DNA of 64,000 nt, from NCBI RefSeq assembly GCF_002803515.1, contig NZ_PHQX01000001.1:4092001-4156000 (forward strand). Direction: 5' to 3'. The notes beneath the pieces are model-generated. The model ran no database searches. It saw nothing but the letters and a program-made list of their open reading frames with translations, and was not told where the DNA came from. The stretch's first letter is position 1. Each line of letters begins with the position of its first letter. A program made the position numbers and the translations under genes. Below, piece after piece: positions 1 to 64,000 of this stretch. The stretch is from Stenotrophomonas lactitubi. GTDB lineage: Bacteria > Pseudomonadota > Gammaproteobacteria > Xanthomonadales > Xanthomonadaceae.

Positions 1-297
1 CAGCACCGGGTGCTCGAACAGGCCTGCCTCACGCAGGGCGACCTCGGTGGCGCGCACCGACATGATCGCGACCTTGCCCATCGAGCGGGTGGTCTTGCGG
101 TTGTAGTTCGGCGGCAGCTCGTAGTCCTGCGCCGGCGCGGCAAGCTTGGTGTTCAGGCCCGCATATACATCCCATTCCGGCATCGAACGCACCGCGTTGC
201 GGCAGCTGCGCAGATGGGCCTGGATGGTCGGCCAGTCGTGGCCGAGCGGACTGATGGCGGCGGCACCGGTGACCACCACGCGACGATCGGCGGCCAT
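1..297 (-). CDS. Beta-ketoacyl-ACP synthase (FabF-like), N-terminal part, runs off the window
   Basis: Only the first 99 residues are in the window; the gene continues past position 1. The start MAADRRVVVTGAAAISPLG matches the N-terminus of FabF-type ketosynthases (VVVTG...G), and the RKTTRSMGKV segment is also typical. The ATG lies in a TGATG overlap with the ketoreductase stop, so it is the last visible gene of the aryl-polyene operon. Expected role: elongating condensing enzyme for polyene extension on an ACP. The catalytic Cys-His-His lie outside the window, so activity cannot be judged. Confidence 0.85.
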   Translation of the reverse strand, partial: MAADRRVVVTGAAAISPLGHDWPTIQAHLRSCRNAVRSMPEWDVYAGLNTKLAAPAQDYELPPNYNRKTTRSMGKVAIMSVRATEVALREAGLFEHPVL

Positions 298-1028
298 CAG
301 ATCATCCCTCCATTGACCGAAATCACCTGGCGGGTGATGTAGCCGGCCGGCTCGGACAGCAGGAACGCGACCGTCGCCGCCACTTCCTCGGGCCGGCCGA
401 CGCGGCCGGCCGGGATCAGCTTCAATGCGTGTTCGACCACTTCTTCGTTGAGCATGTCGGTCTCGATCAGGCCCGGGGCCACGCAGTTGACGGTGATCTG
501 GCGGCTGGCCAGCTCCAGCGCCAATGCCTTGCTGGCGCCGATGATGCCGGCCTTGGCCGCACTGTAATTGACCTGGCCACGGTTGCCGGCCACGCCGGAC
601 ACCGAGGACAGGGTGACGATGCGGCCCGGCTTGCGCCGCCGCACCATCGGCATGATCAGCGGATGCAGCACGTTGTAGAAGCCGTCCAGATTGGTGTGGA
701 TCACCTGGTCCCAGTCATCCTCGGACAGTGCCGGGAAGGCGCCGTCACGGGCGATGCCGGCATTGCACACCACGCCGTAATAGGCGCCATTTGCCTCCAC
801 GTCCGCTTCCAGCGCGGCGCGCGCGGCGGCACGGTCGGCCACGTCGAAGGCCAGCACGCGGGCCTGCTGGCCCAGTGCCCGGATCTCGTCAGCCACTGCC
901 TGTGCTTCTTCCACACGGCTGCGGCAATGCACCACCACGTCGAAGCCATCGCGCGCGATACGCAGCGCAATGGCCCGGCCGATGCCCCGGCTCGCGCCGG
1001 TCACCAGCACGCTTCGATTCCCTGTCAT
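297..1028 (-). CDS. 3-oxoacyl-ACP reductase (FabG-like SDR) of the aryl-polyene operon
   Basis: A 243-residue short-chain dehydrogenase. The N-terminus has the NAD(P)-binding TGASRGIG motif, followed by the CNAG motif, a catalytic SSVSG serine and the YSAAK Tyr/Lys pair, ending in a typical VNGGM tail. It should reduce the beta-keto group of the growing ACP-bound chain at each polyene extension cycle. The start at 1028 is chosen because it forms an ATGA overlap with the dehydratase stop and gives the normal FabG length; a longer in-frame extension has no FabG-like residues. The stop overlaps the next ketosynthase start. Confidence 0.9.
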   Translation of the reverse strand: MTGNRSVLVTGASRGIGRAIALRIARDGFDVVVHCRSRVEEAQAVADEIRALGQQARVLAFDVADRAAARAALEADVEANGAYYGVVCNAGIARDGAFPALSEDDWDQVIHTNLDGFYNVLHPLIMPMVRRRKPGRIVTLSSVSGVAGNRGQVNYSAAKAGIIGASKALALELASRQITVNCVAPGLIETDMLNEEVVEHALKLIPAGRVGRPEEVAATVAFLLSEPAGYITRQVISVNGGMI

Positions 1029-1483
1029 GCCTGTCCACTCTCCAGATAGGCCATCGAGTCGGCCGGTTCGAACACCGACACGTTGGCAACCGCCCATTCT
1101 TCTTCGCCTGCCAGGATGCGGCAGGCGAACATCCCTAATCCATTGTCGCCCAACAGTTCGCAACGCGCCTGTACCTGCAGGCGGGTGCCGCTGGGGAAGC
1201 TGCTGCGCGTGCTGGTGTAGCGCCGGCTGCCGAGCAGGAAGCCCAGCTGCGGCGGGTTTCCGGCCGTGCGCGCCCGGCAGCCGGCCCAGGCGGCGATGGC
1301 CTGGGCCATGTATTCGATGCCGACCCAGGCCGGTACGGCACCGTCTTCGATGAACAGGCCGGCCTCGGGCACCACCAGTTCCGCCTCGATGCCGTCCTGG
1401 TCCCAGCGCAGGATGCGGTCCAGCAGGCACATGTCCTGGCGGTGCGGCACCACTTCTTCGATGGCATACAACGGCATGTTCAT
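1025..1483 (-). CDS. Hotdog-fold 3-hydroxyacyl-ACP dehydratase (FabZ/FabA-like)
   Basis: A 152-residue protein beginning MNMPLYAIEEVVPHRQDMCLLD. The PHRxxMxLLD segment and the later GIEYMAQAIAAWAG helix are characteristic of the small hotdog dehydratases found in aryl-polyene clusters. It probably removes water from beta-hydroxyacyl-ACP to form the conjugated double bonds. It overlaps the ketosynthase upstream by ATGA and the ketoreductase downstream by ATGA, so translation is probably coupled. A second dehydratase-like domain sits at the C-terminus of the ligase (11168-12853), which gives the pathway two. Confidence 0.85.
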   Translation of the reverse strand: MNMPLYAIEEVVPHRQDMCLLDRILRWDQDGIEAELVVPEAGLFIEDGAVPAWVGIEYMAQAIAAWAGCRARTAGNPPQLGFLLGSRRYTSTRSSFPSGTRLQVQARCELLGDNGLGMFACRILAGEEEWAVANVSVFEPADSMAYLESGQA

Positions 1484-2667
1484 CGGCGCTCCAGTGCCAG
1501 CACGGCATTGCTGCCGCCGAAGGCGAACGAATTGCTCAGCACCCGCCGCGGCAGCTGCGGCAGGAAGGTCGCCGGGGCGACCAGCGGCAACGCCGGCAGC
1601 GCCGGATCGGCCACGCCGTCCCACCAGTGCGGCGGCAGTTGCTGCTGCGGATTCTCGGCCAGCAGGATCCAGCACAGCGCCGCTTCGATCGCACCGGATG
1701 CACCCAGCGTGTGGCCGGTCAGTGGTTTGGTCGAACTGGCCGGCACATCGGTGCCCAGTACCTGCACCACGGCGTGGCTTTCCATCGCGTCGTTGTGACC
1801 GGTCGCAGTGCCATGCAGGTTCACGTAATCCACTTCCGAAGCTGCCCAGCCAGCACGCTGCAACGCCTGCTGCAGGGCATCGATGGCGCCCAGGCCCTGC
1901 GGGTCCGGTGCGGACATATGGTGCGCGTCGGCCGACTCACCCCAACCCGCCAGGCTGACCGGACCCGGCTCGCGGGTCAGCAGGAACAGCGCGGCGCCCT
2001 CGCCGATGTTGATCCCGCAGCGATGCTGCGAGAACGGATTGCAGCGCACGGCGGAGACTGATTCGAGTGCGCTGAATCCAGCGACGGTGAACCGGCACAG
2101 GGAATCGGCACCACCGGCGATGACCGCATCGACGATGCCCGAACGCAGCATGCGCGCAGCCGACATCAACGCCTTGGCGCTGGACGAACAGGCCGTGGAC
2201 AGCGTCCAGGCTGGGCCCAGCGCGCCACTGCGCTCGCGCACGAACTGCGCGGCGGTACCCATTTCCTGCTGCGCGTAGTCGAAGCCTTCGGGCCAATGGC
2301 CGTGCTCGGCGCGGGTACGCAGTGCCTGTTCGGATTCACCGATGCCCGAGGTACTGGTGCCCAGCACCACGGCCACGCGCTCGGCGCCGTAACGGCTGAT
2401 GGCATCGGCAACGGCCGGCGCGATCTGCGCCAGGGCCACGTCCAGCAGCGCGTTGTTGCGGCCACGCAGGGACACCGGCAGTGCTTCCAGCGTCGGCAAG
2501 GGGCTGTGCACTTCGCCCAGCGCCAGGGTGCGACCTGGCAGCAGGGTGGCGTTGTCGCTCAGCCCGCCAGGCGCATCGGCAAACAGCGCAGCCGCCACCG
2601 CGGCGCGGCCGTCACCCAACGCGCAGACCACGCCGAGGTCGTTGAGGAAAATGGGCGCGCTCTTCAT
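1480..2667 (-). CDS. Beta-ketoacyl-ACP synthase (FabF-like), complete
   Basis: A 395-residue ketosynthase with the full catalytic triad visible: cysteine in LSTACSSSAKAL, histidine in LHGTATGHNDAMES and histidine in KPLTGHTLGASG. It ends in the usual SNSFAFGGSNAVL block. It catalyses decarboxylative condensation of malonyl-ACP with the aryl-primed chain. In characterised aryl-polyene systems a ketosynthase works with a degenerate chain-length partner; the CLF-like product encoded at 14728-15474 is a candidate partner, but this is inference. The ATG at 2667 overlaps the upstream lipoprotein stop (ATGA). Confidence 0.9.
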   Translation of the reverse strand: MKSAPIFLNDLGVVCALGDGRAAVAAALFADAPGGLSDNATLLPGRTLALGEVHSPLPTLEALPVSLRGRNNALLDVALAQIAPAVADAISRYGAERVAVVLGTSTSGIGESEQALRTRAEHGHWPEGFDYAQQEMGTAAQFVRERSGALGPAWTLSTACSSSAKALMSAARMLRSGIVDAVIAGGADSLCRFTVAGFSALESVSAVRCNPFSQHRCGINIGEGAALFLLTREPGPVSLAGWGESADAHHMSAPDPQGLGAIDALQQALQRAGWAASEVDYVNLHGTATGHNDAMESHAVVQVLGTDVPASSTKPLTGHTLGASGAIEAALCWILLAENPQQQLPPHWWDGVADPALPALPLVAPATFLPQLPRRVLSNSFAFGGSNAVLALERR

Positions 2668-3218
2668 TGCTGGCCGGCCATGTCGATCGATTCGATGCGC
2701 AGGGTGTAGCCCTCGGCGCGGTTGTCCAGTTGCACGCTGCCATCGGCCAGGCGCTGCAGTTGCAGCCACACGGTGCCGTCGCGCGACAGACTGCGCAGGC
2801 GGCCGTCATCGCTCACCTGCCAGCCGGCCGGCAGCGCGGCGGCAATGGCGTCGGTCGGCCACAGTGCGAACTGCAGGTCGTCCAGCACGCGTTCGGCGCG
2901 CACCTGTGGCGGCAGCCACGGTGCACGCTGCTGGGTCAGCTGCTGGCCATCCCACTGCAGGCGCACGCCGGTCTGGCCCATCGCCTGCACGGCCAGCCGC
3001 ACCTGCTGCGCGTCAGCCTCCAGCAGCGCGTCCAGATCACGCTCGTGGCTGCCGAAGCGGAAGTGCAGCTGCTGCTGCAGGGCCAACGGCGCCGGCAGGC
3101 TGGACGGTGCCAGCCGCAACGGCGGCAGTTCGACCAGCGGCCGCGGCATGCGGCTGGCACAGGCGGCCAGCAGCAGGCACAGCAGGACCGCAGAAAGGCG
3201 GACGATCAGGCGCTGCAC
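2664..3218 (-). CDS. DUF3261-type lipoprotein of the aryl-polyene operon
   Basis: A 184-residue protein with a lipoprotein signal peptide ending in a LLAAC lipobox at residues 16-20, so it is likely anchored to a membrane facing the periplasm. The mature part is hydrophilic and contains LWPTDAIAAALPAGW, which resembles DUF3261 proteins that accompany aryl-polyene export genes. A role in moving or anchoring the pigment at the outer membrane is inferred from the neighbouring LolA-like and MMPL genes; no activity is known. It overlaps the halogenase-like gene by 13 bases. Confidence 0.75.
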   Translation of the reverse strand: MQRLIVRLSAVLLCLLLAACASRMPRPLVELPPLRLAPSSLPAPLALQQQLHFRFGSHERDLDALLEADAQQVRLAVQAMGQTGVRLQWDGQQLTQQRAPWLPPQVRAERVLDDLQFALWPTDAIAAALPAGWQVSDDGRLRSLSRDGTVWLQLQRLADGSVQLDNRAEGYTLRIESIDMAGQQ

Positions 3219-4480
3219 AGTTCCTCCAGCACACGCATGCGGCGGCCGCTGTCGTCGGCCACATACGGATTGTTGGTGTCCCAGGCGTAGCCGGCCAGGA
3301 TGGAGCTGATCATGTCGCGCACCTGCGGCTGCTGGTCGGGGTGGTAGATGATCTTCTGGAAGCCGCCCTGGTACCAGCTTTCGACGAAGCGGCGGAAGGT
3401 TTTCACGCCGGCACGCAGCGGAATCGAGAAGTCGTTTTCCCAGTCAACGGTCTCGCCCGCGTAGCGGCGCTTCAGGCATTCGCTGGCCAGTTGCGCGGAT
3501 TTGAACGCGATGGTGACGCCGGAGGAGAACACCGGATCGAGGAACTCGCCGGCGTTGCCCAGCAGCGCATAGCCCGGGCCCCACAGCGAGCTGACGTTGG
3601 CCGAATAGCCGGTGATGCGGCGTACCGGCAGCACTGCCCATTCGGCGTTGGCCAGCAGCGAGGTCAGGTTCGGATCTTCGCCGACGATGGCCTGCAGCTT
3701 CTGCAGATCGTCGCCTTCGTAGCGCTCGAAGAATGACGGCTCGGCAACCACACCCAGCGAGCAGCAGCCGTTGGAGAACGGGATCGTCCAGTACCAGACG
3801 TCGATGTGCTCGGGATGGGTGGTGATCAGGATCTTGTTGCGGTCGAAATCCGCTTCGGCCGGGATGTTGTCGCGCACGTGGCAGAAGATCGCGCCACGCA
3901 CCGGGAAATTGGACGGCGATTCCAGGTCGAGCAGGCGCGGCAGCAGCCGCGCGAAGCCGGACGCGTCGAGGATGAAATCTGCTTCGATGCGGTACTCGCT
4001 GCCATCCGGGCGGCGCACGTTCACCACCGGCTGTTCGCCCGGCTCGACTGCCAGCACTTCATCGCCGAAACGCAGGGTCGCGCCCATGCGCTCGGCGCCG
4101 CGCGCCAGCACGTTGTCGAAGTCGGCGCGCTGCACCTGGTAGGTAGTGCCCCAGCCCGGCGAGAACTTCTTCCTGAAGTCGAACGCGGTGCGTGCTTCCC
4201 CGTGCACGAAGGCTGCGCCGTTCTTGTACTGGAAGCCCGCCTCGACCACGTCCTGCAGTAGACCCGCCGCCTCGATGTATTCCATGCTCTGCGGCAGCAG
4301 GCTCTCGCCGATGGAAAAGCGCGGGAACTGCTGGCGTTCCAGCATCAGCACCTTGCGGCCCTGCTGGCGCAGCATCGCCGCGGCCACCGAACCGGCCGGG
4401 CCGGCACCGATGATCAGGATTTCGGTACGTTCCACGTCTTCGTGGCTGGAAGAATCAGCGGCATCCACAGCAGTAGTCAT
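3206..4480 (-). CDS. Flavin-dependent halogenase-like monooxygenase of the pigment operon
   Basis: A 424-residue FAD enzyme. The GAGPAG dinucleotide-binding motif lies at about residues 25-30 and an IGES motif at 57-60. A WYWTIP sequence at 229-234 matches the WxWxIP signature of flavin-dependent halogenases, and a lysine at about 86 lies where halogenases place their catalytic Lys. GNAGEFLDPVFSSG follows near the C-terminus. Xanthomonadins are brominated aryl polyenes, so ring halogenation of the aryl head is a reasonable inference; a non-halogenating monooxygenase is the alternative. It lies between the MMPL exporter (62-base gap) and the DUF3261 lipoprotein. Confidence 0.8.
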   Translation of the reverse strand: MTTAVDAADSSSHEDVERTEILIIGAGPAGSVAAAMLRQQGRKVLMLERQQFPRFSIGESLLPQSMEYIEAAGLLQDVVEAGFQYKNGAAFVHGEARTAFDFRKKFSPGWGTTYQVQRADFDNVLARGAERMGATLRFGDEVLAVEPGEQPVVNVRRPDGSEYRIEADFILDASGFARLLPRLLDLESPSNFPVRGAIFCHVRDNIPAEADFDRNKILITTHPEHIDVWYWTIPFSNGCCSLGVVAEPSFFERYEGDDLQKLQAIVGEDPNLTSLLANAEWAVLPVRRITGYSANVSSLWGPGYALLGNAGEFLDPVFSSGVTIAFKSAQLASECLKRRYAGETVDWENDFSIPLRAGVKTFRRFVESWYQGGFQKIIYHPDQQPQVRDMISSILAGYAWDTNNPYVADDSGRRMRVLEELCSA

Positions 4481-4542
4481 CGGTGCGTCCTTGTTGCTCG
4501 ATCAGGTGGAAAAGCGGAGGAATCGGAATGAAGCGTGTCCGC

Positions 4543-6888
4543 TCAGGCCGGCGGAACATCATGCGGTGGCGGCCGGAACAGCGGCGAGATCAGCCAGACC
4601 AGGCCGATGCCGAACAGCAGGGTGAGCCCGAACGCGCGCAGCGCCGGCGTCTGCGAAAGACCCAGCAGGCCGAACGACAGCCAGGTGCTGGCCGCACCCA
4701 CGCACACCGCCAGCCAGGCACTGGCGTCGCCGCGGTGCTCGATCAGGAAGATGCCGTAGTCGATGCCCATGCCCAGCAGCAGCATCAGTGCCAGCACATT
4801 GAACAGCTGCAGCGGCTGGCCGAACAGGCCAAGCAGGCCCAGGGTGAGCGCACCGGCCACCAGGGTGGGGGCGAATACGCGCCAGGCCTGCCGCCGATAA
4901 CGCAGCCACAGGGCGCCGAACACCAGCGCGATGCCGACCAGCAGCAGGCCGCCCATCAGCTTGCGGTAATGGCCCAGCAGCTGCGAGAAATCAGCGGTGC
5001 GGTCGACCCAGCGCACGCCGTCCAGGCCTTCGGCAGCGCCACGCAGGGTGGCCAGCGCATCGGCACGCGACAGGTCATCGACCATCACCACGCTGATCAT
5101 CTGCCCGCCTACGTTGCCCACCCACAGGTGGCGGAACGGCTGCGACGCCGGCGAAGCGAGGAAGGCCTCTGCGCTCAGCGGCGCCGCCGCGAATGCAGGG
5201 CGCTGCAAGGGCTCGCCCACCGCTTCGCCTACGGCGGCCAGTACACCCGGTTCCACCCGGGCGGTCAGCGCCGCATCGGCCTGCTGCCGCGCAGGCGACG
5301 GCAGCCAGTCGCTGATCGCGCGGTAACCGCCGATGCGCTTGTCGCTGGTCAGTTCACGCAGGCGCGTGGTCAGCGCTTCTTCGCGCTGCAGCAGTTGTGC
5401 GGCATCGCTGCCCTGCACCAGGTAGAACTGCGCCGGGCTGGGCATGCCCAGCAGCTGGCTGAGGCGGATCTGCTGGGCCATCAGCGCCGGTGGCGACGAC
5501 TGCAGGCTGCGCAGGTCGTCATTGCTCTGCAGGCGGGCGATGCCGATGGCCGACACCAGTGCGGCCATGCCGAGGAAGATCGCCACCGGGCGACGCCCGT
5601 GCAGGCGCGGGAAGCGCTCCAGCGTATTGCCCAGCCACTGCGCGAAGCGGGTGGTACGGATCTCGCCACCGTCCAGCCACGGGAACCAGAAGATCACCGT
5701 GAGGAAGGCAGCGGCCAGACCGACCACCGAGAACAGCGCCATCTGCCGCAGGCCGGGGAACGGCGCCAGGCCCAACGCCAGGTACGCCAGCGCGCTGGTC
5801 AGCAGGGCAAGCCACAGCCCCGGCAACAGATGCCGCAGCAGCTTCCAGCGGCGGTCGGCCGGCTCGGCCTGGCGCGAAGCAAACCAGTGGATGCCGTAGT
5901 CCTCGGCCACGCCAACCAGCGAAGCACCGAACACCAGGGTCAGCACATGCACCTTGTCGAACACCAGCACGGTCACCGCCAGCGCCACACCACAGCCGAT
6001 CAGCAGCGAGGCGGCAACCAGCAGGATCGGCCGCAGCGAGCGGAATGCCAGCCACACCAGCAGCAGCACCGCCGCCAGCGAACCCCAGCCGATGGTGTTG
6101 ATTTCCTGATTGGCCTGCACCGCGGCTGCTTCGGCATGCAGCGGCACGCCGGCATGCAGGATCTCCAGGTCCGGCGCAGCGGCCTTGGCCACCTCTCCGG
6201 CGCGTTCGAGCAGGCCATCGAGATGGCGCTCGCCATCCAGCCTGAAGGCCGAGCCCGGTGTATCGAACTGCAGTGCCGCCCAGTGCTTGCCCTCGGCCTC
6301 CAGCAGACCGTCATCGCCCAGGCGCAGACCGGAGCCCTGGGCCTGCTGCTGCCACCACTGCGGCCACAGCGACAGCGGATCCTGCCGCCACTCGGTCAGG
6401 CGCGGCGCGCCCATCGGTCCGTACAGCGCACCCAGCGCCTGTTCGGCCAGCGCAGCGGGTTCGGCCTGCTGCAGCTGCTCGCGCTGGGCCGGGGTCAGCA
6501 GGCGGTCGCGGTATGGTGCGTAGAACGCACGCGCGTCATCGAACCAGCCTTCGATCGAACCACTGGGCACCAGCAGCGCGCTGTCGGCATCACTGGCCAT
6601 TGCCGCAGCGAACGCCGCCTGCGCGCGCTTGGCAGCGGCACCGTCGGCGCTGCCGAGCAGCACCACCACCTGCCGCGAACTGCCATCGGCGATGCGCCGG
6701 GTGACGTCGCTGAGCAGGCGGTCATGCGCGTCCTGCGGCAGCAGGGCGAGGATGTCGGTATCGATCCGTGATTCCTGGCTCCACAGGCGCCACTGCTGCG
6801 CGCCCAGCACCAGCAACAGCAGCAGCCAGGCGATGCCCAGCCAGTGCCACCAGCGACGCAGGCGATCCGGCGCGGCGCTGTCACTCAA
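4543..6888 (-). CDS. MMPL/RND-family exporter, probable aryl-polyene lipid transporter
   Basis: A 781-residue inner-membrane protein with the two-fold RND layout. An N-terminal helix is followed by a large periplasmic loop, then five hydrophobic segments (including GWGSLAAVLLLVWLAF and AEDYGIHWFASRQ), a second loop, and a second set ending with LLGMGIDYGIFLIEHRG. The paired GxAxDYG / GxGIDYGIF signatures are typical of MMPL-like transporters in aryl-polyene clusters. The reading frame opens with TTG at 6888, overlapping the LolA-like stop by eight bases; no ATG lies near, so TTG is preferred. It probably moves the finished glycolipid pigment across the periplasm with the LolA-like protein. 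Confidence 0.88.
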   Translation of the reverse strand: MSDSAAPDRLRRWWHWLGIAWLLLLLVLGAQQWRLWSQESRIDTDILALLPQDAHDRLLSDVTRRIADGSSRQVVVLLGSADGAAAKRAQAAFAAAMASDADSALLVPSGSIEGWFDDARAFYAPYRDRLLTPAQREQLQQAEPAALAEQALGALYGPMGAPRLTEWRQDPLSLWPQWWQQQAQGSGLRLGDDGLLEAEGKHWAALQFDTPGSAFRLDGERHLDGLLERAGEVAKAAAPDLEILHAGVPLHAEAAAVQANQEINTIGWGSLAAVLLLVWLAFRSLRPILLVAASLLIGCGVALAVTVLVFDKVHVLTLVFGASLVGVAEDYGIHWFASRQAEPADRRWKLLRHLLPGLWLALLTSALAYLALGLAPFPGLRQMALFSVVGLAAAFLTVIFWFPWLDGGEIRTTRFAQWLGNTLERFPRLHGRRPVAIFLGMAALVSAIGIARLQSNDDLRSLQSSPPALMAQQIRLSQLLGMPSPAQFYLVQGSDAAQLLQREEALTTRLRELTSDKRIGGYRAISDWLPSPARQQADAALTARVEPGVLAAVGEAVGEPLQRPAFAAAPLSAEAFLASPASQPFRHLWVGNVGGQMISVVMVDDLSRADALATLRGAAEGLDGVRWVDRTADFSQLLGHYRKLMGGLLLVGIALVFGALWLRYRRQAWRVFAPTLVAGALTLGLLGLFGQPLQLFNVLALMLLLGMGIDYGIFLIEHRGDASAWLAVCVGAASTWLSFGLLGLSQTPALRAFGLTLLFGIGLVWLISPLFRPPPHDVPPA

Positions 6889-7510
6889 AGCGGCGCGCCT
6901 CGTCGGCGTTCAACGTGGCCGGCGCTTCGCTCAGCGCAGTGAACTGGATGCGGGTGCGATCCTGGTTGGCTTCGACGATCTCGACCACGCGCACGTAACG
7001 GTCGCCCTGCAGGGTCAGCGACTGGAAGGCCTTGGCCAGCATCGCCGACTTCGGCGTCAGCTTCAGTCGCCAGCCCTGCCCTTCACGCGTGGCCTCGACA
7101 TTGAACTGGCTGGACAGTGCCTGCACGTCGCCGCTCATCAACGCGAACATGATCGCGTTGACCGAGCGCATCGCCGGCTGCTGGCGCGCGTCCAGTTCGA
7201 CGCGGGTGCTGCCATCGCGCTGGCGGCTGAGGATGCGGTCGGCGGTGACCACCACCTCGGACGGGAACGGCTTGAGCGTGGACCAGATCACCCCATGCTT
7301 GCGCGCGACCACGAACTGGCCCTGCGAGCGCAGCGGGTTCTTGAAGCCGCTGACCTGCTTTTCCTGAGTGAACTGCCCGCGCAGCACGTCCGGTCGGGCG
7401 ACGGCCTGGGTGATGGCATCGACGGTGGGATCAGCTGCCTGCAGCAGCGGCGCGGCAACCAGCAGCAGCGCGCACAGCAGCACGCGCGGAAGACGAAGGG
7501 ATCGGATCAC
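6881..7510 (-). CDS. LolA-like outer membrane lipoprotein carrier protein
   Basis: A 209-residue periplasmic protein. The GTG start at 7510 overlaps the thioesterase stop (GTGA) and places a clean signal peptide (LPRVLLCALLLVAAPLLQA) at the N-terminus; the longer in-frame version has no such signal at its end. The mature part has the LRGQFTQEKQVSGF and LRSQGQF segments seen in LolA-fold proteins of aryl-polyene clusters. It likely shuttles the hydrophobic product from the MMPL exporter through the periplasm. A general LolA function is less likely because LolA normally sits near ftsK or serS. Confidence 0.85.
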   Translation of the reverse strand: MIRSLRLPRVLLCALLLVAAPLLQAADPTVDAITQAVARPDVLRGQFTQEKQVSGFKNPLRSQGQFVVARKHGVIWSTLKPFPSEVVVTADRILSRQRDGSTRVELDARQQPAMRSVNAIMFALMSGDVQALSSQFNVEATREGQGWRLKLTPKSAMLAKAFQSLTLQGDRYVRVVEIVEANQDRTRIQFTALSEAPATLNADEARRFE

Positions 7511-7938
7511 GGGGCAGGCACTCCAAGACGCTGCCACAGCACCGGCGGGCACTGGTACAGCATTTCCTTGCTGGCCGCGTCGACCGCGACCTGGATGGTC
7601 ATCGCGCGGGTCAGCACCTGGCCGCTTTCCGCATCGAGGATCTCATATTCGATCTTCAGCCGGTTCTCCCACTCGACGATGCGCGAGCGCACGCGCAGCG
7701 CCTGGTTGAACAGCAACGGCCGCACGTACTTCACCCGTGCGTCGACCACCGGCCACAGGTAGCCCGATTCGAGCATCTGCGGATAGTCGTAGTCGTAGCG
7801 CTTCAGCAACGCACAACGGGCGATCTCGAAGTACTTGAAGTAGTTGCCATGCCAGACCACGTTCATCGGATCGCAGTCATGAAATGCGGGGGCCAGCTCG
7901 ATTTCGCCGACCAGTTCGTTGCCTTCATTCACCGACAT
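7507..7938 (-). CDS. 4-hydroxybenzoyl-CoA-type thioesterase
   Basis: A 143-residue hotdog thioesterase. The motif HDCDPMNVVWHGNYFKYFE, with the conserved Asp and the WHGNY block, is the signature of the YbgC/4HBT family. It may release or edit acyl chains from an ACP, or hydrolyse a CoA ester of the aryl starter. The start at 7938 gives the family's usual length; the longer open frame upstream is antisense-like. It overlaps the ammonia-lyase by 14 bases. Confidence 0.88.
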   Translation of the reverse strand: MSVNEGNELVGEIELAPAFHDCDPMNVVWHGNYFKYFEIARCALLKRYDYDYPQMLESGYLWPVVDARVKYVRPLLFNQALRVRSRIVEWENRLKIEYEILDAESGQVLTRAMTIQVAVDAASKEMLYQCPPVLWQRLGVPAP

Positions 7939-9475
7939 ACAGCTCCCAGCGTTGCGCGCGGATCTCCACCAGGAGTTCCCGCAGTTCGCGATCCAGCGCG
8001 CGGTCCTCTTCGACCAGGGCGATGCGCTGCCCCAGGTCGGCGTACATGTCGGCCAGACTGCCATGCAGCTGCGCGTTCATGCCAACCCGTTCGCGCAGCG
8101 CCAGCCCCTGGCGGGCGGCGATCAGCATGGCCGCCACCACCTGTTCAGTCAGCTCGATCACGCGCAGGCAGTCGCGCGCGGCGATGGTGCCCATGCTGAC
8201 CTTGTCCTGGTTGTGGCATTCAGTGGAGCGCGAGAACACCGAAGCCGGCATGGTCTGCTTCAGTGCCTCCGCCGTCCACGCCGAAACGCTGATCTGCAGC
8301 GCCTTCAGGCCATGGTTGATCGCCGCACGCGGGCCGCTGGCCGCCGACAGGTTGGCCGGCAGGCCATGGTTGTAGCGGGCATCGACCACCAGCGCCAGCT
8401 GCCGGTCAAGCAGGTCGGCGATGTTGGCCACGGTGTTCTTCAGCGTGTCCATCGCCAGCGCGATGTGACCGCCGTAGAAGTGGCCGCCGTGCAGGATGCG
8501 CTCGCCGTCGGCATCGATCAGCGGGTTGTCGTTGGCGCTGTTCAGCTCGGTTTCGATCAGCTGGCGCAGGAACGGCAGGGTGTCTTCCAGCACCCCGATC
8601 ACGTGCGGCGCGCAGCGCAGCGAGTAGCGGTCCTGCAGGCGTTGCTCGTTGCGCGGCGGGCGCTCGCTGTGCAGGTCGCTGCGCAGGCGCGCGGCAATGC
8701 GCGACTGCCCCGGGTGCGGCTTGGCGGCGAACAGGGTTTCATCGAAGTGGTGCGCGTTGCCGTCGCTGGACAGCACGTTGAACGCGGTCAGGCGCGTCGC
8801 CATGCGTGCCAGATAATCGGCGCGCTGCCAGGCCAGGCAGGCCAGGCCGGTCATCACCGCCGTGCCGTTCATGATCGCCAGGCCTTCCTTCGGCCGCAGC
8901 TTCAGCGGGGTCATGCCGATCTTCGCCAGCACATCGGCAGCCGGCTGCACGCGGCCGTCGTGCAGCACCTCGCGTTCACCGCACAGCACGGCTGCCACGT
9001 ACGACAGCGGGGTCAGGTCACCACTGGCACCCACCGAGCCTTCAGCGGGAATCAACGGCAGCACATCGTGCTGCAGCAGCGTGGCCAGGCCTTCCAGCAA
9101 CGGCACGCTGACACCGGACATGCCACGCACCAGCGAGGCCAGGCGCGCAGCCAGCACGGCGCGGGTCTCGGCCGGGTCCAGGTAACGGCCCAGGCCACAG
9201 CCATGGTAGGTGTACAGGTGGTGCGGCAGCTCGGCGACCAGTGCCGGCGGAATGTTCACCGTGCACGAATCGCCGTAGCCGGTGGTCACGCCATAGATCA
9301 CGCCATCCTCGCGCAGCAGGCGGTCGAGGAAGTCGGCACCACGCTGGATATGGGCGCGGAATGCCGGCACATCGCTCAGCGCGGCCTCGCACGTGCGCTG
9401 GGCCAGGGCGACCACGTCTTCGATGGTCAGCGGTGCATCGCCGAAACGGCACACGGGTACGGCGTCAATCGTCAT
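7925..9475 (-). CDS. Aromatic amino acid ammonia-lyase (HAL/TAL/PAL family)
   Basis: A 516-residue MIO enzyme. The Ala-Ser-Gly that cyclises to the MIO group is at 150-152 (VGASGDLTP), the catalytic tyrosine is in IYGVTTGYG at 60-68, and NSANDNP and SRSTECHNQDK lie further on. The substrate-selectivity position reads HHL at 85-87; in Rhodobacter TAL a His-Leu pair here favours tyrosine. Product prediction is therefore 4-coumarate from tyrosine rather than urocanate, but this is inference from one motif. It may supply the aryl starter for the polyene, as TAL does for flexirubins. It overlaps the acyltransferase upstream by 11 bases. Confidence 0.88.
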   Translation of the reverse strand: MTIDAVPVCRFGDAPLTIEDVVALAQRTCEAALSDVPAFRAHIQRGADFLDRLLREDGVIYGVTTGYGDSCTVNIPPALVAELPHHLYTYHGCGLGRYLDPAETRAVLAARLASLVRGMSGVSVPLLEGLATLLQHDVLPLIPAEGSVGASGDLTPLSYVAAVLCGEREVLHDGRVQPAADVLAKIGMTPLKLRPKEGLAIMNGTAVMTGLACLAWQRADYLARMATRLTAFNVLSSDGNAHHFDETLFAAKPHPGQSRIAARLRSDLHSERPPRNEQRLQDRYSLRCAPHVIGVLEDTLPFLRQLIETELNSANDNPLIDADGERILHGGHFYGGHIALAMDTLKNTVANIADLLDRQLALVVDARYNHGLPANLSAASGPRAAINHGLKALQISVSAWTAEALKQTMPASVFSRSTECHNQDKVSMGTIAARDCLRVIELTEQVVAAMLIAARQGLALRERVGMNAQLHGSLADMYADLGQRIALVEEDRALDRELRELLVEIRAQRWELYVGE

Positions 9476-10406
9476 GAGGAGCCTGATCCCAGAAGGGGAA
9501 GAAATTGAACCAGTCCAACGGGGACTGGATGACCTGGAGTTCCAGCCAGTGCGCCAAGCGCTGCGCCTGTTCGGCCAGTGCGGCATCGCGCGAACCGCGC
9601 GGCAGCACCACACGCTCGGCGAACTGTTCGAAGGCCACGCGATAGCCGTCGCCCTGGTGCAGGCACGACATCGTGTAGACCGGGCAGCCCAGCGCTGCCG
9701 CCAGCACGTAGGCGCCGATCGGGAACGGCGCACGGTGGCCGAGGAAATCGGCCATCACACTGCGCCCGCCCTGCACCGGCACGCGGTCGCCGACGATGGC
9801 CACGAAACCACCGGAGGCAACCTTTTCGGCGAGCATCACAGCCGTGGCCGGGCCCATTTCGGTGACCTGCACCAGCTCCACCGCAGCCAGCGGGTCCAGC
9901 CGCTGCAGCAGGCGGTTGAAGCGCTGCGCGTGCGCGGTGTGGACCAGCACGGTGATGCGGAACCCCGGCACCTGCTCGGCCAGCACCTGGCACAACTCCA
10001 GGCAGCCGATGTGCGCGGTCAGGATCAGGCCGCCTTCGCGGCGTGCGATCTTGCCCAGCACCAGATCGCGCTGCAGGTGAATGCGTTCGGGCGGATAGCG
10101 GCCGCCGAGGCCGAGAATCTTGTCCAGCATCGTGTCGGCGAAGCTGAAGAAGTGGCGCAGGCTGTCGCGCCGGGTCGGCGCATGGCCCAGCGCGCCGGTA
10201 TGCGCCTGCAACCGCTGCAGGTACTGCATCGAGGCCTGGCGACCGACGCGGTTGCCGAGCCAATGGCAGGCCACCACCGGCCATACGCACAGGCGGAACG
10301 GCCAGCGCCCGAACCAGCGATGCACCCAGCACAGGAACAGCACGCCGGCCACCGAGGTGGACTCGCCGATATCGGCCCAGTGCGTGGCGTTCTGCGCGCG
10401 GCTCAT
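9465..10406 (-). CDS. LpxL/HtrB-like lauroyl acyltransferase
   Basis: A 313-residue protein with the LPLAT layout of lipid A late acyltransferases: one N-terminal hydrophobic segment (VAGVLFLCWVHRWFGRWPF), then AHIGCLELC with the catalytic His, and GDRVPVQGGRSVMADFLG further on. In this operon it probably transfers the polyene (or a fatty acid) to a glycosyl or glycerol head group, rather than acting on lipid A. The ATG at 10406 lies one base after the stop of the upstream glycosyltransferase. A longer frame extends upstream but is not family-like. Confidence 0.85.
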   Translation of the reverse strand: MSRAQNATHWADIGESTSVAGVLFLCWVHRWFGRWPFRLCVWPVVACHWLGNRVGRQASMQYLQRLQAHTGALGHAPTRRDSLRHFFSFADTMLDKILGLGGRYPPERIHLQRDLVLGKIARREGGLILTAHIGCLELCQVLAEQVPGFRITVLVHTAHAQRFNRLLQRLDPLAAVELVQVTEMGPATAVMLAEKVASGGFVAIVGDRVPVQGGRSVMADFLGHRAPFPIGAYVLAAALGCPVYTMSCLHQGDGYRVAFEQFAERVVLPRGSRDAALAEQAQRLAHWLELQVIQSPLDWFNFFPFWDQAPHDD

Positions 10407-10407
10407 C

Positions 10408-11178
10408 TCAGCCCTGCCCCTGCAGCCGGCGCCACAGCAGGCGCGGCGCACGCCAGAGCATGCCGAAGAACAGCCGGGTATGCATGCGGCTGATGCGCAC
10501 GTTGTCGCGCCACACATCGAAATGCGAAACCCCGTCGGCGGGATAGGTCACGCGCGTGGCCAGGTGCTCGACCGGTACCTGCCGCCAGTAGAGGCGGACC
10601 ATCACTTCGGTGTCGAAATCCATGCGCCGGCCGATGGTCTCTTCGCCGATCAGGCGCAGCACCGGCGGCAGCGGATACACGCGGAATCCACACATGGTGT
10701 CGCGCAGGTGCAGCGACAGCGTGTTGATCCACACCCAGATGTGGGTGGCGTAGCGACCGTACAGGCGCGCCTTCGGCACGCTGGCATCGTAGGCAGGAAT
10801 GCCGCAGATCACCGCGTCCGGGCGCGCGCGTGCGGCATCGATGAAGCGCGGCAGGTCGCCGGTATCGTGCTGGCCGTCGGCGTCGATCTGCAGCACGTGG
10901 GTGTAGCCGCGACGCCGCGCTTCGGCGAAACCGGCCAGCATCGCACCACCCTTGCCCTGGTTCACGTCCAGCCGCAGCAGGTCGACGCCCGATCGCTGTG
11001 CCAGTTCCCGCAGCACCCGCGCGCAGGAGGACTGCGAGCCATCGTCGACCAGCAGGCAGGGCAGGCCCGCGGCCTGCACGCCGTCGACCACCGCGCCGAT
11101 GGCATGTTCGTGGTCGTACACGGGAATGACCACCAGCGGCGCGAACGCGCCGCCAGCGGTGGCCGGCTCAATGCGCAT
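10408..11178 (-). CDS. Family 2 glycosyltransferase
   Basis: A 256-residue GT-A type enzyme with VVIPVYDHEHAIG near the N-terminus, a LLVDDGSQ metal/nucleotide loop and the LQIDADGQHD DxD-containing motif. The C-terminal part (DTMCGFRVYPL) is typical of dolichol-phosphate-type GT2 members without long membrane anchors. Together with the adjacent acyltransferase it may build the glycosyl moiety that anchors the aryl polyene to the outer membrane; the donor sugar is unknown. The start overlaps the ligase by 11 bases. Confidence 0.87.
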   Translation of the reverse strand: MRIEPATAGGAFAPLVVIPVYDHEHAIGAVVDGVQAAGLPCLLVDDGSQSSCARVLRELAQRSGVDLLRLDVNQGKGGAMLAGFAEARRRGYTHVLQIDADGQHDTGDLPRFIDAARARPDAVICGIPAYDASVPKARLYGRYATHIWVWINTLSLHLRDTMCGFRVYPLPPVLRLIGEETIGRRMDFDTEVMVRLYWRQVPVEHLATRVTYPADGVSHFDVWRDNVRISRMHTRLFFGMLWRAPRLLWRRLQGQG

Positions 11179-12853
11179 CGGCGAAGACCACCCTGCCGCT
11201 GGCGTGCACGCCATGCACGGAGGTATAGCGGAAGGTCAGCACACCGCGTTCGGCGTCCCACTGCAGTTGCAGGGTCAGCTCGTCGCCGGGGCGGGCCACG
11301 CGCTGGAACTTCACTGCATCCATGCGCTGGAATCCGGTCGGCAGCACGAAGGCCTGGCGCCCGAAGCGCACCGCCCAGTCCAGCTGGGCCACGCCGGGCA
11401 GGATCGCCGCCTGCGGGAAGTGGCCCTGGAACGCGCGCAGCGCGGGGTCCAGCTTCATCCGCAGGGTGGCCTCCGCCTCTTCGCGACAGTCCCAGACCGG
11501 CACCGGCATCAGCGGCTGGAACAGCGCGACCAGCGCCGCCTGGGTGACCTTGCCCTGCGCATTGATCGGCAGCGATTCGACCAGGCGCCAGCGGCGCGGC
11601 CGGGTGACCGCGTCGTGGCCCTGCGCCAGCCGCGTGCCCAGCCGTTGCCCCAGCGCACGCCGTGCGCTGTCACCGGCACGTGCCAGCGCCGGATCGGCCG
11701 GCACCACCACGGCCGCCAGCTGCTCGCGCTGGCCCTGCAGGACCAGCACGCGCACGTCGTCGACTTCTGGATCCTCGCGCAGCGCGCGCTCCAGTGCGTC
11801 CAGCGAAACGCGACGTTCTTCGATCTTGACGATGCGGTCGGCGCGGCCCAGCAAGCGGAAGCGGCCATCGGCCAGTGCTTCCACGCGATCCTGGGTGCGC
11901 CACCAGTCCGACGTCTCCAGGTGCGGCGAAGCGACTGCGAGGCAGTCCTCCTCGATCCGCCACTGCACGCCCGGCAACGGCTGCCACGGCGGCGCATCGG
12001 TGTCCCAGCGCCGCCAAGCGATGCCACCGGTTTCACTGCTGCCATAAACCTCGGTGGGCGCCACGCCCAACCACTGGCGGACCTGGCGCGCTGCGTCCTC
12101 CGGCAGCGGGCCGCCGGAGGAAAACACAGCGCGTAGGCGACCGTGCAGGCTGGCCCAGTCGAGCTGCTCGGGCAGGCGCTTGAGATGGGCCGGGGTGGCG
12201 ACCAGCACCGTATCGGTACCGGCCAGCGCGCCCACCAGGTCTTCGTGGAAGAAGCGCCGGGGCTGGATTGCGCGACCGGCCGCCAGCGGCCACAGCACGC
12301 GGAACAGCAGGCCATAGATATGCTGGTGGGACACGGTGCCATGCACCTGGGCGCCGTCCAGCTGGGCGCCGAAGGCAGCCTGCAGCGCATCGACCTCGCG
12401 CGCCAGCTGGTCCAGCCGCTTGCTGATCGCGCTGGGCTGGCCGGTGCTGCCGGAGGTAAACACGCACAGTTCGCAGGCGCGCTCGTCCAACGGCTCCAGC
12501 GGCGCATCGTCGGCGACGGCGGTCGCCTGCAACGGCTGGTAATCGGCCGACAGGTCACCTGCAAAACCACTCACCTGCGGCTGCAGCGCCTGCAATGTCG
12601 CGGGCAGGTTGTCGGCGGCCAGGAACACCCGCTTGCCGGCATGCCAGGCACCGAACAACGCTGCAGCGAAGGCCACGGTGTCATCGAAGTAGAGCGCCCA
12701 GTCACGGCCCTCGGCAGTGCTGAAAGCGTCACGCCAGGCCAGTACGCACAGGCGGAAGCCGACGTGGTCGACCGCAATGCCATCGCAGACACCGATGTCG
12801 CGGCCGGGCTGCGCCGTGATCAGCAGCCGATCCAGGTCGATCCAGTCAGCCAT
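11168..12853 (-). CDS. Aryl-acyl adenylating ligase fused to a FabA/FabZ-like dehydratase domain
   Basis: A 561-residue two-domain protein. Residues about 20-440 form an ANL-family adenylation domain with the phosphate loop FTSGSTGQP, the YGSSETGG motif and the NAQGKV lysine that completes adenylation. From about 455 to the end is a hotdog domain with GHFPQAAILPGVAQLDWA, resembling dehydratases of aryl-polyene loci. The ligase half should activate the aromatic acid starter and load it on one of the ACPs encoded just upstream. The fused dehydratase may act in chain processing. The fusion resembles that of XanA2-type ligases. Confidence 0.87.
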   Translation of the reverse strand: MADWIDLDRLLITAQPGRDIGVCDGIAVDHVGFRLCVLAWRDAFSTAEGRDWALYFDDTVAFAAALFGAWHAGKRVFLAADNLPATLQALQPQVSGFAGDLSADYQPLQATAVADDAPLEPLDERACELCVFTSGSTGQPSAISKRLDQLAREVDALQAAFGAQLDGAQVHGTVSHQHIYGLLFRVLWPLAAGRAIQPRRFFHEDLVGALAGTDTVLVATPAHLKRLPEQLDWASLHGRLRAVFSSGGPLPEDAARQVRQWLGVAPTEVYGSSETGGIAWRRWDTDAPPWQPLPGVQWRIEEDCLAVASPHLETSDWWRTQDRVEALADGRFRLLGRADRIVKIEERRVSLDALERALREDPEVDDVRVLVLQGQREQLAAVVVPADPALARAGDSARRALGQRLGTRLAQGHDAVTRPRRWRLVESLPINAQGKVTQAALVALFQPLMPVPVWDCREEAEATLRMKLDPALRAFQGHFPQAAILPGVAQLDWAVRFGRQAFVLPTGFQRMDAVKFQRVARPGDELTLQLQWDAERGVLTFRYTSVHGVHASGRVVFADAH

Positions 12854-13397
12854 GCGCGTGCGCTGCCTTGACCCGACGCCGTACCAGCCATTCGCCCCCG
12901 AACAACAATCCCATCATCACGTACGCCAACAATCCGTTGTAGAGCATCCAGACCCGGTCCGACGCATACAGCGCGGTGAGCAGGGCGAGACCACCATTGA
13001 GAACGAAAAAGCCGCACCACACCTGGGTGACGCGACGGGTATAGATCACCGCGAACGGTGGCAGGTCCGGCTCCTGCAGGCGCGCCAGGCGTTCCACCAG
13101 GGGCGGACCGAAGCGCAGGCTGGTGGCGAACACCGTCAACATCACCACGTTCACCAGCGCCGGATACAGCTTCAGCGGCAGCGCCTGGTTGAGCACGGTG
13201 GCCAGCCCGGCCAGCAGGCCCGCGCCGGCGGCAGCGGCCCACCACAAGGGTTGCCGGGTGCTCAGCGCGCGCAGCAGGGCCAGCGCAAACAGCAGCAGCG
13301 CCAGCCAGCGCGGCTCGAAGCGGCCCATCGCCGCGTAGACCAGCACCGGATAGGCAAGCGAAATCGCTGCCACCACGACCATGCGTGCCCGTGCCAT
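12846..13397 (-). CDS. Integral membrane protein of the aryl-polyene operon (COG4648-like)
   Basis: A 183-residue protein, mostly hydrophobic, with about six membrane segments; one region reads TRRVTQVWCGFFVLNGG. Small membrane proteins of this type accompany the ligase and ACP genes of aryl-polyene clusters, but their role is not established. The ATG at 13397 is preferred because it lies 22 bases past the ACP stop; a longer frame overlaps that ACP. The stop overlaps the ligase start by eight bases. Confidence 0.75.
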   Translation of the reverse strand: MARARMVVVAAISLAYPVLVYAAMGRFEPRWLALLLFALALLRALSTRQPLWWAAAAGAGLLAGLATVLNQALPLKLYPALVNVVMLTVFATSLRFGPPLVERLARLQEPDLPPFAVIYTRRVTQVWCGFFVLNGGLALLTALYASDRVWMLYNGLLAYVMMGLLFGGEWLVRRRVKAAHAHG

Positions 13398-13419
13398 GGT
13401 CGCGGCGTCCGTGCTGCTG

Positions 13420-13677
13420 TCAGGCAGCGGCCTGACCGGGCAGCAGGCCATGCACGACATCAACGATGTCCTGCACGGTGCGCACGGCCTTGAACGCTTC
13501 AGGCTGCAGGTTGCGGCCGAGCAGCGGCTTGAGCTGCACGATCAGGTCCACGGCATCGATGCTGTCGATGTCCAGGTCGTCGTACAGGCGCGACTCCGGG
13601 CTGATCCGCGCCGGCTCGATCTCGAAGCTGTCGGTCAGGATGCGGACGATGCGCTCGAACAATTCATTCTTGGTCAT
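13420..13677 (-). CDS. Acyl carrier protein 1
   Basis: An 85-residue acidic protein with the phosphopantetheine attachment site DLDIDSIDAVDL, the serine being at about 39. The chain is typical of type II PKS/FAS carrier proteins. It is one of two adjacent ACPs in the operon; aryl-polyene systems usually use one ACP for starter/elongation and another for a separate acyl pool, but which is which here cannot be told. The preceding ACP gene ends 16 bases upstream. Confidence 0.9.
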   Translation of the reverse strand: MTKNELFERIVRILTDSFEIEPARISPESRLYDDLDIDSIDAVDLIVQLKPLLGRNLQPEAFKAVRTVQDIVDVVHGLLPGQAAA

Positions 13678-13693
13678 GGCAGTTCCTGGCGCC

Positions 13694-13951
13694 TTACGAC
13701 TGACGGGCGGCGACGAACTCGCCGAGCGCGCGCACGCTGGAGAAATGGCGACGGGTTTCTTCCGAGTCGGCCGAGAGGCTGACACCGTACTTCTTCTGCA
13801 GCGCCAGGCCCAGTTCCAGCGCATCGATCGAGTCCAGGCCGAGGCCTTCCACGAACAGCGGCGCGGTCGGATCGATGTCCTCCGGGGTGATGTCCTCCAG
13901 CGAAAGCGAGGAAATGATCAATTCCTTGATCTCGTGCTCAAGTGCTTGCAC
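13694..13951 (-). CDS. Acyl carrier protein 2
   Basis: An 85-residue ACP with the attachment site GLGLDSIDALEL and helix I of the form HEIKELIISSLSLEDI. The start is GTG at 13951, overlapping the acyltransferase stop by 14 bases; no ATG is available near. It is followed by a second ACP 16 bases downstream. The two ACPs are clearly different in sequence outside the DSID core, so they are not recent duplicates. Confidence 0.88.
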   Translation of the reverse strand: MQALEHEIKELIISSLSLEDITPEDIDPTAPLFVEGLGLDSIDALELGLALQKKYGVSLSADSEETRRHFSSVRALGEFVAARQS

Positions 13952-14735
13952 GGGTCGGATCTCCAGACAGGTCGAAATAACGAGTGAGGTGGTCGGTGAC
14001 GCGACGGGCCGCCAGGGCATCCCCCCTTGGCGAGTCATCTTCGGCCAGAAACGGCGCGATCGGGATATCTTCGCCGATCTGCAGCCGAACGTGAAAACGA
14101 CGTGAGGGCACACGATACCACTTCTGGCCCTTGGTCAACGTCGGCGGGGTGCAGGTGATGCGCACCGGGGTGATGTCCAGGCGCCCGCGCACGGCGATGT
14201 TGGCGGCGCCGCGCTGCAGCCGCAGCGGCTGCCCGGGCACGCTGCGGGTGCCCTCCGGGAAGATGACCAGGGTGCCGCCGGCATGCACGGCCGCCGCGCA
14301 GTCATCGACCAGGCCAGCGCCGTCATCATTGGAGATGTAGCCCGCCGCGCGCACCGGGCCGCGCATGAACGGGTTGCAGGCCACCGCCCGCTTGACCACG
14401 CAGTCGGCGTTGGGCAGCAGGGCGATCAGGCAGACCACGTCGATCAGGGTCGGATGGTTGGCCAGCACCAGCAGGCCGTCGCGCTGCAGGCGCTCGCGCC
14501 CTTCGACCTGCAGGGTCATCACCCCCAGCCGGCACATCAGCCACACGTGGCTGGCGAAGGCGCGCTGGACCAGCCGGCGGGCCCGGCGACGACGCGCGAC
14601 CGGGTCGCGCATCAACAGCAGCACCGGCATCACCAGCACGCCCAGCAGTAGCCCGCCTACGCCGAACGCAGCAAAGCTGAAGCCGGTGCCGAACACCCGC
14701 CAGGCATGATCGAGGCGGCGCAGCGCTTCAGCCAC
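13938..14735 (-). CDS. 1-acyl-glycerol-3-phosphate-type acyltransferase (PlsC family)
   Basis: A 265-residue membrane-associated acyltransferase. An N-terminal hydrophobic region is followed by the HX4D catalytic motif NHPTLID and the FPEGTRS substrate-binding motif. It may esterify the polyene acid to a lipid or sugar head group. The start is GTG at 14735, overlapping the upstream stop by eight bases. The operon thus has two acyltransferases of different families (this one and the LpxL-like one), suggesting that two acyl chains are attached to the final product. Confidence 0.87.
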   Translation of the reverse strand: MAEALRRLDHAWRVFGTGFSFAAFGVGGLLLGVLVMPVLLLMRDPVARRRRARRLVQRAFASHVWLMCRLGVMTLQVEGRERLQRDGLLVLANHPTLIDVVCLIALLPNADCVVKRAVACNPFMRGPVRAAGYISNDDGAGLVDDCAAAVHAGGTLVIFPEGTRSVPGQPLRLQRGAANIAVRGRLDITPVRITCTPPTLTKGQKWYRVPSRRFHVRLQIGEDIPIAPFLAEDDSPRGDALAARRVTDHLTRYFDLSGDPTRAST

Positions 14736-15474
14736 GGCGGCGCCAGGACCAACGCTGGCCTTGGGTCACATGCTGCAGCAGCGGATCCCCGGCCAGCAGG
14801 AAGCGGTGCAGGTCCAGCGCATGCGGCAACAGGCCCGGCGCGGTCGGATCGACGTCGTCGGCGACCTGCCAGGAAAGCGAAAGATCGGTGGCACCGGCGG
14901 TGCCGACGGGTGCCAGACGCCAGCACCAGGCAAAGAACGGGTCGGGTTCGTCGGCGAATTCGGCGTAAACGTCGGGCAATGGGGACTCATAGACCACGAT
15001 CCGCACTTCGCGTGCACCATCACCGAGCAGGCCGACGGCCTCCAGGCACGCCGCTTCCACCGTCGACTGGCCGGCAGACAACGCAAGGTAGTTGCCACGG
15101 TGGCCGCGGGCGATCGAGTACAGCGCGGCGATGGCGTTGTGCACCGACAGGCCGAAGCCGGTGGGTGACAGCGGCTGATCGGCCACCAGCGAGCCCAGCA
15201 GGTCCATCGAACGGGCGACATCGCCATGGCGGCTGGCGAACACCAGCGGCACCTGGCTGTCAGCGCCCTGCCCGTCCTCGCACCAGCACGCCGCCTGGAT
15301 CGCCATGCGGCCCAGGCGCTCGATACGGCGGCGCTGCATGGCCGGAATCTCGGCCAGCGCCGGCGTGTCCTCGCCCTGCGGCAGGAACGGCGACCCGGCC
15401 CAGCCCATCCATTGGCTACGCTCGGTCAGGCCAGGCGCCCAGGCGGCCCAGTCGACAACGGAAAATTCGATCAT
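14728..15474 (-). CDS. Beta-ketoacyl synthase-like chain-length-factor protein; first gene of the operon
   Basis: A 248-residue protein of the short ketosynthase-like family. It has FASRHGDVARSMDLLGSL and LSPTGFGLSVHNAIAALYSIA, matching the N-terminal half of ketosynthases. At the place of the catalytic cysteine it has ALSAGQST, with no cysteine, so it is probably a non-catalytic chain-length factor partner. It is the first gene of the minus-strand operon; the ATG at 15474 is chosen because residues before it do not look like protein of this family. Confidence 0.8.
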   Translation of the reverse strand: MIEFSVVDWAAWAPGLTERSQWMGWAGSPFLPQGEDTPALAEIPAMQRRRIERLGRMAIQAACWCEDGQGADSQVPLVFASRHGDVARSMDLLGSLVADQPLSPTGFGLSVHNAIAALYSIARGHRGNYLALSAGQSTVEAACLEAVGLLGDGAREVRIVVYESPLPDVYAEFADEPDPFFAWCWRLAPVGTAGATDLSLSWQVADDVDPTAPGLLPHALDLHRFLLAGDPLLQHVTQGQRWSWRRRG

Positions 15475-15639
15475 TACCGGTGATGTTTCGATGGGCGAAC
15501 GAGAGTCTCGAGCCATTACGGCGACACGCGGCTGCCCCCCATTCCTGCAGCCATGCATCCGTCCAGGACGTCGCCGGCTGCCCCCCTGGCTGCCGGAAAG
15601 GAGCGCACGCTAGCACGTCCGACACAGGGATGACATGTT

Positions 15640-15678
15640 TCACAAAACACAACGGGGAGCGGTCAGTGACCGCGCCCC
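15640..15678 (-). terminator. Probable Rho-independent terminator of cydAB
   Basis: On the minus strand, an imperfect hairpin (GGGG-x-GCGGTC stem with a three-base loop, 15654-15678) is followed by GTTGTGTTTTGTG. It sits 25 bases after the cydB stop and upstream of the aryl-polyene operon. It would separate the two transcripts. The T-tract is interrupted, so strength is uncertain. Confidence 0.4.
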
Positions 15679-15703
15679 GCGTGGACTGAACCAGCGAACG
15701 GAT

Positions 15704-16717
15704 TCAGTGGTAGCCGGCGTCGGCGCGCACCTTGCCGCGGAACACCCGGTACGACCACGCCGTGTAGCCCAGGATCACCGGCAACAGCAGCACCAGCCCG
15801 ACCAGGGTGAAGCTGAGCGAAGAGGCCGGCGCGGCGGCCTGCCACAGCGTCATCGACGGCGGCAGCAGGTACGGCCACATGCCCAGCACCAGGCCAGCGA
15901 AGCCGAGCACGAACAAGGCCAGGCTGAGCAGGAACGGCGGCAGGTCGCGACGCGGATGGGTGGCACTGCGCCACAGCGCGATGGCCACCGCCAGGGTCAG
16001 CAGCGGCACCGGCGACAGCCACCAGAAGTTGCCGTCGCTGAACCAACGGTCCATCAGCCGCGACTGCAGGAACGGCAGCCAGCTGCTGACCAGGCCCATC
16101 GCCGCGATCACCGCCACCACCAGCGGGCGGGTCATCTGCCGGGCCAGCGCCTGCACGCGCCCTTCGGTCTTCAGGATCAGCCAGGTGCTGCCCAGCAATG
16201 CGTAGCCGGCCACCAACGCGGCACCGGTCAGCATGGCGAACGGGCTGAACCAGCCGAACGCACCGCCCTGGTACACGCCATCGACCAGCGGCAGGCCCTG
16301 CACCAGCGTGCCGAGGATCACACCCTGGGCAAAGGTGGCCAGCAGCGAGCCGAGGCCGAACGCCACGCTCCACAGCCGCCGCGAACGGTGCGCCTTGAAG
16401 CGGAACTCGAAGGCCACGCCACGGAACACCAGTGCCACCACCAGCAGCAGCACCGGCAGGTACAGCGCCGACAGCAGCACCGCGTAGGCCTTCGGGAACG
16501 CCGCCATCAGGCCGGCGCCGCCGAGCACCAGCCAGGTCTCGTTGCCGTCCCAGATCGGCGCGGCGGTGTTCATCATCAGGTCCAGCTGTTCCTCGTCCTC
16601 GGCGAATGGCGCGAGGATGCCGATGCCGAGCACGAAGCCGTCCAGCACCACGTACATCAGCACGCCGAAGCCGATCACTGCGAACCATGCCACCGGCAGC
16701 CAGGTCATCAGGTCCAT
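15704..16717 (-). CDS. cydB: Cytochrome bd-type quinol oxidase subunit II
   Basis: A 337-residue polytopic membrane protein, typical CydB length. The start MDLMTWLPVAWFAVIGFGVLMY and the region VLDGFVLGIG followed by WDGNETWLVLGGAGL are diagnostic of CydB/CioB. It pairs with CydA to reduce oxygen to water in the inner membrane. It starts one base after the cydA stop, so the two are translated together. No cydX-like small gene is seen downstream. Confidence 0.96.
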   Translation of the reverse strand: MDLMTWLPVAWFAVIGFGVLMYVVLDGFVLGIGILAPFAEDEEQLDLMMNTAAPIWDGNETWLVLGGAGLMAAFPKAYAVLLSALYLPVLLLVVALVFRGVAFEFRFKAHRSRRLWSVAFGLGSLLATFAQGVILGTLVQGLPLVDGVYQGGAFGWFSPFAMLTGAALVAGYALLGSTWLILKTEGRVQALARQMTRPLVVAVIAAMGLVSSWLPFLQSRLMDRWFSDGNFWWLSPVPLLTLAVAIALWRSATHPRRDLPPFLLSLALFVLGFAGLVLGMWPYLLPPSMTLWQAAAPASSLSFTLVGLVLLLPVILGYTAWSYRVFRGKVRADAGYH

Positions 16718-16718
16718 G

Positions 16719-18116
16719 TCAGCGCTCCTCCAGCGGTTCGTCGGCGGCCGACAACGGCCGCGCCGGGGTGTGGCTGCCATGGTCCAGCGACGGGCCTGCG
16801 TCGTACGGCTGCGGGCCATGGCGCAGGATCTTCACCAGGTACCAGATGCCCCAGCCGAACACGAAGGCGTAGCCGACCACGTACACCGTCAGCGACAGCG
16901 CGGTCATCCACGCGCTCTGCGGGCCGACCGCATCGGCGGTGCGCAGCACACCGTAGACGACCCACGGCTGCCGTCCCATCTCGGTGACGAACCAGCCCGA
17001 TATCAGCGCGATGAAGCCACTGGGCAACATCCAGTTCCAGCCGCGCAGCAGCCACGGCGAATCCAGCAGCTTCTTCCGCCACAGCTGGAAGGCCGAGACC
17101 CAGGCCAGCACCAGCATCAGCGTGCCCAGCCCGACCATGATGCGGAAGGCGAAGAACACCGGCGTCACCGGCGGCCGCTCGCTGGCCGGCACCGAGGTCA
17201 GCGGATCGAAGGTGCCGTCCAGGCTGTGGGTGAGGATCACGCTGCCGAGCTTCGGGATGGCCACTTCGAAGTCGTTGCGTTCCTCCTTTTCGTTCGGCAG
17301 CGCGAACACCACCAGCGGCACGCCCTCGCCCTCCTTGGTCTCATGCCAGTGCGCTTCCATCGCCGCGATCTTCATCGGCTGATGCTTGAGCGTGTTCAGG
17401 CCATGCATGTCGCCAACGAAGATCTGCAGCGGCACGGTCAGCGCGGCGAACGCGACGGCGGCGATCAGCATCCGCCGGCCGGCCTCCACGTGCGTGCCCT
17501 TGCGCAGGTACCACGCACCGACGCCACCGATCACGAAACAGGTGGTGATGAACGAGCCCAGCGCCATGTGCGCCAGGCGGTACGGGAAGGATGGGTTGAA
17601 CACCACCTGCCACCAGTCGACCGGATGCACGATGCCGTTGACCATCTCGTAGCCGGCCGGCGTATGCAGCCAGCTGTTGGACGAGAGGATCCAGAACGTC
17701 GAAAACAACGTGCCCAGCGCCACCATGCAGGTGGACAGCCAATGCAGGCGCGGCGACACCCGACCCCAACCGAACATCATCACGCCGAGGAAGCTGGCTT
17801 CCAGGAAGAACGCGGTCAGCACTTCGTAGGTCAGCAGCGGGCCGATGACCGTGCCGGCCACTTCGCTCAGCCGCGGCCAGTTGGTGCCGAACTGGAAGGC
17901 CATGACGATGCCGCTGACCACGCCCATGCCGAACGACACGGCGAAGATCTTCTGCCAGAAGAAATACAGCTCGCGCCACACGGGCAGCTTCGTGCGCAGC
18001 CAGCGCCATTCGATGAAGGCCAGCCAGCTGGCCGTGCCGATGGTGAAGGCCGGGAACAGTACGTGGAAACTGATGACGAATCCGAACTGGATCCGCGACA
18101 ACAACAACGCTTCCAA
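16719..18116 (-). CDS. cydA: Cytochrome bd-type quinol oxidase subunit I (cyanide-insensitive type)
   Basis: A 465-residue CydA with the haem b595 ligand region at the N-terminus (ISFH, His18), and GDMHGLNTLKHQPMKIAAME, the start of the quinol-binding loop. At 465 residues against about 520 in E. coli, the Q-loop is short, which is the mark of the CIO class. The start is TTG at 18116 preceded by a strong AGGAGG eight bases away; no ATG fits. It gives a high-affinity, poorly proton-pumping oxidase for low oxygen or poisoned conditions. Confidence 0.95.
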   Translation of the reverse strand: MEALLLSRIQFGFVISFHVLFPAFTIGTASWLAFIEWRWLRTKLPVWRELYFFWQKIFAVSFGMGVVSGIVMAFQFGTNWPRLSEVAGTVIGPLLTYEVLTAFFLEASFLGVMMFGWGRVSPRLHWLSTCMVALGTLFSTFWILSSNSWLHTPAGYEMVNGIVHPVDWWQVVFNPSFPYRLAHMALGSFITTCFVIGGVGAWYLRKGTHVEAGRRMLIAAVAFAALTVPLQIFVGDMHGLNTLKHQPMKIAAMEAHWHETKEGEGVPLVVFALPNEKEERNDFEVAIPKLGSVILTHSLDGTFDPLTSVPASERPPVTPVFFAFRIMVGLGTLMLVLAWVSAFQLWRKKLLDSPWLLRGWNWMLPSGFIALISGWFVTEMGRQPWVVYGVLRTADAVGPQSAWMTALSLTVYVVGYAFVFGWGIWYLVKILRHGPQPYDAGPSLDHGSHTPARPLSAADEPLEER

Positions 18117-18423
18117 GGGACGCCTCCTGCCAGGAGCCGGTGGGATACCAGACCACTTTAGGGGGATATCGTTAAGCCGGGATGCGACCGGGTGACGCGC
18201 TGCTTCACTTTGTCGCAGGGGGAGGCGAATTCAGGAACGGGCGCGATTTCAGATTGGCCGGACAAACTGCAACTCGTCCCATATCTGCGGGCCTTCTGAC
18301 GTGCGAGGCTCTTGCAGCCCCGGGTTGCTGACTGCAGTCGGCCAAGCTCGACAGGTGGTACCTCCGTTCTTGCCGAATCCTCACAGAACATCGCTCAAAT
18401 CAGCCAAATCATTCAGATAGCCA
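18117..18423. other. Intergenic region between cydA and the low-GC gene
   Basis: Divergent spacer of 307 bases. It must hold the cydAB promoter on the minus strand and possibly one for the plus-strand gene. I see no palindromic FNR/Anr box (TTGAT-N4-ATCAA) and no convincing -35/-10 pair. The plus-strand side is AT-richer near 18390-18423. Confidence 0.5.
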
Positions 18424-18966
18424 ATGATCACAACTCCGCAACGCCGTGAACTTCTGCGCGCACTCTATTCCACCGAAAGGCTCTACCTTGGCTTCTCAGC
18501 CTCGTCGATTTTCCAGGAGCAGCCAGCGCGCAACTTTCTGGATTCGTTGTGGAACTTGGTTGCGACAGGCGACATGCCTTCACAACGTCTAATGAGCGAG
18601 ACCCATCTCTATCTCGAGAACGCCGTTCCACTCGACCAGTACGGTGTTTCAGCCGCTGACAATAAAGGCGAGGCGTTCGTTCTGGCCTTGGATTCCCTGG
18701 TGCTTTTCCTGACCGATGAACCTGCAGAATCGCTTGATTTCATCCCTGAGGAATTCGAAAGATTAGTTGTCGAGGAAGTGGTGACCGATGAGATGATCGA
18801 TCAGCTGGGTCCAACACGCCAAACGCTGCTGGTCACGAAGGAGGTCGAAGCAGAGATTGACAATCATCCGCTGATCAGGGCGTTCGTCAGCCAACTTCAG
18901 CTGGACGAATGGAAGTCCAAGAGCATCGATCTGAATCCTGAAGATATTGAAAAATCGAAGGCCTGA
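18424..18966 (+). CDS. Uncharacterised 180-residue protein, possibly DUF416-like
   Basis: A soluble, acidic protein without membrane segments. The stretch ENAVPLDQYGVSAADNKGEA resembles the central part of the DUF416 (YjaG-like) family, but the similarity is modest and read by eye. Its base composition is clearly lower in GC than all neighbours, and it stands alone between cydAB and the ECF sigma gene, which suggests recent acquisition; such isolated genes are often immunity-like or toxin-associated. No toxin is seen beside it. Function unknown. Confidence 0.7.
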   Translation: MITTPQRRELLRALYSTERLYLGFSASSIFQEQPARNFLDSLWNLVATGDMPSQRLMSETHLYLENAVPLDQYGVSAADNKGEAFVLALDSLVLFLTDEPAESLDFIPEEFERLVVEEVVTDEMIDQLGPTRQTLLVTKEVEAEIDNHPLIRAFVSQLQLDEWKSKSIDLNPEDIEKSKA

Positions 18967-19055
18967 TCCAAGAGACCCCGTGGACGGATTTCAGATTGGT
19001 TCGATCTGGTTCGAAGCACTGCGGTTCTATAAATGGCTCCAGGTTTGATCTTCAA

Positions 19056-19271
19056 TCAGTGCCAGAAGTACCAGACCGCTGCAGCCAGCAGCGCGCCGAA
19101 CAACACCACCTGCACCACCACATAGCCCACCCCACTGTCGCGCGACTCAGCGGCAATGCGCTTCTGCAGCGCCTCGCTCACATCCGGTGTCTGTTCCTGC
19201 TGCGCCTGCTCACGCAACGCCTGCGCCAGCGCGCGCTCTTCCGCATCGCGAGGGTCGGTCGGTGGGTTCAC
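19056..19271 (-). CDS. Small membrane protein downstream of the ECF sigma factor
   Basis: A 71-residue protein with a hydrophilic, Gln/Glu-rich N-terminal half and one C-terminal membrane helix (YVVVQVVLFGALLAAAVWYFWH). The GTG start at 19271 overlaps the sigma factor stop (GTGA), so it is translationally coupled. It occupies the usual place of an anti-sigma factor and has a cytoplasm-plus-single-TM layout, but is much shorter than known anti-sigmas and lacks a zinc motif. Regulatory role is possible, not shown. Confidence 0.7.
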   Translation of the reverse strand: MNPPTDPRDAEERALAQALREQAQQEQTPDVSEALQKRIAAESRDSGVGYVVVQVVLFGALLAAAVWYFWH

Positions 19272-19921
19272 AGCAGTTCTCCGGCGGTGGCGTGCCGCAC
19301 CAGTTCCTGCTTCAGGACCTGGCGCGCACGGTACAGGTGGCTCTTGATGGTACCGCGGGCCAGGCCCGTCACCTGTTCGATCTCGGCCAGATCGAAATCC
19401 TCCAGATAGTGCAGGCCTACGATCAGGCGCTGCGGCGCACTCAATCGTTCCAGCGCAGCCCCGAGGTGGCGGCCGGCCTGCAATGTCTCGCTGAGTTCCG
19501 CCGGGCCCGGCCCGTCGTCACCAACGCCCAGTTCCTCGGGCGCTTCCACCGCCACCATCCACTGCGCCTCCAGCCGCCGCCGTCGCAGGTACTGCAGCGC
19601 GGTGGTGTAGGCCACGCGCGAAATCCAGGTACGCAGCGAGGATTCGAAACGGAACCGGTGCAGCTGGCGGAATACCGCCAGGAACGTTTCCTGCAGCAGG
19701 TCGGCCACCTGGTCGCGGTCGCCGACCATGCGGCCAATCACATGCGCGCAGGTGCGCTGATGTGTTTCCACCAGCTGCGCGAAGGCCGGTTGCGAGCCGT
19801 CGATGATGGCGCGCACCAGCGCCTGATCCGCATCCAGCGGCTCGGCAGGGGTGGTCGCCGCCGCGGCATCCTGTCGATGCCGCCCCCGCAATGCGGCCAG
19901 CGCTTCCCCCAGCAGGCTCAT
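19268..19921 (-). CDS. RNA polymerase ECF sigma factor
   Basis: A 217-residue sigma-70 family protein with region 2 (DQVADLLQETFLAVFRQLHRF...LRTWISRVAYTTAL) and region 4 (LSAPQRLIVGLHYLEDFDLAEI...ARGTIKSHLYRAR). No region 1 or 3, so it is of the ECF class. A strong AGGAGG precedes the ATG at 19921. The downstream gene is a small membrane protein, and upstream lies another small membrane protein on the same strand; a classical anti-sigma gene is absent, so the inducing signal is unknown. Confidence 0.92.
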   Translation of the reverse strand: MSLLGEALAALRGRHRQDAAAATTPAEPLDADQALVRAIIDGSQPAFAQLVETHQRTCAHVIGRMVGDRDQVADLLQETFLAVFRQLHRFRFESSLRTWISRVAYTTALQYLRRRRLEAQWMVAVEAPEELGVGDDGPGPAELSETLQAGRHLGAALERLSAPQRLIVGLHYLEDFDLAEIEQVTGLARGTIKSHLYRARQVLKQELVRHATAGELL

Positions 19922-19958
19922 GCGTGGGGCTCCTCCTGTGCCCGCAGCATGCGCCGGC

Positions 19959-20288
19959 TCAGCCCTTGCGCACTGCGGGGCGGGTGAAGTGCCAGGCCAG
20001 CAGCTGACCCAGGCCGGCGCTGCCGACCATCGCGGCGGCGGCGCCGAACGTCAGGTCGCGTGCACCGATCGCCTCCAGCAGCGCCATGGCCAGTGCCAGG
20101 CACACCAGGCTGATGCCCCAGCGCAGCGCGCCCTGGCGGCGGCGCTCCTCTTCCAATACCGCCAGCGAGCGGATCACCTCTTCCGGCACGTGCGGCGCCA
20201 CCAGCTTGCTGCGCGCACGCGCATCGGCGATGGCATGGATCGCATAGGCGGTGCAGATGAAGAGGGTGATCGGGATGAGTTCCTGCAT
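19959..20288 (-). CDS. Small membrane protein upstream of the sigma factor
   Basis: A 109-residue protein with an N-terminal hydrophobic segment (LIPITLFICTAYAIHAIA), an Arg/Glu-rich middle and two further hydrophobic segments. It is 37 bases upstream of the ECF sigma gene on the same strand, so likely in the same operon. The layout (TM, charged loop, two TM) resembles small DUF proteins found beside ECF sigma genes. No function assigned. Confidence 0.7.
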   Translation of the reverse strand: MQELIPITLFICTAYAIHAIADARARSKLVAPHVPEEVIRSLAVLEEERRRQGALRWGISLVCLALAMALLEAIGARDLTFGAAAAMVGSAGLGQLLAWHFTRPAVRKG

Positions 20289-20455
20289 GGTCGTGCTCCT
20301 GTCCGCTGGATGATGCGGGTTCAGGAGATTGGATGCGCGACCCTGCCGACCGGTTGCATCGCTTTGCCGATCCCGCTGCCATGACCTGTGGCCCCTTCCC
20401 CCGGCCCTTGCGGCTGCTACGCTTGCCCGGTTTCCTCTTCTGGTGCTGTCCGCCC

Positions 20456-22834
20456 ATGTCCCGAGTGCTGCCCCTGTCCCTCCTGCTGTCTGCCGTGCTG
20501 GCCGCTCCGGCCGCCCAGGCCGCGCCGACGCCGATCACCATCGAACAGGCCATGGCCGATCCGGACTGGATCGGTCCGCCGGTGGAGAAGGCCTGGTGGT
20601 CGTGGAACAGCCAGCAGGTGGAATACCAGCTCAAGCGCAACGGCAGCCCGGTGCGCGACACCTTCCGCCAGCCGTTGGCCGGTGGCGTGGCCGCGCAGGT
20701 GGCCGATGACCAGCGCGGCAGCCTCGACGTGGCCGATCCGGTCTATGACCGCAGCCGCAGCCGCAGCCGCAGCGCCTTCGTGCGCAACGGCGACGTGTTC
20801 GTCCGCGACCTGCGCAGCGGTGCGCTGACCCAGCTGACCCGCAGCAACGAACGCGCCGCCGGCGTGAACTTCGCCGCCGACAACGGGGTGATCTGGCGCG
20901 TCGGCCAGAACTGGTTCCACTGGACCGCCGCCAGCGGCGTGCAGCAGGTGGCCAGCCTGAAGGCCGACAAGGATCCCAGCACGCCGCCGAAGGCCGACGT
21001 GCTGCGCGACCAGCAGCTGCGCACGCTGGAAACCCTGCGCCGCGACCGCGAACAGCGCGAGGCGCTGAAGGACCAGAACCAGCGCTGGCGCCAGGCCGAC
21101 CCGACCCGCGCACCGGGCCCGGTGTTCCTGGGCGCCGACGTGGAGATCGTCGACAGCGTGCTGTCGCCGGACCTGGGCCACCTGATCGTGACCACCAAGC
21201 CGAAGGACTTCGATGACGGCCGCGGCGGCAAGATGCCGCTGTACGTGACCGAGTCGGGCTACGAGGAAACCGAGGACACCCGCACCCGCGTCGGCCGCAA
21301 CGGCTTCGAGCCGCACACCCTGTGGTTCGTGGATGTACGCAGCGGCAAGGCCGAGAAGCTGTCGCTGTCCAGCCTGCCGGGCATCGGCACCGATCCGCTG
21401 GCCGAGCTGCGCCGCAAGGCCGGCAAGGACGCGCTGAAGGGCGAGCGCAGCGTGCAGGTGATGAGCGACTTCATGGGCGGTGGCATCCGCTGGAGCGCTG
21501 ATGGCCAGCAGGCCGCGGTGATGCTGCGCGCCAACGACAACAAGGACCGCTGGATCGTCAGCGTTGCCGCTGCCGACGGCCGCGTGCAGAACCGCCACCG
21601 GCTGACCGACAACGCTTGGATCAACTGGGGCTTCAACGATTTCGGCTGGATGGCCGATGGCCGCACGCTGTGGCTGCTGTCCGAGGAATCGGGCTTCTCG
21701 CACCTGTACACCCAGGCCGGTGGCAACAAGCCGCAGGCGCTGACCAGTGGCAAGTGGGAGACCTCGGCGCCGGTGCTGTCGGCCGACGGCAAGGGCTTCT
21801 ACTTCCTGTGCAACCAGCAGGCCCCGCATGACTACGAAGTCTGCGCGGTCGATACTGCTGCCCGCCAGGTGCGCGAGCTGACCAACCTCAATGGCGTGGA
21901 AGATTTCTCGCTGTCGCCGGACGGCCAGCAGTTGCTGGTGCGCTATTCCGGCGCCTACCTGCCGGCGCAGCTGGCGGTGGTGCCGAGCACCGGCGCTGGC
22001 CAGGCGCGCGTGCTGACCGATACCCGCACCGCCGACTACAAGGCGCGCCAGTGGATCCAGCCGAAGCTGGTGGCGGTGCCGTCCAAGCATGGCGCCGGCG
22101 TGGTCTGGGCCAAGTACTACGAGCCGGAAAACAAGGAACCGGGGAAGAAGTACCCGATCGTGATGTTCGTGCACGGTGCCGGCTACCTGCAGAACGTGCA
22201 CCAGCGCTACCCGGCCTACTTCCGCGAGCAGATGTTCCACAACCTGCTGGTGCAGAAGGGTTACATCGTGCTGGACATGGACTACCGCGGCAGCGAGGGC
22301 TATGGCCGCGACTGGCGCACGGCGATCTACCGCAACATGGGCCATCCGGAACTGGAAGACTACAAGGACGGCCTGGATTGGCTGGTCGACACCCAGCAGG
22401 GTGACCGTGACCATGCCGGCATCTACGGCGGTTCCTATGGCGGTTTCATGACCTTCATGGCGCTGTTCCGCTCGCCGGGCACGTTCAAGGCCGGTGCCGC
22501 GCTGCGCCCGGTGGTCGACTGGCACCAGTACAACCACGGCTACACCAGCAACATCCTCAACACCCCGGACATCGACCCGGAGGCGTACCGCGTGTCGTCG
22601 CCGATCGAGTACGCGCAGAACCTGCAGGACAACCTGCTGATCGCCCACGGCATGATGGACGACAACGTGTTCTTCCAGGATTCGGTGAACCTGACCCAGC
22701 GCCTGATCGAGCTGCACAAGGACAACTGGTCGATCGCGCCGTACCCGCTGGAGCGCCACGGCTACGTGCGTGCCGACTCCTGGCTGGACCAGTACAAGCG
22801 CATCCTCAAGCTGTTCGAGCAGAACCTGAAGTGA
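20456..22834 (+). CDS. S9 family prolyl oligopeptidase / dipeptidyl peptidase IV-like
   Basis: A 792-residue exported serine peptidase. The start at 20456 gives a clear signal peptide (LSLLLSAVLAAPAAQA). The N-terminal part has beta-propeller character; the C-terminal alpha/beta hydrolase domain carries the nucleophile Ser660 in GGSYGGF, an Asp in MMDDNVFF and a His in ERHGY. This triad is that of DPP IV-type S9 enzymes, which remove X-Pro or X-Ala dipeptides. It works in the periplasm or outside. The Nudix gene overlaps its stop by four bases. Confidence 0.93.
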   Translation: MSRVLPLSLLLSAVLAAPAAQAAPTPITIEQAMADPDWIGPPVEKAWWSWNSQQVEYQLKRNGSPVRDTFRQPLAGGVAAQVADDQRGSLDVADPVYDRSRSRSRSAFVRNGDVFVRDLRSGALTQLTRSNERAAGVNFAADNGVIWRVGQNWFHWTAASGVQQVASLKADKDPSTPPKADVLRDQQLRTLETLRRDREQREALKDQNQRWRQADPTRAPGPVFLGADVEIVDSVLSPDLGHLIVTTKPKDFDDGRGGKMPLYVTESGYEETEDTRTRVGRNGFEPHTLWFVDVRSGKAEKLSLSSLPGIGTDPLAELRRKAGKDALKGERSVQVMSDFMGGGIRWSADGQQAAVMLRANDNKDRWIVSVAAADGRVQNRHRLTDNAWINWGFNDFGWMADGRTLWLLSEESGFSHLYTQAGGNKPQALTSGKWETSAPVLSADGKGFYFLCNQQAPHDYEVCAVDTAARQVRELTNLNGVEDFSLSPDGQQLLVRYSGAYLPAQLAVVPSTGAGQARVLTDTRTADYKARQWIQPKLVAVPSKHGAGVVWAKYYEPENKEPGKKYPIVMFVHGAGYLQNVHQRYPAYFREQMFHNLLVQKGYIVLDMDYRGSEGYGRDWRTAIYRNMGHPELEDYKDGLDWLVDTQQGDRDHAGIYGGSYGGFMTFMALFRSPGTFKAGAALRPVVDWHQYNHGYTSNILNTPDIDPEAYRVSSPIEYAQNLQDNLLIAHGMMDDNVFFQDSVNLTQRLIELHKDNWSIAPYPLERHGYVRADSWLDQYKRILKLFEQNLK

Positions 22835-23250
22835 GTGCTGCCGCGGCCACGATCCACATCGTGGCCGCGGTCATCCTCGATGATCGCGGCCGGGCGCTGG
22901 TGGTGCGCAAGCACGGTGCCAGCCGCTTCATCCAGCCGGGCGGCAAGCCCGACCCGGGCGAGGCGCCGCTGCAGGCACTGGCACGCGAACTGCACGAGGA
23001 ACTGGGCGTGCGGTTGGATGCCGCCTCGGCGCTGCCGTTGGGCACGTTCGAGGACTGGGCGGTGAACGAGCCCGGCCACCGCGTGCAGGCACAGGCCTGG
23101 CGGGTGTGGATCGAAGGTGAGCCGTGCGCACGTGCGGAGATCGCCGAACTGGCCTGGGTGCCGCTGCAGCCGCCGCACGGCCAGCCCTTGGCACCCTTGA
23201 GCGAACACCATATCCTGCCGGCGGTCGCTGCCCTGGCGACGGCTCGCTGA
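22831..23250 (+). CDS. Nudix hydrolase
   Basis: A 139-residue protein with a complete Nudix box at residues 37-60 (GGKPDPGE...RELHEELG). It starts with GTG at 22831 in a GTGA overlap with the peptidase stop. Substrate unknown; family members hydrolyse nucleoside diphosphate linked compounds such as oxidised dNTPs. No other domain is present. Confidence 0.9.
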   Translation: MSAAAATIHIVAAVILDDRGRALVVRKHGASRFIQPGGKPDPGEAPLQALARELHEELGVRLDAASALPLGTFEDWAVNEPGHRVQAQAWRVWIEGEPCARAEIAELAWVPLQPPHGQPLAPLSEHHILPAVAALATAR

Positions 23251-23280
23251 CGAAGCGGGCACCGCCCAGCCGGACAACGG

Positions 23281-23844
23281 ATGTCAGCCTCGATTCCCCC
23301 GATTCCCGCGCCCACCCCACCGCCACCCAACAACTGGGTCGCCGCGGTGGCGCAGGGCTCGTTCTGGCTGTGCCTGCTGGTCACCCTCTACTTCCTCGCG
23401 CAGGCGCTGATGGCCGCTGCACTGGCCCGCACCGAGTTCTGGATGACGCTGGTGACAGTGGCGTGGGAGCAGCAGCTCGACGGCAGCCTGTGGTGGATGC
23501 TGAAACACCCGGCGGCCACCTCGCTGCTTGTTGCCCTGCTCTGCCTGGTCTCGACCCTGGCCAGCTGGGGCCTGTGGCGCGGGCGACGATGGGGCCTGTG
23601 GGCCTACGTGTGGATGCTGGGCCTGAGTGCGTTGGCCAACTTCGTGATCGCCTGGTGGATGGACCGCCTGCTGCTGGTATTCATCGCGCTGCTCGCCAGC
23701 GACCCGTCGGCGCAGCATGAGCTGCAGGTGCAGCGCGTGCTGTTCACCCTGACACTGGTCGGCACCTCGGTGTTGTTCGCGGGCCTGCAGGGCTGGCTGG
23801 GCTGGCGCCTGCTGCGGCCGGATATCCGCGCGCGCTTCCACTGA
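23281..23844 (+). CDS. Membrane protein of unknown function, four TM segments
   Basis: A 187-residue protein with a Pro-rich N-terminus (PIPAPTPPPPNNW) and four hydrophobic segments starting WLCLLVTLYFLAQALMAAAL. No family motif recognised. It is 30 bases after the Nudix gene and 33 bases before the cysteine-rich protein gene, so it may be cotranscribed with both. High-GC codon use matches its neighbours. Confidence 0.75.
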   Translation: MSASIPPIPAPTPPPPNNWVAAVAQGSFWLCLLVTLYFLAQALMAAALARTEFWMTLVTVAWEQQLDGSLWWMLKHPAATSLLVALLCLVSTLASWGLWRGRRWGLWAYVWMLGLSALANFVIAWWMDRLLLVFIALLASDPSAQHELQVQRVLFTLTLVGTSVLFAGLQGWLGWRLLRPDIRARFH

Positions 23845-23877
23845 GTTGCACCGTTCCCGCACGACAAGGATCGTCGC

Positions 23878-24999
23878 ATGCGTTTATTGAACTTCCTGCC
23901 CACCCTGTTTCTGCTCATCGCACTGCCGGCCGGTGCCGATGCGCTGCGGTGTGGCGAATACCGCAGTACCGATGGCGGCATGGCGCTCGTGTTCATCACC
24001 TCCAGCACCGGCTACCGCCACAACGACATCGGTGAGCCGGAGCCGCTGTGGGTCGATCGCAGTGCAGCACAGACCCGGCTGGTCATGCTCGACGATGGCG
24101 TGGCGCAGCCGATCCGGATCAGTGCTGATGGGCAGCGCATCGAGGACGACGTCGTCGTGGCCTACACCCTCCGCCAGTCCCGCGCCTGCGCCATCGAACC
24201 CAGCGCGATGGACGGCAGCTGCCGCGCCGCCGGCAGCCACTGCATCGCGCAGCTGCCTACGGCCTCGCCCGGCCAGGCCAAACGCGCGTGCAACGAAGGC
24301 GTTGGCGCGGGCTGCTCGACGGTGCTGCGACAGCTGCGCGATGCAGTGACTGCGATGGGAAGCGACGACATCGGCCCCGCGCGCTTCGAGCGCCCGGCCG
24401 TCTGCCGCGAACACACGCCCGGACATGACACAGCAGCCTGCGAGGCGCTGACCGACGATGCGCTGGCTGCCGCCATGCAGCGGGTGGGTGAACGTCTGCA
24501 ACGGGAAGACGAAGACACACTGGATTCGCCCCTTCCGGCCGCTGCACGCGATCACCTGCAGCAGCTGTGCCTGCAGCACCGCAATGGCCGCTTCTGCGTC
24601 GAAGTGGCCGAACAACAGTTGATCGCGCTGGAACCTGCGCTGGCGGTGCAGGCCCTGCAGGTGGTCTGCGATGCGGGGCGCGTCAGCGCCTGCGAACGTA
24701 CCGCACCATTGCGTGAACTCGGTGCCGATCTACGCCTGGTGCCGCTCCTGCAGGTGCCGTGCGGCCGTTATCAGGCCGATGGTGGCGTGATCGAGACGCT
24801 CGACTTTGGCGATGGCACACGCGCCCGCTTGCAGGAAGGCGCCGTCCACCTGCAGCAGGACGGTGAAACCCTTGTGCTGCGCCAGCTCGGCAACGGCGAC
24901 CTGCTAGGCATGGACACGCAGACCGGCTACCAGCGTTACCAGCCCGTGCCCGGCACGGCACAATGCACGCCCCCGCGCGAGGGCCGTGGTTCGCCATAG
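23878..24999 (+). CDS. Secreted cysteine-rich protein, paralogue 1 (short form)
   Basis: A 373-residue protein with a signal peptide (FLPTLFLLIALPAGADA) and paired cysteines. The mature part begins LRCGEYRSTDGG, then has a domain with CIAQ...ACNEGVGAGC and a repeat of the N-terminal beta motif near the C-terminus (PCGRYQADGGVIETLDFGDG). The same order is found in the proteins at 25037 and 27729, but this copy lacks their last about 120 residues. Probably periplasmic with disulphides. Function unknown; see findings. Confidence 0.8.
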   Translation: MRLLNFLPTLFLLIALPAGADALRCGEYRSTDGGMALVFITSSTGYRHNDIGEPEPLWVDRSAAQTRLVMLDDGVAQPIRISADGQRIEDDVVVAYTLRQSRACAIEPSAMDGSCRAAGSHCIAQLPTASPGQAKRACNEGVGAGCSTVLRQLRDAVTAMGSDDIGPARFERPAVCREHTPGHDTAACEALTDDALAAAMQRVGERLQREDEDTLDSPLPAAARDHLQQLCLQHRNGRFCVEVAEQQLIALEPALAVQALQVVCDAGRVSACERTAPLRELGADLRLVPLLQVPCGRYQADGGVIETLDFGDGTRARLQEGAVHLQQDGETLVLRQLGNGDLLGMDTQTGYQRYQPVPGTAQCTPPREGRGSP

Positions 25000-25036
25000 C
25001 GCCTGGAGTGTCCCGTTCGATCGTCAAGGAGACGAC

Positions 25037-26653
25037 ATGCCTTCACCCGCACCGCACCGCCGCTGGCTGGCCTGGGCGTTGCTGCTGGCCACGCCGCTGG
25101 CTGCTGCACAATCGCCACAATGCGGCTTGTTCAAGGCCGATGAAGGCAGCAGCACGCTGCGTATCAGCTCACCCAATCGCGGCGAGCAGAAGAATTTCGG
25201 CAGCGCGCCGTCTCCGGTCGTCTTCCAGCAGATCGACGGAAAACTGCAGCTGGTGAGCCTGGAATACGGCCTGCCCAGCGCGCTGCAGGTGCGCGATCGT
25301 GGCCGCACCGTCGAAGTGGATGGCACGGTCTACACCCTGCAGACGCCGGCACAGTGCGCTGCGGCTGCCACACCTGCCGCTGGCAGCTGCCTGGCCGATG
25401 CGGCGGCGTGCTTGGACAATCGCGCCATCGCCCCGCTTTCCGTTCTTGAATCGGCCTGCCAGGAAGGCGTGCCGGGCATGTGCCTGCAGTTGGCTGATCG
25501 TTGGCACGATGAGGCCAAACCTGCGGTCGACGCCGATCCTGCCGTGCAGAAGGCTGCGCTCGACGCCGCCCTGTCCGGCATTGAGCTCCCTGCCGCCTGC
25601 CGCGACGGCGGCTTCGAGCAGGGAACCCCGGCCTGTGCCGCAGCCCTGGAGGCCGCCCCTGCGGTGCAGGAGCAGCTGGTCAAGGCAGCGATGACCGCAG
25701 CCATGACCGAAGCAGTGGTGACGATGGCGGCGCCCACCGCGCCGGTGATCGTGCCGGCGGAGCGCCGCCAAGCGCTGCTGCAGCTGTGCCGGAAGGTACC
25801 GCACGGCGGCTTCTGTACCCGCGTGGCTGAACTTTCCTGGGAGGCGGGAGATCCCCTGCAGGCGGTGCAGGCACTGGCTGCGGCCTGCACACCCGGCAAT
25901 GAAACCTCTGCCTGCGAGCGACTGCCTGCGCTGCAGGCGGTGGGCGCATCGCTGCGACCGCAGCCCGCAACGGCCCTGCCCTGTGGCAACTACCGGTCCG
26001 ACGGCGGCCTGATGGACACGCTGGATTTCGGTGACGCCGGTCTGGTCGGTGTTGGCTGGAGCAGCCAGCTGCGTGCGCGTGTCGAGAGCGGCGACATCCG
26101 TATCCGCCATGACAAGGGCGGTGACTTCGTGCTGCGTCCGCTGCCTGGCGGCCAATTGCTGGGCCTGGACAGCTGGACCCGCTTCCAGGTGTTCGCGCCC
26201 ACGGGTGAGGGCGCAACCGGCTGCAGCGCACCGAAGCAGTACACGGTGCTGCCAGTGCCACAGGATTGCCCGCAGGCACTGGCCGATGGCGGTGGTGCCG
26301 AGGCCTGCTGCGCACAGGGCAAGCTGCAGGGCTGCAACATCCTCGGCAACCGCCTTGCGCTGTCCGGGAACTGGCTGCAGGCCGCCGAACACTACACCAC
26401 GGTCTGCCGCGCAGGAGTGCGCGAAGGGTGCGAGAACCTGGTCACCGCGCAGGGCAACGGTGCCGGTGTGGACGCACGTGCAACCCTGGAACAGCTGTGC
26501 AAGGCCGACCGGAACGGCCTCCACGTGGCCTGCGACGTGCTCGAAACACAGAACTGGAAGCTGATCGTTCTGGGGGGCGCCCTGCAGAAGGCTGCCGATG
26601 AGGCGGCAGTGGAAGACACCCCGGCGCCACGCAGTTCCAACCGCAAGCGCTGA
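25037..26653 (+). CDS. Secreted cysteine-rich protein with Sel1-like C-terminus, paralogue 2
   Basis: A 538-residue protein. The start at 25037 follows an AAGGAG site and gives a signal peptide (WLAWALLLATPLAAAQ). Two related beta-type modules each begin with C-G-x-(F/Y) (QCGLFKADEG and PCGNYRSDGGLMDTLDFGD). Between them are cysteine-paired helical segments, and after them a C-terminal part with ACCAQGKLQGCNILG and CRAGVREGCENL, spaced like the Cys-containing Sel1-like repeats of Helicobacter Hcp proteins. Likely folded in the periplasm with several disulphides. No enzyme motif seen. Confidence 0.82.
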   Translation: MPSPAPHRRWLAWALLLATPLAAAQSPQCGLFKADEGSSTLRISSPNRGEQKNFGSAPSPVVFQQIDGKLQLVSLEYGLPSALQVRDRGRTVEVDGTVYTLQTPAQCAAAATPAAGSCLADAAACLDNRAIAPLSVLESACQEGVPGMCLQLADRWHDEAKPAVDADPAVQKAALDAALSGIELPAACRDGGFEQGTPACAAALEAAPAVQEQLVKAAMTAAMTEAVVTMAAPTAPVIVPAERRQALLQLCRKVPHGGFCTRVAELSWEAGDPLQAVQALAAACTPGNETSACERLPALQAVGASLRPQPATALPCGNYRSDGGLMDTLDFGDAGLVGVGWSSQLRARVESGDIRIRHDKGGDFVLRPLPGGQLLGLDSWTRFQVFAPTGEGATGCSAPKQYTVLPVPQDCPQALADGGGAEACCAQGKLQGCNILGNRLALSGNWLQAAEHYTTVCRAGVREGCENLVTAQGNGAGVDARATLEQLCKADRNGLHVACDVLETQNWKLIVLGGALQKAADEAAVEDTPAPRSSNRKR

Positions 26654-26659
26654 GTCCGC

Positions 26660-26691
26660 CAGGGCCTGCCCGCAGCTTCGGGCAGGCCCTG
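26660..26691 (+). terminator. Strong hairpin between paralogue 2 and hemF
   Basis: A perfect 12-bp inverted repeat (CAGGGCCTGCCC / GGGCAGGCCCTG) with an eight-base loop lies seven bases after the stop at 26653 and 16 bases before the hemF ATG. No T-tract follows on either strand, so it may be a weak or Rho-assisted terminator, or an mRNA-stabilising structure. Confidence 0.45.
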
Positions 26692-26707
26692 CGGTAAAGT
26701 ACGCGCC

Positions 26708-27604
26708 ATGAACGAATTCGAGCGCGTTCGCGCCTACCTCACCGACCTGCAGGATCGCATCTGTGCGGCGATCGAGTCCGCCGATGGCCGCGCACGCTTC
26801 CAGGAAGACCTGTGGCAGCGTGCCGAGGGCGGCGGTGGGCGCACCCGCGTGCTGCGCGATGGCACGGTGTTCGAACAGGCCGGCATCGGCTTTTCCGATG
26901 TGGCGGGCAGCCGCCTGCCGCCGTCTGCCTCGGCCAACCGGCCAGAGCTGGCTGGTGCCTCATGGCGCGCCACCGGTGTGTCGCTGGTGTTTCATCCGCT
27001 CAATCCCTATGTGCCAACCACCCACGCCAACGTGCGCTTCTTCCAGGCGCAGCGCGATGGCGAAGTGGTGGCCAGCTGGTTCGGCGGTGGCTTCGACCTG
27101 ACCCCGTTCTACCCGTTCGACGAGGACGTGCAGCACTGGCATCGGGTGGCGCGCGATCTGTGCGCGCCGTTCGGTGAAGAGCGCTACGCCGCGCACAAGC
27201 GCTGGTGCGATGAGTATTTCTTCCTGCGCCATCGCAACGAAACACGCGGCGTGGGCGGTCTGTTCTTCGACGATCTGCACGGCGATTTCGAGCGTGACTT
27301 CGCCTACCTGCGCGCGGTCGGCGAGGGTTTCCTCGATGCGTATCTGCCGATCGTGCAGCAGCGCAAGAACACGCCGTACGGCGAACGCGAACGCGAGTTC
27401 CAGCTGTACCGCCGTGGCCGCTACGTGGAGTTCAACCTGGTCTACGACCGCGGCACGCTGTTCGGCCTGCAGAGCGGTGGCCGCAGCGAGAGCATCCTGA
27501 TGAGCCTGCCGCCGCGGGTGCGCTGGGAGTACGGCTTTACCCCGGAAGACGGCAGCGCCGAAGCGCGCCTGGCCGATTACCTGGTGCCACGCGACTGGCT
27601 GTAG
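26708..27604 (+). CDS. hemF: Oxygen-dependent coproporphyrinogen III oxidase
   Basis: A 298-residue enzyme, the family's usual length. The catalytic core is clear: [42 protein letters not shown] and the [15 protein letters not shown] block. It converts coproporphyrinogen III to protoporphyrinogen IX with oxygen in haem biosynthesis. It is inserted between two paralogous cysteine-rich secreted protein genes with no evident functional link to them. Confidence 0.96.
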
Positions 27605-27728
27605 GCGCTTCGGGTACCGGACGCTGCACGCGTTGCCGCTGTGCGGACCGCCGCCCGCGCGGCGGTGGCCCGGCTGCGGCGTGCTCTGCTTCATTTCCCC
27701 CTCTTGTCTTGAATCAAGGAAGACCGTG

Positions 27729-29249
27729 ATGCCCGTTGTTGTTTCCCCACGCCGCCGGATGACCACCTGGCGCGCCATGCTGCTGCTCGCGCTGGCCGTG
27801 CCCAGCCTGCCGGTGGCCGCGCAGTCGATGGCCTGCGGCACCTACCTGCAGGACGATGGCAACGCCAGCCTGACCATCGAGAGCGAAGCCCACGGCTTCC
27901 TTTCGGGCCCCTACCAGGCCACGGAACGGCTGCGGCTGGTACGCCAGGACAACCTGCTGGGTACCGGCAACCTGTCCACCGGCCGCCTGGAGAACTGGGA
28001 GTTCAGCGACAACGACCGCACGGTCACCGGCGGATACCACACGTTCCACCTGAAAGCAGCGGCCGCCTGCAAGCCGGTACCGGAGATGGTCGAAGGCAGC
28101 TGCATGGCCGACACCAGCGACTGCCTGGAGGCACTGCCTGAGGCCGCGCCCTTGCAGCTGCACGCCTGGTGCAGCGAGGGCGTGGAGGCAGCCTGCACCC
28201 AACTGCAGGAGACCTACCAGCGCCAGGCCAAGGAGGCGCAACCGCAGCGTGCCCAGGCCGAGCCGCAGATGCCGGCCTACTGCCGCGATGATGCATCGCC
28301 CGAGGAGGGGGAAGCCTGCATGGCCGTCATGAAGGCCATGGCCGGCGAACTGATGGGCAGGGCGGTGATGGGTCTGGAGCAGACGCTGGACGCACCGCTG
28401 CCCGCAGCACAACTGGATGAACTGGCGGCGCTGTGCGCGCAGCAACAGGGCGAGTCGTTCTGCAGCAATGTGGCCGAGGCGCTGTGGAACGGTGGACGCC
28501 TGCAGCAGGCGCAGCAGGCCCTGCAGCGCTCGTGCACGCAGCGCGAGGGCAGCTACGCCTGCGGCCCGGCCAAGGGCCTGGCGATGCTGACTCCGCTGGC
28601 GTCGTCGGCGCTGACCCCGGTCGCAGCTACCGCGCTTCCCTGCGGCCGCTTCGAGGCCGAGCTTGGCCTGCTGTCGTCGCTGCGGTTCCTGGATGCCGGC
28701 CTGGTCGAAGTGGAGGGTGTTGGCACCCGCCTGCGCGCACGCGTGCAGGACGGCAGGATCCTGATCAGTCGTGACGTCGGCAGCGATTTCGTGCTGCAGC
28801 CACTGAGCAACGGAACCTTGGCCGGGATGGACAAGGACAACCGCTACGGCTACTACCAGCGCATGGACAAGTCCGCGACGAGCTGCCAGCCGCCGCCGGC
28901 ATTCGTGGAGATCCCGCAGCCGCTGGACTGCCCGATCCTGGCCCGCAAGGGCGGCGCCGCGTCATGCTGCAACGACGGCAAGCTGCTCGGCTGCAAGGTC
29001 GCGGGTGAGGAACTGCACAGCGCGGAGAAGTGGGCACAGGCCCAGCCCTATTTCATCAAGCTGTGCAGCGCCGGCGTGCGCGATGGCTGCCTGGGGCTCG
29101 CCGCAGGCTATGCGCATACCGCCGACCCCAAGGTTCCGCAGACGATGGCGGCGATCTGCGCCAAGGACGGCAAGGGCACGCATGTGGCCTGCGATGTGGA
29201 CGCCACACGCGACTGGGCGGGCATGAAGGCGCAGGCGGCCGAACAGTAA
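27729..29249 (+). CDS. Secreted cysteine-rich protein with Sel1-like C-terminus, paralogue 3
   Basis: A 506-residue paralogue of the protein at 25037. The start at 27729 follows AAGGA and leads to a signal peptide (MLLLALAVPSLPVAAQ). It has MACGTYLQDDGNASLTIESE, SCMADTSDCLEAL, PCGRFEAELGLLSSLRFLD and the C-terminal SCCNDGKLLGCKVAGEEL and CSAGVRDGCLGLA segments in the same order as paralogue 2. Cysteine positions are kept between the copies although the rest has drifted, which points to disulphide-dependent structure. Confidence 0.82.
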   Translation: MPVVVSPRRRMTTWRAMLLLALAVPSLPVAAQSMACGTYLQDDGNASLTIESEAHGFLSGPYQATERLRLVRQDNLLGTGNLSTGRLENWEFSDNDRTVTGGYHTFHLKAAAACKPVPEMVEGSCMADTSDCLEALPEAAPLQLHAWCSEGVEAACTQLQETYQRQAKEAQPQRAQAEPQMPAYCRDDASPEEGEACMAVMKAMAGELMGRAVMGLEQTLDAPLPAAQLDELAALCAQQQGESFCSNVAEALWNGGRLQQAQQALQRSCTQREGSYACGPAKGLAMLTPLASSALTPVAATALPCGRFEAELGLLSSLRFLDAGLVEVEGVGTRLRARVQDGRILISRDVGSDFVLQPLSNGTLAGMDKDNRYGYYQRMDKSATSCQPPPAFVEIPQPLDCPILARKGGAASCCNDGKLLGCKVAGEELHSAEKWAQAQPYFIKLCSAGVRDGCLGLAAGYAHTADPKVPQTMAAICAKDGKGTHVACDVDATRDWAGMKAQAAEQ

Positions 29250-29260
29250 ACCGTAGTGCC

Positions 29261-29292
29261 GTGGGCCGGAGGAATACTGCCTCCGTGCCCAC
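29261..29292. terminator. Hairpin between convergent genes
   Basis: GTGGGC-CGGAGG and CCTCCG-T-GCCCAC form a 12-bp stem with one bulge and a seven-base loop between the ends of paralogue 3 (plus) and the DUF421 gene (minus). A bidirectional terminator is likely, although T-tracts are weak. Confidence 0.45.
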
Positions 29293-29305
29293 GCTGTGGC
29301 GCGCC

Positions 29306-29788
29306 TCAATCGTCCTTGCGCTTGGGAATGATGGTGATGTGGCCGTTGGTTTCCAGCAGCGCCAGTTCCACCTCTTCCACGCCGATGCAGCTCTGCTGGC
29401 GCATGGCGACCTCGAAATCGGCGCGGCTGACCAGCTCGCGCCGCAGCACGCTGTCGAAGAGCTTGCCGTTGCGTGCGATCACCACCGGTTCGCCCTCGAT
29501 CAGCCGTTCCATGCGGCGGCTGCGGGCGGTGATCCAGCCCACGCCGTAGTTCAGCAGGATCAGCGTGGCGGCCAGCAGCAGGCCACCGGCCAGCGACGTA
29601 TCGGTGCCCAGCAACGCGTTCTGCACCGCGTTGCCGAGCAGCACGATCAGCAGCACATCGAACGGCGTGACCTGCCCCAGCGCGCGCTTGCCACTGAGCC
29701 GGACCATGCCCAGTACCACCGCGTAGACCACCACCGCGCGCAGGATGAACTCCCACCACGGCATCGCCAGGGCGAACAGATCGGGCAT
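29306..29788 (-). CDS. DUF421 (YetF/YcaP-like) membrane protein
   Basis: A 160-residue protein with three hydrophobic segments at the N-terminus and a cytoplasmic domain. VRLSGKRALGQVTPFDVLLIVLLGN is the family signature at the first loop, and IEGEPVVIARNGKL starts the C-terminal domain. The start at 29788 gives the usual length; the longer frame upstream would read into the sRNA terminator region. Function of the family is unclear. Confidence 0.85.
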   Translation of the reverse strand: MPDLFALAMPWWEFILRAVVVYAVVLGMVRLSGKRALGQVTPFDVLLIVLLGNAVQNALLGTDTSLAGGLLLAATLILLNYGVGWITARSRRMERLIEGEPVVIARNGKLFDSVLRRELVSRADFEVAMRQQSCIGVEEVELALLETNGHITIIPKRKDD

Positions 29789-29840
29789 TGCGGATTCCCC
29801 TGCTGAGCGATGGCCCAGCGTGGCGCAGCAGCGCACAAAT

Positions 29841-29962
29841 AAAAAGCCCCGCTGACCAGGGGGAGGTCAACGGGGCCGGGGAACGGGTGCTTGGGGAGGA
29901 GCCCCCGTTCCGAGATCTGCTCCAGGGGATGGGAGAGATCCACAACAGGCATTGCGCCTGTC
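29841..29962 (-). ncRNA. sX13-like small RNA downstream of polA
   Basis: On the minus strand a -10-like TATAAC (29972-29967) is followed by about 120 bases that fold into consecutive hairpins. These are ACAGGC/GCCTGT; GATCT...AGATC with an ATCCCC loop; GGAACGGG/CCCGTTCC with a CTCCTCCCC loop; and a terminator stem GCCCCG-TTGACC/GGTCAGCGGGGC with a TCCCCC loop and a TTTTTATTT tail. C-rich loops and this place beside polA are the traits of Xanthomonas sX13, an Hfq-independent regulator of virulence genes. E. coli Spot 42 also lies beside polA. No clear -35 box is seen. Ends are estimated from the -10 and terminator. Confidence 0.78.
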
Positions 29963-30103
29963 GGGAGTTATAGAAGCACTCCGAACACTAACGGTTCGTG
30001 AAGGGGCCCAATTTAATAAGCACCCCTCAGGGGAACATTCATGTTCGAGTCAGAAATATCACGCAAATGAACGAATTCACGGCGTTTTCGGCCTGAATGC
30101 GAC

Positions 30104-32878
30104 TCAGTGCGCCTCATCCCAGTTACTGCCGGTGCCGGTATCAACCACCAGCGGCACGCGCAATTGTGCTGCTTGCGACATGTGCTGCACGACATTGCTG
30201 CGCAGCTCTTCAATGAATCCGGTCTCGGCTTCGAATACCAGTTCATCGTGCACCTGCAGGATCATCCGCGCCGGGGCACCGCTGTCACGCAGCCACTGAT
30301 CCACCGCGACCATGGCGCGCTTGATGATGTCGGCGGCCGTGCCCTGCATCGGGGCATTGATCGCCGCACGTTCAGCGCCGGCACGCAGGCCCTGGTTACG
30401 TGCATGAATGTCGTTCAGGTACAGGCGGCGACCGAACAGCGTCTCCACGTAACCCTGCTCCCGGGCCTGCTCGCGCATGCGCTCCATGAAGTCGCGCACG
30501 CCCGGATAGCGGCTGAAGTACAGCGCCACGTAGTCCTGCGCCTGGCCGCGGTCGATGCCGAGGTTGCGGGCCAGTCCGAACGCGCTCATGCCGTACATCA
30601 GGCCGAAGTTGATCGCCTTGGCCGCGCGACGCTCGTTGCTGGTCACTTCTTCCAGGGTGCGGCCGAACACCTCGGCGGCGGTGGCGCGATGCACATCGGC
30701 GCCCTGCTCGAAGGCGCGCACCAGGCCCGGGTCTCCGGACAGGTGGGCCATGATCCGCAGCTCGATCTGCGAATAGTCGGCCGCCAGCAGCTGGAAACCT
30801 TCCGGGGCGATGAACGCGCGGCGGATGCGGCGGCCATCCTCGGTGCGGATCGGGATGTTCTGCAGGTTCGGATCGGACGAAGACAGGCGGCCGGTGGCGG
30901 CGCCGGACTGGTGGTAGCTGGTGTGCACCCGGCCGGTGTCCGGGTTGACCATCTCCGGCAGTTTGTCGGTGTAGGTGCTGCGCAGCTTGGCCAGGCCCCG
31001 GTAGTCGAGGATCACCCGCGGCAGCTCGTGCTGCTCGGCAATCGCCTCCAGCGCCTCTTCATTGGTGCTGGGCTGGCCCTTGGGGGTCTTCACCACCGCC
31101 GGCAGCTTCAGTTCGTCGAACAGCACCGCCTGCAGCTGCTTGGGCGAATCCAGGTTGAAGCTGCGCCCGGCCAGCTCGGTGGCCTTCTGCTGCGCGGCCA
31201 GCATGCGCGAGGACAGGTCCTGGCTCTGCCGGCGCAGTTCGTCGGTGTCGATCCGCACGCCGTTGGCCTCGATGCTGGTCAGCACAGGCACCAGCGGCAT
31301 CTCGATGCTGCGGTACACGCTGTCCAGGGTCGGTTCGGCCAGCAGCTGCGGCTGCAGCGCGTGGTGCAGGCGCAGGGTGATGTCGGCGTCTTCGGCGGCG
31401 TAGCGGCTGGCCTCGTCGATGCCCACCTGCGAGAACGAGATCTGCTTGGCGCCCTTGCCGGCCACCTCCTCGAACTTGATGGTGTTGTAGCCCAGGTAAC
31501 GCAGGGCCAGCGAATCCATGTCGTGGCGGGTGGCGGTGGAATTGAGCACGAAGCTCTCGAGCATGGTGTCGTCGTGGTAGCCCTGCACGTCCACGCCATG
31601 ACGGCGCAGCACATGCAGGTCGTACTTGCCATGCTGGCCCAGCTTCTTCTTCGCCGGGTCCTGCAGCATCGGCCGCAGCGCATCGAGCACCTGTGCCAGC
31701 GGCAGCTGTGCCGGTGCGCCCGGATAGTCATGGCCGACCGGGATGTAGGCGGCCTTGCCCTGCTCCACCGCCAGGCTGATGCCCACCAGTCGCGCACGCA
31801 TCGCATCCAGCGCGTCGGTCTCGGTATCGAAGCTGATCAGATCGGCCTGCTGCACGCGCGCGACCCAAGCCTGCAGCTGCTCTGTGGTCAGCACGGTCTC
31901 GTATTCGCCAGGCGCTGAAAGCGCAGGATCGAGCTCGCCCGCCGGCGGCGCTTCGGCGCTGCCACGGGCAAAGCCGGCTGCGGTGCCGCGCAGGCTCGGG
32001 GTAGCCTCGCTGACCTGCGCCGGAGCGGCGATCGGACCACCCAGCTCCTTCAACGCCTGGGTGAAGCCGTAACGCAGGTACAGCTCGCCCAGCGTGGGCA
32101 CGTCCGGATCACGCAGGGCCAGTGTGGTCGGGCTGGCGTCCAGCGCGACGTCGGTGCGGATGGTCACCAGTTCCTTGTTCAGCGGCAGCCGCTCCAGCGC
32201 GGCGCGCAGGTTCTCGCCGATCTTGCCCTTCATGGTCGGCGCGGCCGCGATCACCCCGTCCAGATGCTGGTACTCGGCCAGCCACTTGGCCGCCGTTTTC
32301 GGCCCGCACTTCTCGACCCCGGGCACGTTGTCCACGGTGTCGCCCATCAGCGCCAGCAGGTCGACGATCTGGTCGGCACGCACGCCGAACTTGTCCATCA
32401 CCGCCGCGTCCGAATCCATGCGGCTGCCGGTCATGGTGTTGACCAGTTCGATGCCCGGCCGGACCAGCTGGGCGAAGTCCTTGTCGCCGGTGGAAATGGT
32501 GACCTTCAGGTCCTGCGCCACGCCCTGCAGGGCCAGGGTGCCGATCACATCGTCGGCCTCCACGCCGTCGATGCGCAGGATGCTGATGCCCAGCGCTTCA
32601 ACGATGCGGCACATCGGCTCGACCTGGCTGCGCAGTTCGTCGGGCATCGGCGGGCGGTTGGCCTTGTACTGGTCGTACAGGTCGTCACGGAAGGTCTTGC
32701 CGGGGGCATCGACGACGAACGCGACGTAGGCCGGGCGTTCCTTCAGCGTCGAGCGCAGCATGTTGACCACGCCGAACAGCGCGCCGGTGGGCTCACCCTG
32801 TGCATTGGACAGGGGCGGCAGCGCGTGGAACGCGCGGTACAGGTAACTGGACCCGTCGATCAGGACTAATCTGCTCAT
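30104..32878 (-). CDS. polA: DNA polymerase I
   Basis: A 924-residue, complete PolA. It has the 5'-nuclease domain at the N-terminus (LVLIDGSSYLYRAFHALP), the 3'-5' exonuclease domain beginning about residue 330 (LISFDTETDALDAM), and the polymerase domain with LLAADYSQIELRIMAHLSGD, the O-helix RRAAKAINFGLMYGMS and the catalytic VHDELVFE near the end. It removes RNA primers and fills gaps in DNA repair. A weak CCCC-TGA-GGGG hairpin follows the stop at about 30025-30035, before the sRNA promoter. Confidence 0.98.
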   Translation of the reverse strand: MSRLVLIDGSSYLYRAFHALPPLSNAQGEPTGALFGVVNMLRSTLKERPAYVAFVVDAPGKTFRDDLYDQYKANRPPMPDELRSQVEPMCRIVEALGISILRIDGVEADDVIGTLALQGVAQDLKVTISTGDKDFAQLVRPGIELVNTMTGSRMDSDAAVMDKFGVRADQIVDLLALMGDTVDNVPGVEKCGPKTAAKWLAEYQHLDGVIAAAPTMKGKIGENLRAALERLPLNKELVTIRTDVALDASPTTLALRDPDVPTLGELYLRYGFTQALKELGGPIAAPAQVSEATPSLRGTAAGFARGSAEAPPAGELDPALSAPGEYETVLTTEQLQAWVARVQQADLISFDTETDALDAMRARLVGISLAVEQGKAAYIPVGHDYPGAPAQLPLAQVLDALRPMLQDPAKKKLGQHGKYDLHVLRRHGVDVQGYHDDTMLESFVLNSTATRHDMDSLALRYLGYNTIKFEEVAGKGAKQISFSQVGIDEASRYAAEDADITLRLHHALQPQLLAEPTLDSVYRSIEMPLVPVLTSIEANGVRIDTDELRRQSQDLSSRMLAAQQKATELAGRSFNLDSPKQLQAVLFDELKLPAVVKTPKGQPSTNEEALEAIAEQHELPRVILDYRGLAKLRSTYTDKLPEMVNPDTGRVHTSYHQSGAATGRLSSSDPNLQNIPIRTEDGRRIRRAFIAPEGFQLLAADYSQIELRIMAHLSGDPGLVRAFEQGADVHRATAAEVFGRTLEEVTSNERRAAKAINFGLMYGMSAFGLARNLGIDRGQAQDYVALYFSRYPGVRDFMERMREQAREQGYVETLFGRRLYLNDIHARNQGLRAGAERAAINAPMQGTAADIIKRAMVAVDQWLRDSGAPARMILQVHDELVFEAETGFIEELRSNVVQHMSQAAQLRVPLVVDTGTGSNWDEAH

Positions 32879-32975
32879 GTGTCGATTCTACGCGCCTGTT
32901 CCTGCATCGCGGCGACACGGCAGCGACGCGGCGTTGGGGCATAATCAAGGCTCTTTCCAGGCAAAGGCCCCGCCG

Positions 32976-33260
32976 ATGAAGACCCTGATGCTGGCTTCCC
33001 TGCTCCTGCTTGCTGGCTGCGCCAGCATGGGCGGCGCAGGCGCTCCCCCGGTGGACGTCAAGGGCGCGGATGTCTCCAAGCGCACGATGGACAACGGTGA
33101 CACCATCGAGGAGTACCGGGTGTCCGGCCAGCTGCGCATGGTCAAGGTGACCCCGGCGCGCGGCGCCCCGTTCTACATGTACGACAAGAACGGCGATGGC
33201 CGCTTCGACAACGACAAGGACGGTGTGTCGCCGGTGTACTGGAAGCTGTACAGCTGGTGA
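32976..33260 (+). CDS. DUF2782-type lipoprotein adjacent to polA
   Basis: A 94-residue protein with a lipobox (LLLLAGCAS, Cys at residue 15). The mature part has the DGRFDNDKDGVSPVYWKLYSW ending typical of DUF2782 proteins, which often lie divergent from polA in gammaproteobacteria. The start at 32976 is chosen for the lipoprotein signal. Function unknown. Confidence 0.85.
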   Translation: MKTLMLASLLLLAGCASMGGAGAPPVDVKGADVSKRTMDNGDTIEEYRVSGQLRMVKVTPARGAPFYMYDKNGDGRFDNDKDGVSPVYWKLYSW

Positions 33261-33268
33261 TGTAGGCA

Positions 33269-33306
33269 GGGTCGGATCCCTTTCCGCAGGAAAGGGCTCT
33301 GACCCC
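33269..33306. repeat. Interspersed palindromic element, GGGTCGGATCCC family, copy 1
   Basis: GGGTCGGATCCCTTTCC / GGAAAGGGCTCTGACCCC forms a near-perfect inverted repeat with a four-base loop. Two more members lie at 41621 and 58321. Here it follows the DUF2782 gene and may act in transcription termination. Confidence 0.7.
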
Positions 33307-33385
33307 ATCAAGGCGATCGGCGATGTCCATCCACCCATGGGGTGGATCTACTGGATGTTTCGGTGGCCTTATCCGCCGGGCGCCG

Positions 33386-33422
33386 GAAAAAACAACGCCG
33401 GCGCGCATCCTGCGGCCGGCGT
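33386..33422 (-). terminator. Rho-independent terminator of uspA
   Basis: On the minus strand the stem ACGCCGGC/GCCGGCGT (33395-33422) with a 12-base loop is followed by TGTTTTTT. It lies about 30 bases after the uspA stop. A textbook intrinsic terminator. Confidence 0.8.
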
Positions 33423-33450
33423 CGGGTCCCCTCCCCGGGAACGCTTTGTA

Positions 33451-33897
33451 TCAGCGGATGACCAGCACCGGCAGCGTGCTGCGCGCCAGCACCTCGGCGG
33501 TCTGGCTGCCCAGCAGCACGCGGGTGACACCGCGGCGGCCGTGCGAGGTCATCACGATCAGATCGCTGTTGCGCTGGCCCGCCGTCTCGATGATGCCGTC
33601 GGCCGCATAGCGGTCCAGCACATGCACCGGATTGGCGGTGATGCCCTGCTCGGCCGCCTTGGCCAGGGCAGGCTGCAGCACCTTCTGCGCGCCTTCCTCG
33701 CGGTCGGCCTTGTACTCCGGGCTGTTCATGTAACCCACGCTCCAGCCCATGGCGTCGTACATGCCGACGGCCCATGGCTCGGAGACGGTGACGATGTCGA
33801 CCTCGGCATTGAGGTCCTTGGCCAGCTCCAGGCCCTTGGCCAGGCCCTTGTCGGCCAGCTCCGAACCGTCGGTGGCGATCAGGATGCGCTTGTACAT
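33451..33897 (-). CDS. Universal stress protein (UspA family)
   Basis: A 148-residue single-domain Usp beginning MYKRILIATDGSELADKGL. The ATP-binding pattern G-x2-G-x9-G-S is present in HGRRGVTRVLLGSQ, followed by VLARSTLPVLVIR. It likely binds ATP and helps survival under stress. The start at 33897 matches family length; an upstream extension is not Usp-like. A terminator follows directly. Confidence 0.93.
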   Translation of the reverse strand: MYKRILIATDGSELADKGLAKGLELAKDLNAEVDIVTVSEPWAVGMYDAMGWSVGYMNSPEYKADREEGAQKVLQPALAKAAEQGITANPVHVLDRYAADGIIETAGQRNSDLIVMTSHGRRGVTRVLLGSQTAEVLARSTLPVLVIR

Positions 33898-34088
33898 GGT
33901 GGGGCTCCGCGGTGATCTACCCAGTGGGAACGACACCATTACATACCCGATGTGGAGATCGTGCCTTGCGCAGGATCAATCCGGCAGCGCGCAGCGATGC
34001 CTGCGCAGCGCGGGTTGACCGGCCGATGCGCGGCCGGGCATCGCCCGGCGCAACATGCCCAGGATCGACACGCGGCTGCGATACGCCG

Positions 34089-34111
34089 GTAGCGCCGGGC
34101 CATGCCCGGCG
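34089..34111. repeat. SMAG/REP-like element
   Basis: GTAGCGCCGGGCCATGCCCGGCG, a GTAG head followed by a GC-rich palindrome, just downstream of rtcA. One of many copies of this family in the window. Confidence 0.75.
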
Positions 34112-34116
34112 GGCAC

Positions 34117-35133
34117 TCAGGCCTGCACCGTCACCCGCCAGCCACCCTCGTGCGGTTGCCAGTCGAATTCCACCGGCAGGAACTTCTCGATCAACCGCGC
34201 ATTGCTGACCAGGTGATCGCTCAGCACATGGGTGGTGAACGCACCGCCGCCCGCCAGCGCCATCGGCAGCAGCAACTGGTCGGACAGGTACTCGCCAACG
34301 GCACCCGCCCCGTCCAGGTACTGCTTCACCTGCCCGGCCAGGCGCGCGCCGACCTGCTCGGCGGAGACACTGCGCTCGCCATGCCCGCTGAACACCTCCA
34401 CGTGGTCGCCATGCCGCACGCGCACCAGGGCAACGTTGCCCGGTCCCAGCGCCGGCCGTATCGACTGCACGTTGCGCGGATGCGGGTCCACGCCCAGCGT
34501 CTCGGCCAGTACCTGCAGTTCGCGCAGGCCGATGCCGCTGGACAGACCGGACATCAGCACCTGTGCCTCGATCGCCTGCAACGGCGCACGCACCTCCAGC
34601 GACGGCGGCTGCAATGCCCCGCACGGCTGCACCTGCACCTCCATCACGCCACCGCCTGCCGGGTGAAAGCCGTGCTGCAGCAGCTGCATCGACGCCTGCA
34701 CGCCCATCCGTTGCAGCGCCGGCAGATAGCTGTCGGCGATGAAGTCCGCACTGGGCGCCAGCGGGTTGTGGGTACCGCCTTCCAGGCGCAGCTGCGACGC
34801 CCCCTGCGCGCGCCACAGCGCCGGCAGCACGGTCTGCAGCACCAGCGTTGCCGAGCCGCTGCTGCCGGTCGCGAAATGATAGTCGCCAGCGCTCACCGCA
34901 CCCGGCTCGAAGCGAAGCGAGGTAGCGCCCAGTTCTGCACCGTGCACACACGCGTTGCCGACCCGCGCCGCGGCGTTCACCGCGGTCAGGTGCTGGCGCA
35001 TCAATCCCGGCTTACGCCGGATCGCGCGGATGTTGTGCAGCGTGAAGCCTGTGCCTGTGCACAGGCTCAATGTCAACGCCGAGCGCAGCAGCTGTCCGCC
35101 ACCATGCCCGCCATCCAGTTCAATCATGTCCAT
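34117..35133 (-). CDS. rtcA: RNA 3'-terminal phosphate cyclase
   Basis: A 338-residue RtcA. It starts MDMIELDGGHGGGQLLR, where GGGQ(L/I)LR is the family's N-terminal signature, and has FATGSSGSATLVLQT, GTHNPLAPSADF and HPAGGG. The His in THVLSDHL near residue 310 fits the adenylated catalytic histidine of E. coli RtcA. It converts an RNA 3'-phosphate to a 2',3'-cyclic phosphate with ATP, feeding RtcB. Located 82 bases after rtcB in the same operon. An alternative start at 35127 is possible. Confidence 0.97.
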   Translation of the reverse strand: MDMIELDGGHGGGQLLRSALTLSLCTGTGFTLHNIRAIRRKPGLMRQHLTAVNAAARVGNACVHGAELGATSLRFEPGAVSAGDYHFATGSSGSATLVLQTVLPALWRAQGASQLRLEGGTHNPLAPSADFIADSYLPALQRMGVQASMQLLQHGFHPAGGGVMEVQVQPCGALQPPSLEVRAPLQAIEAQVLMSGLSSGIGLRELQVLAETLGVDPHPRNVQSIRPALGPGNVALVRVRHGDHVEVFSGHGERSVSAEQVGARLAGQVKQYLDGAGAVGEYLSDQLLLPMALAGGGAFTTHVLSDHLVSNARLIEKFLPVEFDWQPHEGGWRVTVQA

Positions 35134-35215
35134 CTGTCTGTTCCTCCATGCCCGTTGTGTCGATGCCGGGCCCTGCTGCCGTGCGCGGCGCAGTGTACGC
35201 CGCGCACGGGCTGCC

Positions 35216-36442
<1,227 letters not shown>

Positions 36443-36480
36443 GGTGATGTTTCCTTTCATCCAAAGCAAAAACAAAGAAG

Positions 36481-36597
36481 GTGCGGTGACAAAGGTGGTG
36501 GAACATTCCGTCCCCCACGTTGCCGTGGGGGGCGGCCGGGACTTGAACCCGACCCCGAAGGGCTTCCGATGTAGTTCCACCTGCATTCCCCGCGCAA
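36481..36597 (-). ncRNA. Y-RNA-like module 3 (T-arm only)
   Basis: Third and rtcB-proximal module. It begins with GAATGCAGGTGGAACTACA, whose GGTGGAAC (36581-36574) pairs with GTTCCACC (36504-36497), and ends with TTGTCACCGCAC, the same ending as module 1. Inside are a UUCG-capped hairpin (CCC-TTCG-GGG), a T-arm with loop TTCAAGT (36552-36536) and a long stem CCG-CCCCCAC / GTGGGGG-ACGG with a GGCAAC loop. There is no D-arm. The T-rich stretch CTTCTTTGTTTTTG follows and could weaken read-through to rtcB. Confidence 0.7.
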
Positions 36598-36610
36598 CGA
36601 AAGCGAAGGT

Positions 36611-36748
36611 GCCGGCAGCACGACAAGAATCTGGAGGAACATCCTGCTCTACCACTGAGCTACCGCCGCGTTGCCGCGGCAGGCGGGAGTCGAACCCGCG
36701 ACCTGGAGCTTAAGAGGCTGTAGTTCCTCCGGCATTCGCGCTGCCGGC
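36611..36748 (-). ncRNA. YrlA-like Y RNA module 2 with complete permuted tRNA-like domain
   Basis: Ends pair through GCCGGCAGCGCGA/TCGTGCTGCCGGC (13 bp, one wobble), then through GGAGGAAC (36730-36723) with GTTCCTCC (36640-36633). Between them lies a tRNA in permuted order. The 3' half comes first: anticodon-like GC-CTCTTAA-GC-TCC, variable AGGTC, T-arm GCGGG-TTCGACT-CCCGC (36699-36683), acceptor CTGCCGC. Then comes a GGCAAC loop, followed by the 5' half: acceptor GCGGCGG, TA, D-arm GCTC-AGTGGTA-GAGC (36660-36646), A, GGA. Bacterial YrlA RNAs tether Rsr and mimic tRNA, which matches its place beside rsr. Confidence 0.82.
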
Positions 36749-36789
36749 GGTGAATCGGTGGCACCGTTGCCGGTGCCGTTTGAAAAGGT

Positions 36790-36898
36790 GCGGTGACAAG
36801 GGAAGTGGAACGTCTGCTTCCTCACGACAGGCAGGAAACGCGGGACTCGAACCCGACCCCGAAGGGACAACCAATGTAGTTCCACCAGCATTCACCGC
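36790..36898 (-). ncRNA. Y-RNA-like module 1 (T-arm only)
   Basis: First module after rsr. GCGGTGA (36898-36892) pairs with TCACCGC (36796-36790). The shared GAATGCTGGTGGAACTACA block supplies GTGGAAC, which pairs with GTTCCAC (36811-36805). Inside are CCC-TTCG-GGG, a T-arm with loop TTCGAGT (36855-36841) and an acceptor-like stem GTTTCCT/AGGAAGC (36839-36816). No D-arm is seen. Likely bound by Rsr like module 2. Confidence 0.7.
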
Positions 36899-36918
36899 AA
36901 AAACGAATTCCTGGCCCT

Positions 36919-36946
36919 GCCCGGCTGGCCCCATTGCCAGCCGGGC
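36919..36946 (-). promoter_or_regulatory. Hairpin between rsr and the Y-RNA modules
   Basis: A perfect 11-bp stem GCCCGGCTGGC/GCCAGCCGGGC with a six-base loop lies 26 bases after the rsr stop. T residues (TTTTT) come only 18 bases later, so it is not a standard intrinsic terminator. It may be a processing site, an attenuator or a 3'-end protector of rsr mRNA that separates it from the Y RNAs. Confidence 0.5.
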
Positions 36947-36971
36947 GGTCCGTGGCGACATCCTTGCCGCC

Positions 36972-38519
36972 TTACAACGCCATGTCCTGGATGCGCTGGA
37001 CCCAGCTGCTGCCGTCCTCGGCCGCAGCGGCGTACTGCGCGATCAGGTCGAACACCGCATCGCTGAAGCCTCCGATGTGCAGCACGTCACCGCGCTGCAC
37101 GGTCTGGCTGCTGGCCACCGGCTGCAGGTCGATGCACACCAGCCGCGCCTGCGGGCAGCGACGCTTCAGTGCATCCCACTGCAGCATCGTGGCCGTCTGC
37201 CCACCCTGGCGGGTGTCACGCCAACTCTCGTTGTCCGACACCATCACCACCAGGTCCACCGGCTCGCGCTTCAGGTTGAGGTACTGCAGCGGCGCGCTGA
37301 CCGACGTACCGCCACCGTTGATCGCCAGCTGGCGGGCCAACGTCATCACGCTGTCGCGCGGGTTCAACCGCACGTGGCGCACTTCGGTATCGAACGGCAA
37401 TACCTTGGCCTGCGGCTGTCCGCGCAGCACGCAGGCTGCAACCAGCGCCGCCACGTCCACACAGCGTGCCGCGGTACTGGCGCCCTTGCGGTAGCCGGTT
37501 ACCGGCGACTGCATGGAACCGGACACGTCCACCGCCACCACCACCCGCCCCGGCAATGCCGGCGCCGACGCCGTCGCGATCTCCATCGCATCCTGCAGCG
37601 CTTCCAGGATCGGCGACGGCAAGCCAGCACCCGCGTGGAAGGCCATCAGCAGCTGGTACGGCAGTACACGGGCACGACGCACCTGCTGCGGATCACGCAG
37701 GCGATCTGCGATCACCTGCACCATCGCCGGATCATCGAACACGCCGTTGCGGGCGAACGTGTTGAGGTTCATCCGCATCGACTGCCACGATGCATTGCGG
37801 GCCAGTGCCGACCACTGCGCCGCATCCAGCGGCAGCGTGCTGTAGTACTGGAACGGCAGGTCCGGCGGCAGTCCGCGCGGGTCACGCTTGAACGCTTCGT
37901 AGGCCTGCACGACCGCCGGCAGCTGCGCCTCGTCGTACGGACGACCGATGATCCATGCGTACAACGCCTTGCGCTCGGCGTTGGCGGGCTTCGGGTGCAC
38001 CATGCGGATCACATCGGCCAGCGACGGCTGCTGGCCGATTGCCGCACGCACCAGCGTTTCCGCCGACGCCTGCTGGATCCACTCGCGCACCCTGCGCTTG
38101 GGCAGCGAGCCCAGCGAACGACGCCCCACCTGGCCACTGCGCATGATCTGCACGAAGGTGCGCAGCTGGCGGCCGTTGTCGATCACCTGCGGGAACGCCA
38201 GGGCGAATGCCTCCGGATCACGCAGGCTGAGCACCGCCAGCAGCAGTGCCGGCATGTCCTTCATATGTGCGACCTGGCGGGCGTACAGCGCGGTGCGGGC
38301 GATGAAGCGCGGCTCGACCTGCGCGGTCAGCGCCAGCACCTGCTGCAGCTGCGCCTCGGCGTCGCTGTAGAAGGTGTTGTTCAGGCACCCGGTGGCCGCA
38401 TACAGCGCCAGCGCTGCACGCGGGTCGCGGCGGTAGGCCAGGCCACCAGCTTCATTGACGGTGTCTGCCTGCGGCGGCTGCGGCGTGCGCATCCAGGAGA
38501 AGAGCGAAAGGTTGGCCAT
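36972..38519 (-). CDS. rsr: Rsr, bacterial Ro60 orthologue (TROVE domain protein)
   Basis: A 515-residue protein. The N-terminal about 320 residues are a TROVE/HEAT-like ring region (for example LYARQVAHMKDMPALLLAVL), followed by a vWA domain with the MIDAS motif DVSGSM at 331-336. Rsr binds Y RNAs on the outer surface and misfolded or 3'-end RNA in its central hole, and acts with PNPase in RNA decay in other bacteria. The start at 38519 has a GAGGA site. It is the first gene after a sigma-54 promoter and is followed by the Y-RNA modules, rtcB and rtcA, as in Salmonella. Confidence 0.95.
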   Translation of the reverse strand: MANLSLFSWMRTPQPPQADTVNEAGGLAYRRDPRAALALYAATGCLNNTFYSDAEAQLQQVLALTAQVEPRFIARTALYARQVAHMKDMPALLLAVLSLRDPEAFALAFPQVIDNGRQLRTFVQIMRSGQVGRRSLGSLPKRRVREWIQQASAETLVRAAIGQQPSLADVIRMVHPKPANAERKALYAWIIGRPYDEAQLPAVVQAYEAFKRDPRGLPPDLPFQYYSTLPLDAAQWSALARNASWQSMRMNLNTFARNGVFDDPAMVQVIADRLRDPQQVRRARVLPYQLLMAFHAGAGLPSPILEALQDAMEIATASAPALPGRVVVAVDVSGSMQSPVTGYRKGASTAARCVDVAALVAACVLRGQPQAKVLPFDTEVRHVRLNPRDSVMTLARQLAINGGGTSVSAPLQYLNLKREPVDLVVMVSDNESWRDTRQGGQTATMLQWDALKRRCPQARLVCIDLQPVASSQTVQRGDVLHIGGFSDAVFDLIAQYAAAAEDGSSWVQRIQDMAL

Positions 38520-38568
38520 GCTGATGTCCTCGGCGGGAACAGCCCGCGTCGTGTCTTGCCGGACATAG

Positions 38569-38585
38569 AGCAATGGCCGTGCCAA
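38569..38585 (-). promoter_or_regulatory. Sigma-54 promoter of the rsr-rtcBA operon
   Basis: Minus-strand TTGGCACGGCCATTGCT has the -24 GG and -12 GC elements with correct spacing and matches the sigma-54 consensus closely. It lies 50 bases upstream of the rsr ATG and is divergent from rtcR, which encodes a sigma-54 activator. Expected to be silent until RtcR is activated by RNA damage. Confidence 0.9.
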
Positions 38586-38706
38586 CTTTTCTCGCAAGTA
38601 TCCATGCGATTGATTTTCATGGAATTTCTTTTGAATCGAGCTATCTTGACCAGCGAGACGTGGCGAAAAGATATATATTTCTCGCGCCAATTTTATAGGA
38701 ATGGAT

Positions 38707-40302
38707 ATGAAGCGTCGACAGGTGGTCTTCGGCATGCTCGGCACCCAGCTCGACGCGGGCGAAGGCCCGGGCCGCTGGCAGAAGTGGCGCCCGACGGTGT
38801 CACTGGGCATGCATGAGGATTTCCTGCCCGACCGCATCGAACTGCTGTTGGATGAGCGCCGCTACAGCAAGCTGGCGCGGGTGGTCTGCGAGGATCTGGT
38901 GCAGGCGGCGCCGGGCATCAGCGTGCAGCGACACGACACCTACCTGGCGGATCCGTGGGAATTCGAGGGGGTCTACGCCACCCTGCATGACTTCCTCGCC
39001 AGCTATCCGTTCCAGCCGGAGGAGGAGGACTACTACGTCCACATCACCACCGGCACGCACGTCGCGCAGATCTGCTGGTTCCTGCTGACCGAGAGCCGGC
39101 ACTTCCCCGGCCGCCTGTTGCAGACCTCGCCGCCGCGCAAGCAGGACGGCGCCGCCGGCACGTACGCGGTCATCGACCTCGATCTATCGCGTTACGACCA
39201 CATCGCCCAGCGTTTTGCCCAGCAGCAGCTGCAGGACCGCGACCTGCTGAAGGGCGGCATCGCCACCCGCAACGCCGCCTTCAACCGCATGATCGAACAG
39301 ATCGAAACAGTGGCCACGCGCTCGCGCGCACCGATGCTGCTGATGGGGCCGACCGGTGCAGGCAAGAGCCAGCTGGCCAAGCGTGTGTTCGAGCTGAAGA
39401 AGCTCAAGCACCAGTTGCCGGGTCGCTTCGTCGAGGTGAACTGCGCGACCCTGCGCGGCGACGGTGCGATGAGCACCCTGTTCGGCCATACCAAGGGCGC
39501 CTATACCGGTGCTTCCAGCGACCGTGCCGGCCTGCTGCGCTCAGCCCACCAGGGCCTGCTGTTCCTGGACGAGATCGGCGAACTCGGCCAGGACGAACAG
39601 GCGATGCTGCTGCGGGCGCTGGAAGAGAAGCGGTTCCTGCCGGTAGGCAGCGACCGCGAAGTGGAGAGCGACTTCCAGCTGATCGCCGGCACCAACCGCG
39701 ACCTGCAGCAGTCGGTGCTGGAAGGCCGCTTCCGCGAAGACCTGCTGGCACGCCTCAACCTGTGGACCTACCGCCTGCCGGGCCTGGCCCAGCGCATGGA
39801 GGACATCGAACCGAACATCGAGTTCGAGCTGGAACGCTGGTCGCAGGACCAGCATGCGCGGGTACGTTTCAACGTCGAGGCACGCACGCGTTATCTGGCA
39901 TTCGCCACCAGCCCGGAAGCCGCGTGGCGCGGCAACTTCCGCGATCTGGGCGCGTCGATCATGCGCCTGGCCACCTTGGCGAGTGCCGGGCGCATCCAGA
40001 TCGAGGGCGTGGAGGACGAGATCGTGCGCCTGCGGGCGCAGTGGCGCGGCGGCGATGCGCCTTCACCGCTGGATGCACTGTTGGGCGATGCCGTGGACAC
40101 GCTGGACCGTTTCGATCGCGTGCAGCTGGAAGAAGTGGTGCGGGTCTGTGCGCGCTCGAAATCGCTGTCCGCTGCGGGTCGCGAGCTGTTTGCGGTCTCG
40201 CGCACGCAGCGCGCCAGCACCAACGACGCCGACCGCCTGCGCAAGTATCTGGCCAAGTTCGGGCTGGACTGGGAGCAGGTGCAGGGTCCGGCCATGTCCT
40301 AG
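38707..40302 (+). CDS. rtcR: RtcR, sigma-54-dependent activator of the RNA repair operon
   Basis: A 531-residue activator. The N-terminal about 180 residues form the CARF-like sensor (HITTGTHVAQICWFLL), which in E. coli RtcR responds to RNA with 2',3'-cyclic phosphate ends. The AAA+ domain has Walker A GPTGAGKS (214-221), a GAYTGA loop (264-269; the usual form is GAFTGA), and LFLDEIGEL. A helix-turn-helix region (SLSAAGRELFAVSRTQRAS) follows. The ATG at 38707 is preferred over 38701 because AGGA sits just before 38701 and the E. coli protein aligns at MKRRQVVFG. Confidence 0.96.
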   Translation: MKRRQVVFGMLGTQLDAGEGPGRWQKWRPTVSLGMHEDFLPDRIELLLDERRYSKLARVVCEDLVQAAPGISVQRHDTYLADPWEFEGVYATLHDFLASYPFQPEEEDYYVHITTGTHVAQICWFLLTESRHFPGRLLQTSPPRKQDGAAGTYAVIDLDLSRYDHIAQRFAQQQLQDRDLLKGGIATRNAAFNRMIEQIETVATRSRAPMLLMGPTGAGKSQLAKRVFELKKLKHQLPGRFVEVNCATLRGDGAMSTLFGHTKGAYTGASSDRAGLLRSAHQGLLFLDEIGELGQDEQAMLLRALEEKRFLPVGSDREVESDFQLIAGTNRDLQQSVLEGRFREDLLARLNLWTYRLPGLAQRMEDIEPNIEFELERWSQDQHARVRFNVEARTRYLAFATSPEAAWRGNFRDLGASIMRLATLASAGRIQIEGVEDEIVRLRAQWRGGDAPSPLDALLGDAVDTLDRFDRVQLEEVVRVCARSKSLSAAGRELFAVSRTQRASTNDADRLRKYLAKFGLDWEQVQGPAMS

Positions 40303-40378
40303 CGCCGAGCTTGCTCCGACTGCCACCCACGGCGCATGCTGGGCGCGCGGCACCGCGCCGCCTCCAAGGATGACAGGC

Positions 40379-40525
40379 ATGCAAAACAACAGACCACCCG
40401 TCTGGAGCTCCCAGAAGTCCATCCTGATCGCCGCGATCATCGCATTGGCGGTGCTGTTCGGTGCCTACCAAGTCGGCAAGGACATGGCGCTGCGCGACAA
40501 CGCCCGCGGGGCCGCAAGTCGGTAA
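40379..40525 (+). CDS. Small single-span membrane protein
   Basis: A 48-residue peptide (MQNNRPPVWSSQKSIL...) with one hydrophobic helix (ILIAAIIALAVLFGAYQVG) and a charged tail. An AAGGA site lies nine bases before the ATG. It follows rtcR by 76 bases. No known family; single-helix layout suggests a membrane-anchored peptide. Could be a chance frame, but the RBS and helix support it. Confidence 0.5.
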   Translation: MQNNRPPVWSSQKSILIAAIIALAVLFGAYQVGKDMALRDNARGAASR

Positions 40526-40534
40526 CGCTCTTCT

Positions 40535-40603
40535 GTAGAGCCGAGCCATGCTCGGCTGCTCTCCGCGACCGACGACATCGTGCCAACCAAGGTTGGCACC
40601 TAC
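40535..40603. repeat. Paired SMAG/REP-like elements
   Basis: GTAGAGCCGAGCCATGCTCGGCT (40535-40557) faces TGCCAACCAAGGTTGGCACCTAC (40581-40603). Two oppositely oriented palindromes with GTAG/CTAC at the outer ends, between the small membrane protein and the next gene. Confidence 0.75.
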
Positions 40604-40619
40604 CGGTAGAGGCCTACGC

Positions 40620-41174
40620 TCAGGCGATCTGCACCACGCGTGCGTTCTGGCACAGCGGGTAGCTGCTGACGAATTCAGCGATCGCCTCACGCATCGCCTC
40701 GAACGACTGTCCGTACATGTACAGCGCGGTCTCGCTCGGGCCCTGCCACCAGCTGCAGATCTCGCCCAGGCCATCGATGCGCTCGGACAGCTGTTCGAAT
40801 ACATGGTTCGAATCGCACTGCTCGTACACCTCATCCGGCAGGGTCAGGCCGTCGAGGTAGATGCCCAGACCCTCGGTCACGCCGAAGCTGCGATCGGCCT
40901 CGCCTGCGCCCTGTATCTGCGAACCCTTCGGTGCACCCAGCTGCTCCAGCAGGTCGACCAGCTTCGGCACGCCCGCGGCATCAACCAGCGCCACTTCGAT
41001 ATCACCGTATTCGACTTCGCCTTCGTCGGACATGGCGGTACCGCCACCGGTGATCCCACCCAGCTCGGCCGCCTGCAGCAGCGCATCCAGCGGATCCTCG
41101 AACAGCTCATGGCGATGCTCGGGCTGCAGCCTGGCGTTCAACTTCACGGTGACATGCAGCGTGGGCTCGGTCAT
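40620..41174 (-). CDS. Hypothetical protein, 184 residues
   Basis: A soluble acidic protein starting MTEPTLHVTVKLNARLQPE. No membrane segment or known motif. The central GDIEVALVDAAGVPKLVDLLEQLGAPKGS reads like a small alpha/beta fold. The ATG at 41174 is chosen because the upstream frame crosses a repeat element. It is bordered on both sides by SMAG repeats. Function not assigned. Confidence 0.7.
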   Translation of the reverse strand: MTEPTLHVTVKLNARLQPEHRHELFEDPLDALLQAAELGGITGGGTAMSDEGEVEYGDIEVALVDAAGVPKLVDLLEQLGAPKGSQIQGAGEADRSFGVTEGLGIYLDGLTLPDEVYEQCDSNHVFEQLSERIDGLGEICSWWQGPSETALYMYGQSFEAMREAIAEFVSSYPLCQNARVVQIA

Positions 41175-41205
41175 GAGGGCGTTCCTGGGAGATGTGGCCG
41201 CTATT

Positions 41206-41269
41206 GTAGAGCCGCGCCTGCTCGACTGGCTTTGCTGCGGAAAGCAGCCGAGCATGGGCTCGGCTCTAC
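41206..41269. repeat. SMAG/REP-like composite
   Basis: GTAGAGCCGCGCCTGCTCGA (41206-41225) and AGCCGAGCATGG...CTCTAC (41246-41269) in opposite orientation, with GTAG and CTAC at the outer ends. Confidence 0.7.
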
Positions 41270-41279
41270 AAGACCGCGG

Positions 41280-41606
41280 TCAGCGCAGGAACGGCGGCAC
41301 TTTCCGTTTCAGCAGCTCCACCAGCACCGGGTCCATGTACTCGTAGTCGTCCGGGATATCCAGGCAGATCACGCGCTTGCCCTTCAGCCACGGCTTATAG
41401 CGGCTGGAGAGGCGGTTGCGGTGGGCTCGCTCCATCACGAACACCAGGTCGGCCCACTGCAACAGCTCGGGGCTGAGGATCTCTTCGGCGTCGGCGAGCA
41501 GCCCGGCCGAGGCGGTCTCGATGCCCGGCCACTCGGCGAACACCTGCTCGGCCGTCGGGCTGCGCAGGCGGTTCTGGCTGCAGAGGAAGAGAACCTTGCG
41601 GGTCAT
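41280..41606 (-). CDS. Low-molecular-weight protein tyrosine phosphatase-like protein
   Basis: A 108-residue protein whose N-terminus FLCSQNRLRSPTAE carries the CX5RS active-site loop of LMW-PTPs. The later LQWADLVFVMERAHRNRL matches the family helix, and DIPDDYEYMDP supplies the general-acid Asp region. It is shorter than the classic 150-residue enzymes but of the compact subgroup common in gammaproteobacteria. Confidence 0.87.
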   Translation of the reverse strand: MTRKVLFLCSQNRLRSPTAEQVFAEWPGIETASAGLLADAEEILSPELLQWADLVFVMERAHRNRLSSRYKPWLKGKRVICLDIPDDYEYMDPVLVELLKRKVPPFLR

Positions 41607-41620
41607 GACAGCAGCGTATC

Positions 41621-41661
41621 GGGGTCGGATCCCTTTTCCAACGGAAAAGGGCTCTGGCCCT
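41621..41661. repeat. Interspersed palindromic element, GGGTCGGATCCC family, copy 2
   Basis: GGGGTCGGATCCCTTTTCC / GGAAAAGGGCTCTGGCCC, a 15-bp-type inverted repeat related to the copies at 33269 and 58321. It lies between the phosphatase start and the 41742 gene. Confidence 0.65.
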
Positions 41662-41741
41662 GCGCAGTACCTTCAGAGACGTTGCATGGCCGCCGCAGAC
41701 TTCATCAGCGATCATTGGGCTATCGCATCTTGGACACGCCC

Positions 41742-42452
41742 ATGATTACCAGAGATGACCTGTTGCAGGAGTTCGGGGAGGTAACCGAGGTCCACGGCTG
41801 CTACTTCGCCAAGTACACCGTGGCGACATTCGATCTTCATTGCTGTTTGAGGACCACCGATGGCCAGGATCTGATGGTTGTCTCAAAGAACATCAACGAT
41901 CCGGAACTCGCCTCCAGCGTTGTACTGGAAGCACCGCGCCATCTGTCTCACGACAGGCCAACGATCTTCACTATTTCTTCCAATGCTTATGGGTTCACCC
42001 ACGCAATGGCGGTGCCCAGCACGTATCACGGGTTCCTCAACCAGATTGAGGGTCGTGCGAACCTGTTCCTGTGCGTGCCGATCTTCCAGTGCGAGTTCAG
42101 CGGCGAGGAATCAGCAGAGGAGTTCCGGCTGGCCACGACGCATGTCGTTCCGATCTACGAGTGGGACAGAACCGTGCAACCCAAGGTCAGCGTGTACTTC
42201 GACACCCCCCGCACCGGCGGCGGCACAGACGAGTCCGGCGCCCTCGTGCCGTTGCGGGTACTCCTGGCTGAAATCGACAATCTGAGCGGCGTAGGCGACG
42301 GCTTCATCGAGATCACCAATTATCGCGACGAGGTGATCGAGGTGTTGTCGCCGGAAAAAGGCAGCTATGTGTTGATCCGCAACCGGCAGGATGAGGAAAT
42401 GATGGAGCGCGTGCGGCTGGTGGCAGCAGTGGAGACGTTCACCACCAAGTGA
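41742..42452 (+). CDS. Hypothetical protein, 236 residues, atypical base composition
   Basis: A soluble protein beginning MITRDDLLQEFGEVTEVHGC. No known motif; the C-terminal part (FIEITNYRDEVIEVLSPEKG) suggests a beta-rich domain. GC is lower than in neighbours and it is flanked on both sides by repeat elements, so it may be a recent acquisition. It has no partner gene nearby. The start at 41742 is the first ATG after the repeat element. Confidence 0.7.
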   Translation: MITRDDLLQEFGEVTEVHGCYFAKYTVATFDLHCCLRTTDGQDLMVVSKNINDPELASSVVLEAPRHLSHDRPTIFTISSNAYGFTHAMAVPSTYHGFLNQIEGRANLFLCVPIFQCEFSGEESAEEFRLATTHVVPIYEWDRTVQPKVSVYFDTPRTGGGTDESGALVPLRVLLAEIDNLSGVGDGFIEITNYRDEVIEVLSPEKGSYVLIRNRQDEEMMERVRLVAAVETFTTK

Positions 42453-42467
42453 CGCCCAGCCGTTTTT

Positions 42468-42533
42468 GTAGAGCCGAGCCCATGCTCGGCTGAATTTTCC
42501 GGCCAACCGCAGCCGAGCATGGCTCGGCTCTAC
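42468..42533. repeat. SMAG/REP-like dimer
   Basis: GTAGAGCCGAGCCCATGCTCGGCT faces AGCCGAGCATGG...CTCTAC with a 19-base spacer. Inverted dimer with GTAG/CTAC at the outer ends, just downstream of the convergent uvrD and 41742 genes. Confidence 0.8.
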
Positions 42534-42558
42534 AGATGTCCCGGCCCCCTGACAGCGA

Positions 42559-44751
42559 TCAGATCACCGTCAGGTTGGCATACGCCATCACCAGCCACTT
42601 GCTGCCGGCGTCGGCGAACTCGATCTGCACGCGTGCATGGGCGCCGTTGCCTTCGTAGTCGGTCACCATGCCTTCGCCGAACTTGGGATGGTTGACCAGC
42701 GCACCCAGCTTGATCGGCGGCGCTTCGATGGCGGCGTGACCCATCACCCGGCTTGCGCCCATCGAGGCCGGTCGCGAGACCTGCACCTTCGGCCGCACTT
42801 CATGCAGCAGCTCGCGCGGGATCTCGCGCAGGAAGCGCGACGGCAGGCTGTAGTTGTCCTGGCCGTGGATGCGCCGCGATTCGGCGTAGCTCAGCACCAG
42901 CTTCTGTCGCGCACGGGTGATGCCAACGTAGGCCAGTCGACGTTCTTCCTCCAGCCGCCCGCTTTCCTCCAGCGACCGCGCGCTGGGGAACAGGCCCTCT
43001 TCCACGCCGGCCAGGAACACCAGCGGGAATTCCAGCCCCTTGGCCGAGTGCAGCGTCATCAGCTGCACGCCCTCCTCGCCCGCCTGCGCTTGGCCTTCAC
43101 CGGCTTCCAGCGCGGCATAGGCCAGGAACGCGACCAGCTCGTCCATGTCCTCGCCTATTTCCTCGATGTCGTCGGCACGGCGCACGAAGCGCGAGGCTAC
43201 CGACACCAGTTCGTCGAGGTTGTCGGTGCGCGATTCCGAATCCAGCGCGTTGCGGCTCTCCTTGCTCCAGTGCTCGCGCAGCTGCGAGCGCACCAGGACA
43301 TGGTCCACGCGCTCGGCAAGGGTCATCTGCAGGGTCTGCGCCTGCAGTTCATTGACCAGCACCAGGAAGCCGGCCAGCGCGTTGCGCGCACGCGCCGCCA
43401 GTGCGCTGCCCTGGGTCACCAGCATGGTGGCTTCCCACAGCGAGATGCCCTGGGCGCGTGCTTCGCGGCGCACTTCGTCCAGCGTGCGGTCACCGATGCC
43501 ACGCGTGGGCGTGTTCACCGCGCGCTCGAATGCAGCGTCGTCGTTGCGGTTGGACAACAGGCGCAGGTACGCCAGCGCATCCTTCACTTCGGCGCGCTCG
43601 AAGAAGCGCATGCCGCCATACACGCGGTACGGCACCTGTTCGCTCAGCAGCGCCTCTTCCAGCGCGCGCGACTGCGCGTTGCTGCGGTAGAGCACGGCCA
43701 CTTCGGTGTAGCTGCCACCATCGCGCACCCACTGCCGCGCGCGCTCGACGATGTAGCGCGCCTCGTCCATCTCGTTGTACGCCGCGTACAGGTCGATCGG
43801 ATCGCCGTCGCCGCTGTCGGTCCACAGCTGCTTGCCGATGCGGTCCGGGTTGTGCGCGATCACCGCGTTGGCGGCGTTGAGGATGTTGGCGGTGGAGCGG
43901 TAGTTCTGTTCCAGGCGGATGGTCTGCGCGCCCGGGAAATCGCGCAGGAAGCCCTGCACGTTCTCGACCTTGGCGCCGCGCCAGCCATAGATGGCCTGGT
44001 CATCGTCACCGACCACGAACACGTGGCCCTCATGCCCGGCCAGCACACGCACGAAGGCGTACTGGATGGCGTTGGTATCCTGGAATTCGTCAACCAGGAT
44101 CTCGCGGAACCGCGCACGGTAATGCGACAGCAACGGCGGGTTGTCGCGCAGCAGTTCGTGCGCGCGCAGCAGCAGCTCGGCGAAATCGACCAGGCCGGCG
44201 CGGTCGCAGCGCGCCTGGTACTCGGCATAGGCCTGGCGCATGGTTTCCAGCCACGCGTCGTTCGGCTCGGGCTGGATGTGCTGCGGGCGGCGGCCCTCAT
44301 CCTTCTGCGCGTTGATCCACCAGGCAATCTGCTTGGGCGGGTACTTGCCGTCATCCAGCTCCAGCGCCTGCACCACGCGCTTGACCAGCCGCAGCTGATC
44401 GTCCGAATCCATCACCTGGAAGCTTTCCGGCAGCTTGGCGTCCTGCCAGTGCAGGCGCAGCAGGCGGTTGGCCAGGCCGTGGAAGGTGCCGATCCACATG
44501 CCGCGGCTGCCATGCGGCAGCTGCGCGTCGATGCGATGGCGCATCTCGCCGGCGGCCTTGTTGGTGAAGGTCACCGCGAAGATGCCGTGGGTCGGCACGC
44601 CTTCGACTTCATGCAGCCAGGCAATGCGGTGGGTGAGTACGCGCGTCTTGCCCGACCCGGCACCGGCCAGCACCAGGTGGTGACCGAGGGGAGCGGAGAC
44701 GGCTTCGCGCTGGGCCGGGTTCAGGCCATCAAGCAAGTGGGAGACATCCAT
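42559..44751 (-). CDS. uvrD: ATP-dependent DNA helicase UvrD (helicase II)
   Basis: A 730-residue SF1 helicase. Walker A is GAGSGKT at 30-36. TFTNKAAGEMR, GVGDDDQAIYGWRG-like (VVGDDDQAIYGWRG) and the FLAGVEEGLFPSARS and AYVGITRARQ motifs follow in order. The C-terminal region ends in LVMAYANLTVI as in UvrD proteins with a Tudor-like tail. It acts in nucleotide excision and mismatch repair. Rep is the alternative, but the length and C-terminal tail fit UvrD. Confidence 0.95.
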   Translation of the reverse strand: MDVSHLLDGLNPAQREAVSAPLGHHLVLAGAGSGKTRVLTHRIAWLHEVEGVPTHGIFAVTFTNKAAGEMRHRIDAQLPHGSRGMWIGTFHGLANRLLRLHWQDAKLPESFQVMDSDDQLRLVKRVVQALELDDGKYPPKQIAWWINAQKDEGRRPQHIQPEPNDAWLETMRQAYAEYQARCDRAGLVDFAELLLRAHELLRDNPPLLSHYRARFREILVDEFQDTNAIQYAFVRVLAGHEGHVFVVGDDDQAIYGWRGAKVENVQGFLRDFPGAQTIRLEQNYRSTANILNAANAVIAHNPDRIGKQLWTDSGDGDPIDLYAAYNEMDEARYIVERARQWVRDGGSYTEVAVLYRSNAQSRALEEALLSEQVPYRVYGGMRFFERAEVKDALAYLRLLSNRNDDAAFERAVNTPTRGIGDRTLDEVRREARAQGISLWEATMLVTQGSALAARARNALAGFLVLVNELQAQTLQMTLAERVDHVLVRSQLREHWSKESRNALDSESRTDNLDELVSVASRFVRRADDIEEIGEDMDELVAFLAYAALEAGEGQAQAGEEGVQLMTLHSAKGLEFPLVFLAGVEEGLFPSARSLEESGRLEEERRLAYVGITRARQKLVLSYAESRRIHGQDNYSLPSRFLREIPRELLHEVRPKVQVSRPASMGASRVMGHAAIEAPPIKLGALVNHPKFGEGMVTDYEGNGAHARVQIEFADAGSKWLVMAYANLTVI

Positions 44752-44760
44752 GCCTCCATT

Positions 44761-46164
44761 TTACGGCATCGACGTCGCAGCTCCTGCGACCACCTGTGCG
44801 GCCAGTGCCTGTGCCTGCTGACGCAGTTCAGGCACCGCCAGGCTTTCCCACAGGTTGCCGATGCGCAGGCTGCCGAGTACGCCCAGGCGCGCCTGCGACT
44901 GGCCGCCCGCTGCGCACAGCCGGTCGCCGGGCACACTGCTGTCCAGGCCCAGCCCATGCGGACCGGGACGGGCCAGTCCATCGGCCTGCAGCTGCTGCAG
45001 CAAGGGGTTGCGCAGCGCCGAGGCGCGGGTTTCCACGCCCGTGGCATTGACCACCGCGCCGATCGTCCACTGCACGTTGCCGCCGCCCGCCTCGCGACCC
45101 GACAGCCACAGGGCGTCCCCGTCGCGCCACACGCGTTGCAGGCGGGCGCGGTGGACGCGCAGCTGGCCGCTGGCCTGCAGCGCCTGCAACTGCTCGGCCA
45201 CCGGTTCAGCGATGCGGTGGCGGTGCACATCCCAGTAGCGCACCACGTGGCGCAGGAAGCGGCGCTGGTCGGCCTCGCCCAGACTAAGCCACAGTGCCTG
45301 GCCATGCGGGCGGATGCGATCCATCACGCCCTGCCATGGGATGCCATCGGCCTGTGCCTGCCGTGCGTGCTGGCGCAGTGCACGCAGACGCTGGCGCAGG
45401 GTCATCGTCAGCAGCTCCTGCGGGTCGAACGCCGGCAGGCCACCGTGTGCATGCGGCAACGGCAGCAGGCCATGGCGCGAGATCACGTGCAGCGGCCCGC
45501 TGTGACCGGCGGCCACGAGCGCCAACACGGTGTCCGCCATGCTCAGCCCGGAGCCGACGATGGCCAGTGCATGGCCACCGGCCAGCGTGCGCACGCCGTC
45601 GTAATCCCAGGCTTCGACCACGTCATCGGCGGGCAGCGCGTCGGCGCCGTCCACTGGCAGCGGCCGCATGCTGTTGCCGGTAGCGATCACCGCCTGCGCT
45701 GCATGCAGCGTTTGGCCATCGCCCAGCTGCAATTGGTAACCGTGGTCATCGGCATGCAGCGCCAGCACCGGTTGGGCGATGACCTGCAATCGGGCTGCGC
45801 TGGCCGCTTCGGCCTCGCGCAGGCGCTGCTGCAGATAAGCGGCGAAGTAGTGGCGACACACGTAACGCTCGCCCAGCACCTCGCGCGCCTCGCCCGGATA
45901 GGCGTTGGCCGTCTGCAGGTAATCGAGGAAGTCGCCGGGCTGGTCGGGGAACGCACTCATCTTCGCCGCCGGCACGTTCAGCAGATGCTCCGGCCACGGC
46001 GTGGCATAGGCGATGCCCTGTGCCAGCTGCGAGGCGGGTTCGAAGATGGCCAGCGCCAGCGGCGCCCGGGCCTGGCGCAACACCTGGATCGCCACCAGCA
46101 CCCCGGCCGCACCACCACCGATGATCGCCAGGTCCAGTTCGCCATTACGCGGTGAATCAGTCAT
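44761..46164 (-). CDS. FAD/NAD(P)-binding protein (HscA/YdhS-like)
   Basis: A 467-residue flavoprotein with the dinucleotide-binding loop AIIGGGAAGVLVAIQVL at the N-terminus. Family signatures include GIAYATPWPEHLLNVPA and the second Rossmann loop VGSGLSMADTVLAL. It belongs to the large FAD-dependent NAD(P)-binding group with unknown substrate. The start at 46164 is preferred over 46182. It follows uvrD in order on the same strand with an about 10-base gap. Confidence 0.88.
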   Translation of the reverse strand: MTDSPRNGELDLAIIGGGAAGVLVAIQVLRQARAPLALAIFEPASQLAQGIAYATPWPEHLLNVPAAKMSAFPDQPGDFLDYLQTANAYPGEAREVLGERYVCRHYFAAYLQQRLREAEAASAARLQVIAQPVLALHADDHGYQLQLGDGQTLHAAQAVIATGNSMRPLPVDGADALPADDVVEAWDYDGVRTLAGGHALAIVGSGLSMADTVLALVAAGHSGPLHVISRHGLLPLPHAHGGLPAFDPQELLTMTLRQRLRALRQHARQAQADGIPWQGVMDRIRPHGQALWLSLGEADQRRFLRHVVRYWDVHRHRIAEPVAEQLQALQASGQLRVHRARLQRVWRDGDALWLSGREAGGGNVQWTIGAVVNATGVETRASALRNPLLQQLQADGLARPGPHGLGLDSSVPGDRLCAAGGQSQARLGVLGSLRIGNLWESLAVPELRQQAQALAAQVVAGAATSMP

Positions 46165-46206
46165 GCGCCGATTGTAGGCCATCGCCCCTGCCCGGCTGGC
46201 GCCGGC

Positions 46207-47625
46207 CTACATCAATGCATCGGCCAGGCGCGCGATGCCCTCGCGGCTGCGCAGCCACGCTGGGCGCTTGCGCCACTGCTCCAGGTCCAGCAGGCGTGAC
46301 TGGCGCAGATAGTCGTCCTCGATGGCGATCAGCTGCGTGACCAGTTGACGGTCGTAGCAGATCAGGCCGATTTCGGCATTCAGCGCGAACGAGCGGATAT
46401 CCATGTTGATCGACCCCAGCACGGCGATGTCCTCGTCCACGCTCATGTGCTTGGCATGCAGGAACTGCGGCTCGTACAGCGCGATCTGCACCCCGCAGCG
46501 CAGCAGCTCGTCGTAGTAGGCCTCCTGCGCCCACGAGGTCAGCCGCTGGTTGTTGCTGGCCGACAGGATCAGCTGCACCTGCACGCCGGACAGTGCGGCG
46601 ATGCGCAGTGCACTCAGCGTTGCTTCGTCGGGCACGAAGTACGGCGTCACCATCACAAGCCGGCGCCGGGCAAGATGGATCAGCGCGGCCACCGCATCGC
46701 GCGCGTTGCTGTAGGGGTAGGCCGGGCCGCTGGGCAGCAGCTGGGTGGCGATGTCCTCGCTGCACACCGGCACGTCGGCGATGACGTCCAGGCGCTGCCC
46801 GGTTTCGATGTACCAGTCGCTGGCGAACACCGCTTCAAGGTGCGCCACCGCCGGCCCGCGCACGCGCGCCACCAGTTCACGGTTGGGGTGGCCGGCCACG
46901 AATTCAGGCCGCGCCAGGTTCTGCGAACCGACATAGCCCACTTCGTTGTCGATCACCGCGATCTTGCGGTGGTTGCGCAGGTCCATGCGCCCGCTGCGGC
47001 GCCAGCGCAGTCCGCCGGGCAGCATCGCGCGCACTTCGACGTCACGTGACCGCAGCCGCTTGCTGTACGCGCGAAGGCCGCGCTTGGCGCCCACCGCATC
47101 CAGCAGCACGCGGCACTGCACGCCACGCGCTGCGGCATGCTGCAGGGCTTCGACGATGGCCTCGCCCACGGTGTCATCGAACATCAGGTAATACAGCAGG
47201 TGCACCCGGTCCTGGGCCTGGTCGATGTCGGCGATCAGGTTGTGCAGTGATTCGTCGTAGTCGGTCAGCAGATCGACCGCGTTGCCGTGCACCGGCATGA
47301 AATCGCCCTGACGCTGCACCAGCGGCACCACTTCGGCGCTGGCCGAATCGGGCTGCGGCGTCCAGCGCAGGCGGCGCTGCAGCGCCTGTTCCTCGCGGAT
47401 CACCTGCGAGGCCTCGGCCTGCCGGCGGATGCGTTCGCGCGACAACCACGGATGCCCGAACAGCAGGTACAGCGGCAGGCCCAGCAGCGGCACGAAGCCG
47501 ACCAGCAGCAGCCAGCTGCGCGCCGCGCCCGGCGTAGTGCGGGTGGGGATCCAGCACAGCGCCACCAGCCGGATCAGCCAGTCGATCAGCAGCAGATACG
47601 AACCCAGCAACCACTCGAACAGCAT
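46207..47625 (-). CDS. cls: Cardiolipin synthase (phospholipase D family)
   Basis: A 472-residue protein with two N-terminal membrane segments (LLGSYLLLIDWLIRLVALCW and SWLLLVGFVPLLGLPLYLLFG) and two HKD motifs: NHRKIAVIDNEVGYVGSQN and LHAKHMSVDEDIAVLGSIN. This is the layout of ClsA/ClsC-type bacterial synthases that form cardiolipin from two phosphatidylglycerols. The start at 47625 fits the membrane layout; a longer frame upstream crosses a repeat. Confidence 0.94.
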   Translation of the reverse strand: MLFEWLLGSYLLLIDWLIRLVALCWIPTRTTPGAARSWLLLVGFVPLLGLPLYLLFGHPWLSRERIRRQAEASQVIREEQALQRRLRWTPQPDSASAEVVPLVQRQGDFMPVHGNAVDLLTDYDESLHNLIADIDQAQDRVHLLYYLMFDDTVGEAIVEALQHAAARGVQCRVLLDAVGAKRGLRAYSKRLRSRDVEVRAMLPGGLRWRRSGRMDLRNHRKIAVIDNEVGYVGSQNLARPEFVAGHPNRELVARVRGPAVAHLEAVFASDWYIETGQRLDVIADVPVCSEDIATQLLPSGPAYPYSNARDAVAALIHLARRRLVMVTPYFVPDEATLSALRIAALSGVQVQLILSASNNQRLTSWAQEAYYDELLRCGVQIALYEPQFLHAKHMSVDEDIAVLGSINMDIRSFALNAEIGLICYDRQLVTQLIAIEDDYLRQSRLLDLEQWRKRPAWLRSREGIARLADALM

Positions 47626-47674
47626 CAGGCGCGCCCGTCGGGAGGGTGATGGGCCATTCTGCCCAGCGGGGTGG

Positions 47675-47757
47675 GTAGAGTCGAGCCGCGCCAAGCGTGC
47701 CGACCAACGGTCGGCACCCACCGGGGTCGGAACGTGCCGACCAAGGTCGACACCTAC
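47675..47757. repeat. SMAG/REP-like elements
   Basis: GTAGAGTCGAGCCGCG (47675-47690) and TGCCGACCAAGGTCG...CCTAC (47735-47757) in opposite orientation, between the cls start and the rpmG terminator. Confidence 0.65.
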
Positions 47758-47774
47758 CGGGGGCGGGGAGCCAC

Positions 47775-47801
47775 AAAAAAACCCGCCACGAGGGCGGGTT
47801 T
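47775..47801 (-). terminator. Rho-independent terminator of rpmBG
   Basis: On the minus strand AAACCCGCC-CTCGT-GGCGGGTTTTTTT is a stable hairpin with a T-run, 30 bases after the rpmG stop. It closes the rpmB-rpmG transcript. Confidence 0.9.
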
Positions 47802-47830
47802 CTTCGGAGGCAATCAGCAATCCTTGCGGA

Positions 47831-47995
47831 TTACTTGATCTTGCCTTCCTTGTACGGGACGTGCTTGCGCACGACCGGATCGTACTTGGAGAATTCCATC
47901 TTCCCCGGGGTGTTCTTCTTGTTCTTGTCGGTCGTGTAGAAGTGACCGGTACCAGCGGTCGAAATCATACGGACCTTATCGCGCTTGCCTGCCAT
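47831..47995 (-). CDS. rpmG: 50S ribosomal protein L33
   Basis: A 54-residue protein of the compact L33 type, beginning [18 protein letters not shown] and with [17 protein letters not shown] and [17 protein letters not shown]. It is co-transcribed with rpmB (stop at 48009, start at 47995, 13-base gap), the usual bacterial order. Too small to appear among long open frames, but unmistakable. Confidence 0.98.
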
Positions 47996-48008
47996 GATCG
48001 TCTACTCC

Positions 48009-48245
48009 TCAGACCTTTTCGCCGCGCGCACGCAGCTCAGCCAGAACGGAATCGATACCGTTCTTGTCGATGGTGCGCAGTGCATGCGCGGAAACACGAA
48101 GCTTCACCCAGCGGTTCTCGCTGGCAACCCAGAAGCGGCGCTCGTGCAGATTCGGCAGGAAACGACGACGGGTCTTGTTGTTGGCGTGCGAGACGTTGTT
48201 ACCCGTCTGCACTCGCTTGCCGGAAACCTGGCATACGCGGGACAT
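48009..48245 (-). CDS. rpmB: 50S ribosomal protein L28
   Basis: A 78-residue L28 starting [20 protein letters not shown] with [15 protein letters not shown] and [18 protein letters not shown]. First gene of the rpmB-rpmG operon; promoter at 48413-48441. Confidence 0.98.
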
Positions 48246-48412
48246 GGCGCACCTCGATAGTAAGTTGTGTCAGCCCGTAGCCCGGGAGACGGCGGCCTCG
48301 ATGGTTGCCCACCACACGTCAAGAGAATCAAAGGGTTACGCTGGCGTTGGGCGGCCGGGGACGTGCTCCCGGGGGCGCCGCCCGATAGAAAACCGGACAC
48401 AGCGAGCCGCGC

Positions 48413-48441
48413 ATTATGCACGGGTTCAAGCACTTGCGCAA
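48413..48441 (-). promoter_or_regulatory. Sigma-70 promoter of rpmBG
   Basis: Minus-strand TTGCGC (48441-48436), a 17-base spacer, and CATAAT (48418-48413). The transcript would start near 48406, giving an about 160-base leader before rpmB. Confidence 0.7.
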
Positions 48442-48483
48442 GTTACCCACAGGGCAAGGCTGAACACGGCGACGGGGGCCCTT

Positions 48484-48622
48484 GTAGAGCCGAAGGTAGC
48501 GGCAGGAGCCGCTGCCAACGTCGCTTGCGACGGCCCGTAGGGTGACGGTCAGGACGACCGGCATAGCCCACGCTCGGCTGGGTCATACGGGGGGAAGCAG
48601 CCGAGCGTCGGCTCGGCTCTAC
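48484..48622. repeat. SMAG/REP-like elements in the rpmB upstream region
   Basis: A GTAGAGCCG head at 48484 and AGCCGAGCGTCGG...CTCTAC (48599-48622). The whole stretch 48246-48640 has no gene; besides the promoter it contains only these elements and GC-rich imperfect palindromes. Confidence 0.65.
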
Positions 48623-48640
48623 AACAGCGACAGGGCCAGC

Positions 48641-49150
48641 TCAGCGCAGGTGTGGAATGACCTGGGCCAGCAGATGGGCGTCCTTCAGCGCGCCGTGCAG
48701 GCCACGATTACCGGGAATGCGCAGGCGCTGCAGCACATCGTCCAGCTTGTTGCCCTGGCCGGGCCAGCGCCCCCGCGCCAGCTTCAGGCTGCAGGTCACG
48801 CGGCAGTGCTGGGCCAGCCCATCGGCAATGCCGGCCAGGCGCAGCTCGTTGTCGAGGAAGCCGACGTCGAAGGTAGCGTTGTGCGCGACCATCTCGCTGC
48901 CACGCAGGAACTCCAGCAGCTCGGCGGCCTTGCTCGCGAACAGCGGCTTGCCCACCAGCATCGCATCGCTGATGCCGTGCACGCGCTGCGCGCCCCAGTC
49001 CACTTTGCGCTGCGGCTGCAGATAGGTGTGGAACTGGCGGCCGCTGAGCTGACCATCGATCAGTTCCACCGCCCCGATTTCAATCACCCGGTGGCCCAGA
49101 CGATGCGAGATGCCGGTGGTTTCGGTGTCCAGCGCGACGACGCGGCTCAT
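48641..49150 (-). CDS. DnaQ-like 3'-5' exonuclease
   Basis: A 169-residue DEDDh exonuclease. The motifs are ALDTETTG (Asp-Glu), HNATFDVGFL (Asp) and H-x4-D in HGALKDAHLL. It has the exonuclease core of the Pol III epsilon subunit but lacks the C-terminal alpha-binding tail of about 60-70 residues. It may be the cell's proofreading subunit in short form or a stand-alone ExoX-like enzyme. Start at 49150 as the ATG that fits the first strand. Confidence 0.87.
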   Translation of the reverse strand: MSRVVALDTETTGISHRLGHRVIEIGAVELIDGQLSGRQFHTYLQPQRKVDWGAQRVHGISDAMLVGKPLFASKAAELLEFLRGSEMVAHNATFDVGFLDNELRLAGIADGLAQHCRVTCSLKLARGRWPGQGNKLDDVLQRLRIPGNRGLHGALKDAHLLAQVIPHLR

Positions 49151-49355
49151 GCCCCACACCCGTATGCAGCAACGGGCATGCGGGAGACAAAGGATGGTAG
49201 TGAGGGCAGTGCAGTCATTCGATGCTGGATCCTGTTACGCGCGCCCCGTGCAACGGGGGCAGATGATGCTGGATTGTCCCATGTCGTGCGCCAGCGGCAG
49301 CGCAGGGGCACGCGGTGTGATCCCGGCATACTGGCGCCTCACTGCGGAGCTTCCA

Positions 49356-50588
49356 ATGCGACTGCTGGCCCTCACCTACGGCACCGAAGGCGATACGCGC
49401 CCGCTGGTCATGCTCTGCCACGGGCTGATCGCGGCCGGCCACGACGTCATGCTGCTGGCCGACGGCGGCACTCTGGGCAGCGCGAAAACAATGGGCGTCC
49501 CGCACGCCGCGCTTGAAGGCGACATCCACGATGAGGTGGTAGCGCTGGTCTCACGCGGCAACGGCGTGGCCGCCGCCAGCACCGGGCTGGCACGGATGGC
49601 GCTGCAGCACGTTGCCGGCTGGATGCGCCAGGCCGATGCTGCGGCCGAGGGCTGCGATGCGATCCTGACCGGCGGCCTGGCGGCGTTCGTCGGCATGAGC
49701 GTCGGCGAACGTCGTGGTCTTCCGGTGATCGGCGCCGGCATGATTCCGCTGACGCCGACGCGCGCATTCCGCTCGCCCTTCCTGCCACCCGGGCGCTCAC
49801 CGGGATGGTTGAACCGGGCCAGCTACGGGCTGGTCAACGGCCTGATCTGGCGGCAGTTCCGCGGCCCGATAAACGCTGCCCGCCAGCACGCCGGGCAGCC
49901 GCCACGACGCTCGCTCTGGACCGGCCTGCCGATGCTGTACGGCGTCTCGCCACAGCTGTTGCCGCCGCCTTCGGACTGGCCGGCCGACCACCTCGTATGC
50001 GGCCAGTGGTCGGCACCCGCAGCGCCGTGGCAGCCGTCAGCCGAACTACAGGCCTTCCTCGATGCAGGGCCACCGCCGGTCTACCTGGGCTTTGGCAGCA
50101 TGACCGGCTTCGACCGCGAACGCGTGTTGCCGGCGCTGTTGGCAGCGCTGGCACCGCGCCGCGTGCTGCTGTTCCCCGGTTGGGTCGGCGTGCCCGACAT
50201 GGCGCTGCCCGACACGGTGCTGGTGATCGGGCCCACCCCGCATGAAGCCTTGCTGCCGCGCTGCGCGCTGGCGATCCATCATGGTGGCAGCGGCACCACG
50301 CATTCGGCCTGTCGCGCCGGCATACCGTCGATGGTGATGCCGTTCGCCGCCGACCAGTTCTTCTGGGCCGATCGCCTGCAGCGCCTGGGCGTAGCGCCTG
50401 CGCCGCTGTCACCGAAACGGCTGCAGCCGCAGGCGTTGGCCGCTGCACTGGCGTTCGCCGAGCATGCGGATACGCGCGCGCGTGCAGCCGCGCTGGGCGC
50501 TGCAATGGCGAACGAGGATGGTGTGGCATGCGGCGTGGCGGCGATCGAGCGGTGGCTCAGCCCAACGTCTCCACCACCCAGTCAATGA
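49356..50588 (+). CDS. GT1 family glycosyltransferase (UGT/MGT-like)
   Basis: A 410-residue GT-B enzyme. The N-terminal MRLLALTYGTEGDTRPLVML carries the acceptor domain with G-x-E-G-D. The C-terminal donor signature HHGGSGTTHSACRAGIPSMVMP is typical of UDP-sugar sterol/macrolide glycosyltransferases, followed by PFAADQFFWADRL. A GGAG site precedes the ATG at 49356. Acceptor unknown; could modify a lipid or antibiotic. Its 3' end overlaps the LysR gene by 32 bases in a tail-to-tail way. Confidence 0.9.
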   Translation: MRLLALTYGTEGDTRPLVMLCHGLIAAGHDVMLLADGGTLGSAKTMGVPHAALEGDIHDEVVALVSRGNGVAAASTGLARMALQHVAGWMRQADAAAEGCDAILTGGLAAFVGMSVGERRGLPVIGAGMIPLTPTRAFRSPFLPPGRSPGWLNRASYGLVNGLIWRQFRGPINAARQHAGQPPRRSLWTGLPMLYGVSPQLLPPPSDWPADHLVCGQWSAPAAPWQPSAELQAFLDAGPPPVYLGFGSMTGFDRERVLPALLAALAPRRVLLFPGWVGVPDMALPDTVLVIGPTPHEALLPRCALAIHHGGSGTTHSACRAGIPSMVMPFAADQFFWADRLQRLGVAPAPLSPKRLQPQALAAALAFAEHADTRARAAALGAAMANEDGVACGVAAIERWLSPTSPPPSQ

Positions 50589-51450
50589 ACACCCGCAGCC
50601 GCTGGCTCATGTGCCGGTTCGGCGGGAACATCACGTGCATCGGCATCGGCGGCAATTGCCAATCCTGCAGTACGGGCAGCAACTCGCCGCGCGCTACATG
50701 CGGTTCGGCCATGTAGCTGGGCAGCGCGACCACGCCGAGGCCGGCCAGACCCGCCGCCAGATAGGCATTGCCATCATCGAAGCCGATGGAATAGCGCCCC
50801 TGCACCTCGATGCGCTCGGCGCCGCGCTGCGCGGTGAACACGCGGGCACGGCCACTGCGCGGGCTGAGGAAACCGACCGTGTGGTGGTCCGGCCCTTGCA
50901 GCGCGCGCGGGTGGTCCGGCGCACCGAACTGCTGCACATAGCCTGGGCTGGCATGGAAGCCGATCGGCAGGCTCGCCAGCGGCCGCGCCACCAGCGCCGG
51001 GTCGGCCGGGGTTCCGCCGCGGATCACGCAGTCGACGTTGTCGGCGATCACATCGACCTCGCGGTCGCTGACCCCCACCTCCAGCTGGATGTCCGGGTAG
51101 CGCGCCTGGAAGCCGGGCAGCGCCGGCACCAGCAGCAGCCGTGCGAACGGGCCGGGAACGTCGATGCGCAGGCGCCCACGCGGCAGAGCGGCGGCATCGC
51201 CCAGCCCACCCTCGACCTCTTCCAGCTCGGCCAGCAGACGCACGATGCGCGGGTAGTACGCCGCGCCATCGGCGGTGACACTGACCCGGCGCGTGGTGCG
51301 GTTGAGCAGCCGCAGCCGCAGATGTGCCTCCAGCTGCTGCACCAGCTGCGTGACCGTGGTGCGGCTGAGCTGCAGCGTGTGCGCTGCGCGGGTGAAGCTG
51401 CCGGTCTCCACCACCCGGGCGAAGGCCCGCATCGCCTCGAAGCGGTCCAT
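50557..51450 (-). CDS. LysR family transcriptional regulator
   Basis: A 297-residue LTTR with the N-terminal HTH (FARVVETGSFTRAAHTLQLSRTTVTQLVQQLE) and a C-terminal effector-binding domain (IQLEVGVSDREVDVIADNVDCVIRGG). Divergent from the RidA-family gene at 51561 with a 110-base shared region, so that gene is the probable target. Effector unknown. Confidence 0.94.
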   Translation of the reverse strand: MDRFEAMRAFARVVETGSFTRAAHTLQLSRTTVTQLVQQLEAHLRLRLLNRTTRRVSVTADGAAYYPRIVRLLAELEEVEGGLGDAAALPRGRLRIDVPGPFARLLLVPALPGFQARYPDIQLEVGVSDREVDVIADNVDCVIRGGTPADPALVARPLASLPIGFHASPGYVQQFGAPDHPRALQGPDHHTVGFLSPRSGRARVFTAQRGAERIEVQGRYSIGFDDGNAYLAAGLAGLGVVALPSYMAEPHVARGELLPVLQDWQLPPMPMHVMFPPNRHMSQRLRVFIDWVVETLG

Positions 51451-51560
51451 GTCAGCGACCCTGATTGTTTGGAATTTCTAATCAATCTAGACGCATCATC
51501 ACGGTTTATCCAGACAGCGGCAGCGGGGAGGATGGTCTCCTCCCGTCTGGAATCCGTCTT
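51451..51560. promoter_or_regulatory. Divergent promoter/operator region of lysR and ridA
   Basis: A 110-base region, AT-rich in its lysR-side half, with TTGGAATTTCTAATCAA-like partial dyad at about 51470-51485 that fits the loose T-N11-A LTTR box. Exact promoters cannot be fixed. Confidence 0.45.
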
Positions 51561-51959
51561 ATGTCCCACCGTGATGTCGTCTTTCCCGCCGGCCGGCAGG
51601 CGCTGTACGAGCGCAACCGTTACTCACCGGCGATCCGGTCCAGTGGCTTCCTGTTCGTCTCCGGCCAGGTCGGCAGCCGCGAGGACGGCTCGCCCGAGCC
51701 GGACTTCGAGACCCAGGTGCGCCGCGCCTTCGAGAATCTCAACGCAGTGCTGGCCGCGGCCGGCTGCACGTTCGACGACGTGGTCGATGTGACTGTGTTC
51801 CTGGTCGACCCGGAAACCAACTTCGAAAAGGCCTGGGCGATCGTGCCGGAGTACTGGGGCGAAGCACCGCACCCGACCCTGACCGGCATCGGCGTGACCT
51901 GGCTGTATGGCTTCCAGTTCGAGATCAAGGTGATCGCGAAGCTGCCTGCAGACCAGTAG
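51561..51959 (+). CDS. RidA family (YjgF/UK114) protein
   Basis: A 132-residue protein with FLFVSGQVGSREDG, QVRRAFENLNAVLAAAG, DDVVDVTVFLVDP and a C-terminal FEIKVIAKL, the RidA layout. RidA hydrolyses reactive enamine/imine intermediates; this group is a paralogue with unknown natural substrate. It lies opposite the LysR regulator that probably controls it. ATG at 51561. Confidence 0.9.
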   Translation: MSHRDVVFPAGRQALYERNRYSPAIRSSGFLFVSGQVGSREDGSPEPDFETQVRRAFENLNAVLAAAGCTFDDVVDVTVFLVDPETNFEKAWAIVPEYWGEAPHPTLTGIGVTWLYGFQFEIKVIAKLPADQ

Positions 51960-52000
51960 TGCCAGCCGCTGGCCGGCAATGTGTCGGGGGTCAAAAAGCG

Positions 52001-52134
52001 TGTCGACCAAGGTCGACACCTACCGGGGCGGCTGGTCGCGCGACAGCAGCCGAGCATGGGCTCGGCTCTACAGAAGCGCCTCCGGTGTCCCACCCCACGG
52101 ACCGAAAGGCGTGCCGACCAAGGTCGGCACCTAC
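52001..52134. repeat. Three SMAG/REP-like elements
   Basis: TGTCGACCAAGGTCGACACCTAC (52001-52023), AGCCGAGCATGGGCTCGG...CTAC (52048-52071) and TGCCGACCAAGGTCGGCACCTAC (52112-52134) all end in CTAC on the plus strand. They fill most of the 283-base gap between ridA and the czc genes. Confidence 0.75.
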
Positions 52135-52242
52135 CAGAGCAGCAGTCCCGTGCGCGGCGCAGCTGAACGGGAGGTTCCGACGAATTCCCGAGGTGGCCAT
52201 TGATATTGTATCCACCGAAAACCGCTTGCTAGCCTCCCCTCC

Positions 52243-52587
52243 ATGCGCCGGATCGCCCGCCACCTTCGTTCGTACCTGCTGATGCTGCTGATGGCGGCGT
52301 TCGTGGTCGTGCCGGTGGCCGATGTCCTGGCGTGTGCGGTGGAACCGCACGACAGCACGGTGGTGCATGTGGAGTCGGCTGCCGAAGAGCCCGACGGTGA
52401 CAATGACAGTGACGGCAAGCACACCGCTGCCTGCAGTCATAACCACTGCCACCACTCCAACCTGAGCCTGCCGGCGAGCACCTTCGCCGCCTTTGGCACG
52501 CCGCAACCGGCGCGCTGGATGAATGCAGGCGACGCGGCGACCTATGCGGTCGCCCAGGACGAACTGGCACGTCCTCCCCGGGCGTGA
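52243..52587 (+). CDS. Small periplasmic histidine-rich protein, CzcI-like
   Basis: A 114-residue protein with a signal peptide (LRSYLLMLLMAAFVVVPVADVLA) and a metal-binding cluster CSHNHCHH at about 65-72. It is the first gene before czcC, czcB and czcA. Its place and His/Cys cluster fit the CzcI-type metal-sensing or buffering proteins of Ralstonia czc operons. It probably binds zinc, cobalt or cadmium in the periplasm. Confidence 0.75.
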   Translation: MRRIARHLRSYLLMLLMAAFVVVPVADVLACAVEPHDSTVVHVESAAEEPDGDNDSDGKHTAACSHNHCHHSNLSLPASTFAAFGTPQPARWMNAGDAATYAVAQDELARPPRA

Positions 52588-52643
52588 GTTGAGCGCGTCC
52601 CGCAATCGCGGGCTCCCGTTTCACTCACAACCGGAATCCCCCT

Positions 52644-53897
52644 ATGTCGATCCTGACACGTCGGTCGCCGCGCGCGGCCGGGCTGGTCGTCGCCGTGCTG
52701 CTGGGCCTGATCCCCGCAGCACAGGTCGCCGCACAAGCCGCACCTTCGTACGACACCCTGCTTGAACGTCTCGACCAGCTGCCCGGCGCCCGCGTCGGCG
52801 CAGCACTGGCCGAGGCGGCCGACGCCCGCGCCGACCAGGCCCGGGCGCTGCCCAACCCCTCCCTTTCCTGGTCCGCCGAAAACGCCTGGGGCACCGGCTC
52901 CTACGGCGGCATGGGCAGGGCCGACACCGTGCTTACCCTGTCCCAGCCCTTGGAGGTCTGGGGCCAGCGTGGCGCGCGCGTCCGCGCCGCCCGCGCCGAG
53001 GCACAGGCCGCTGCCCTGCGCGGTTCGCAGAGCCGCAGCGATGTCGCCAGCCAGCTGGCGGCGATCTACGCACAGGCGGAAAGCGCCCTGCGTCGCTACA
53101 CCCTGGCCGACGAAGCGCTGACGCTCACCCGCGATGATGCGGCGGCGGTCACCGCCATGGTCAAGCATGGCCGCGAGCCGCAGCTGCGCGCGGTGCAGGC
53201 ACAAAGCGAAGTGGCCAATGCCAGCGCCGCGCTGGATGAGGCGCAGGCCTTCCGCGATGCCGCACTGGCCCGCCTGGCCGGTGCGGCCCTGCTGGATGCA
53301 CCGGTGCGGACCATCGACAACAGCCTGCTCGACCGCGCACCGCCGGCGCCGCGTGGCGCCATCGATGTCGCACTGGCCGTGCGTGTCGCCGAAGCCGAAG
53401 TTGATGCGGCCGGTCGCCTGGTCGATGTGGAGCGCAAGCGTGCCCTGCCCGACCTCAGCGTCACGGCCGCGCAGACGCGTTTCCGCGAGGACCGCGAGCA
53501 GGCCTACACGCTGGGCGTCAGCCTCTCGATCCCGTTGTTCGACCGCAACCGTGGTGGCATCCGCGCCGCCAGTGCCGAACAGCGCGCGGCCGAGGCGCGG
53601 CTGGACCAGCAGCGCCGTGACAGCGAAGCGGAACGGTTGTCGGCCGTGGCGGGCCTGAAGGCCGCCGGCAGCCGCACCCGCGCGGCCGACGAAAGCGTGG
53701 TCGCCGCCGAGGAAGCCTATCGCCTGGCCCGCGTCGGCTTCGACGCCGGACGCATCTCGCAGCTGGAACTGCGCAGCACCCGCAGTGCCCTCATCGCCGC
53801 CCGCGGCACCGCTGTGGACGCGCGTCTGTCGCGCGTCGGCGCGGAAATCGATCTCGCCCGCCTCGAAGGGCGCGCACCTTTTGTGGAGGCCCGATGA
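52644..53897 (+). CDS. czcC: Outer membrane factor of heavy-metal RND efflux (CzcC-like)
   Basis: A 417-residue TolC-type protein with a signal peptide (AGLVVAVLLGLIPAAQVAAQ). Family hallmarks include PNPSLSWSAEN, VLTLSQPLEVWGQRGARV and a repeated half with LSIPLFDRNRGGI. It forms the outer-membrane channel of the CzcABC complex. Overlaps the start of czcB by four bases. Confidence 0.92.
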   Translation: MSILTRRSPRAAGLVVAVLLGLIPAAQVAAQAAPSYDTLLERLDQLPGARVGAALAEAADARADQARALPNPSLSWSAENAWGTGSYGGMGRADTVLTLSQPLEVWGQRGARVRAARAEAQAAALRGSQSRSDVASQLAAIYAQAESALRRYTLADEALTLTRDDAAAVTAMVKHGREPQLRAVQAQSEVANASAALDEAQAFRDAALARLAGAALLDAPVRTIDNSLLDRAPPAPRGAIDVALAVRVAEAEVDAAGRLVDVERKRALPDLSVTAAQTRFREDREQAYTLGVSLSIPLFDRNRGGIRAASAEQRAAEARLDQQRRDSEAERLSAVAGLKAAGSRTRAADESVVAAEEAYRLARVGFDAGRISQLELRSTRSALIAARGTAVDARLSRVGAEIDLARLEGRAPFVEAR

Positions 53898-55093
53898 ACC
53901 TGTCCCGCTCTTTCCCCCTGGTTGGTGGCCTGCTGCTGACCGTATTCCTGGCCGGCTGCTCCGGCAACGCACAGACCCCGGACGCATCGGATACCGCCAG
54001 CAAGGCAGCGGCCGACGACGGCCATGGTCATGCCGCTGACAGCACCGAAGCCAAGGCCGAAACACGCAAGGTGCCCGACGCCGATGAAGGCGTGGTGCAG
54101 CTGACGCCCGAGCAGATCAAGGCCTCCGGCATCGACGTGGTTGCCGTCGGCCGCGGCGGCGGCGGTTCGACGCGGCTGTCCGGCCGGGTGGAGCCATCGA
54201 TCGGTGCGCGTGCATCGGTCGCCTCCACCGTGACCGGGCGCGTGGAGCGCGTGCTGGTTGCACCGGGTACGGCGGTGAAGCAGAACCAGGCCCTGGCGAT
54301 CGTGGTCAGCGGCGAGGCGGCGGTGTTCCGCGCCAATGCGGTTGCCGCCGCTGCGGAAGCCGAGGCGGCGCGCCTGGCCCATGGCCGTGACAAGGCGCTG
54401 GTCGAACAGGGCGTGGTCGCCCGCCAGGAACTGGAAACCTCACGCGCGCGCTCGCTGGCGGCACAGGCGCAGGCCGCCGCCGCACAGGCACAGGCCGCCG
54501 CCAACGGTTCACCCGACAGCAGCGGCCGCGTGCGCATCACCAGCCCGGTGGCCGGCATCGTCGGCAACGTGCAGGTCACGCCCGGTGGCGTGGTAGCAGC
54601 CGGCAGCCCGGTGGCCGACGTCGCCGATCCGTCGATGAACGAGCTGGTATTCACCGCACCGCCAGCGCTGGCCGCACAGGTCAGCCCGGGCATGACGCTG
54701 GAAGTGACCGTGCCGGGCGGCAGCTTCAGTGCCACCGTCACCGGTTCGGCCGCCGATGTGCGCCAGCAGGGCGGCGTGGCGGTGATACGTGCCACGCCGG
54801 TCAATGCGGCATTGCCGCCAGCCGGTTCGCCGGTGTCGGCGGTGGTGGTCACCGACGGCAAGGACGGCGCGTTGAGCGTGCCGGCCGATGCCGTGCAGAA
54901 CGTGGATGGCAGCAGCGCGGTGTTCGTCGCCGTCGAGGGCGGCTTCAAGGTGCAACCGGTGCTGGCCGGCCGACGCGCCGGCGACCGCATCGAGATCCTC
55001 GGTGGCCTGAGCGGCAGCGAACGCATCGTCGGCGCCAACGCTTTCCTGCTCAAGGCCGAACTGGCCAAGGGCGAAGCCGAGCACGGGCACTGA
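53894..55093 (+). CDS. czcB: Periplasmic adaptor of heavy-metal RND efflux (CzcB-like)
   Basis: A 399-residue membrane fusion protein with a lipobox (LLLTVFLAGCSG). A His/Asp-rich segment (ADDGHGHAADSTEAKAE) follows, typical of CzcB metal chaperoning. Then come a lipoyl/barrel region with VLVAPGTAVKQNQALA, a long helical hairpin and an ITSPVAGIVGNVQVTPGGVV barrel. It connects CzcA and CzcC. ATGA overlap with czcC. Confidence 0.93.
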   Translation: MNLSRSFPLVGGLLLTVFLAGCSGNAQTPDASDTASKAAADDGHGHAADSTEAKAETRKVPDADEGVVQLTPEQIKASGIDVVAVGRGGGGSTRLSGRVEPSIGARASVASTVTGRVERVLVAPGTAVKQNQALAIVVSGEAAVFRANAVAAAAEAEAARLAHGRDKALVEQGVVARQELETSRARSLAAQAQAAAAQAQAAANGSPDSSGRVRITSPVAGIVGNVQVTPGGVVAAGSPVADVADPSMNELVFTAPPALAAQVSPGMTLEVTVPGGSFSATVTGSAADVRQQGGVAVIRATPVNAALPPAGSPVSAVVVTDGKDGALSVPADAVQNVDGSSAVFVAVEGGFKVQPVLAGRRAGDRIEILGGLSGSERIVGANAFLLKAELAKGEAEHGH

Positions 55094-55102
55094 GGACCTT
55101 CC

Positions 55103-58100
55103 ATGTTCAAGCTCATCATTGAAACCGCGGTACGCCACCGCTGGCTGGTCGTGGCCCTGGCTGCACTCATTGCCGCCGTGGGCCTGTTCCAGCTCGGCAA
55201 GCTGCCGATCGATGCGGTACCGGACATCACCAACCGCCAGGTGCAGATCAACACCGTGGCTCCGGCACTGACGCCCGAGCAGATCGAGCGGCAGGTGACC
55301 TATCCGCTGGAAACCGCGCTGGCCGGCATCCCCGGCCTGACCACCACCCGTTCGCTGTCGCGCAATGGCTTCTCGCAGGTCACCGCGATCTTCACCGATG
55401 CCACCGACATCTACTTCGCCCGCCAGCAGGTGGCCGAACGCATGCGCGAGGCCGCCGAGGCGCTGCCCGAGGGTGCCTCGCCGATGCTGTCGCCGGTCAC
55501 CACCGGCCTCGGCGAGGTGTTGATGTGGACGGTGGACTTCACCGCGTTCGACCCTGCGAAGCTGGCCAAGCCGGGCGAAGCAGGCTGGCAGGCCGGCGAG
55601 GTCTACCGCACGCCGGAAGGCAATCTGCTGCGCACGCCGGAAGAACGCGCCACCTACCTGCGCACCGTGCAGGACTGGATCATCGCGCCGCAGATGCGTT
55701 CCAGCCCCGGGCTGGCGGGCGTGGACACCGTCGGTGGCTACGTGAAGGAATACGGCGTGCATCCGGACAGCGCGCGGTTGGCCGCGCATGGCCTGGGCCT
55801 GGCCGATCTGGTGACGGCCCTGCAGCGCTCCAACGTGCAGGCCGGTGCCGGCTTCGTGCAGCGTGCCGGCGAAGGCCTGGTGGTGCGTGCCGACGGTCTG
55901 GCACTGACCACCGACGATCTGGCACAAGCGCCTGTGGCCACCCGCAATGGCGTGGTGGTACGGGTGTCCGATGTGGCCGAGGTCGAACTGAGCCGCGCAC
56001 CGCGCCTGGGTGCGGCCAGCCGCAACGGCCATGAAGCCGTGCTCGGTACCGCGCTGATGATCGCCGGCGGCAACAGCCGCACCGTGGCCCAGGCCGCCGC
56101 CGCGCGCCTGGAACAGGTGAACAAGTCGCTGCCGGCCGACATCGTGGCAGCGCCGGTGCTGGACCGCAGCGTGCTGGTCAATTCCACGATCAAGACCGTG
56201 GCCAAGAACCTCACCGAGGGCGCGTTGCTGGTGGTGGTGGTGCTGTTCCTGCTGCTCGGCAACCTGCGCGCAGCGACGATCACCGCACTGGTGATCCCGC
56301 TGTCGTTCCTGTTCGCGGTAATCGGCATGAACCGCTTCGGCATCAGCGGCAACCTGATGAGCCTGGGTGCGCTGGACTTCGGCATCCTGGTGGACGGCGC
56401 GGTGATCGTGATCGAGTCGACGCTGCTGATGCTGGGCCAGCGTCGTGCCGAACTGGGCCGCGCGTTGACCGCGATGGAACGCCTGCGCGTCGCGGCCGAT
56501 TCGGCGCGCAAGATGGCACGACCGGCAGCGTTCGGACAGCTGATCATCCTGCTGGTGTTCGCACCGATCCTCACCCTGGAAGGCGTGGAGGGCAAGACGT
56601 TCCATCCGATGGCGGCCACGTTCATGCTGGCCCTGGTGGGTGCCTTCATCTTCTCCTTCACCTTCGTGCCGGCGATGGCCGCGCTGATGGTGCGCGAGCC
56701 GAAGCTGAAGGAAGGCGAGGCACACAGCGATGATGGCGAGCACGAAACGAAGCTGATCCGCGTGCTGCGTGGGCGCATCGAGCCGATCATCCGCCTGGCC
56801 GTCGCGCGGCCGCGGTCGGTGGTGGCGGGTGCGAGCCTGATGCTGCTGGTGGGTATTGGTTCGTTCGGCCTGCTCGGCCGCGAGTTCATGCCTACCCTGG
56901 ATGAAGGCAACGTGGCGATGCAGGCATTGCGCGTGCCGTCCACTTCACTGGAGCAATCGCTGGCGATGCAGCTGGCGCTGGAAAAGGCCATTGCCAAGCA
57001 ACCGGAAGTGGAAACGGTGTTCTCGCGTACCGGTACCGCCGAAGCGGCGATCGACCCGATGCCGACCAACATTTCCGACAGCGTGATCGTGCTCAAGCCA
57101 CGTGCGGACTGGCCCGATCCGAAGCTGGGCAAGGAAGCGCTGGTGGCCCGCTTCGAAAAGCTGGCCGGCCAGCAGCTGGGCAACAGCTTCGAGTTCAGCC
57201 AGCCGATCGAGCTGCGCTTCAACGAGCTGATTTCCGGCGTGCGGACCGATCTGGCGGTGATGATCTTCGGCGATGACTTCAGCCAGCTGCAGAAGGTGGC
57301 CGACCAGGTAGCGCTGAAACTGCGTGCGGTGGAAGGCGCGGCCGATGTGCGCGTGGAGCAGATTTCCGGCCTGCCCACGCTCAACGTCAAGATCGACCAC
57401 GTGGCAGCGGCGCAGTACGGATTGACCGCCGCGGACGTCAGCGATGCGCTGTCCACCGGCATCGGCGGCACGGCGGCCGGCAAGATCTTCGAGGGCGACC
57501 GTCGCTTCGATGTGGTGGTGCGGCTGGATGACAGCGCGCGCAACGACCCGGATCAGCTGGCCTCGCTGCCGATCGCCACACCAGCCGGTGTGGTGATTCC
57601 GCTGTCCTCGGTCGCGCGCATCAGCGTCAGCGAAGGGCCGAACCAGATCAGCCGCAACAACGGCAGCCGCCGCGTGGTGGTGCAGGCCAACGTGCGTGGC
57701 CGCGTTCTCGGCGGCTTCGTTGGCGAGGCGCAGACCGCCGTGGCCGAGGTGGCGCTGCCGCCGGGTGCGTACCTGACCTGGGGTGGCCAGTTCGAGAACC
57801 TGCAGCGTGCGGAAAAGCGCTTGGCCACGGTGGTGCCGGTGGTGTTCCTGCTGATCGGCAGCCTGCTGTTCATGGCCCTGCGCAGCGGCAAGGAAGCGGT
57901 ACTGGTGTTCAGCTGCGTACCGCTGGCGCTGGTCGGCGGCATCCTCGCCCTGCTGCTGCGCGGCATGCCGTTCTCGGTGTCGGCAGCGGTGGGCTTCATC
58001 GCGGTGTCCGGTGTGGCCACGCTCAACGGCCTGGTTTTGATGCAGGCGATCCGTGAGCGCCTGGACGCCGGTGACGTGCCGATGATGGCCGCGATCAATG

Positions 58101-58312
58101 GTGCGTCCAGCCGTATCCGCGCGGTGCTGACCACCGCACTGGTGGCCATCGTCGGCTTCATTCCGATGGCGATCGCCAGTGGTTCCGGTGCGGAAGTGCA
58201 GAAGCCGCTGGCGACGGTGGTGATCGGCGGCTTGATCACCGCCACGGTGCTGACCCTGCTGGTACTGCCGACCTTTGCTGCGCGCGTGGCGAAGGTGCGG
58301 ACGGTGGGGTGA
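55103..58312 (+). CDS. czcA: Heavy-metal RND efflux pump, CzcA-like
   Basis: A 1069-residue RND transporter. Twelve membrane helices with two large periplasmic loops are expected. The HME signature in TM4 is DFGILVDGAVIVIES, with D425, D431 and E438 at the spacing of D402/D408/E415 of Ralstonia CzcA. Early NRQVQINTVAPALTPEQIE and LAGIPGLTTTRSLSRNGFSQVT are also family features. It exports Zn, Co or Cd by proton antiport with CzcB and CzcC. The last residue of the signature is Ser where CzcA has Asn. Confidence 0.95.
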   Translation: MFKLIIETAVRHRWLVVALAALIAAVGLFQLGKLPIDAVPDITNRQVQINTVAPALTPEQIERQVTYPLETALAGIPGLTTTRSLSRNGFSQVTAIFTDATDIYFARQQVAERMREAAEALPEGASPMLSPVTTGLGEVLMWTVDFTAFDPAKLAKPGEAGWQAGEVYRTPEGNLLRTPEERATYLRTVQDWIIAPQMRSSPGLAGVDTVGGYVKEYGVHPDSARLAAHGLGLADLVTALQRSNVQAGAGFVQRAGEGLVVRADGLALTTDDLAQAPVATRNGVVVRVSDVAEVELSRAPRLGAASRNGHEAVLGTALMIAGGNSRTVAQAAAARLEQVNKSLPADIVAAPVLDRSVLVNSTIKTVAKNLTEGALLVVVVLFLLLGNLRAATITALVIPLSFLFAVIGMNRFGISGNLMSLGALDFGILVDGAVIVIESTLLMLGQRRAELGRALTAMERLRVAADSARKMARPAAFGQLIILLVFAPILTLEGVEGKTFHPMAATFMLALVGAFIFSFTFVPAMAALMVREPKLKEGEAHSDDGEHETKLIRVLRGRIEPIIRLAVARPRSVVAGASLMLLVGIGSFGLLGREFMPTLDEGNVAMQALRVPSTSLEQSLAMQLALEKAIAKQPEVETVFSRTGTAEAAIDPMPTNISDSVIVLKPRADWPDPKLGKEALVARFEKLAGQQLGNSFEFSQPIELRFNELISGVRTDLAVMIFGDDFSQLQKVADQVALKLRAVEGAADVRVEQISGLPTLNVKIDHVAAAQYGLTAADVSDALSTGIGGTAAGKIFEGDRRFDVVVRLDDSARNDPDQLASLPIATPAGVVIPLSSVARISVSEGPNQISRNNGSRRVVVQANVRGRVLGGFVGEAQTAVAEVALPPGAYLTWGGQFENLQRAEKRLATVVPVVFLLIGSLLFMALRSGKEAVLVFSCVPLALVGGILALLLRGMPFSVSAAVGFIAVSGVATLNGLVLMQAIRERLDAGDVPMMAAINGASSRIRAVLTTALVAIVGFIPMAIASGSGAEVQKPLATVVIGGLITATVLTLLVLPTFAARVAKVRTVG

Positions 58313-58320
58313 GGTGAGAG

Positions 58321-58400
58321 GGGGTCGGAGCCCTTTCCGCGGGAAAGGGATCCGACCCCGCGCCCGGGTCGGACCCCCGCCACCGGCGGGGCTCCGACCC
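58321..58400. repeat. Palindromic element, GGGTCGGATCCC family, copy 3, with second hairpin
   Basis: GGGGTCGGAGCCCTTTCC / GGGAAAGGGATCCGACCCC (58321-58359), then GGGTCGGACCCCCGCC / GGCGGGGCTCCGACCC (58366-58400). Lies between the convergent czcA and DUF885 genes and can act as a bidirectional terminator. Confidence 0.7.
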
Positions 58401-58413
58401 GACCACACGGCGG

Positions 58414-60186
58414 TCAGGCCTTCTTGCGTTCGGCGATGTACGCCTGGATCTGCTGTTCCAGTACCGGCAACGGCACCGAGCCCTGCTTCAGCAGCGTGTC
58501 GTGGAAGCCTTTGATGTCGAACTTGTCACCCAGTTCCTTCTCCGCCTGCGCGCGCAGGCGCACGATGGCGATCTCGCCGAGCTTGTAGCTCAACGCCTGG
58601 CCCGGCCAGGAAATGTAGCGATCCACTTCGGTGGTCACTTCGTGCTCGCTCAGCGCCGTGTGGTCACGCAGGTAGGCCAGCGCCTGCTCGCGACTCCAGC
58701 CCTTGCTGTGCACGCCAGTGTCGATCACCAGGCGCGTGGCGCGCCACATCTCGTAGGTCAGGCGACCGAAATCCTCGTACGGGGTTTCGTAGATGCCCAT
58801 TTCCACGCCCAGCTTCTCGCAGTACAGCGCCCAGCCTTCGCCATAGGCGGAGATGTAGGCGTTGCGGCGGAACTCCGGCAGGTTCTTCTGCTCGGCGGCG
58901 ATGGCACCCTGCAGTGCATGGCCCGGATCGGATTCGTGCAGGGTCAGCGCCGGCAGGTTGTACAGCGGGCGCGACGGCAGGTTGTAGGTGTTGAGCCAAT
59001 AGGTGCCCATGCCACCACGGCCGGCGGTCCAGAACGGCGCGATGTCCGGCGGCACCGGCACGATGGTGAAGCGCGCGCGCGGCAATGTCATGTACTTGCC
59101 GAGCTGGCCATCGGCACGCTTGGAGATCCATGCGGCACGCGACAGCAGTTCTTCCGGCGTCTTGGCATAGAACTGCGGGTCGGTACGCAGGAAGGTCAGG
59201 AACTCGGCAAAGCTGCCCTTGAACTTCACCTGCTTGATGATGTCGTTCATTTCCTTCTGGATGCGTGCCACTTCATCCAGGCCGATGCGGTGGATCTCGT
59301 CCGGCGACAGGTCCAGCGTGGTGTATTCGTGGATCTGCTGCTTGTAGTACGCCTTGCCGTCGGGCATCGCTTCGGCGGCCAGGGTGGTACGCGCCTGCGG
59401 CACGTACTCGTTGACGAAGAACGTGCGCAGCTGCTGGAACGCCGGCACCACCTTGCCGCTGATCGCCGCGCGGGCCTGTGCCTGCAGCTTGGCCTGCTCG
59501 GCAACCGGGACGGTGTTGGGCAGCTTCTTGAACGGCGCGTACAGCGGCGACTCGGTCGGGTCCTTCAGTTCGGCGACGGTGGCGATGGACACCTCGCGGC
59601 CATCGAGCACCGCACGCGGCACGCTGAAGCCGCGCTTCAGGCCGGCGCGCATGTTTTCGGTCTGCTGGTCGAAGTAGCGCGGCACATCATTCAGGCGCGC
59701 GATGTAGTTCTGGTAGTCCTGCGCGCTCTTCATCTCGCGCCGGGCCATGAAGGACAGGTTCGACCAGAACGAGGAGTCGGCGTTGAACGGCATCTCGTAG
59801 CCGCGCAGGCGCACTTCTTCGGCCAGGTTGAACACCTGGTCGCGGTAGATCGCGTAGTTGACCTGGTTGTCGGGCGACAGGGTCTTCGGGTCGATCTTCT
59901 TCAGCGCGGCCAGGGTTTCGTCCCATACCTTCAGGCGTGCCTGCTGCGCGGCCGCACCGACGTCGGGCATGCGGGTGGCGTTGGCCGGGGCGTCTTCGTC
60001 CTCGCTGGCCTCGCCACCGCCGTCCTGGCGCCACTTCCATTCCTTCTCGTACAGCGCGCGGAAGGCGGCATCGGCGGGAGATTCAGTGGCCACGCTGGCC
60101 GGCGCGGTGGCGGTGGGCGGGGCGGCCAGGGCCACGGCAGGGGCAGACAGAGCGATCAGCAGGGCTACGGCAAGACGGGTTTTCAC
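58414..60186 (-). CDS. DUF885 family exported protein, probable metallopeptidase
   Basis: A 590-residue protein. The GTG start at 60186 gives a signal peptide (TRLAVALLIALSAPAVALA). The zinc-like motif HESDPGHALQG is the DUF885 mark, and the later AYGEGWALYCEKLG is the second. DUF885 proteins are thought to be periplasmic peptidases. Overall length fits the family. A longer frame upstream runs into the tandem repeats and is rejected. Confidence 0.88.
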   Translation of the reverse strand: MKTRLAVALLIALSAPAVALAAPPTATAPASVATESPADAAFRALYEKEWKWRQDGGGEASEDEDAPANATRMPDVGAAAQQARLKVWDETLAALKKIDPKTLSPDNQVNYAIYRDQVFNLAEEVRLRGYEMPFNADSSFWSNLSFMARREMKSAQDYQNYIARLNDVPRYFDQQTENMRAGLKRGFSVPRAVLDGREVSIATVAELKDPTESPLYAPFKKLPNTVPVAEQAKLQAQARAAISGKVVPAFQQLRTFFVNEYVPQARTTLAAEAMPDGKAYYKQQIHEYTTLDLSPDEIHRIGLDEVARIQKEMNDIIKQVKFKGSFAEFLTFLRTDPQFYAKTPEELLSRAAWISKRADGQLGKYMTLPRARFTIVPVPPDIAPFWTAGRGGMGTYWLNTYNLPSRPLYNLPALTLHESDPGHALQGAIAAEQKNLPEFRRNAYISAYGEGWALYCEKLGVEMGIYETPYEDFGRLTYEMWRATRLVIDTGVHSKGWSREQALAYLRDHTALSEHEVTTEVDRYISWPGQALSYKLGEIAIVRLRAQAEKELGDKFDIKGFHDTLLKQGSVPLPVLEQQIQAYIAERKKA

Positions 60187-60270
60187 GAGCACAGGTTCCC
60201 GGGAAGGCAGACCCCGATCATGGCACCCCGCACCACACATGGCATGGGACGAAGGTCCTGCCTGCAGCGC

Positions 60271-60715
60271 AGGCAGGACCGGGAACGGCCGCAGGCCGGG
60301 ACCCCAGCGCCGAAGGCGCGAGGTAGCGCGGGGCCATGCCCCGCGAGCGCGCAGCGCGGCCGACGTTGGCCACCATCCCACAGCCGCCGGGCATGGCCCG
60401 GCGCTACCGATGCACTACCCAGGCAGGACCGGGAACGGCCGCAGGCCGGGACCCCAGCGCCGAAGGCGCGCGGTAGCGCGGGGCCATGCCCCGCGAGCGC
60501 ACAGCGCGGCCGACGTTGGCGGTCATCCCACAGCCGCCGGGCATGGCCCGGCGCTACCGATGCACTACCCAGGCAGGACCGGGAACGGCCGCAGGCCGGG
60601 ACCCCAGCGCCGAAGGCGCGAGGTAGCGCGGGGCCATGCCCCGCGAGCGCGCAGCGCGGCCGACATTGGCGGTCATCCCAGAGCCGCCGGGCATGGCCCG
60701 GCGCTACCGATGCAC
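60271..60715. repeat. Three tandem 150-bp repeats carrying SMAG-type palindromes
   Basis: Units start at 60271, 60421 and 60571, each with AGGCAGGACCGGGAACGGCC, and keep an exact 150-bp period with few base changes. Each unit holds GTAGCGCGGGGCC-ATG-CCCCGCG and CGCCGGGCATGGCCCGGCGCTAC in opposite orientation. The 564-base gap between the DUF885 gene and the LAB_N gene is filled by this array and one further element; no gene is seen. Confidence 0.9.
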
Positions 60716-60719
60716 AGCG

Positions 60720-60743
60720 GTGCCGACCAAGGTCGGCATCTAC
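60720..60743. repeat. SMAG/REP-like element next to the tandem array
   Basis: GTGCCGACCAAGGTCGGCATCTAC, directly after the third 150-bp unit and just downstream of the LAB_N gene stop. Confidence 0.7.
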
Positions 60744-60750
60744 CAACGTC

Positions 60751-61101
60751 TCAGTGGCTGGCCTTGTCCCGCTTCCAGCCGCGGTGCTTGATGTCCAGCT
60801 GCAGGCTGTACAACGCGGTGAACGCAGGGAACAGGTTCTGCAGCACGCCCACCGAGTCCTGTTTGGCCGAGAACAGGAAGTAGCTCAGCGTCATCAGGCT
60901 GCCGACCACGCTCATGTACCAGAACAGGCGCGGGATCACCGGCTTGCCGGCGCGCTTGGAAGCAACGAACTGGACCAGCCAGCGGCCGCCAAACATCAAC
61001 GCACCGGTGTAGCCGATCAGTTTCCAGCCAGTCACATGCAGGCCGGTCCAGTACAGCCAGGTCAGCGGCTGGTCCAGCCAGTGCAGCGCCAGACCCATCA
61101 T
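60751..61101 (-). CDS. LAB_N (lipid A biosynthesis N-terminal domain) membrane protein
   Basis: A 116-residue protein with three hydrophobic segments and the family signature FGGRWLVQFVASKRAGKPVIP, followed by FWYMSVVGSLMTLSYFLF. It overlaps the GT2 gene upstream by four bases, so translation is coupled; such proteins pair with dolichol-phosphate-mannose-type glycosyltransferases. It may present the lipid carrier for sugar transfer. Confidence 0.87.
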   Translation of the reverse strand: MMGLALHWLDQPLTWLYWTGLHVTGWKLIGYTGALMFGGRWLVQFVASKRAGKPVIPRLFWYMSVVGSLMTLSYFLFSAKQDSVGVLQNLFPAFTALYSLQLDIKHRGWKRDKASH

Positions 61102-61820
61102 CGCTCTTCCACCGCGGTGCGCTTGCTGCGGGTAATCAGCCAGGCCACGCCACGCAGGTCGCGGATGCCGACCAGTGCGCGGCCGAGGTTGTTGTACTTG
61201 GACACGCCCGCAGTGCGGTGGCGATGATTGACCGGCACGCTGGTGGTCGTCCAGCCGGCGCGCTGCATCAATGCCGGCAGGTAGCGATGCATGTGGTCGA
61301 AGTACGGCAGATCGAGGAAGGCGTTGCGCTCGAACAGCTTGATGCCGCAGCCGGTATCGGGGGTGTCATCGCGCAGCATGCGCGCGCGGATGGCGTTGGC
61401 CCACTTGCTGGCCCAGCGCTTGCTGCCGCTGTCCTGGCGGTTGACGCGCCAGCCGGCGAACAGCTTCACCTGGGCATCGGCGGCACCGCGGGCCTGCAGC
61501 AGCTTGGGGATGTCGGCCGGATCGTTCTGGCCATCACCGTCGAGGGTGGCGATCCACGGTGCACGCGCATGCTTGACGCCGGTACGTACCGCGGTGCTCT
61601 GCCCGCTCTGAGAAACGTGGTGCAGCACCCGCAGTTCCGGCGTGGTGGCCTTCAGGCCCTGCAGCACGGCCAGGGTGTCATCGCGCGAATGATCGTCGAT
61701 GTAGACGATCTCGAACGGCAGCCGGCCGCGCAGTGCAGCGGTGATTTCGGCCACCAGGGGCGCGACGTTGTCGCGCTCGTTGAATACTGGGACGACGACG
61801 GACAGCTCGGGTTGGCTCAT
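61098..61820 (-). CDS. Family 2 glycosyltransferase (dolichol-phosphate mannosyltransferase-like)
   Basis: A 240-residue GT2 with SVVVPVFNERDNV, YIDDHSRDDTL, TLDGDGQNDPADIPKLL and DTGCGIKLFERNAFLDLPYFDHMHRYLP. These belong to the DPM1/ArnC-like group acting on polyprenyl phosphate. It lacks C-terminal membrane helices; the overlapping LAB_N gene may supply the membrane part. Sugar and acceptor unknown, lipid A or LPS decoration is plausible. Confidence 0.9.
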   Translation of the reverse strand: MSQPELSVVVPVFNERDNVAPLVAEITAALRGRLPFEIVYIDDHSRDDTLAVLQGLKATTPELRVLHHVSQSGQSTAVRTGVKHARAPWIATLDGDGQNDPADIPKLLQARGAADAQVKLFAGWRVNRQDSGSKRWASKWANAIRARMLRDDTPDTGCGIKLFERNAFLDLPYFDHMHRYLPALMQRAGWTTTSVPVNHRHRTAGVSKYNNLGRALVGIRDLRGVAWLITRSKRTAVEER

Positions 61821-61910
61821 GGGGGGACTCGGCCAAGGAGGGACAAAGACCGCGCATTTTCCGACGCCGAGGTTATCCGAAGATGAATCCGGCAGTGTGA
61901 GGATGCGTTC

Positions 61911-62876
61911 TCACGCGCGATCAGCAAAATACTCGCGGCACCACTGCACCACCGGCGGCAGGCCCTGTTCGATCGGCATGACCGGTTCGTAGCCAAATGC
62001 GTCATGTGCGCGCTGGGTATCGGCCATCGTGCGTACCATGTCGCCCGGCTGCATCGGCTTGTACACCTTCTGCGCGGGGCGACCAGCGGCCTGCTCGATC
62101 ACGCCGATGAAGCGCTCCAGCTCGACCGGCGTGTGGTTGCCGAGGTTGAACACCCGGTGCGGCACCGGACCATCAGCCGGGTGCGCGAGGGCGCCGAGAA
62201 TACCGGCAACGATGTCGGAGACATGTGTGAAGTCGCGCTGCATGCGGCCTTCGTTGAACACATCGATCGAACGACCGGCCAGCACCGCGCGCGAGAACAG
62301 CAGCGGCGCCATGTCCGGCCGACCCCACGGGCCGTACACGGTGAAGAAGCGCAGGCCGGTGGCATGCAGGCCATACAACTGCGCGTAGGTGTAGGCCATC
62401 AGTTCATTGGCGGCCTTGGTTGCTGCGTACAGCGAGCGCGGCTGGTCCACGCGCTGGTCTTCGGAGAACGGCGGCGTAGCCGAATCGCCATACACCGAAC
62501 TGCTGGATGCATACACCAGATGCTGCACGCCACGGTGGCGGCACAGCTCGAGCATGTTGACGAAGCCGACCAGGTTGCTGTCGACGTAGGCGTGCGGGTT
62601 TTCCAGCGAATAGCGCACGCCGGCCTGTGCGGCCAGGTGGATCACCGCCGTCGGCTGTATTTCGTCGAACAGCGCGGCCAGGCCGTCGCGGTCGGTCAGG
62701 TCCAGCGTGCGCAGGTCCAGCGTCGGGCACAGTGCGGCCACGCGGTCGCGCTTGATCTGCGGGTCGTAGTAATCGTTGAAGTTGTCCAGGCCGACCACGG
62801 ACTGACCCGCATCAAGCAGGGCACGCGCGGTGTAGGCACCGATGAAGCCGGCTGCGCCGGTAAGCAGGATGGTCAT
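61911..62876 (-). CDS. NAD-dependent epimerase, probable UDP-glucuronate 4-epimerase
   Basis: A 321-residue extended SDR with TGAAGFIGAYTARALLDAGQ, the SSSVYGDS serine and the YAATK Tyr/Lys pair. LRFFTVYGPWGRPDMA and FNEGRMQRDFTHVSDIV are typical of UDP-glucuronate and UDP-galacturonate epimerases. It likely makes UDP-galacturonate for surface polysaccharide. It lies 90 bases upstream of the GT2/LAB_N pair on the same strand. Confidence 0.9.
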   Translation of the reverse strand: MTILLTGAAGFIGAYTARALLDAGQSVVGLDNFNDYYDPQIKRDRVAALCPTLDLRTLDLTDRDGLAALFDEIQPTAVIHLAAQAGVRYSLENPHAYVDSNLVGFVNMLELCRHRGVQHLVYASSSSVYGDSATPPFSEDQRVDQPRSLYAATKAANELMAYTYAQLYGLHATGLRFFTVYGPWGRPDMAPLLFSRAVLAGRSIDVFNEGRMQRDFTHVSDIVAGILGALAHPADGPVPHRVFNLGNHTPVELERFIGVIEQAAGRPAQKVYKPMQPGDMVRTMADTQRAHDAFGYEPVMPIEQGLPPVVQWCREYFADRA

Positions 62877-62940
62877 TGCGGTGGGCCTGGAATTCAGCGG
62901 TCAATTCAACGGTTACAGAGTTTGATGGTACGCGCAGGGC

Positions 62941-63666
62941 CTAGAACAGGCCGAAACGCTTCTTGGCCACATTGGTGCGCCCCGGCTGGATGACATCCTG
63001 GATGTTCTTCGCATCGAAGCGGTCCAGCAGGGTTTCCGAATCCTTCTTCAGCTTCAGATCCATCTCTTCCGGGTACAGCGGCACGATCGCCATGAATTCG
63101 ATGGTCTTGCCGTCTTCCAGCTCCAGCGTGCCGAAGTCGTCCGGAGTGGTGACCGGCGGCAGCACGATGGCGCCATCGAATCCCACGCCCGGCGCATAGG
63201 GCTCGGACGGATGACCGTTGGGAATGGTGTGGCCGAAGCCCAGCCAGGTGTCGTACTCATGCGGCAGCCGTGCCAGCGTCTTCAACAGGCGCACCGGCCA
63301 ATAGTTGCGTTCGTCCTCGAAGGCATCCTGGGTGATCGGCCAATCCGCCGGCAAGGTCACCATCAGTTCCATGTGCCGGGGGGCGTCCACCTCATCGGGC
63401 ACGGCCATCGGCAGATCGCTCATGCCCGAGGTCACCAGCCGCAGGTACGGACACGCGTCGCTGGCCGGCACCACGTGCACGTCGATGTGCACGATATCGG
63501 AGATGATTTCGTGGAAGACGCCGGAGATCGGGCCAAGATGACGCTCGATGTAGGCGCTGATCGCCTCGATGTGTTCTTCGCCGTGGGCCGGGGTGAAGTC
63601 CTTCTCGCGGCTGTGCACGAGAATCGGGCTGCCGCCCGGGCTGACGTCGTCGATTTCAATGGTCAT
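62941..63666 (-). CDS. Suppressor of fused (SUFU) domain protein
   Basis: A 241-residue cytoplasmic protein. The SUFU-like stretch runs through VFHEIISDIVHIDVHVVPASDACPYL, VTSGMSDLPM and WPVRLLKTLARLPHEYDTWLGFGHTIPNG. Bacterial SUFU proteins have no known hedgehog role and often act as immunity proteins in polymorphic toxin systems, but no toxin is near. The start at 63666 fits the domain. Confidence 0.85.
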   Translation of the reverse strand: MTIEIDDVSPGGSPILVHSREKDFTPAHGEEHIEAISAYIERHLGPISGVFHEIISDIVHIDVHVVPASDACPYLRLVTSGMSDLPMAVPDEVDAPRHMELMVTLPADWPITQDAFEDERNYWPVRLLKTLARLPHEYDTWLGFGHTIPNGHPSEPYAPGVGFDGAIVLPPVTTPDDFGTLELEDGKTIEFMAIVPLYPEEMDLKLKKDSETLLDRFDAKNIQDVIQPGRTNVAKKRFGLF

Positions 63667-63808
63667 GTCCTGCTCCCTGGATGAGCCACGGGGCGGAGCG
63701 GCCCACCTGCGGTGGACGACGCGGCCTCCGGCACGCGCGGCGGTGCGTTCCCTGCAATCGACGGAGCACGGCAGGAACAGGCCGTGCGCCCATGAAACTG
63801 CGCCGGGG

Positions 63809-64000
63809 TCAGCCCTGGCGCGTGCGCAGCCGCTCCAGCACGCCATCGAGCGTGTCCAGGTTGGCGTAATGGATGATCAGCTTGCCCTTGCCACCGCGAC
63901 CATGGTTGATCGCAACCGAGGTACCCAGCACTTCGGACAGCTCGGTCTCCAGCGAGGCGATATCGGCCTGCTGCACCTTGGCCACCGGCTGCGGACGGTT
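63809..64000 (-). CDS. parB: ParB chromosome partitioning protein, C-terminal end only
   Basis: The last 63 residues are in the window and the gene continues past position 64000. ADIASLETELSEVLGTSV and KGKLIIHYANLDTLDGVLERL match the C-terminal dimerisation domain of ParB. It binds parS sites near oriC, so the window is probably within a few tens of kb of the origin. Confidence 0.92.
   Translation of the reverse strand, partial: NRPQPVAKVQQADIASLETELSEVLGTSVAINHGRGGKGKLIIHYANLDTLDGVLERLRTRQG

Follow-up and report, generated by a model that had tools for sequence, protein, structure and literature searches.

The region between rsr and rtcB in the window (the whole stretch of 64,000 nucleotides analyzed here) probably encodes three Rsr-linked Y RNAs in tandem, which belong to an RNA-repair operon of the RtcR/sigma-54 type and whose tRNA-like heads would dock tRNA-recognizing enzymes. 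The structural identity of the modules can be proposed with even greater confidence from their sequence and pairing: all three are predicted to carry Ro-binding helices, the head of module 2 appears as a permuted tRNA with four arms, and modules 1 and 3 are D-armless. As read from its sequence, module 2 is a Y RNA whose head is a whole tRNA with the halves swapped, anticodon arm included. Because the damage that induces the operon occurs in the anticodon arm of tRNAs, the anticodon-armed head makes the reason for the presence of Y RNAs in bacterial RNA-repair operons directly testable.

The rsr–rtcB locus and its modules

The order of the RNA-repair operon is rsr, Y RNA array, rtcB and rtcA, with a divergent rtcR and a sigma-54-type promoter. 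The elements of the locus are listed below, together with the scores of the R1 model, which was built from module 2 and its relatives.

34117–35133, minus strand: rtcA, RNA 3′-phosphate cyclase (PF01137, 1.2e-71)
35216–36442, minus strand: rtcB, RNA ligase (PF01139, 4.6e-128)
36481–36594, minus strand: module 3, predicted D-armless Y RNA with a GCAA-capped acceptor-like hairpin (R1, 47.2 bits)
36611–36748, minus strand: module 2 with its outer stem, predicted Y RNA with a circularly permuted full tRNA cloverleaf as head (R1, 140.2 bits)
36788–36898, minus strand: module 1, predicted D-armless Y RNA (R1, 48.5 bits; class alignment A3, covarying stems)
36972–38519, minus strand: rsr, upstream of the array, Ro60/TROVE protein of 515 aa with the start codon set at MANLSLF (PF25045 vWA_Ro60, 9.5e-17; PF05731 TROVE, 2.9e-07)
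38569–38584, minus strand: sigma-54-type promoter TGGCACGGCCATTGCT, upstream of rsr, the sole match to the scanned pattern in the window
38701–40302, plus strand: rtcR, divergent sigma-54 activator (PF06956, 2.9e-75; PF00158, 4.4e-49)

The pattern behind the promoter TGGCACGGCCATTGCT follows the sigma-54 consensus.

The initial annotation had placed three Y-RNA-like modules on the minus strand between rsr and rtcB, and this was confirmed by the motif, the Rfam matches and the gene neighbors. The window contains exactly three copies of GAATGC-N-GGWGGAACTACA, each on the minus strand (starts 36893, 36737 and 36588), with no additional window match at up to two mismatches and none in 100 shuffles. 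The array is encoded beside the Rsr/Ro60 gene, as is characteristic of bacterial Y RNAs, and the conserved Ro-binding helix was found in all three modules, both in sequence and in pairing. In the covariance search that had been proposed as a check, each of the modules matches the Rfam family RF02553 (YrlA), but none reaches the curated threshold of 69 bits: module 2 scores 66.5 bits, module 1 32.5 bits and module 3 30.9 bits. Module 2 is therefore named YrlA-like and is not placed in RF02553. The D, T and acceptor arms of YrlA are found in module 2, and the D arm is absent from modules 1 and 3.

The details of the shared layout fared differently. The T-loops TTCGAGT, TTCGACT and TTCAAGT are present as described, and modules 1 and 3 do end in the same TCACCGCAC. 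The 3′ strand given as GTTCCWCC for all units holds for modules 2 and 3, whereas module 1 reads GTTCCACT, so the outermost pair of its inner stem is G-U; the inner stem, described as perfect throughout, is imperfect in this module only. The covariation at the W position would be weak evidence from three units alone, yet it is upheld in the relatives. Among 59 modules of the module 2 type, the pair is C-G in 20, U-A in 14, A-U in 13, G-C in 7 and U-G in 2, with 3 unpaired, while 34 modules of the module 1 and 3 type have U-A in 22, C-G in 8, U-G in 2 and A-U in 1, with 1 unpaired. The paired W positions are thus kept in these related genomes, and their loss, which had been named as a refutation, is not seen in the 59 and 34 modules. 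The view of the modules as Y-RNA-like parts of an rsr/rtcB operon is supported by Rfam matches, gene linkage and covariation together, and the suggestion of a small family with divergent inner domains agrees with the two architectures found in the array.

Terminator-like sites number three in the 2.3 kb scanned (1.7 expected), and two of them overlap at the end of module 2 (36609–36625). None was found after modules 1 and 3 in the same 2.3 kb, so the formation of separate RNAs there would require processing. On the minus strand at 36919–36946, about 25 bases past the rsr stop, there is a GC-rich hairpin without a T run (GCCCGGCTGGC..GCCAGCCGGGC), which is perhaps a processing or stabilizing element. 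The sole Rfam match above cut-off in the window is the sX13 sRNA (RF02232, 122 bits), located at 29840–29953 on the minus strand.

The permuted cloverleaf of module 2

Module 2 forms row 1 of the alignment of the R1 model, and the ends of its outer stem were read by eye. Its predicted parts, all on the minus strand, are given below with the pairing of the corresponding helices in the 59 modules.

36622–36640, minus strand: 3′ side of the Ro-binding element, inner stem GUUCCUCC followed by UUGUC (RF02553 consensus and 59-module pairing)
36646–36660, minus strand: D arm GCUC-AGUGGUA-GAGC (helix 7, 100% paired but invariant)
36663–36682, minus strand: acceptor stem of 7 bp, loop-closed and without free ends (helix 6, 97.8% paired)
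36683–36699, minus strand: T arm GCGGG-UUCGACU-CCCGC (helix 5, 100% of cells paired)
36707–36719, minus strand: anticodon-arm mimic AGC-CUCUUAA-GCU, tRNA positions 29–41, with the loop at 36710–36716 (geometry of relatives, compensatory changes)
36723–36737, minus strand: 5′ side of the Ro-binding element, GAAUGC with inner stem GGAGGAAC (RF02553 consensus; helix 2, 98.7% paired)

In this arrangement, the Ro-binding stem separates tRNA positions 28 and 29. Relative to the Rfam YrlA consensus, the anticodon arm is an insertion of 13 nt, composed of 3 bp and a 7-nt loop, CUCUUAA, which is identical to that of the tRNA-Lys CUU of the genome. Neither the circular permutation nor this arm had been noted in the initial annotation. 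When module 2 is folded by itself, the anticodon hairpin is missing from the minimum-energy structure, and therefore the arm rests on comparison. The same fold lengthens the acceptor stem by one pair, to a GCAA tetraloop; six of the seven pairs of this stem are changed on both sides within the 59 modules.

A motif search gave 90 distinct D-armed modules, many of which share one geometry; others lack this arm and have a shorter segment. Counted backward from the T stem, the shared geometry consists of five variable-loop bases, two pairing bases, a 3-bp stem and a loop of exactly seven bases, and the partners of the two pairing bases are two bases that follow the D arm. Three Watson-Crick pairs stand at the expected places in 49 of the 52 distinct segments of at least 18 nt (mean 0.9 and maximum 6 in 2000 shuffles).

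A module entered the set of 59 if it had a T loop and a D arm, if its anticodon stem paired, if its 3′ stem and tail were found and if it was at most 150 nt long; identical cores were removed, L048–L051 were left out as copies of genus genomes, and the window copy replaces L006. The choice of T loop, D arm and anticodon stem builds in some of the pairing and some of the ARAGORN score described below, and the rows are related rather than independent. All three pairs of the stem vary within this set: pair 29-41 is A-T in 51 modules, T-A in 4, C-G in 2 and G-C in 2; pair 30-40 is G-C in 40, C-G in 14, A-T in 4 and T-A in 1; and pair 31-39 is C-G in 39, A-T in 17, G-C in 2 and T-A in 1. Pair 27-43, which had no part in the choice of rows, is G-C in 42 and C-G in 17, and pair 28-42 is G-C in all 59. 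In the MAFFT alignment, with a few rows misplaced, 96.2% of cells are paired overall, compared with 34–45% in slid controls, and 90.1% in the anticodon arm; 23 pairs are changed on both sides against a shuffled mean of 15.7.

An un-permuted module 2 is called tRNA-Lys(ctt) by ARAGORN, that is, it reads as a tRNA when reordered, as a permuted tRNA gene does. With the halves in tRNA order, 58 of the 59 modules are called, whether CCA is added or not, compared with none of 1180 shuffled sequences. No module is called in the native order (0/59) or after removal of the anticodon hairpin (0/59). The program hardly tests the acceptor stem, because 736 of 1180 chimeras, in which the 5′ part of one locus is combined with the 3′ part of another, are still accepted. 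As the 59 modules were chosen for the D arm, T loop and anticodon stem, the result outside this training set matters more: 48 of 61 modules are called, or 44 of 57 without known copies, against 0 of 1220 shuffled. These 61 were drawn from 228 modules, of which 123 have no recognized D arm or T loop and 44 have too short a segment; at least four of the 61 copy training rows (L048_4017, L050_5952, L051_5945 and L085_5812, all called), and L112 and L182 may represent one genome. The calls come from Neisseria, Cardiobacterium, Dyella, an Acidobacteriota bacterium and others, and the anticodon loop is irregular in five of the 48. One of the 13 modules not called after un-permuting is the enterobacterial YrlA.

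The D-armless modules

Modules 1 and 3 and their relatives share a layout in which a hairpin directly precedes the T arm, which is usually followed by an acceptor-like hairpin, and the D arm is absent. Module 1 consists of the Ro-binding stem, a hairpin resembling a variable arm (CCC-UUCG-GGG), the T arm and the acceptor-like hairpin, and its single-sequence fold is weakly better than shuffles (z −1.7). In the class of 34 modules, 94.5% of the cells of the outer stem, inner stem, hairpin and T stem are paired (39–53% in slid controls), and 14 pairs are changed on both sides compared with 5.9 in shuffled alignments. The acceptor hairpin is missing in one module each of two loci, L015 and L016. 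The D-armless module of the enterobacterial array aligns with modules 1 and 3.

Distribution and array size

The R1 model gave 275 matches in the 88 sources searched, every one of them on the same strand as rsr. The classes A1, A2, B and C, assigned to 272 of the 275 with the three window rows omitted, are rough regular-expression types. The named rsr loci are the best 80 of 116 Rsr-encoding stretches and are for this reason biased to the kin of the query. Modules were found in 78 of these 80, from one to six per locus. A single module is present at 3 loci and a pair at 17, and arrays of three, four, five and six modules were found at 31, 16, 8 and 3 loci, respectively. Because three is the commonest count among the best 80 of 116, it is regarded as the usual number, and the presence of three tandem units, which the initial annotation had singled out, is not notable in itself. 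Within the same best 80, no module was found in L049, where the contig ends 96 bases past rsr, or in L076.

Within the genus, 16 of 91 genomes encode Rsr. Model matches of at least 89 bits are confined to these 16, in each of which the best match reaches at least 121 bits; the top match in the 75 genomes without Rsr is 54.4 bits, in a search whose filters lose some weak matches. The Rfam YrlA cut-off recovers only two of the 16 arrays of the genus, and runs of ordinary tRNA genes score weakly below it. Weak YrlA matches at the five loci checked (L018, L019, L022, L023 and L025) were rejected as arrays of ordinary tRNA genes, which resemble a permuted tRNA because the 3′ half of one gene precedes the 5′ half of the next. 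The other weak matches in the genus away from rsr are taken to be ordinary tRNA arrays too.

Outside the genus, Rsr is patchy, with matches in 7 of 369 genomes of the class, several of them in part only. The anticodon-armed type reaches Alphaproteobacteria and plasmids, since plasmid pA of Rhizobium etli (L193, 5108–5782) carries five model matches between rsr and rtcB, the first of them anticodon-armed. The table of the X. sacchari plasmid, which omits RNA genes, has no entry between rsr and rtcB, and a near match to the enterobacterial array was not found in E. coli. A phage origin was considered and rejected: of 326 phage records matching Rsr, three were examined, and the only complete phage genome among them, Myxococcus phage Mx1, contains no module by motif scan or model.

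Possible roles of the array

In the proposed mechanism, the accumulation of cut tRNAs would switch the operon on, the array would be processed to separate RNAs, and Rsr would bind the stems of the modules. The heads would then imitate either a tRNA or its T/acceptor half and dock tRNA-recognizing enzymes. That such tethering is the main role is given an even chance.

An alternative that is possible but unlikely holds that module 2 serves mainly as bait for anticodon nucleases, its loop being cut in place of that of a tRNA. Such a cut would be resealable, because RtcB and RtcA are encoded in the same operon. The loop invites this reading, as its seven nucleotides have a tRNA-like frame (C32 in 50, U33 in 54 and A37 in 57 of the 59 rows), within which position 34 is the most variable and position 36 the fourth among the tRNA positions compared, with the D loop and acceptor loop left out. 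Among the named loci, anticodon-armed modules also occur in 51 of the 63 that have rtcB within reach and in 5 of the 17 that do not (p 1e-4), a comparison within the best 80 of 116 that ignores kinship and includes loci cut short by contig ends. In the accessible part of PMC7790460, the Salmonella operon is described as responding to cut tRNAs, with anticodon-loop cuts in tRNAs accompanying induction, and Hughes et al. suggest that YrlA may competitively inhibit an anticodon nuclease. The same portion of that paper reports that no YrlA fragments were observed in Salmonella, which speaks against bait, though enterobacterial YrlA has no callable anticodon arm. Modules 1 and 3 have no arm to offer. 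Mimicry of particular tRNAs was likewise considered and is not claimed, because loop matches are no commoner than column shuffling gives (6 of 33 distinct loops match a host tRNA loop; mean 3.5, p 0.11). An extended version appears improbable: a whole-tRNA-like Y RNA with a freely changing anticodon would be a renewable bait, cut by the anticodon nucleases of phages or toxins, with its 5′ part, ending in a 2′,3′-cyclic phosphate, feeding the activation of RtcR, RtcB resealing the rest, and the D-armless sisters serving other steps.

The composition of position 35 is a separate observation. No G is found there in 28 distinct loops of the 59 rows, compared with 11 such loops among 41 of the host (p 0.002, without regard to kinship), and T is present in 42 of the 59 modules, unlike in host tRNA loops. 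At least one module outside the 59 rows, in L116 (Thr cgt), does have G at this position.

It is similarly doubtful that the anticodon-like hairpin only braces the junction, with seven loop bases by chance and a head otherwise like that of Salmonella YrlA. D-armed modules without the arm do occur within the same arrays, the enterobacterial YrlA is not called as a tRNA, and only 12 of the 15 genus rows retain U33, with position 34 tied with 59 for the top variability and 36 third. However, a plain brace needs no such frame as that of the 59 rows, where U33 and A37 are kept while 34 and 36 vary.

A less probable explanation takes 36.44–36.97 kb as one structured untranslated region, which stabilizes or attenuates the rsr–rtcB transcript and yields no separate RNAs. 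This stretch does fold better than shuffles (z −4.2), and the scan gave no sigma-70-like promoter match within the array. Against it, the modules are recurring units, each with an outer stem of its own, which vary in number and order and at some loci lie upstream of rsr (e.g., L091 and L094), and YrlA is described in the accessible part of PMC8394870 as an RNA of 90–150 nt. The maturation of module 2 to a working tRNA, by joining of 28 to 29 with RtcB as the ligase and removal of the acceptor loop, is highly improbable: the 3′ half does precede the 5′ half beside an RNA ligase gene and the reordered halves are called tRNA-Lys(ctt), but the acceptor is loop-closed, the Ro-binding stems are conserved, the CCA end had to be added in the script (the calls being independent of it), tRNA-Lys(ctt) is already present in the genome, and 22 of the 28 distinct loops of the 59-module set, loops with UCA included, match no tRNA loop of the host genome.

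Comparison with known systems

In the permuted tRNA genes of red algae, the 3′ half precedes the 5′ half. Module 2 shares this order of the halves, but its ends form a Ro-binding helix, its acceptor is closed by a loop, and signs of a mature tRNA are absent. With YrlA (RF02553; S. Typhimurium YrlA, 6CU1), it has in common the Ro-binding helix, the permuted D/T/acceptor head and the location between rsr and rtcB. In the accessible part of PMC8394870, YrlA is described as resembling the D, T and acceptor arms, as being modified by DusA and TruB, and as a partner of PNPase; compared with the arms named there, module 2 adds an anticodon arm and modules 1 and 3 are without the D arm. The available portion of PMC11472068 reports that the Y RNA 6CU1 superposes on tRNA via circular permutation.

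The enterobacterial rsr–array–rtcB locus (L189 and L190) also has three modules by eye, namely a minimal one, YrlA and a D-armless one, and the R1 model detects the latter two. Unlike module 2, its YrlA is not called as a tRNA after un-permuting. The published operon name, rsr-yrlBA-rtcBA, implies two Y RNAs; the three modules seen by eye at 690–1061 of L189, an enterobacterial contig filed as phage, are one above the two of the yrlBA name. The literature searched, which leaves out the primary papers of Chen (2014), Wang (2018) and Sim (2018 and 2020), gave no recognized description of an anticodon arm in a Y RNA. More tRNA-like relatives may be present in mycobacteria.

The tethering model adopted here is that of Deinococcus radiodurans, in which, according to the accessible part of PMC7790460, a Y RNA tethers Rsr to PNPase. 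The tRNA-like bacterial Y RNAs were known already, and it is the anticodon-armed variant that is provisionally regarded as new.
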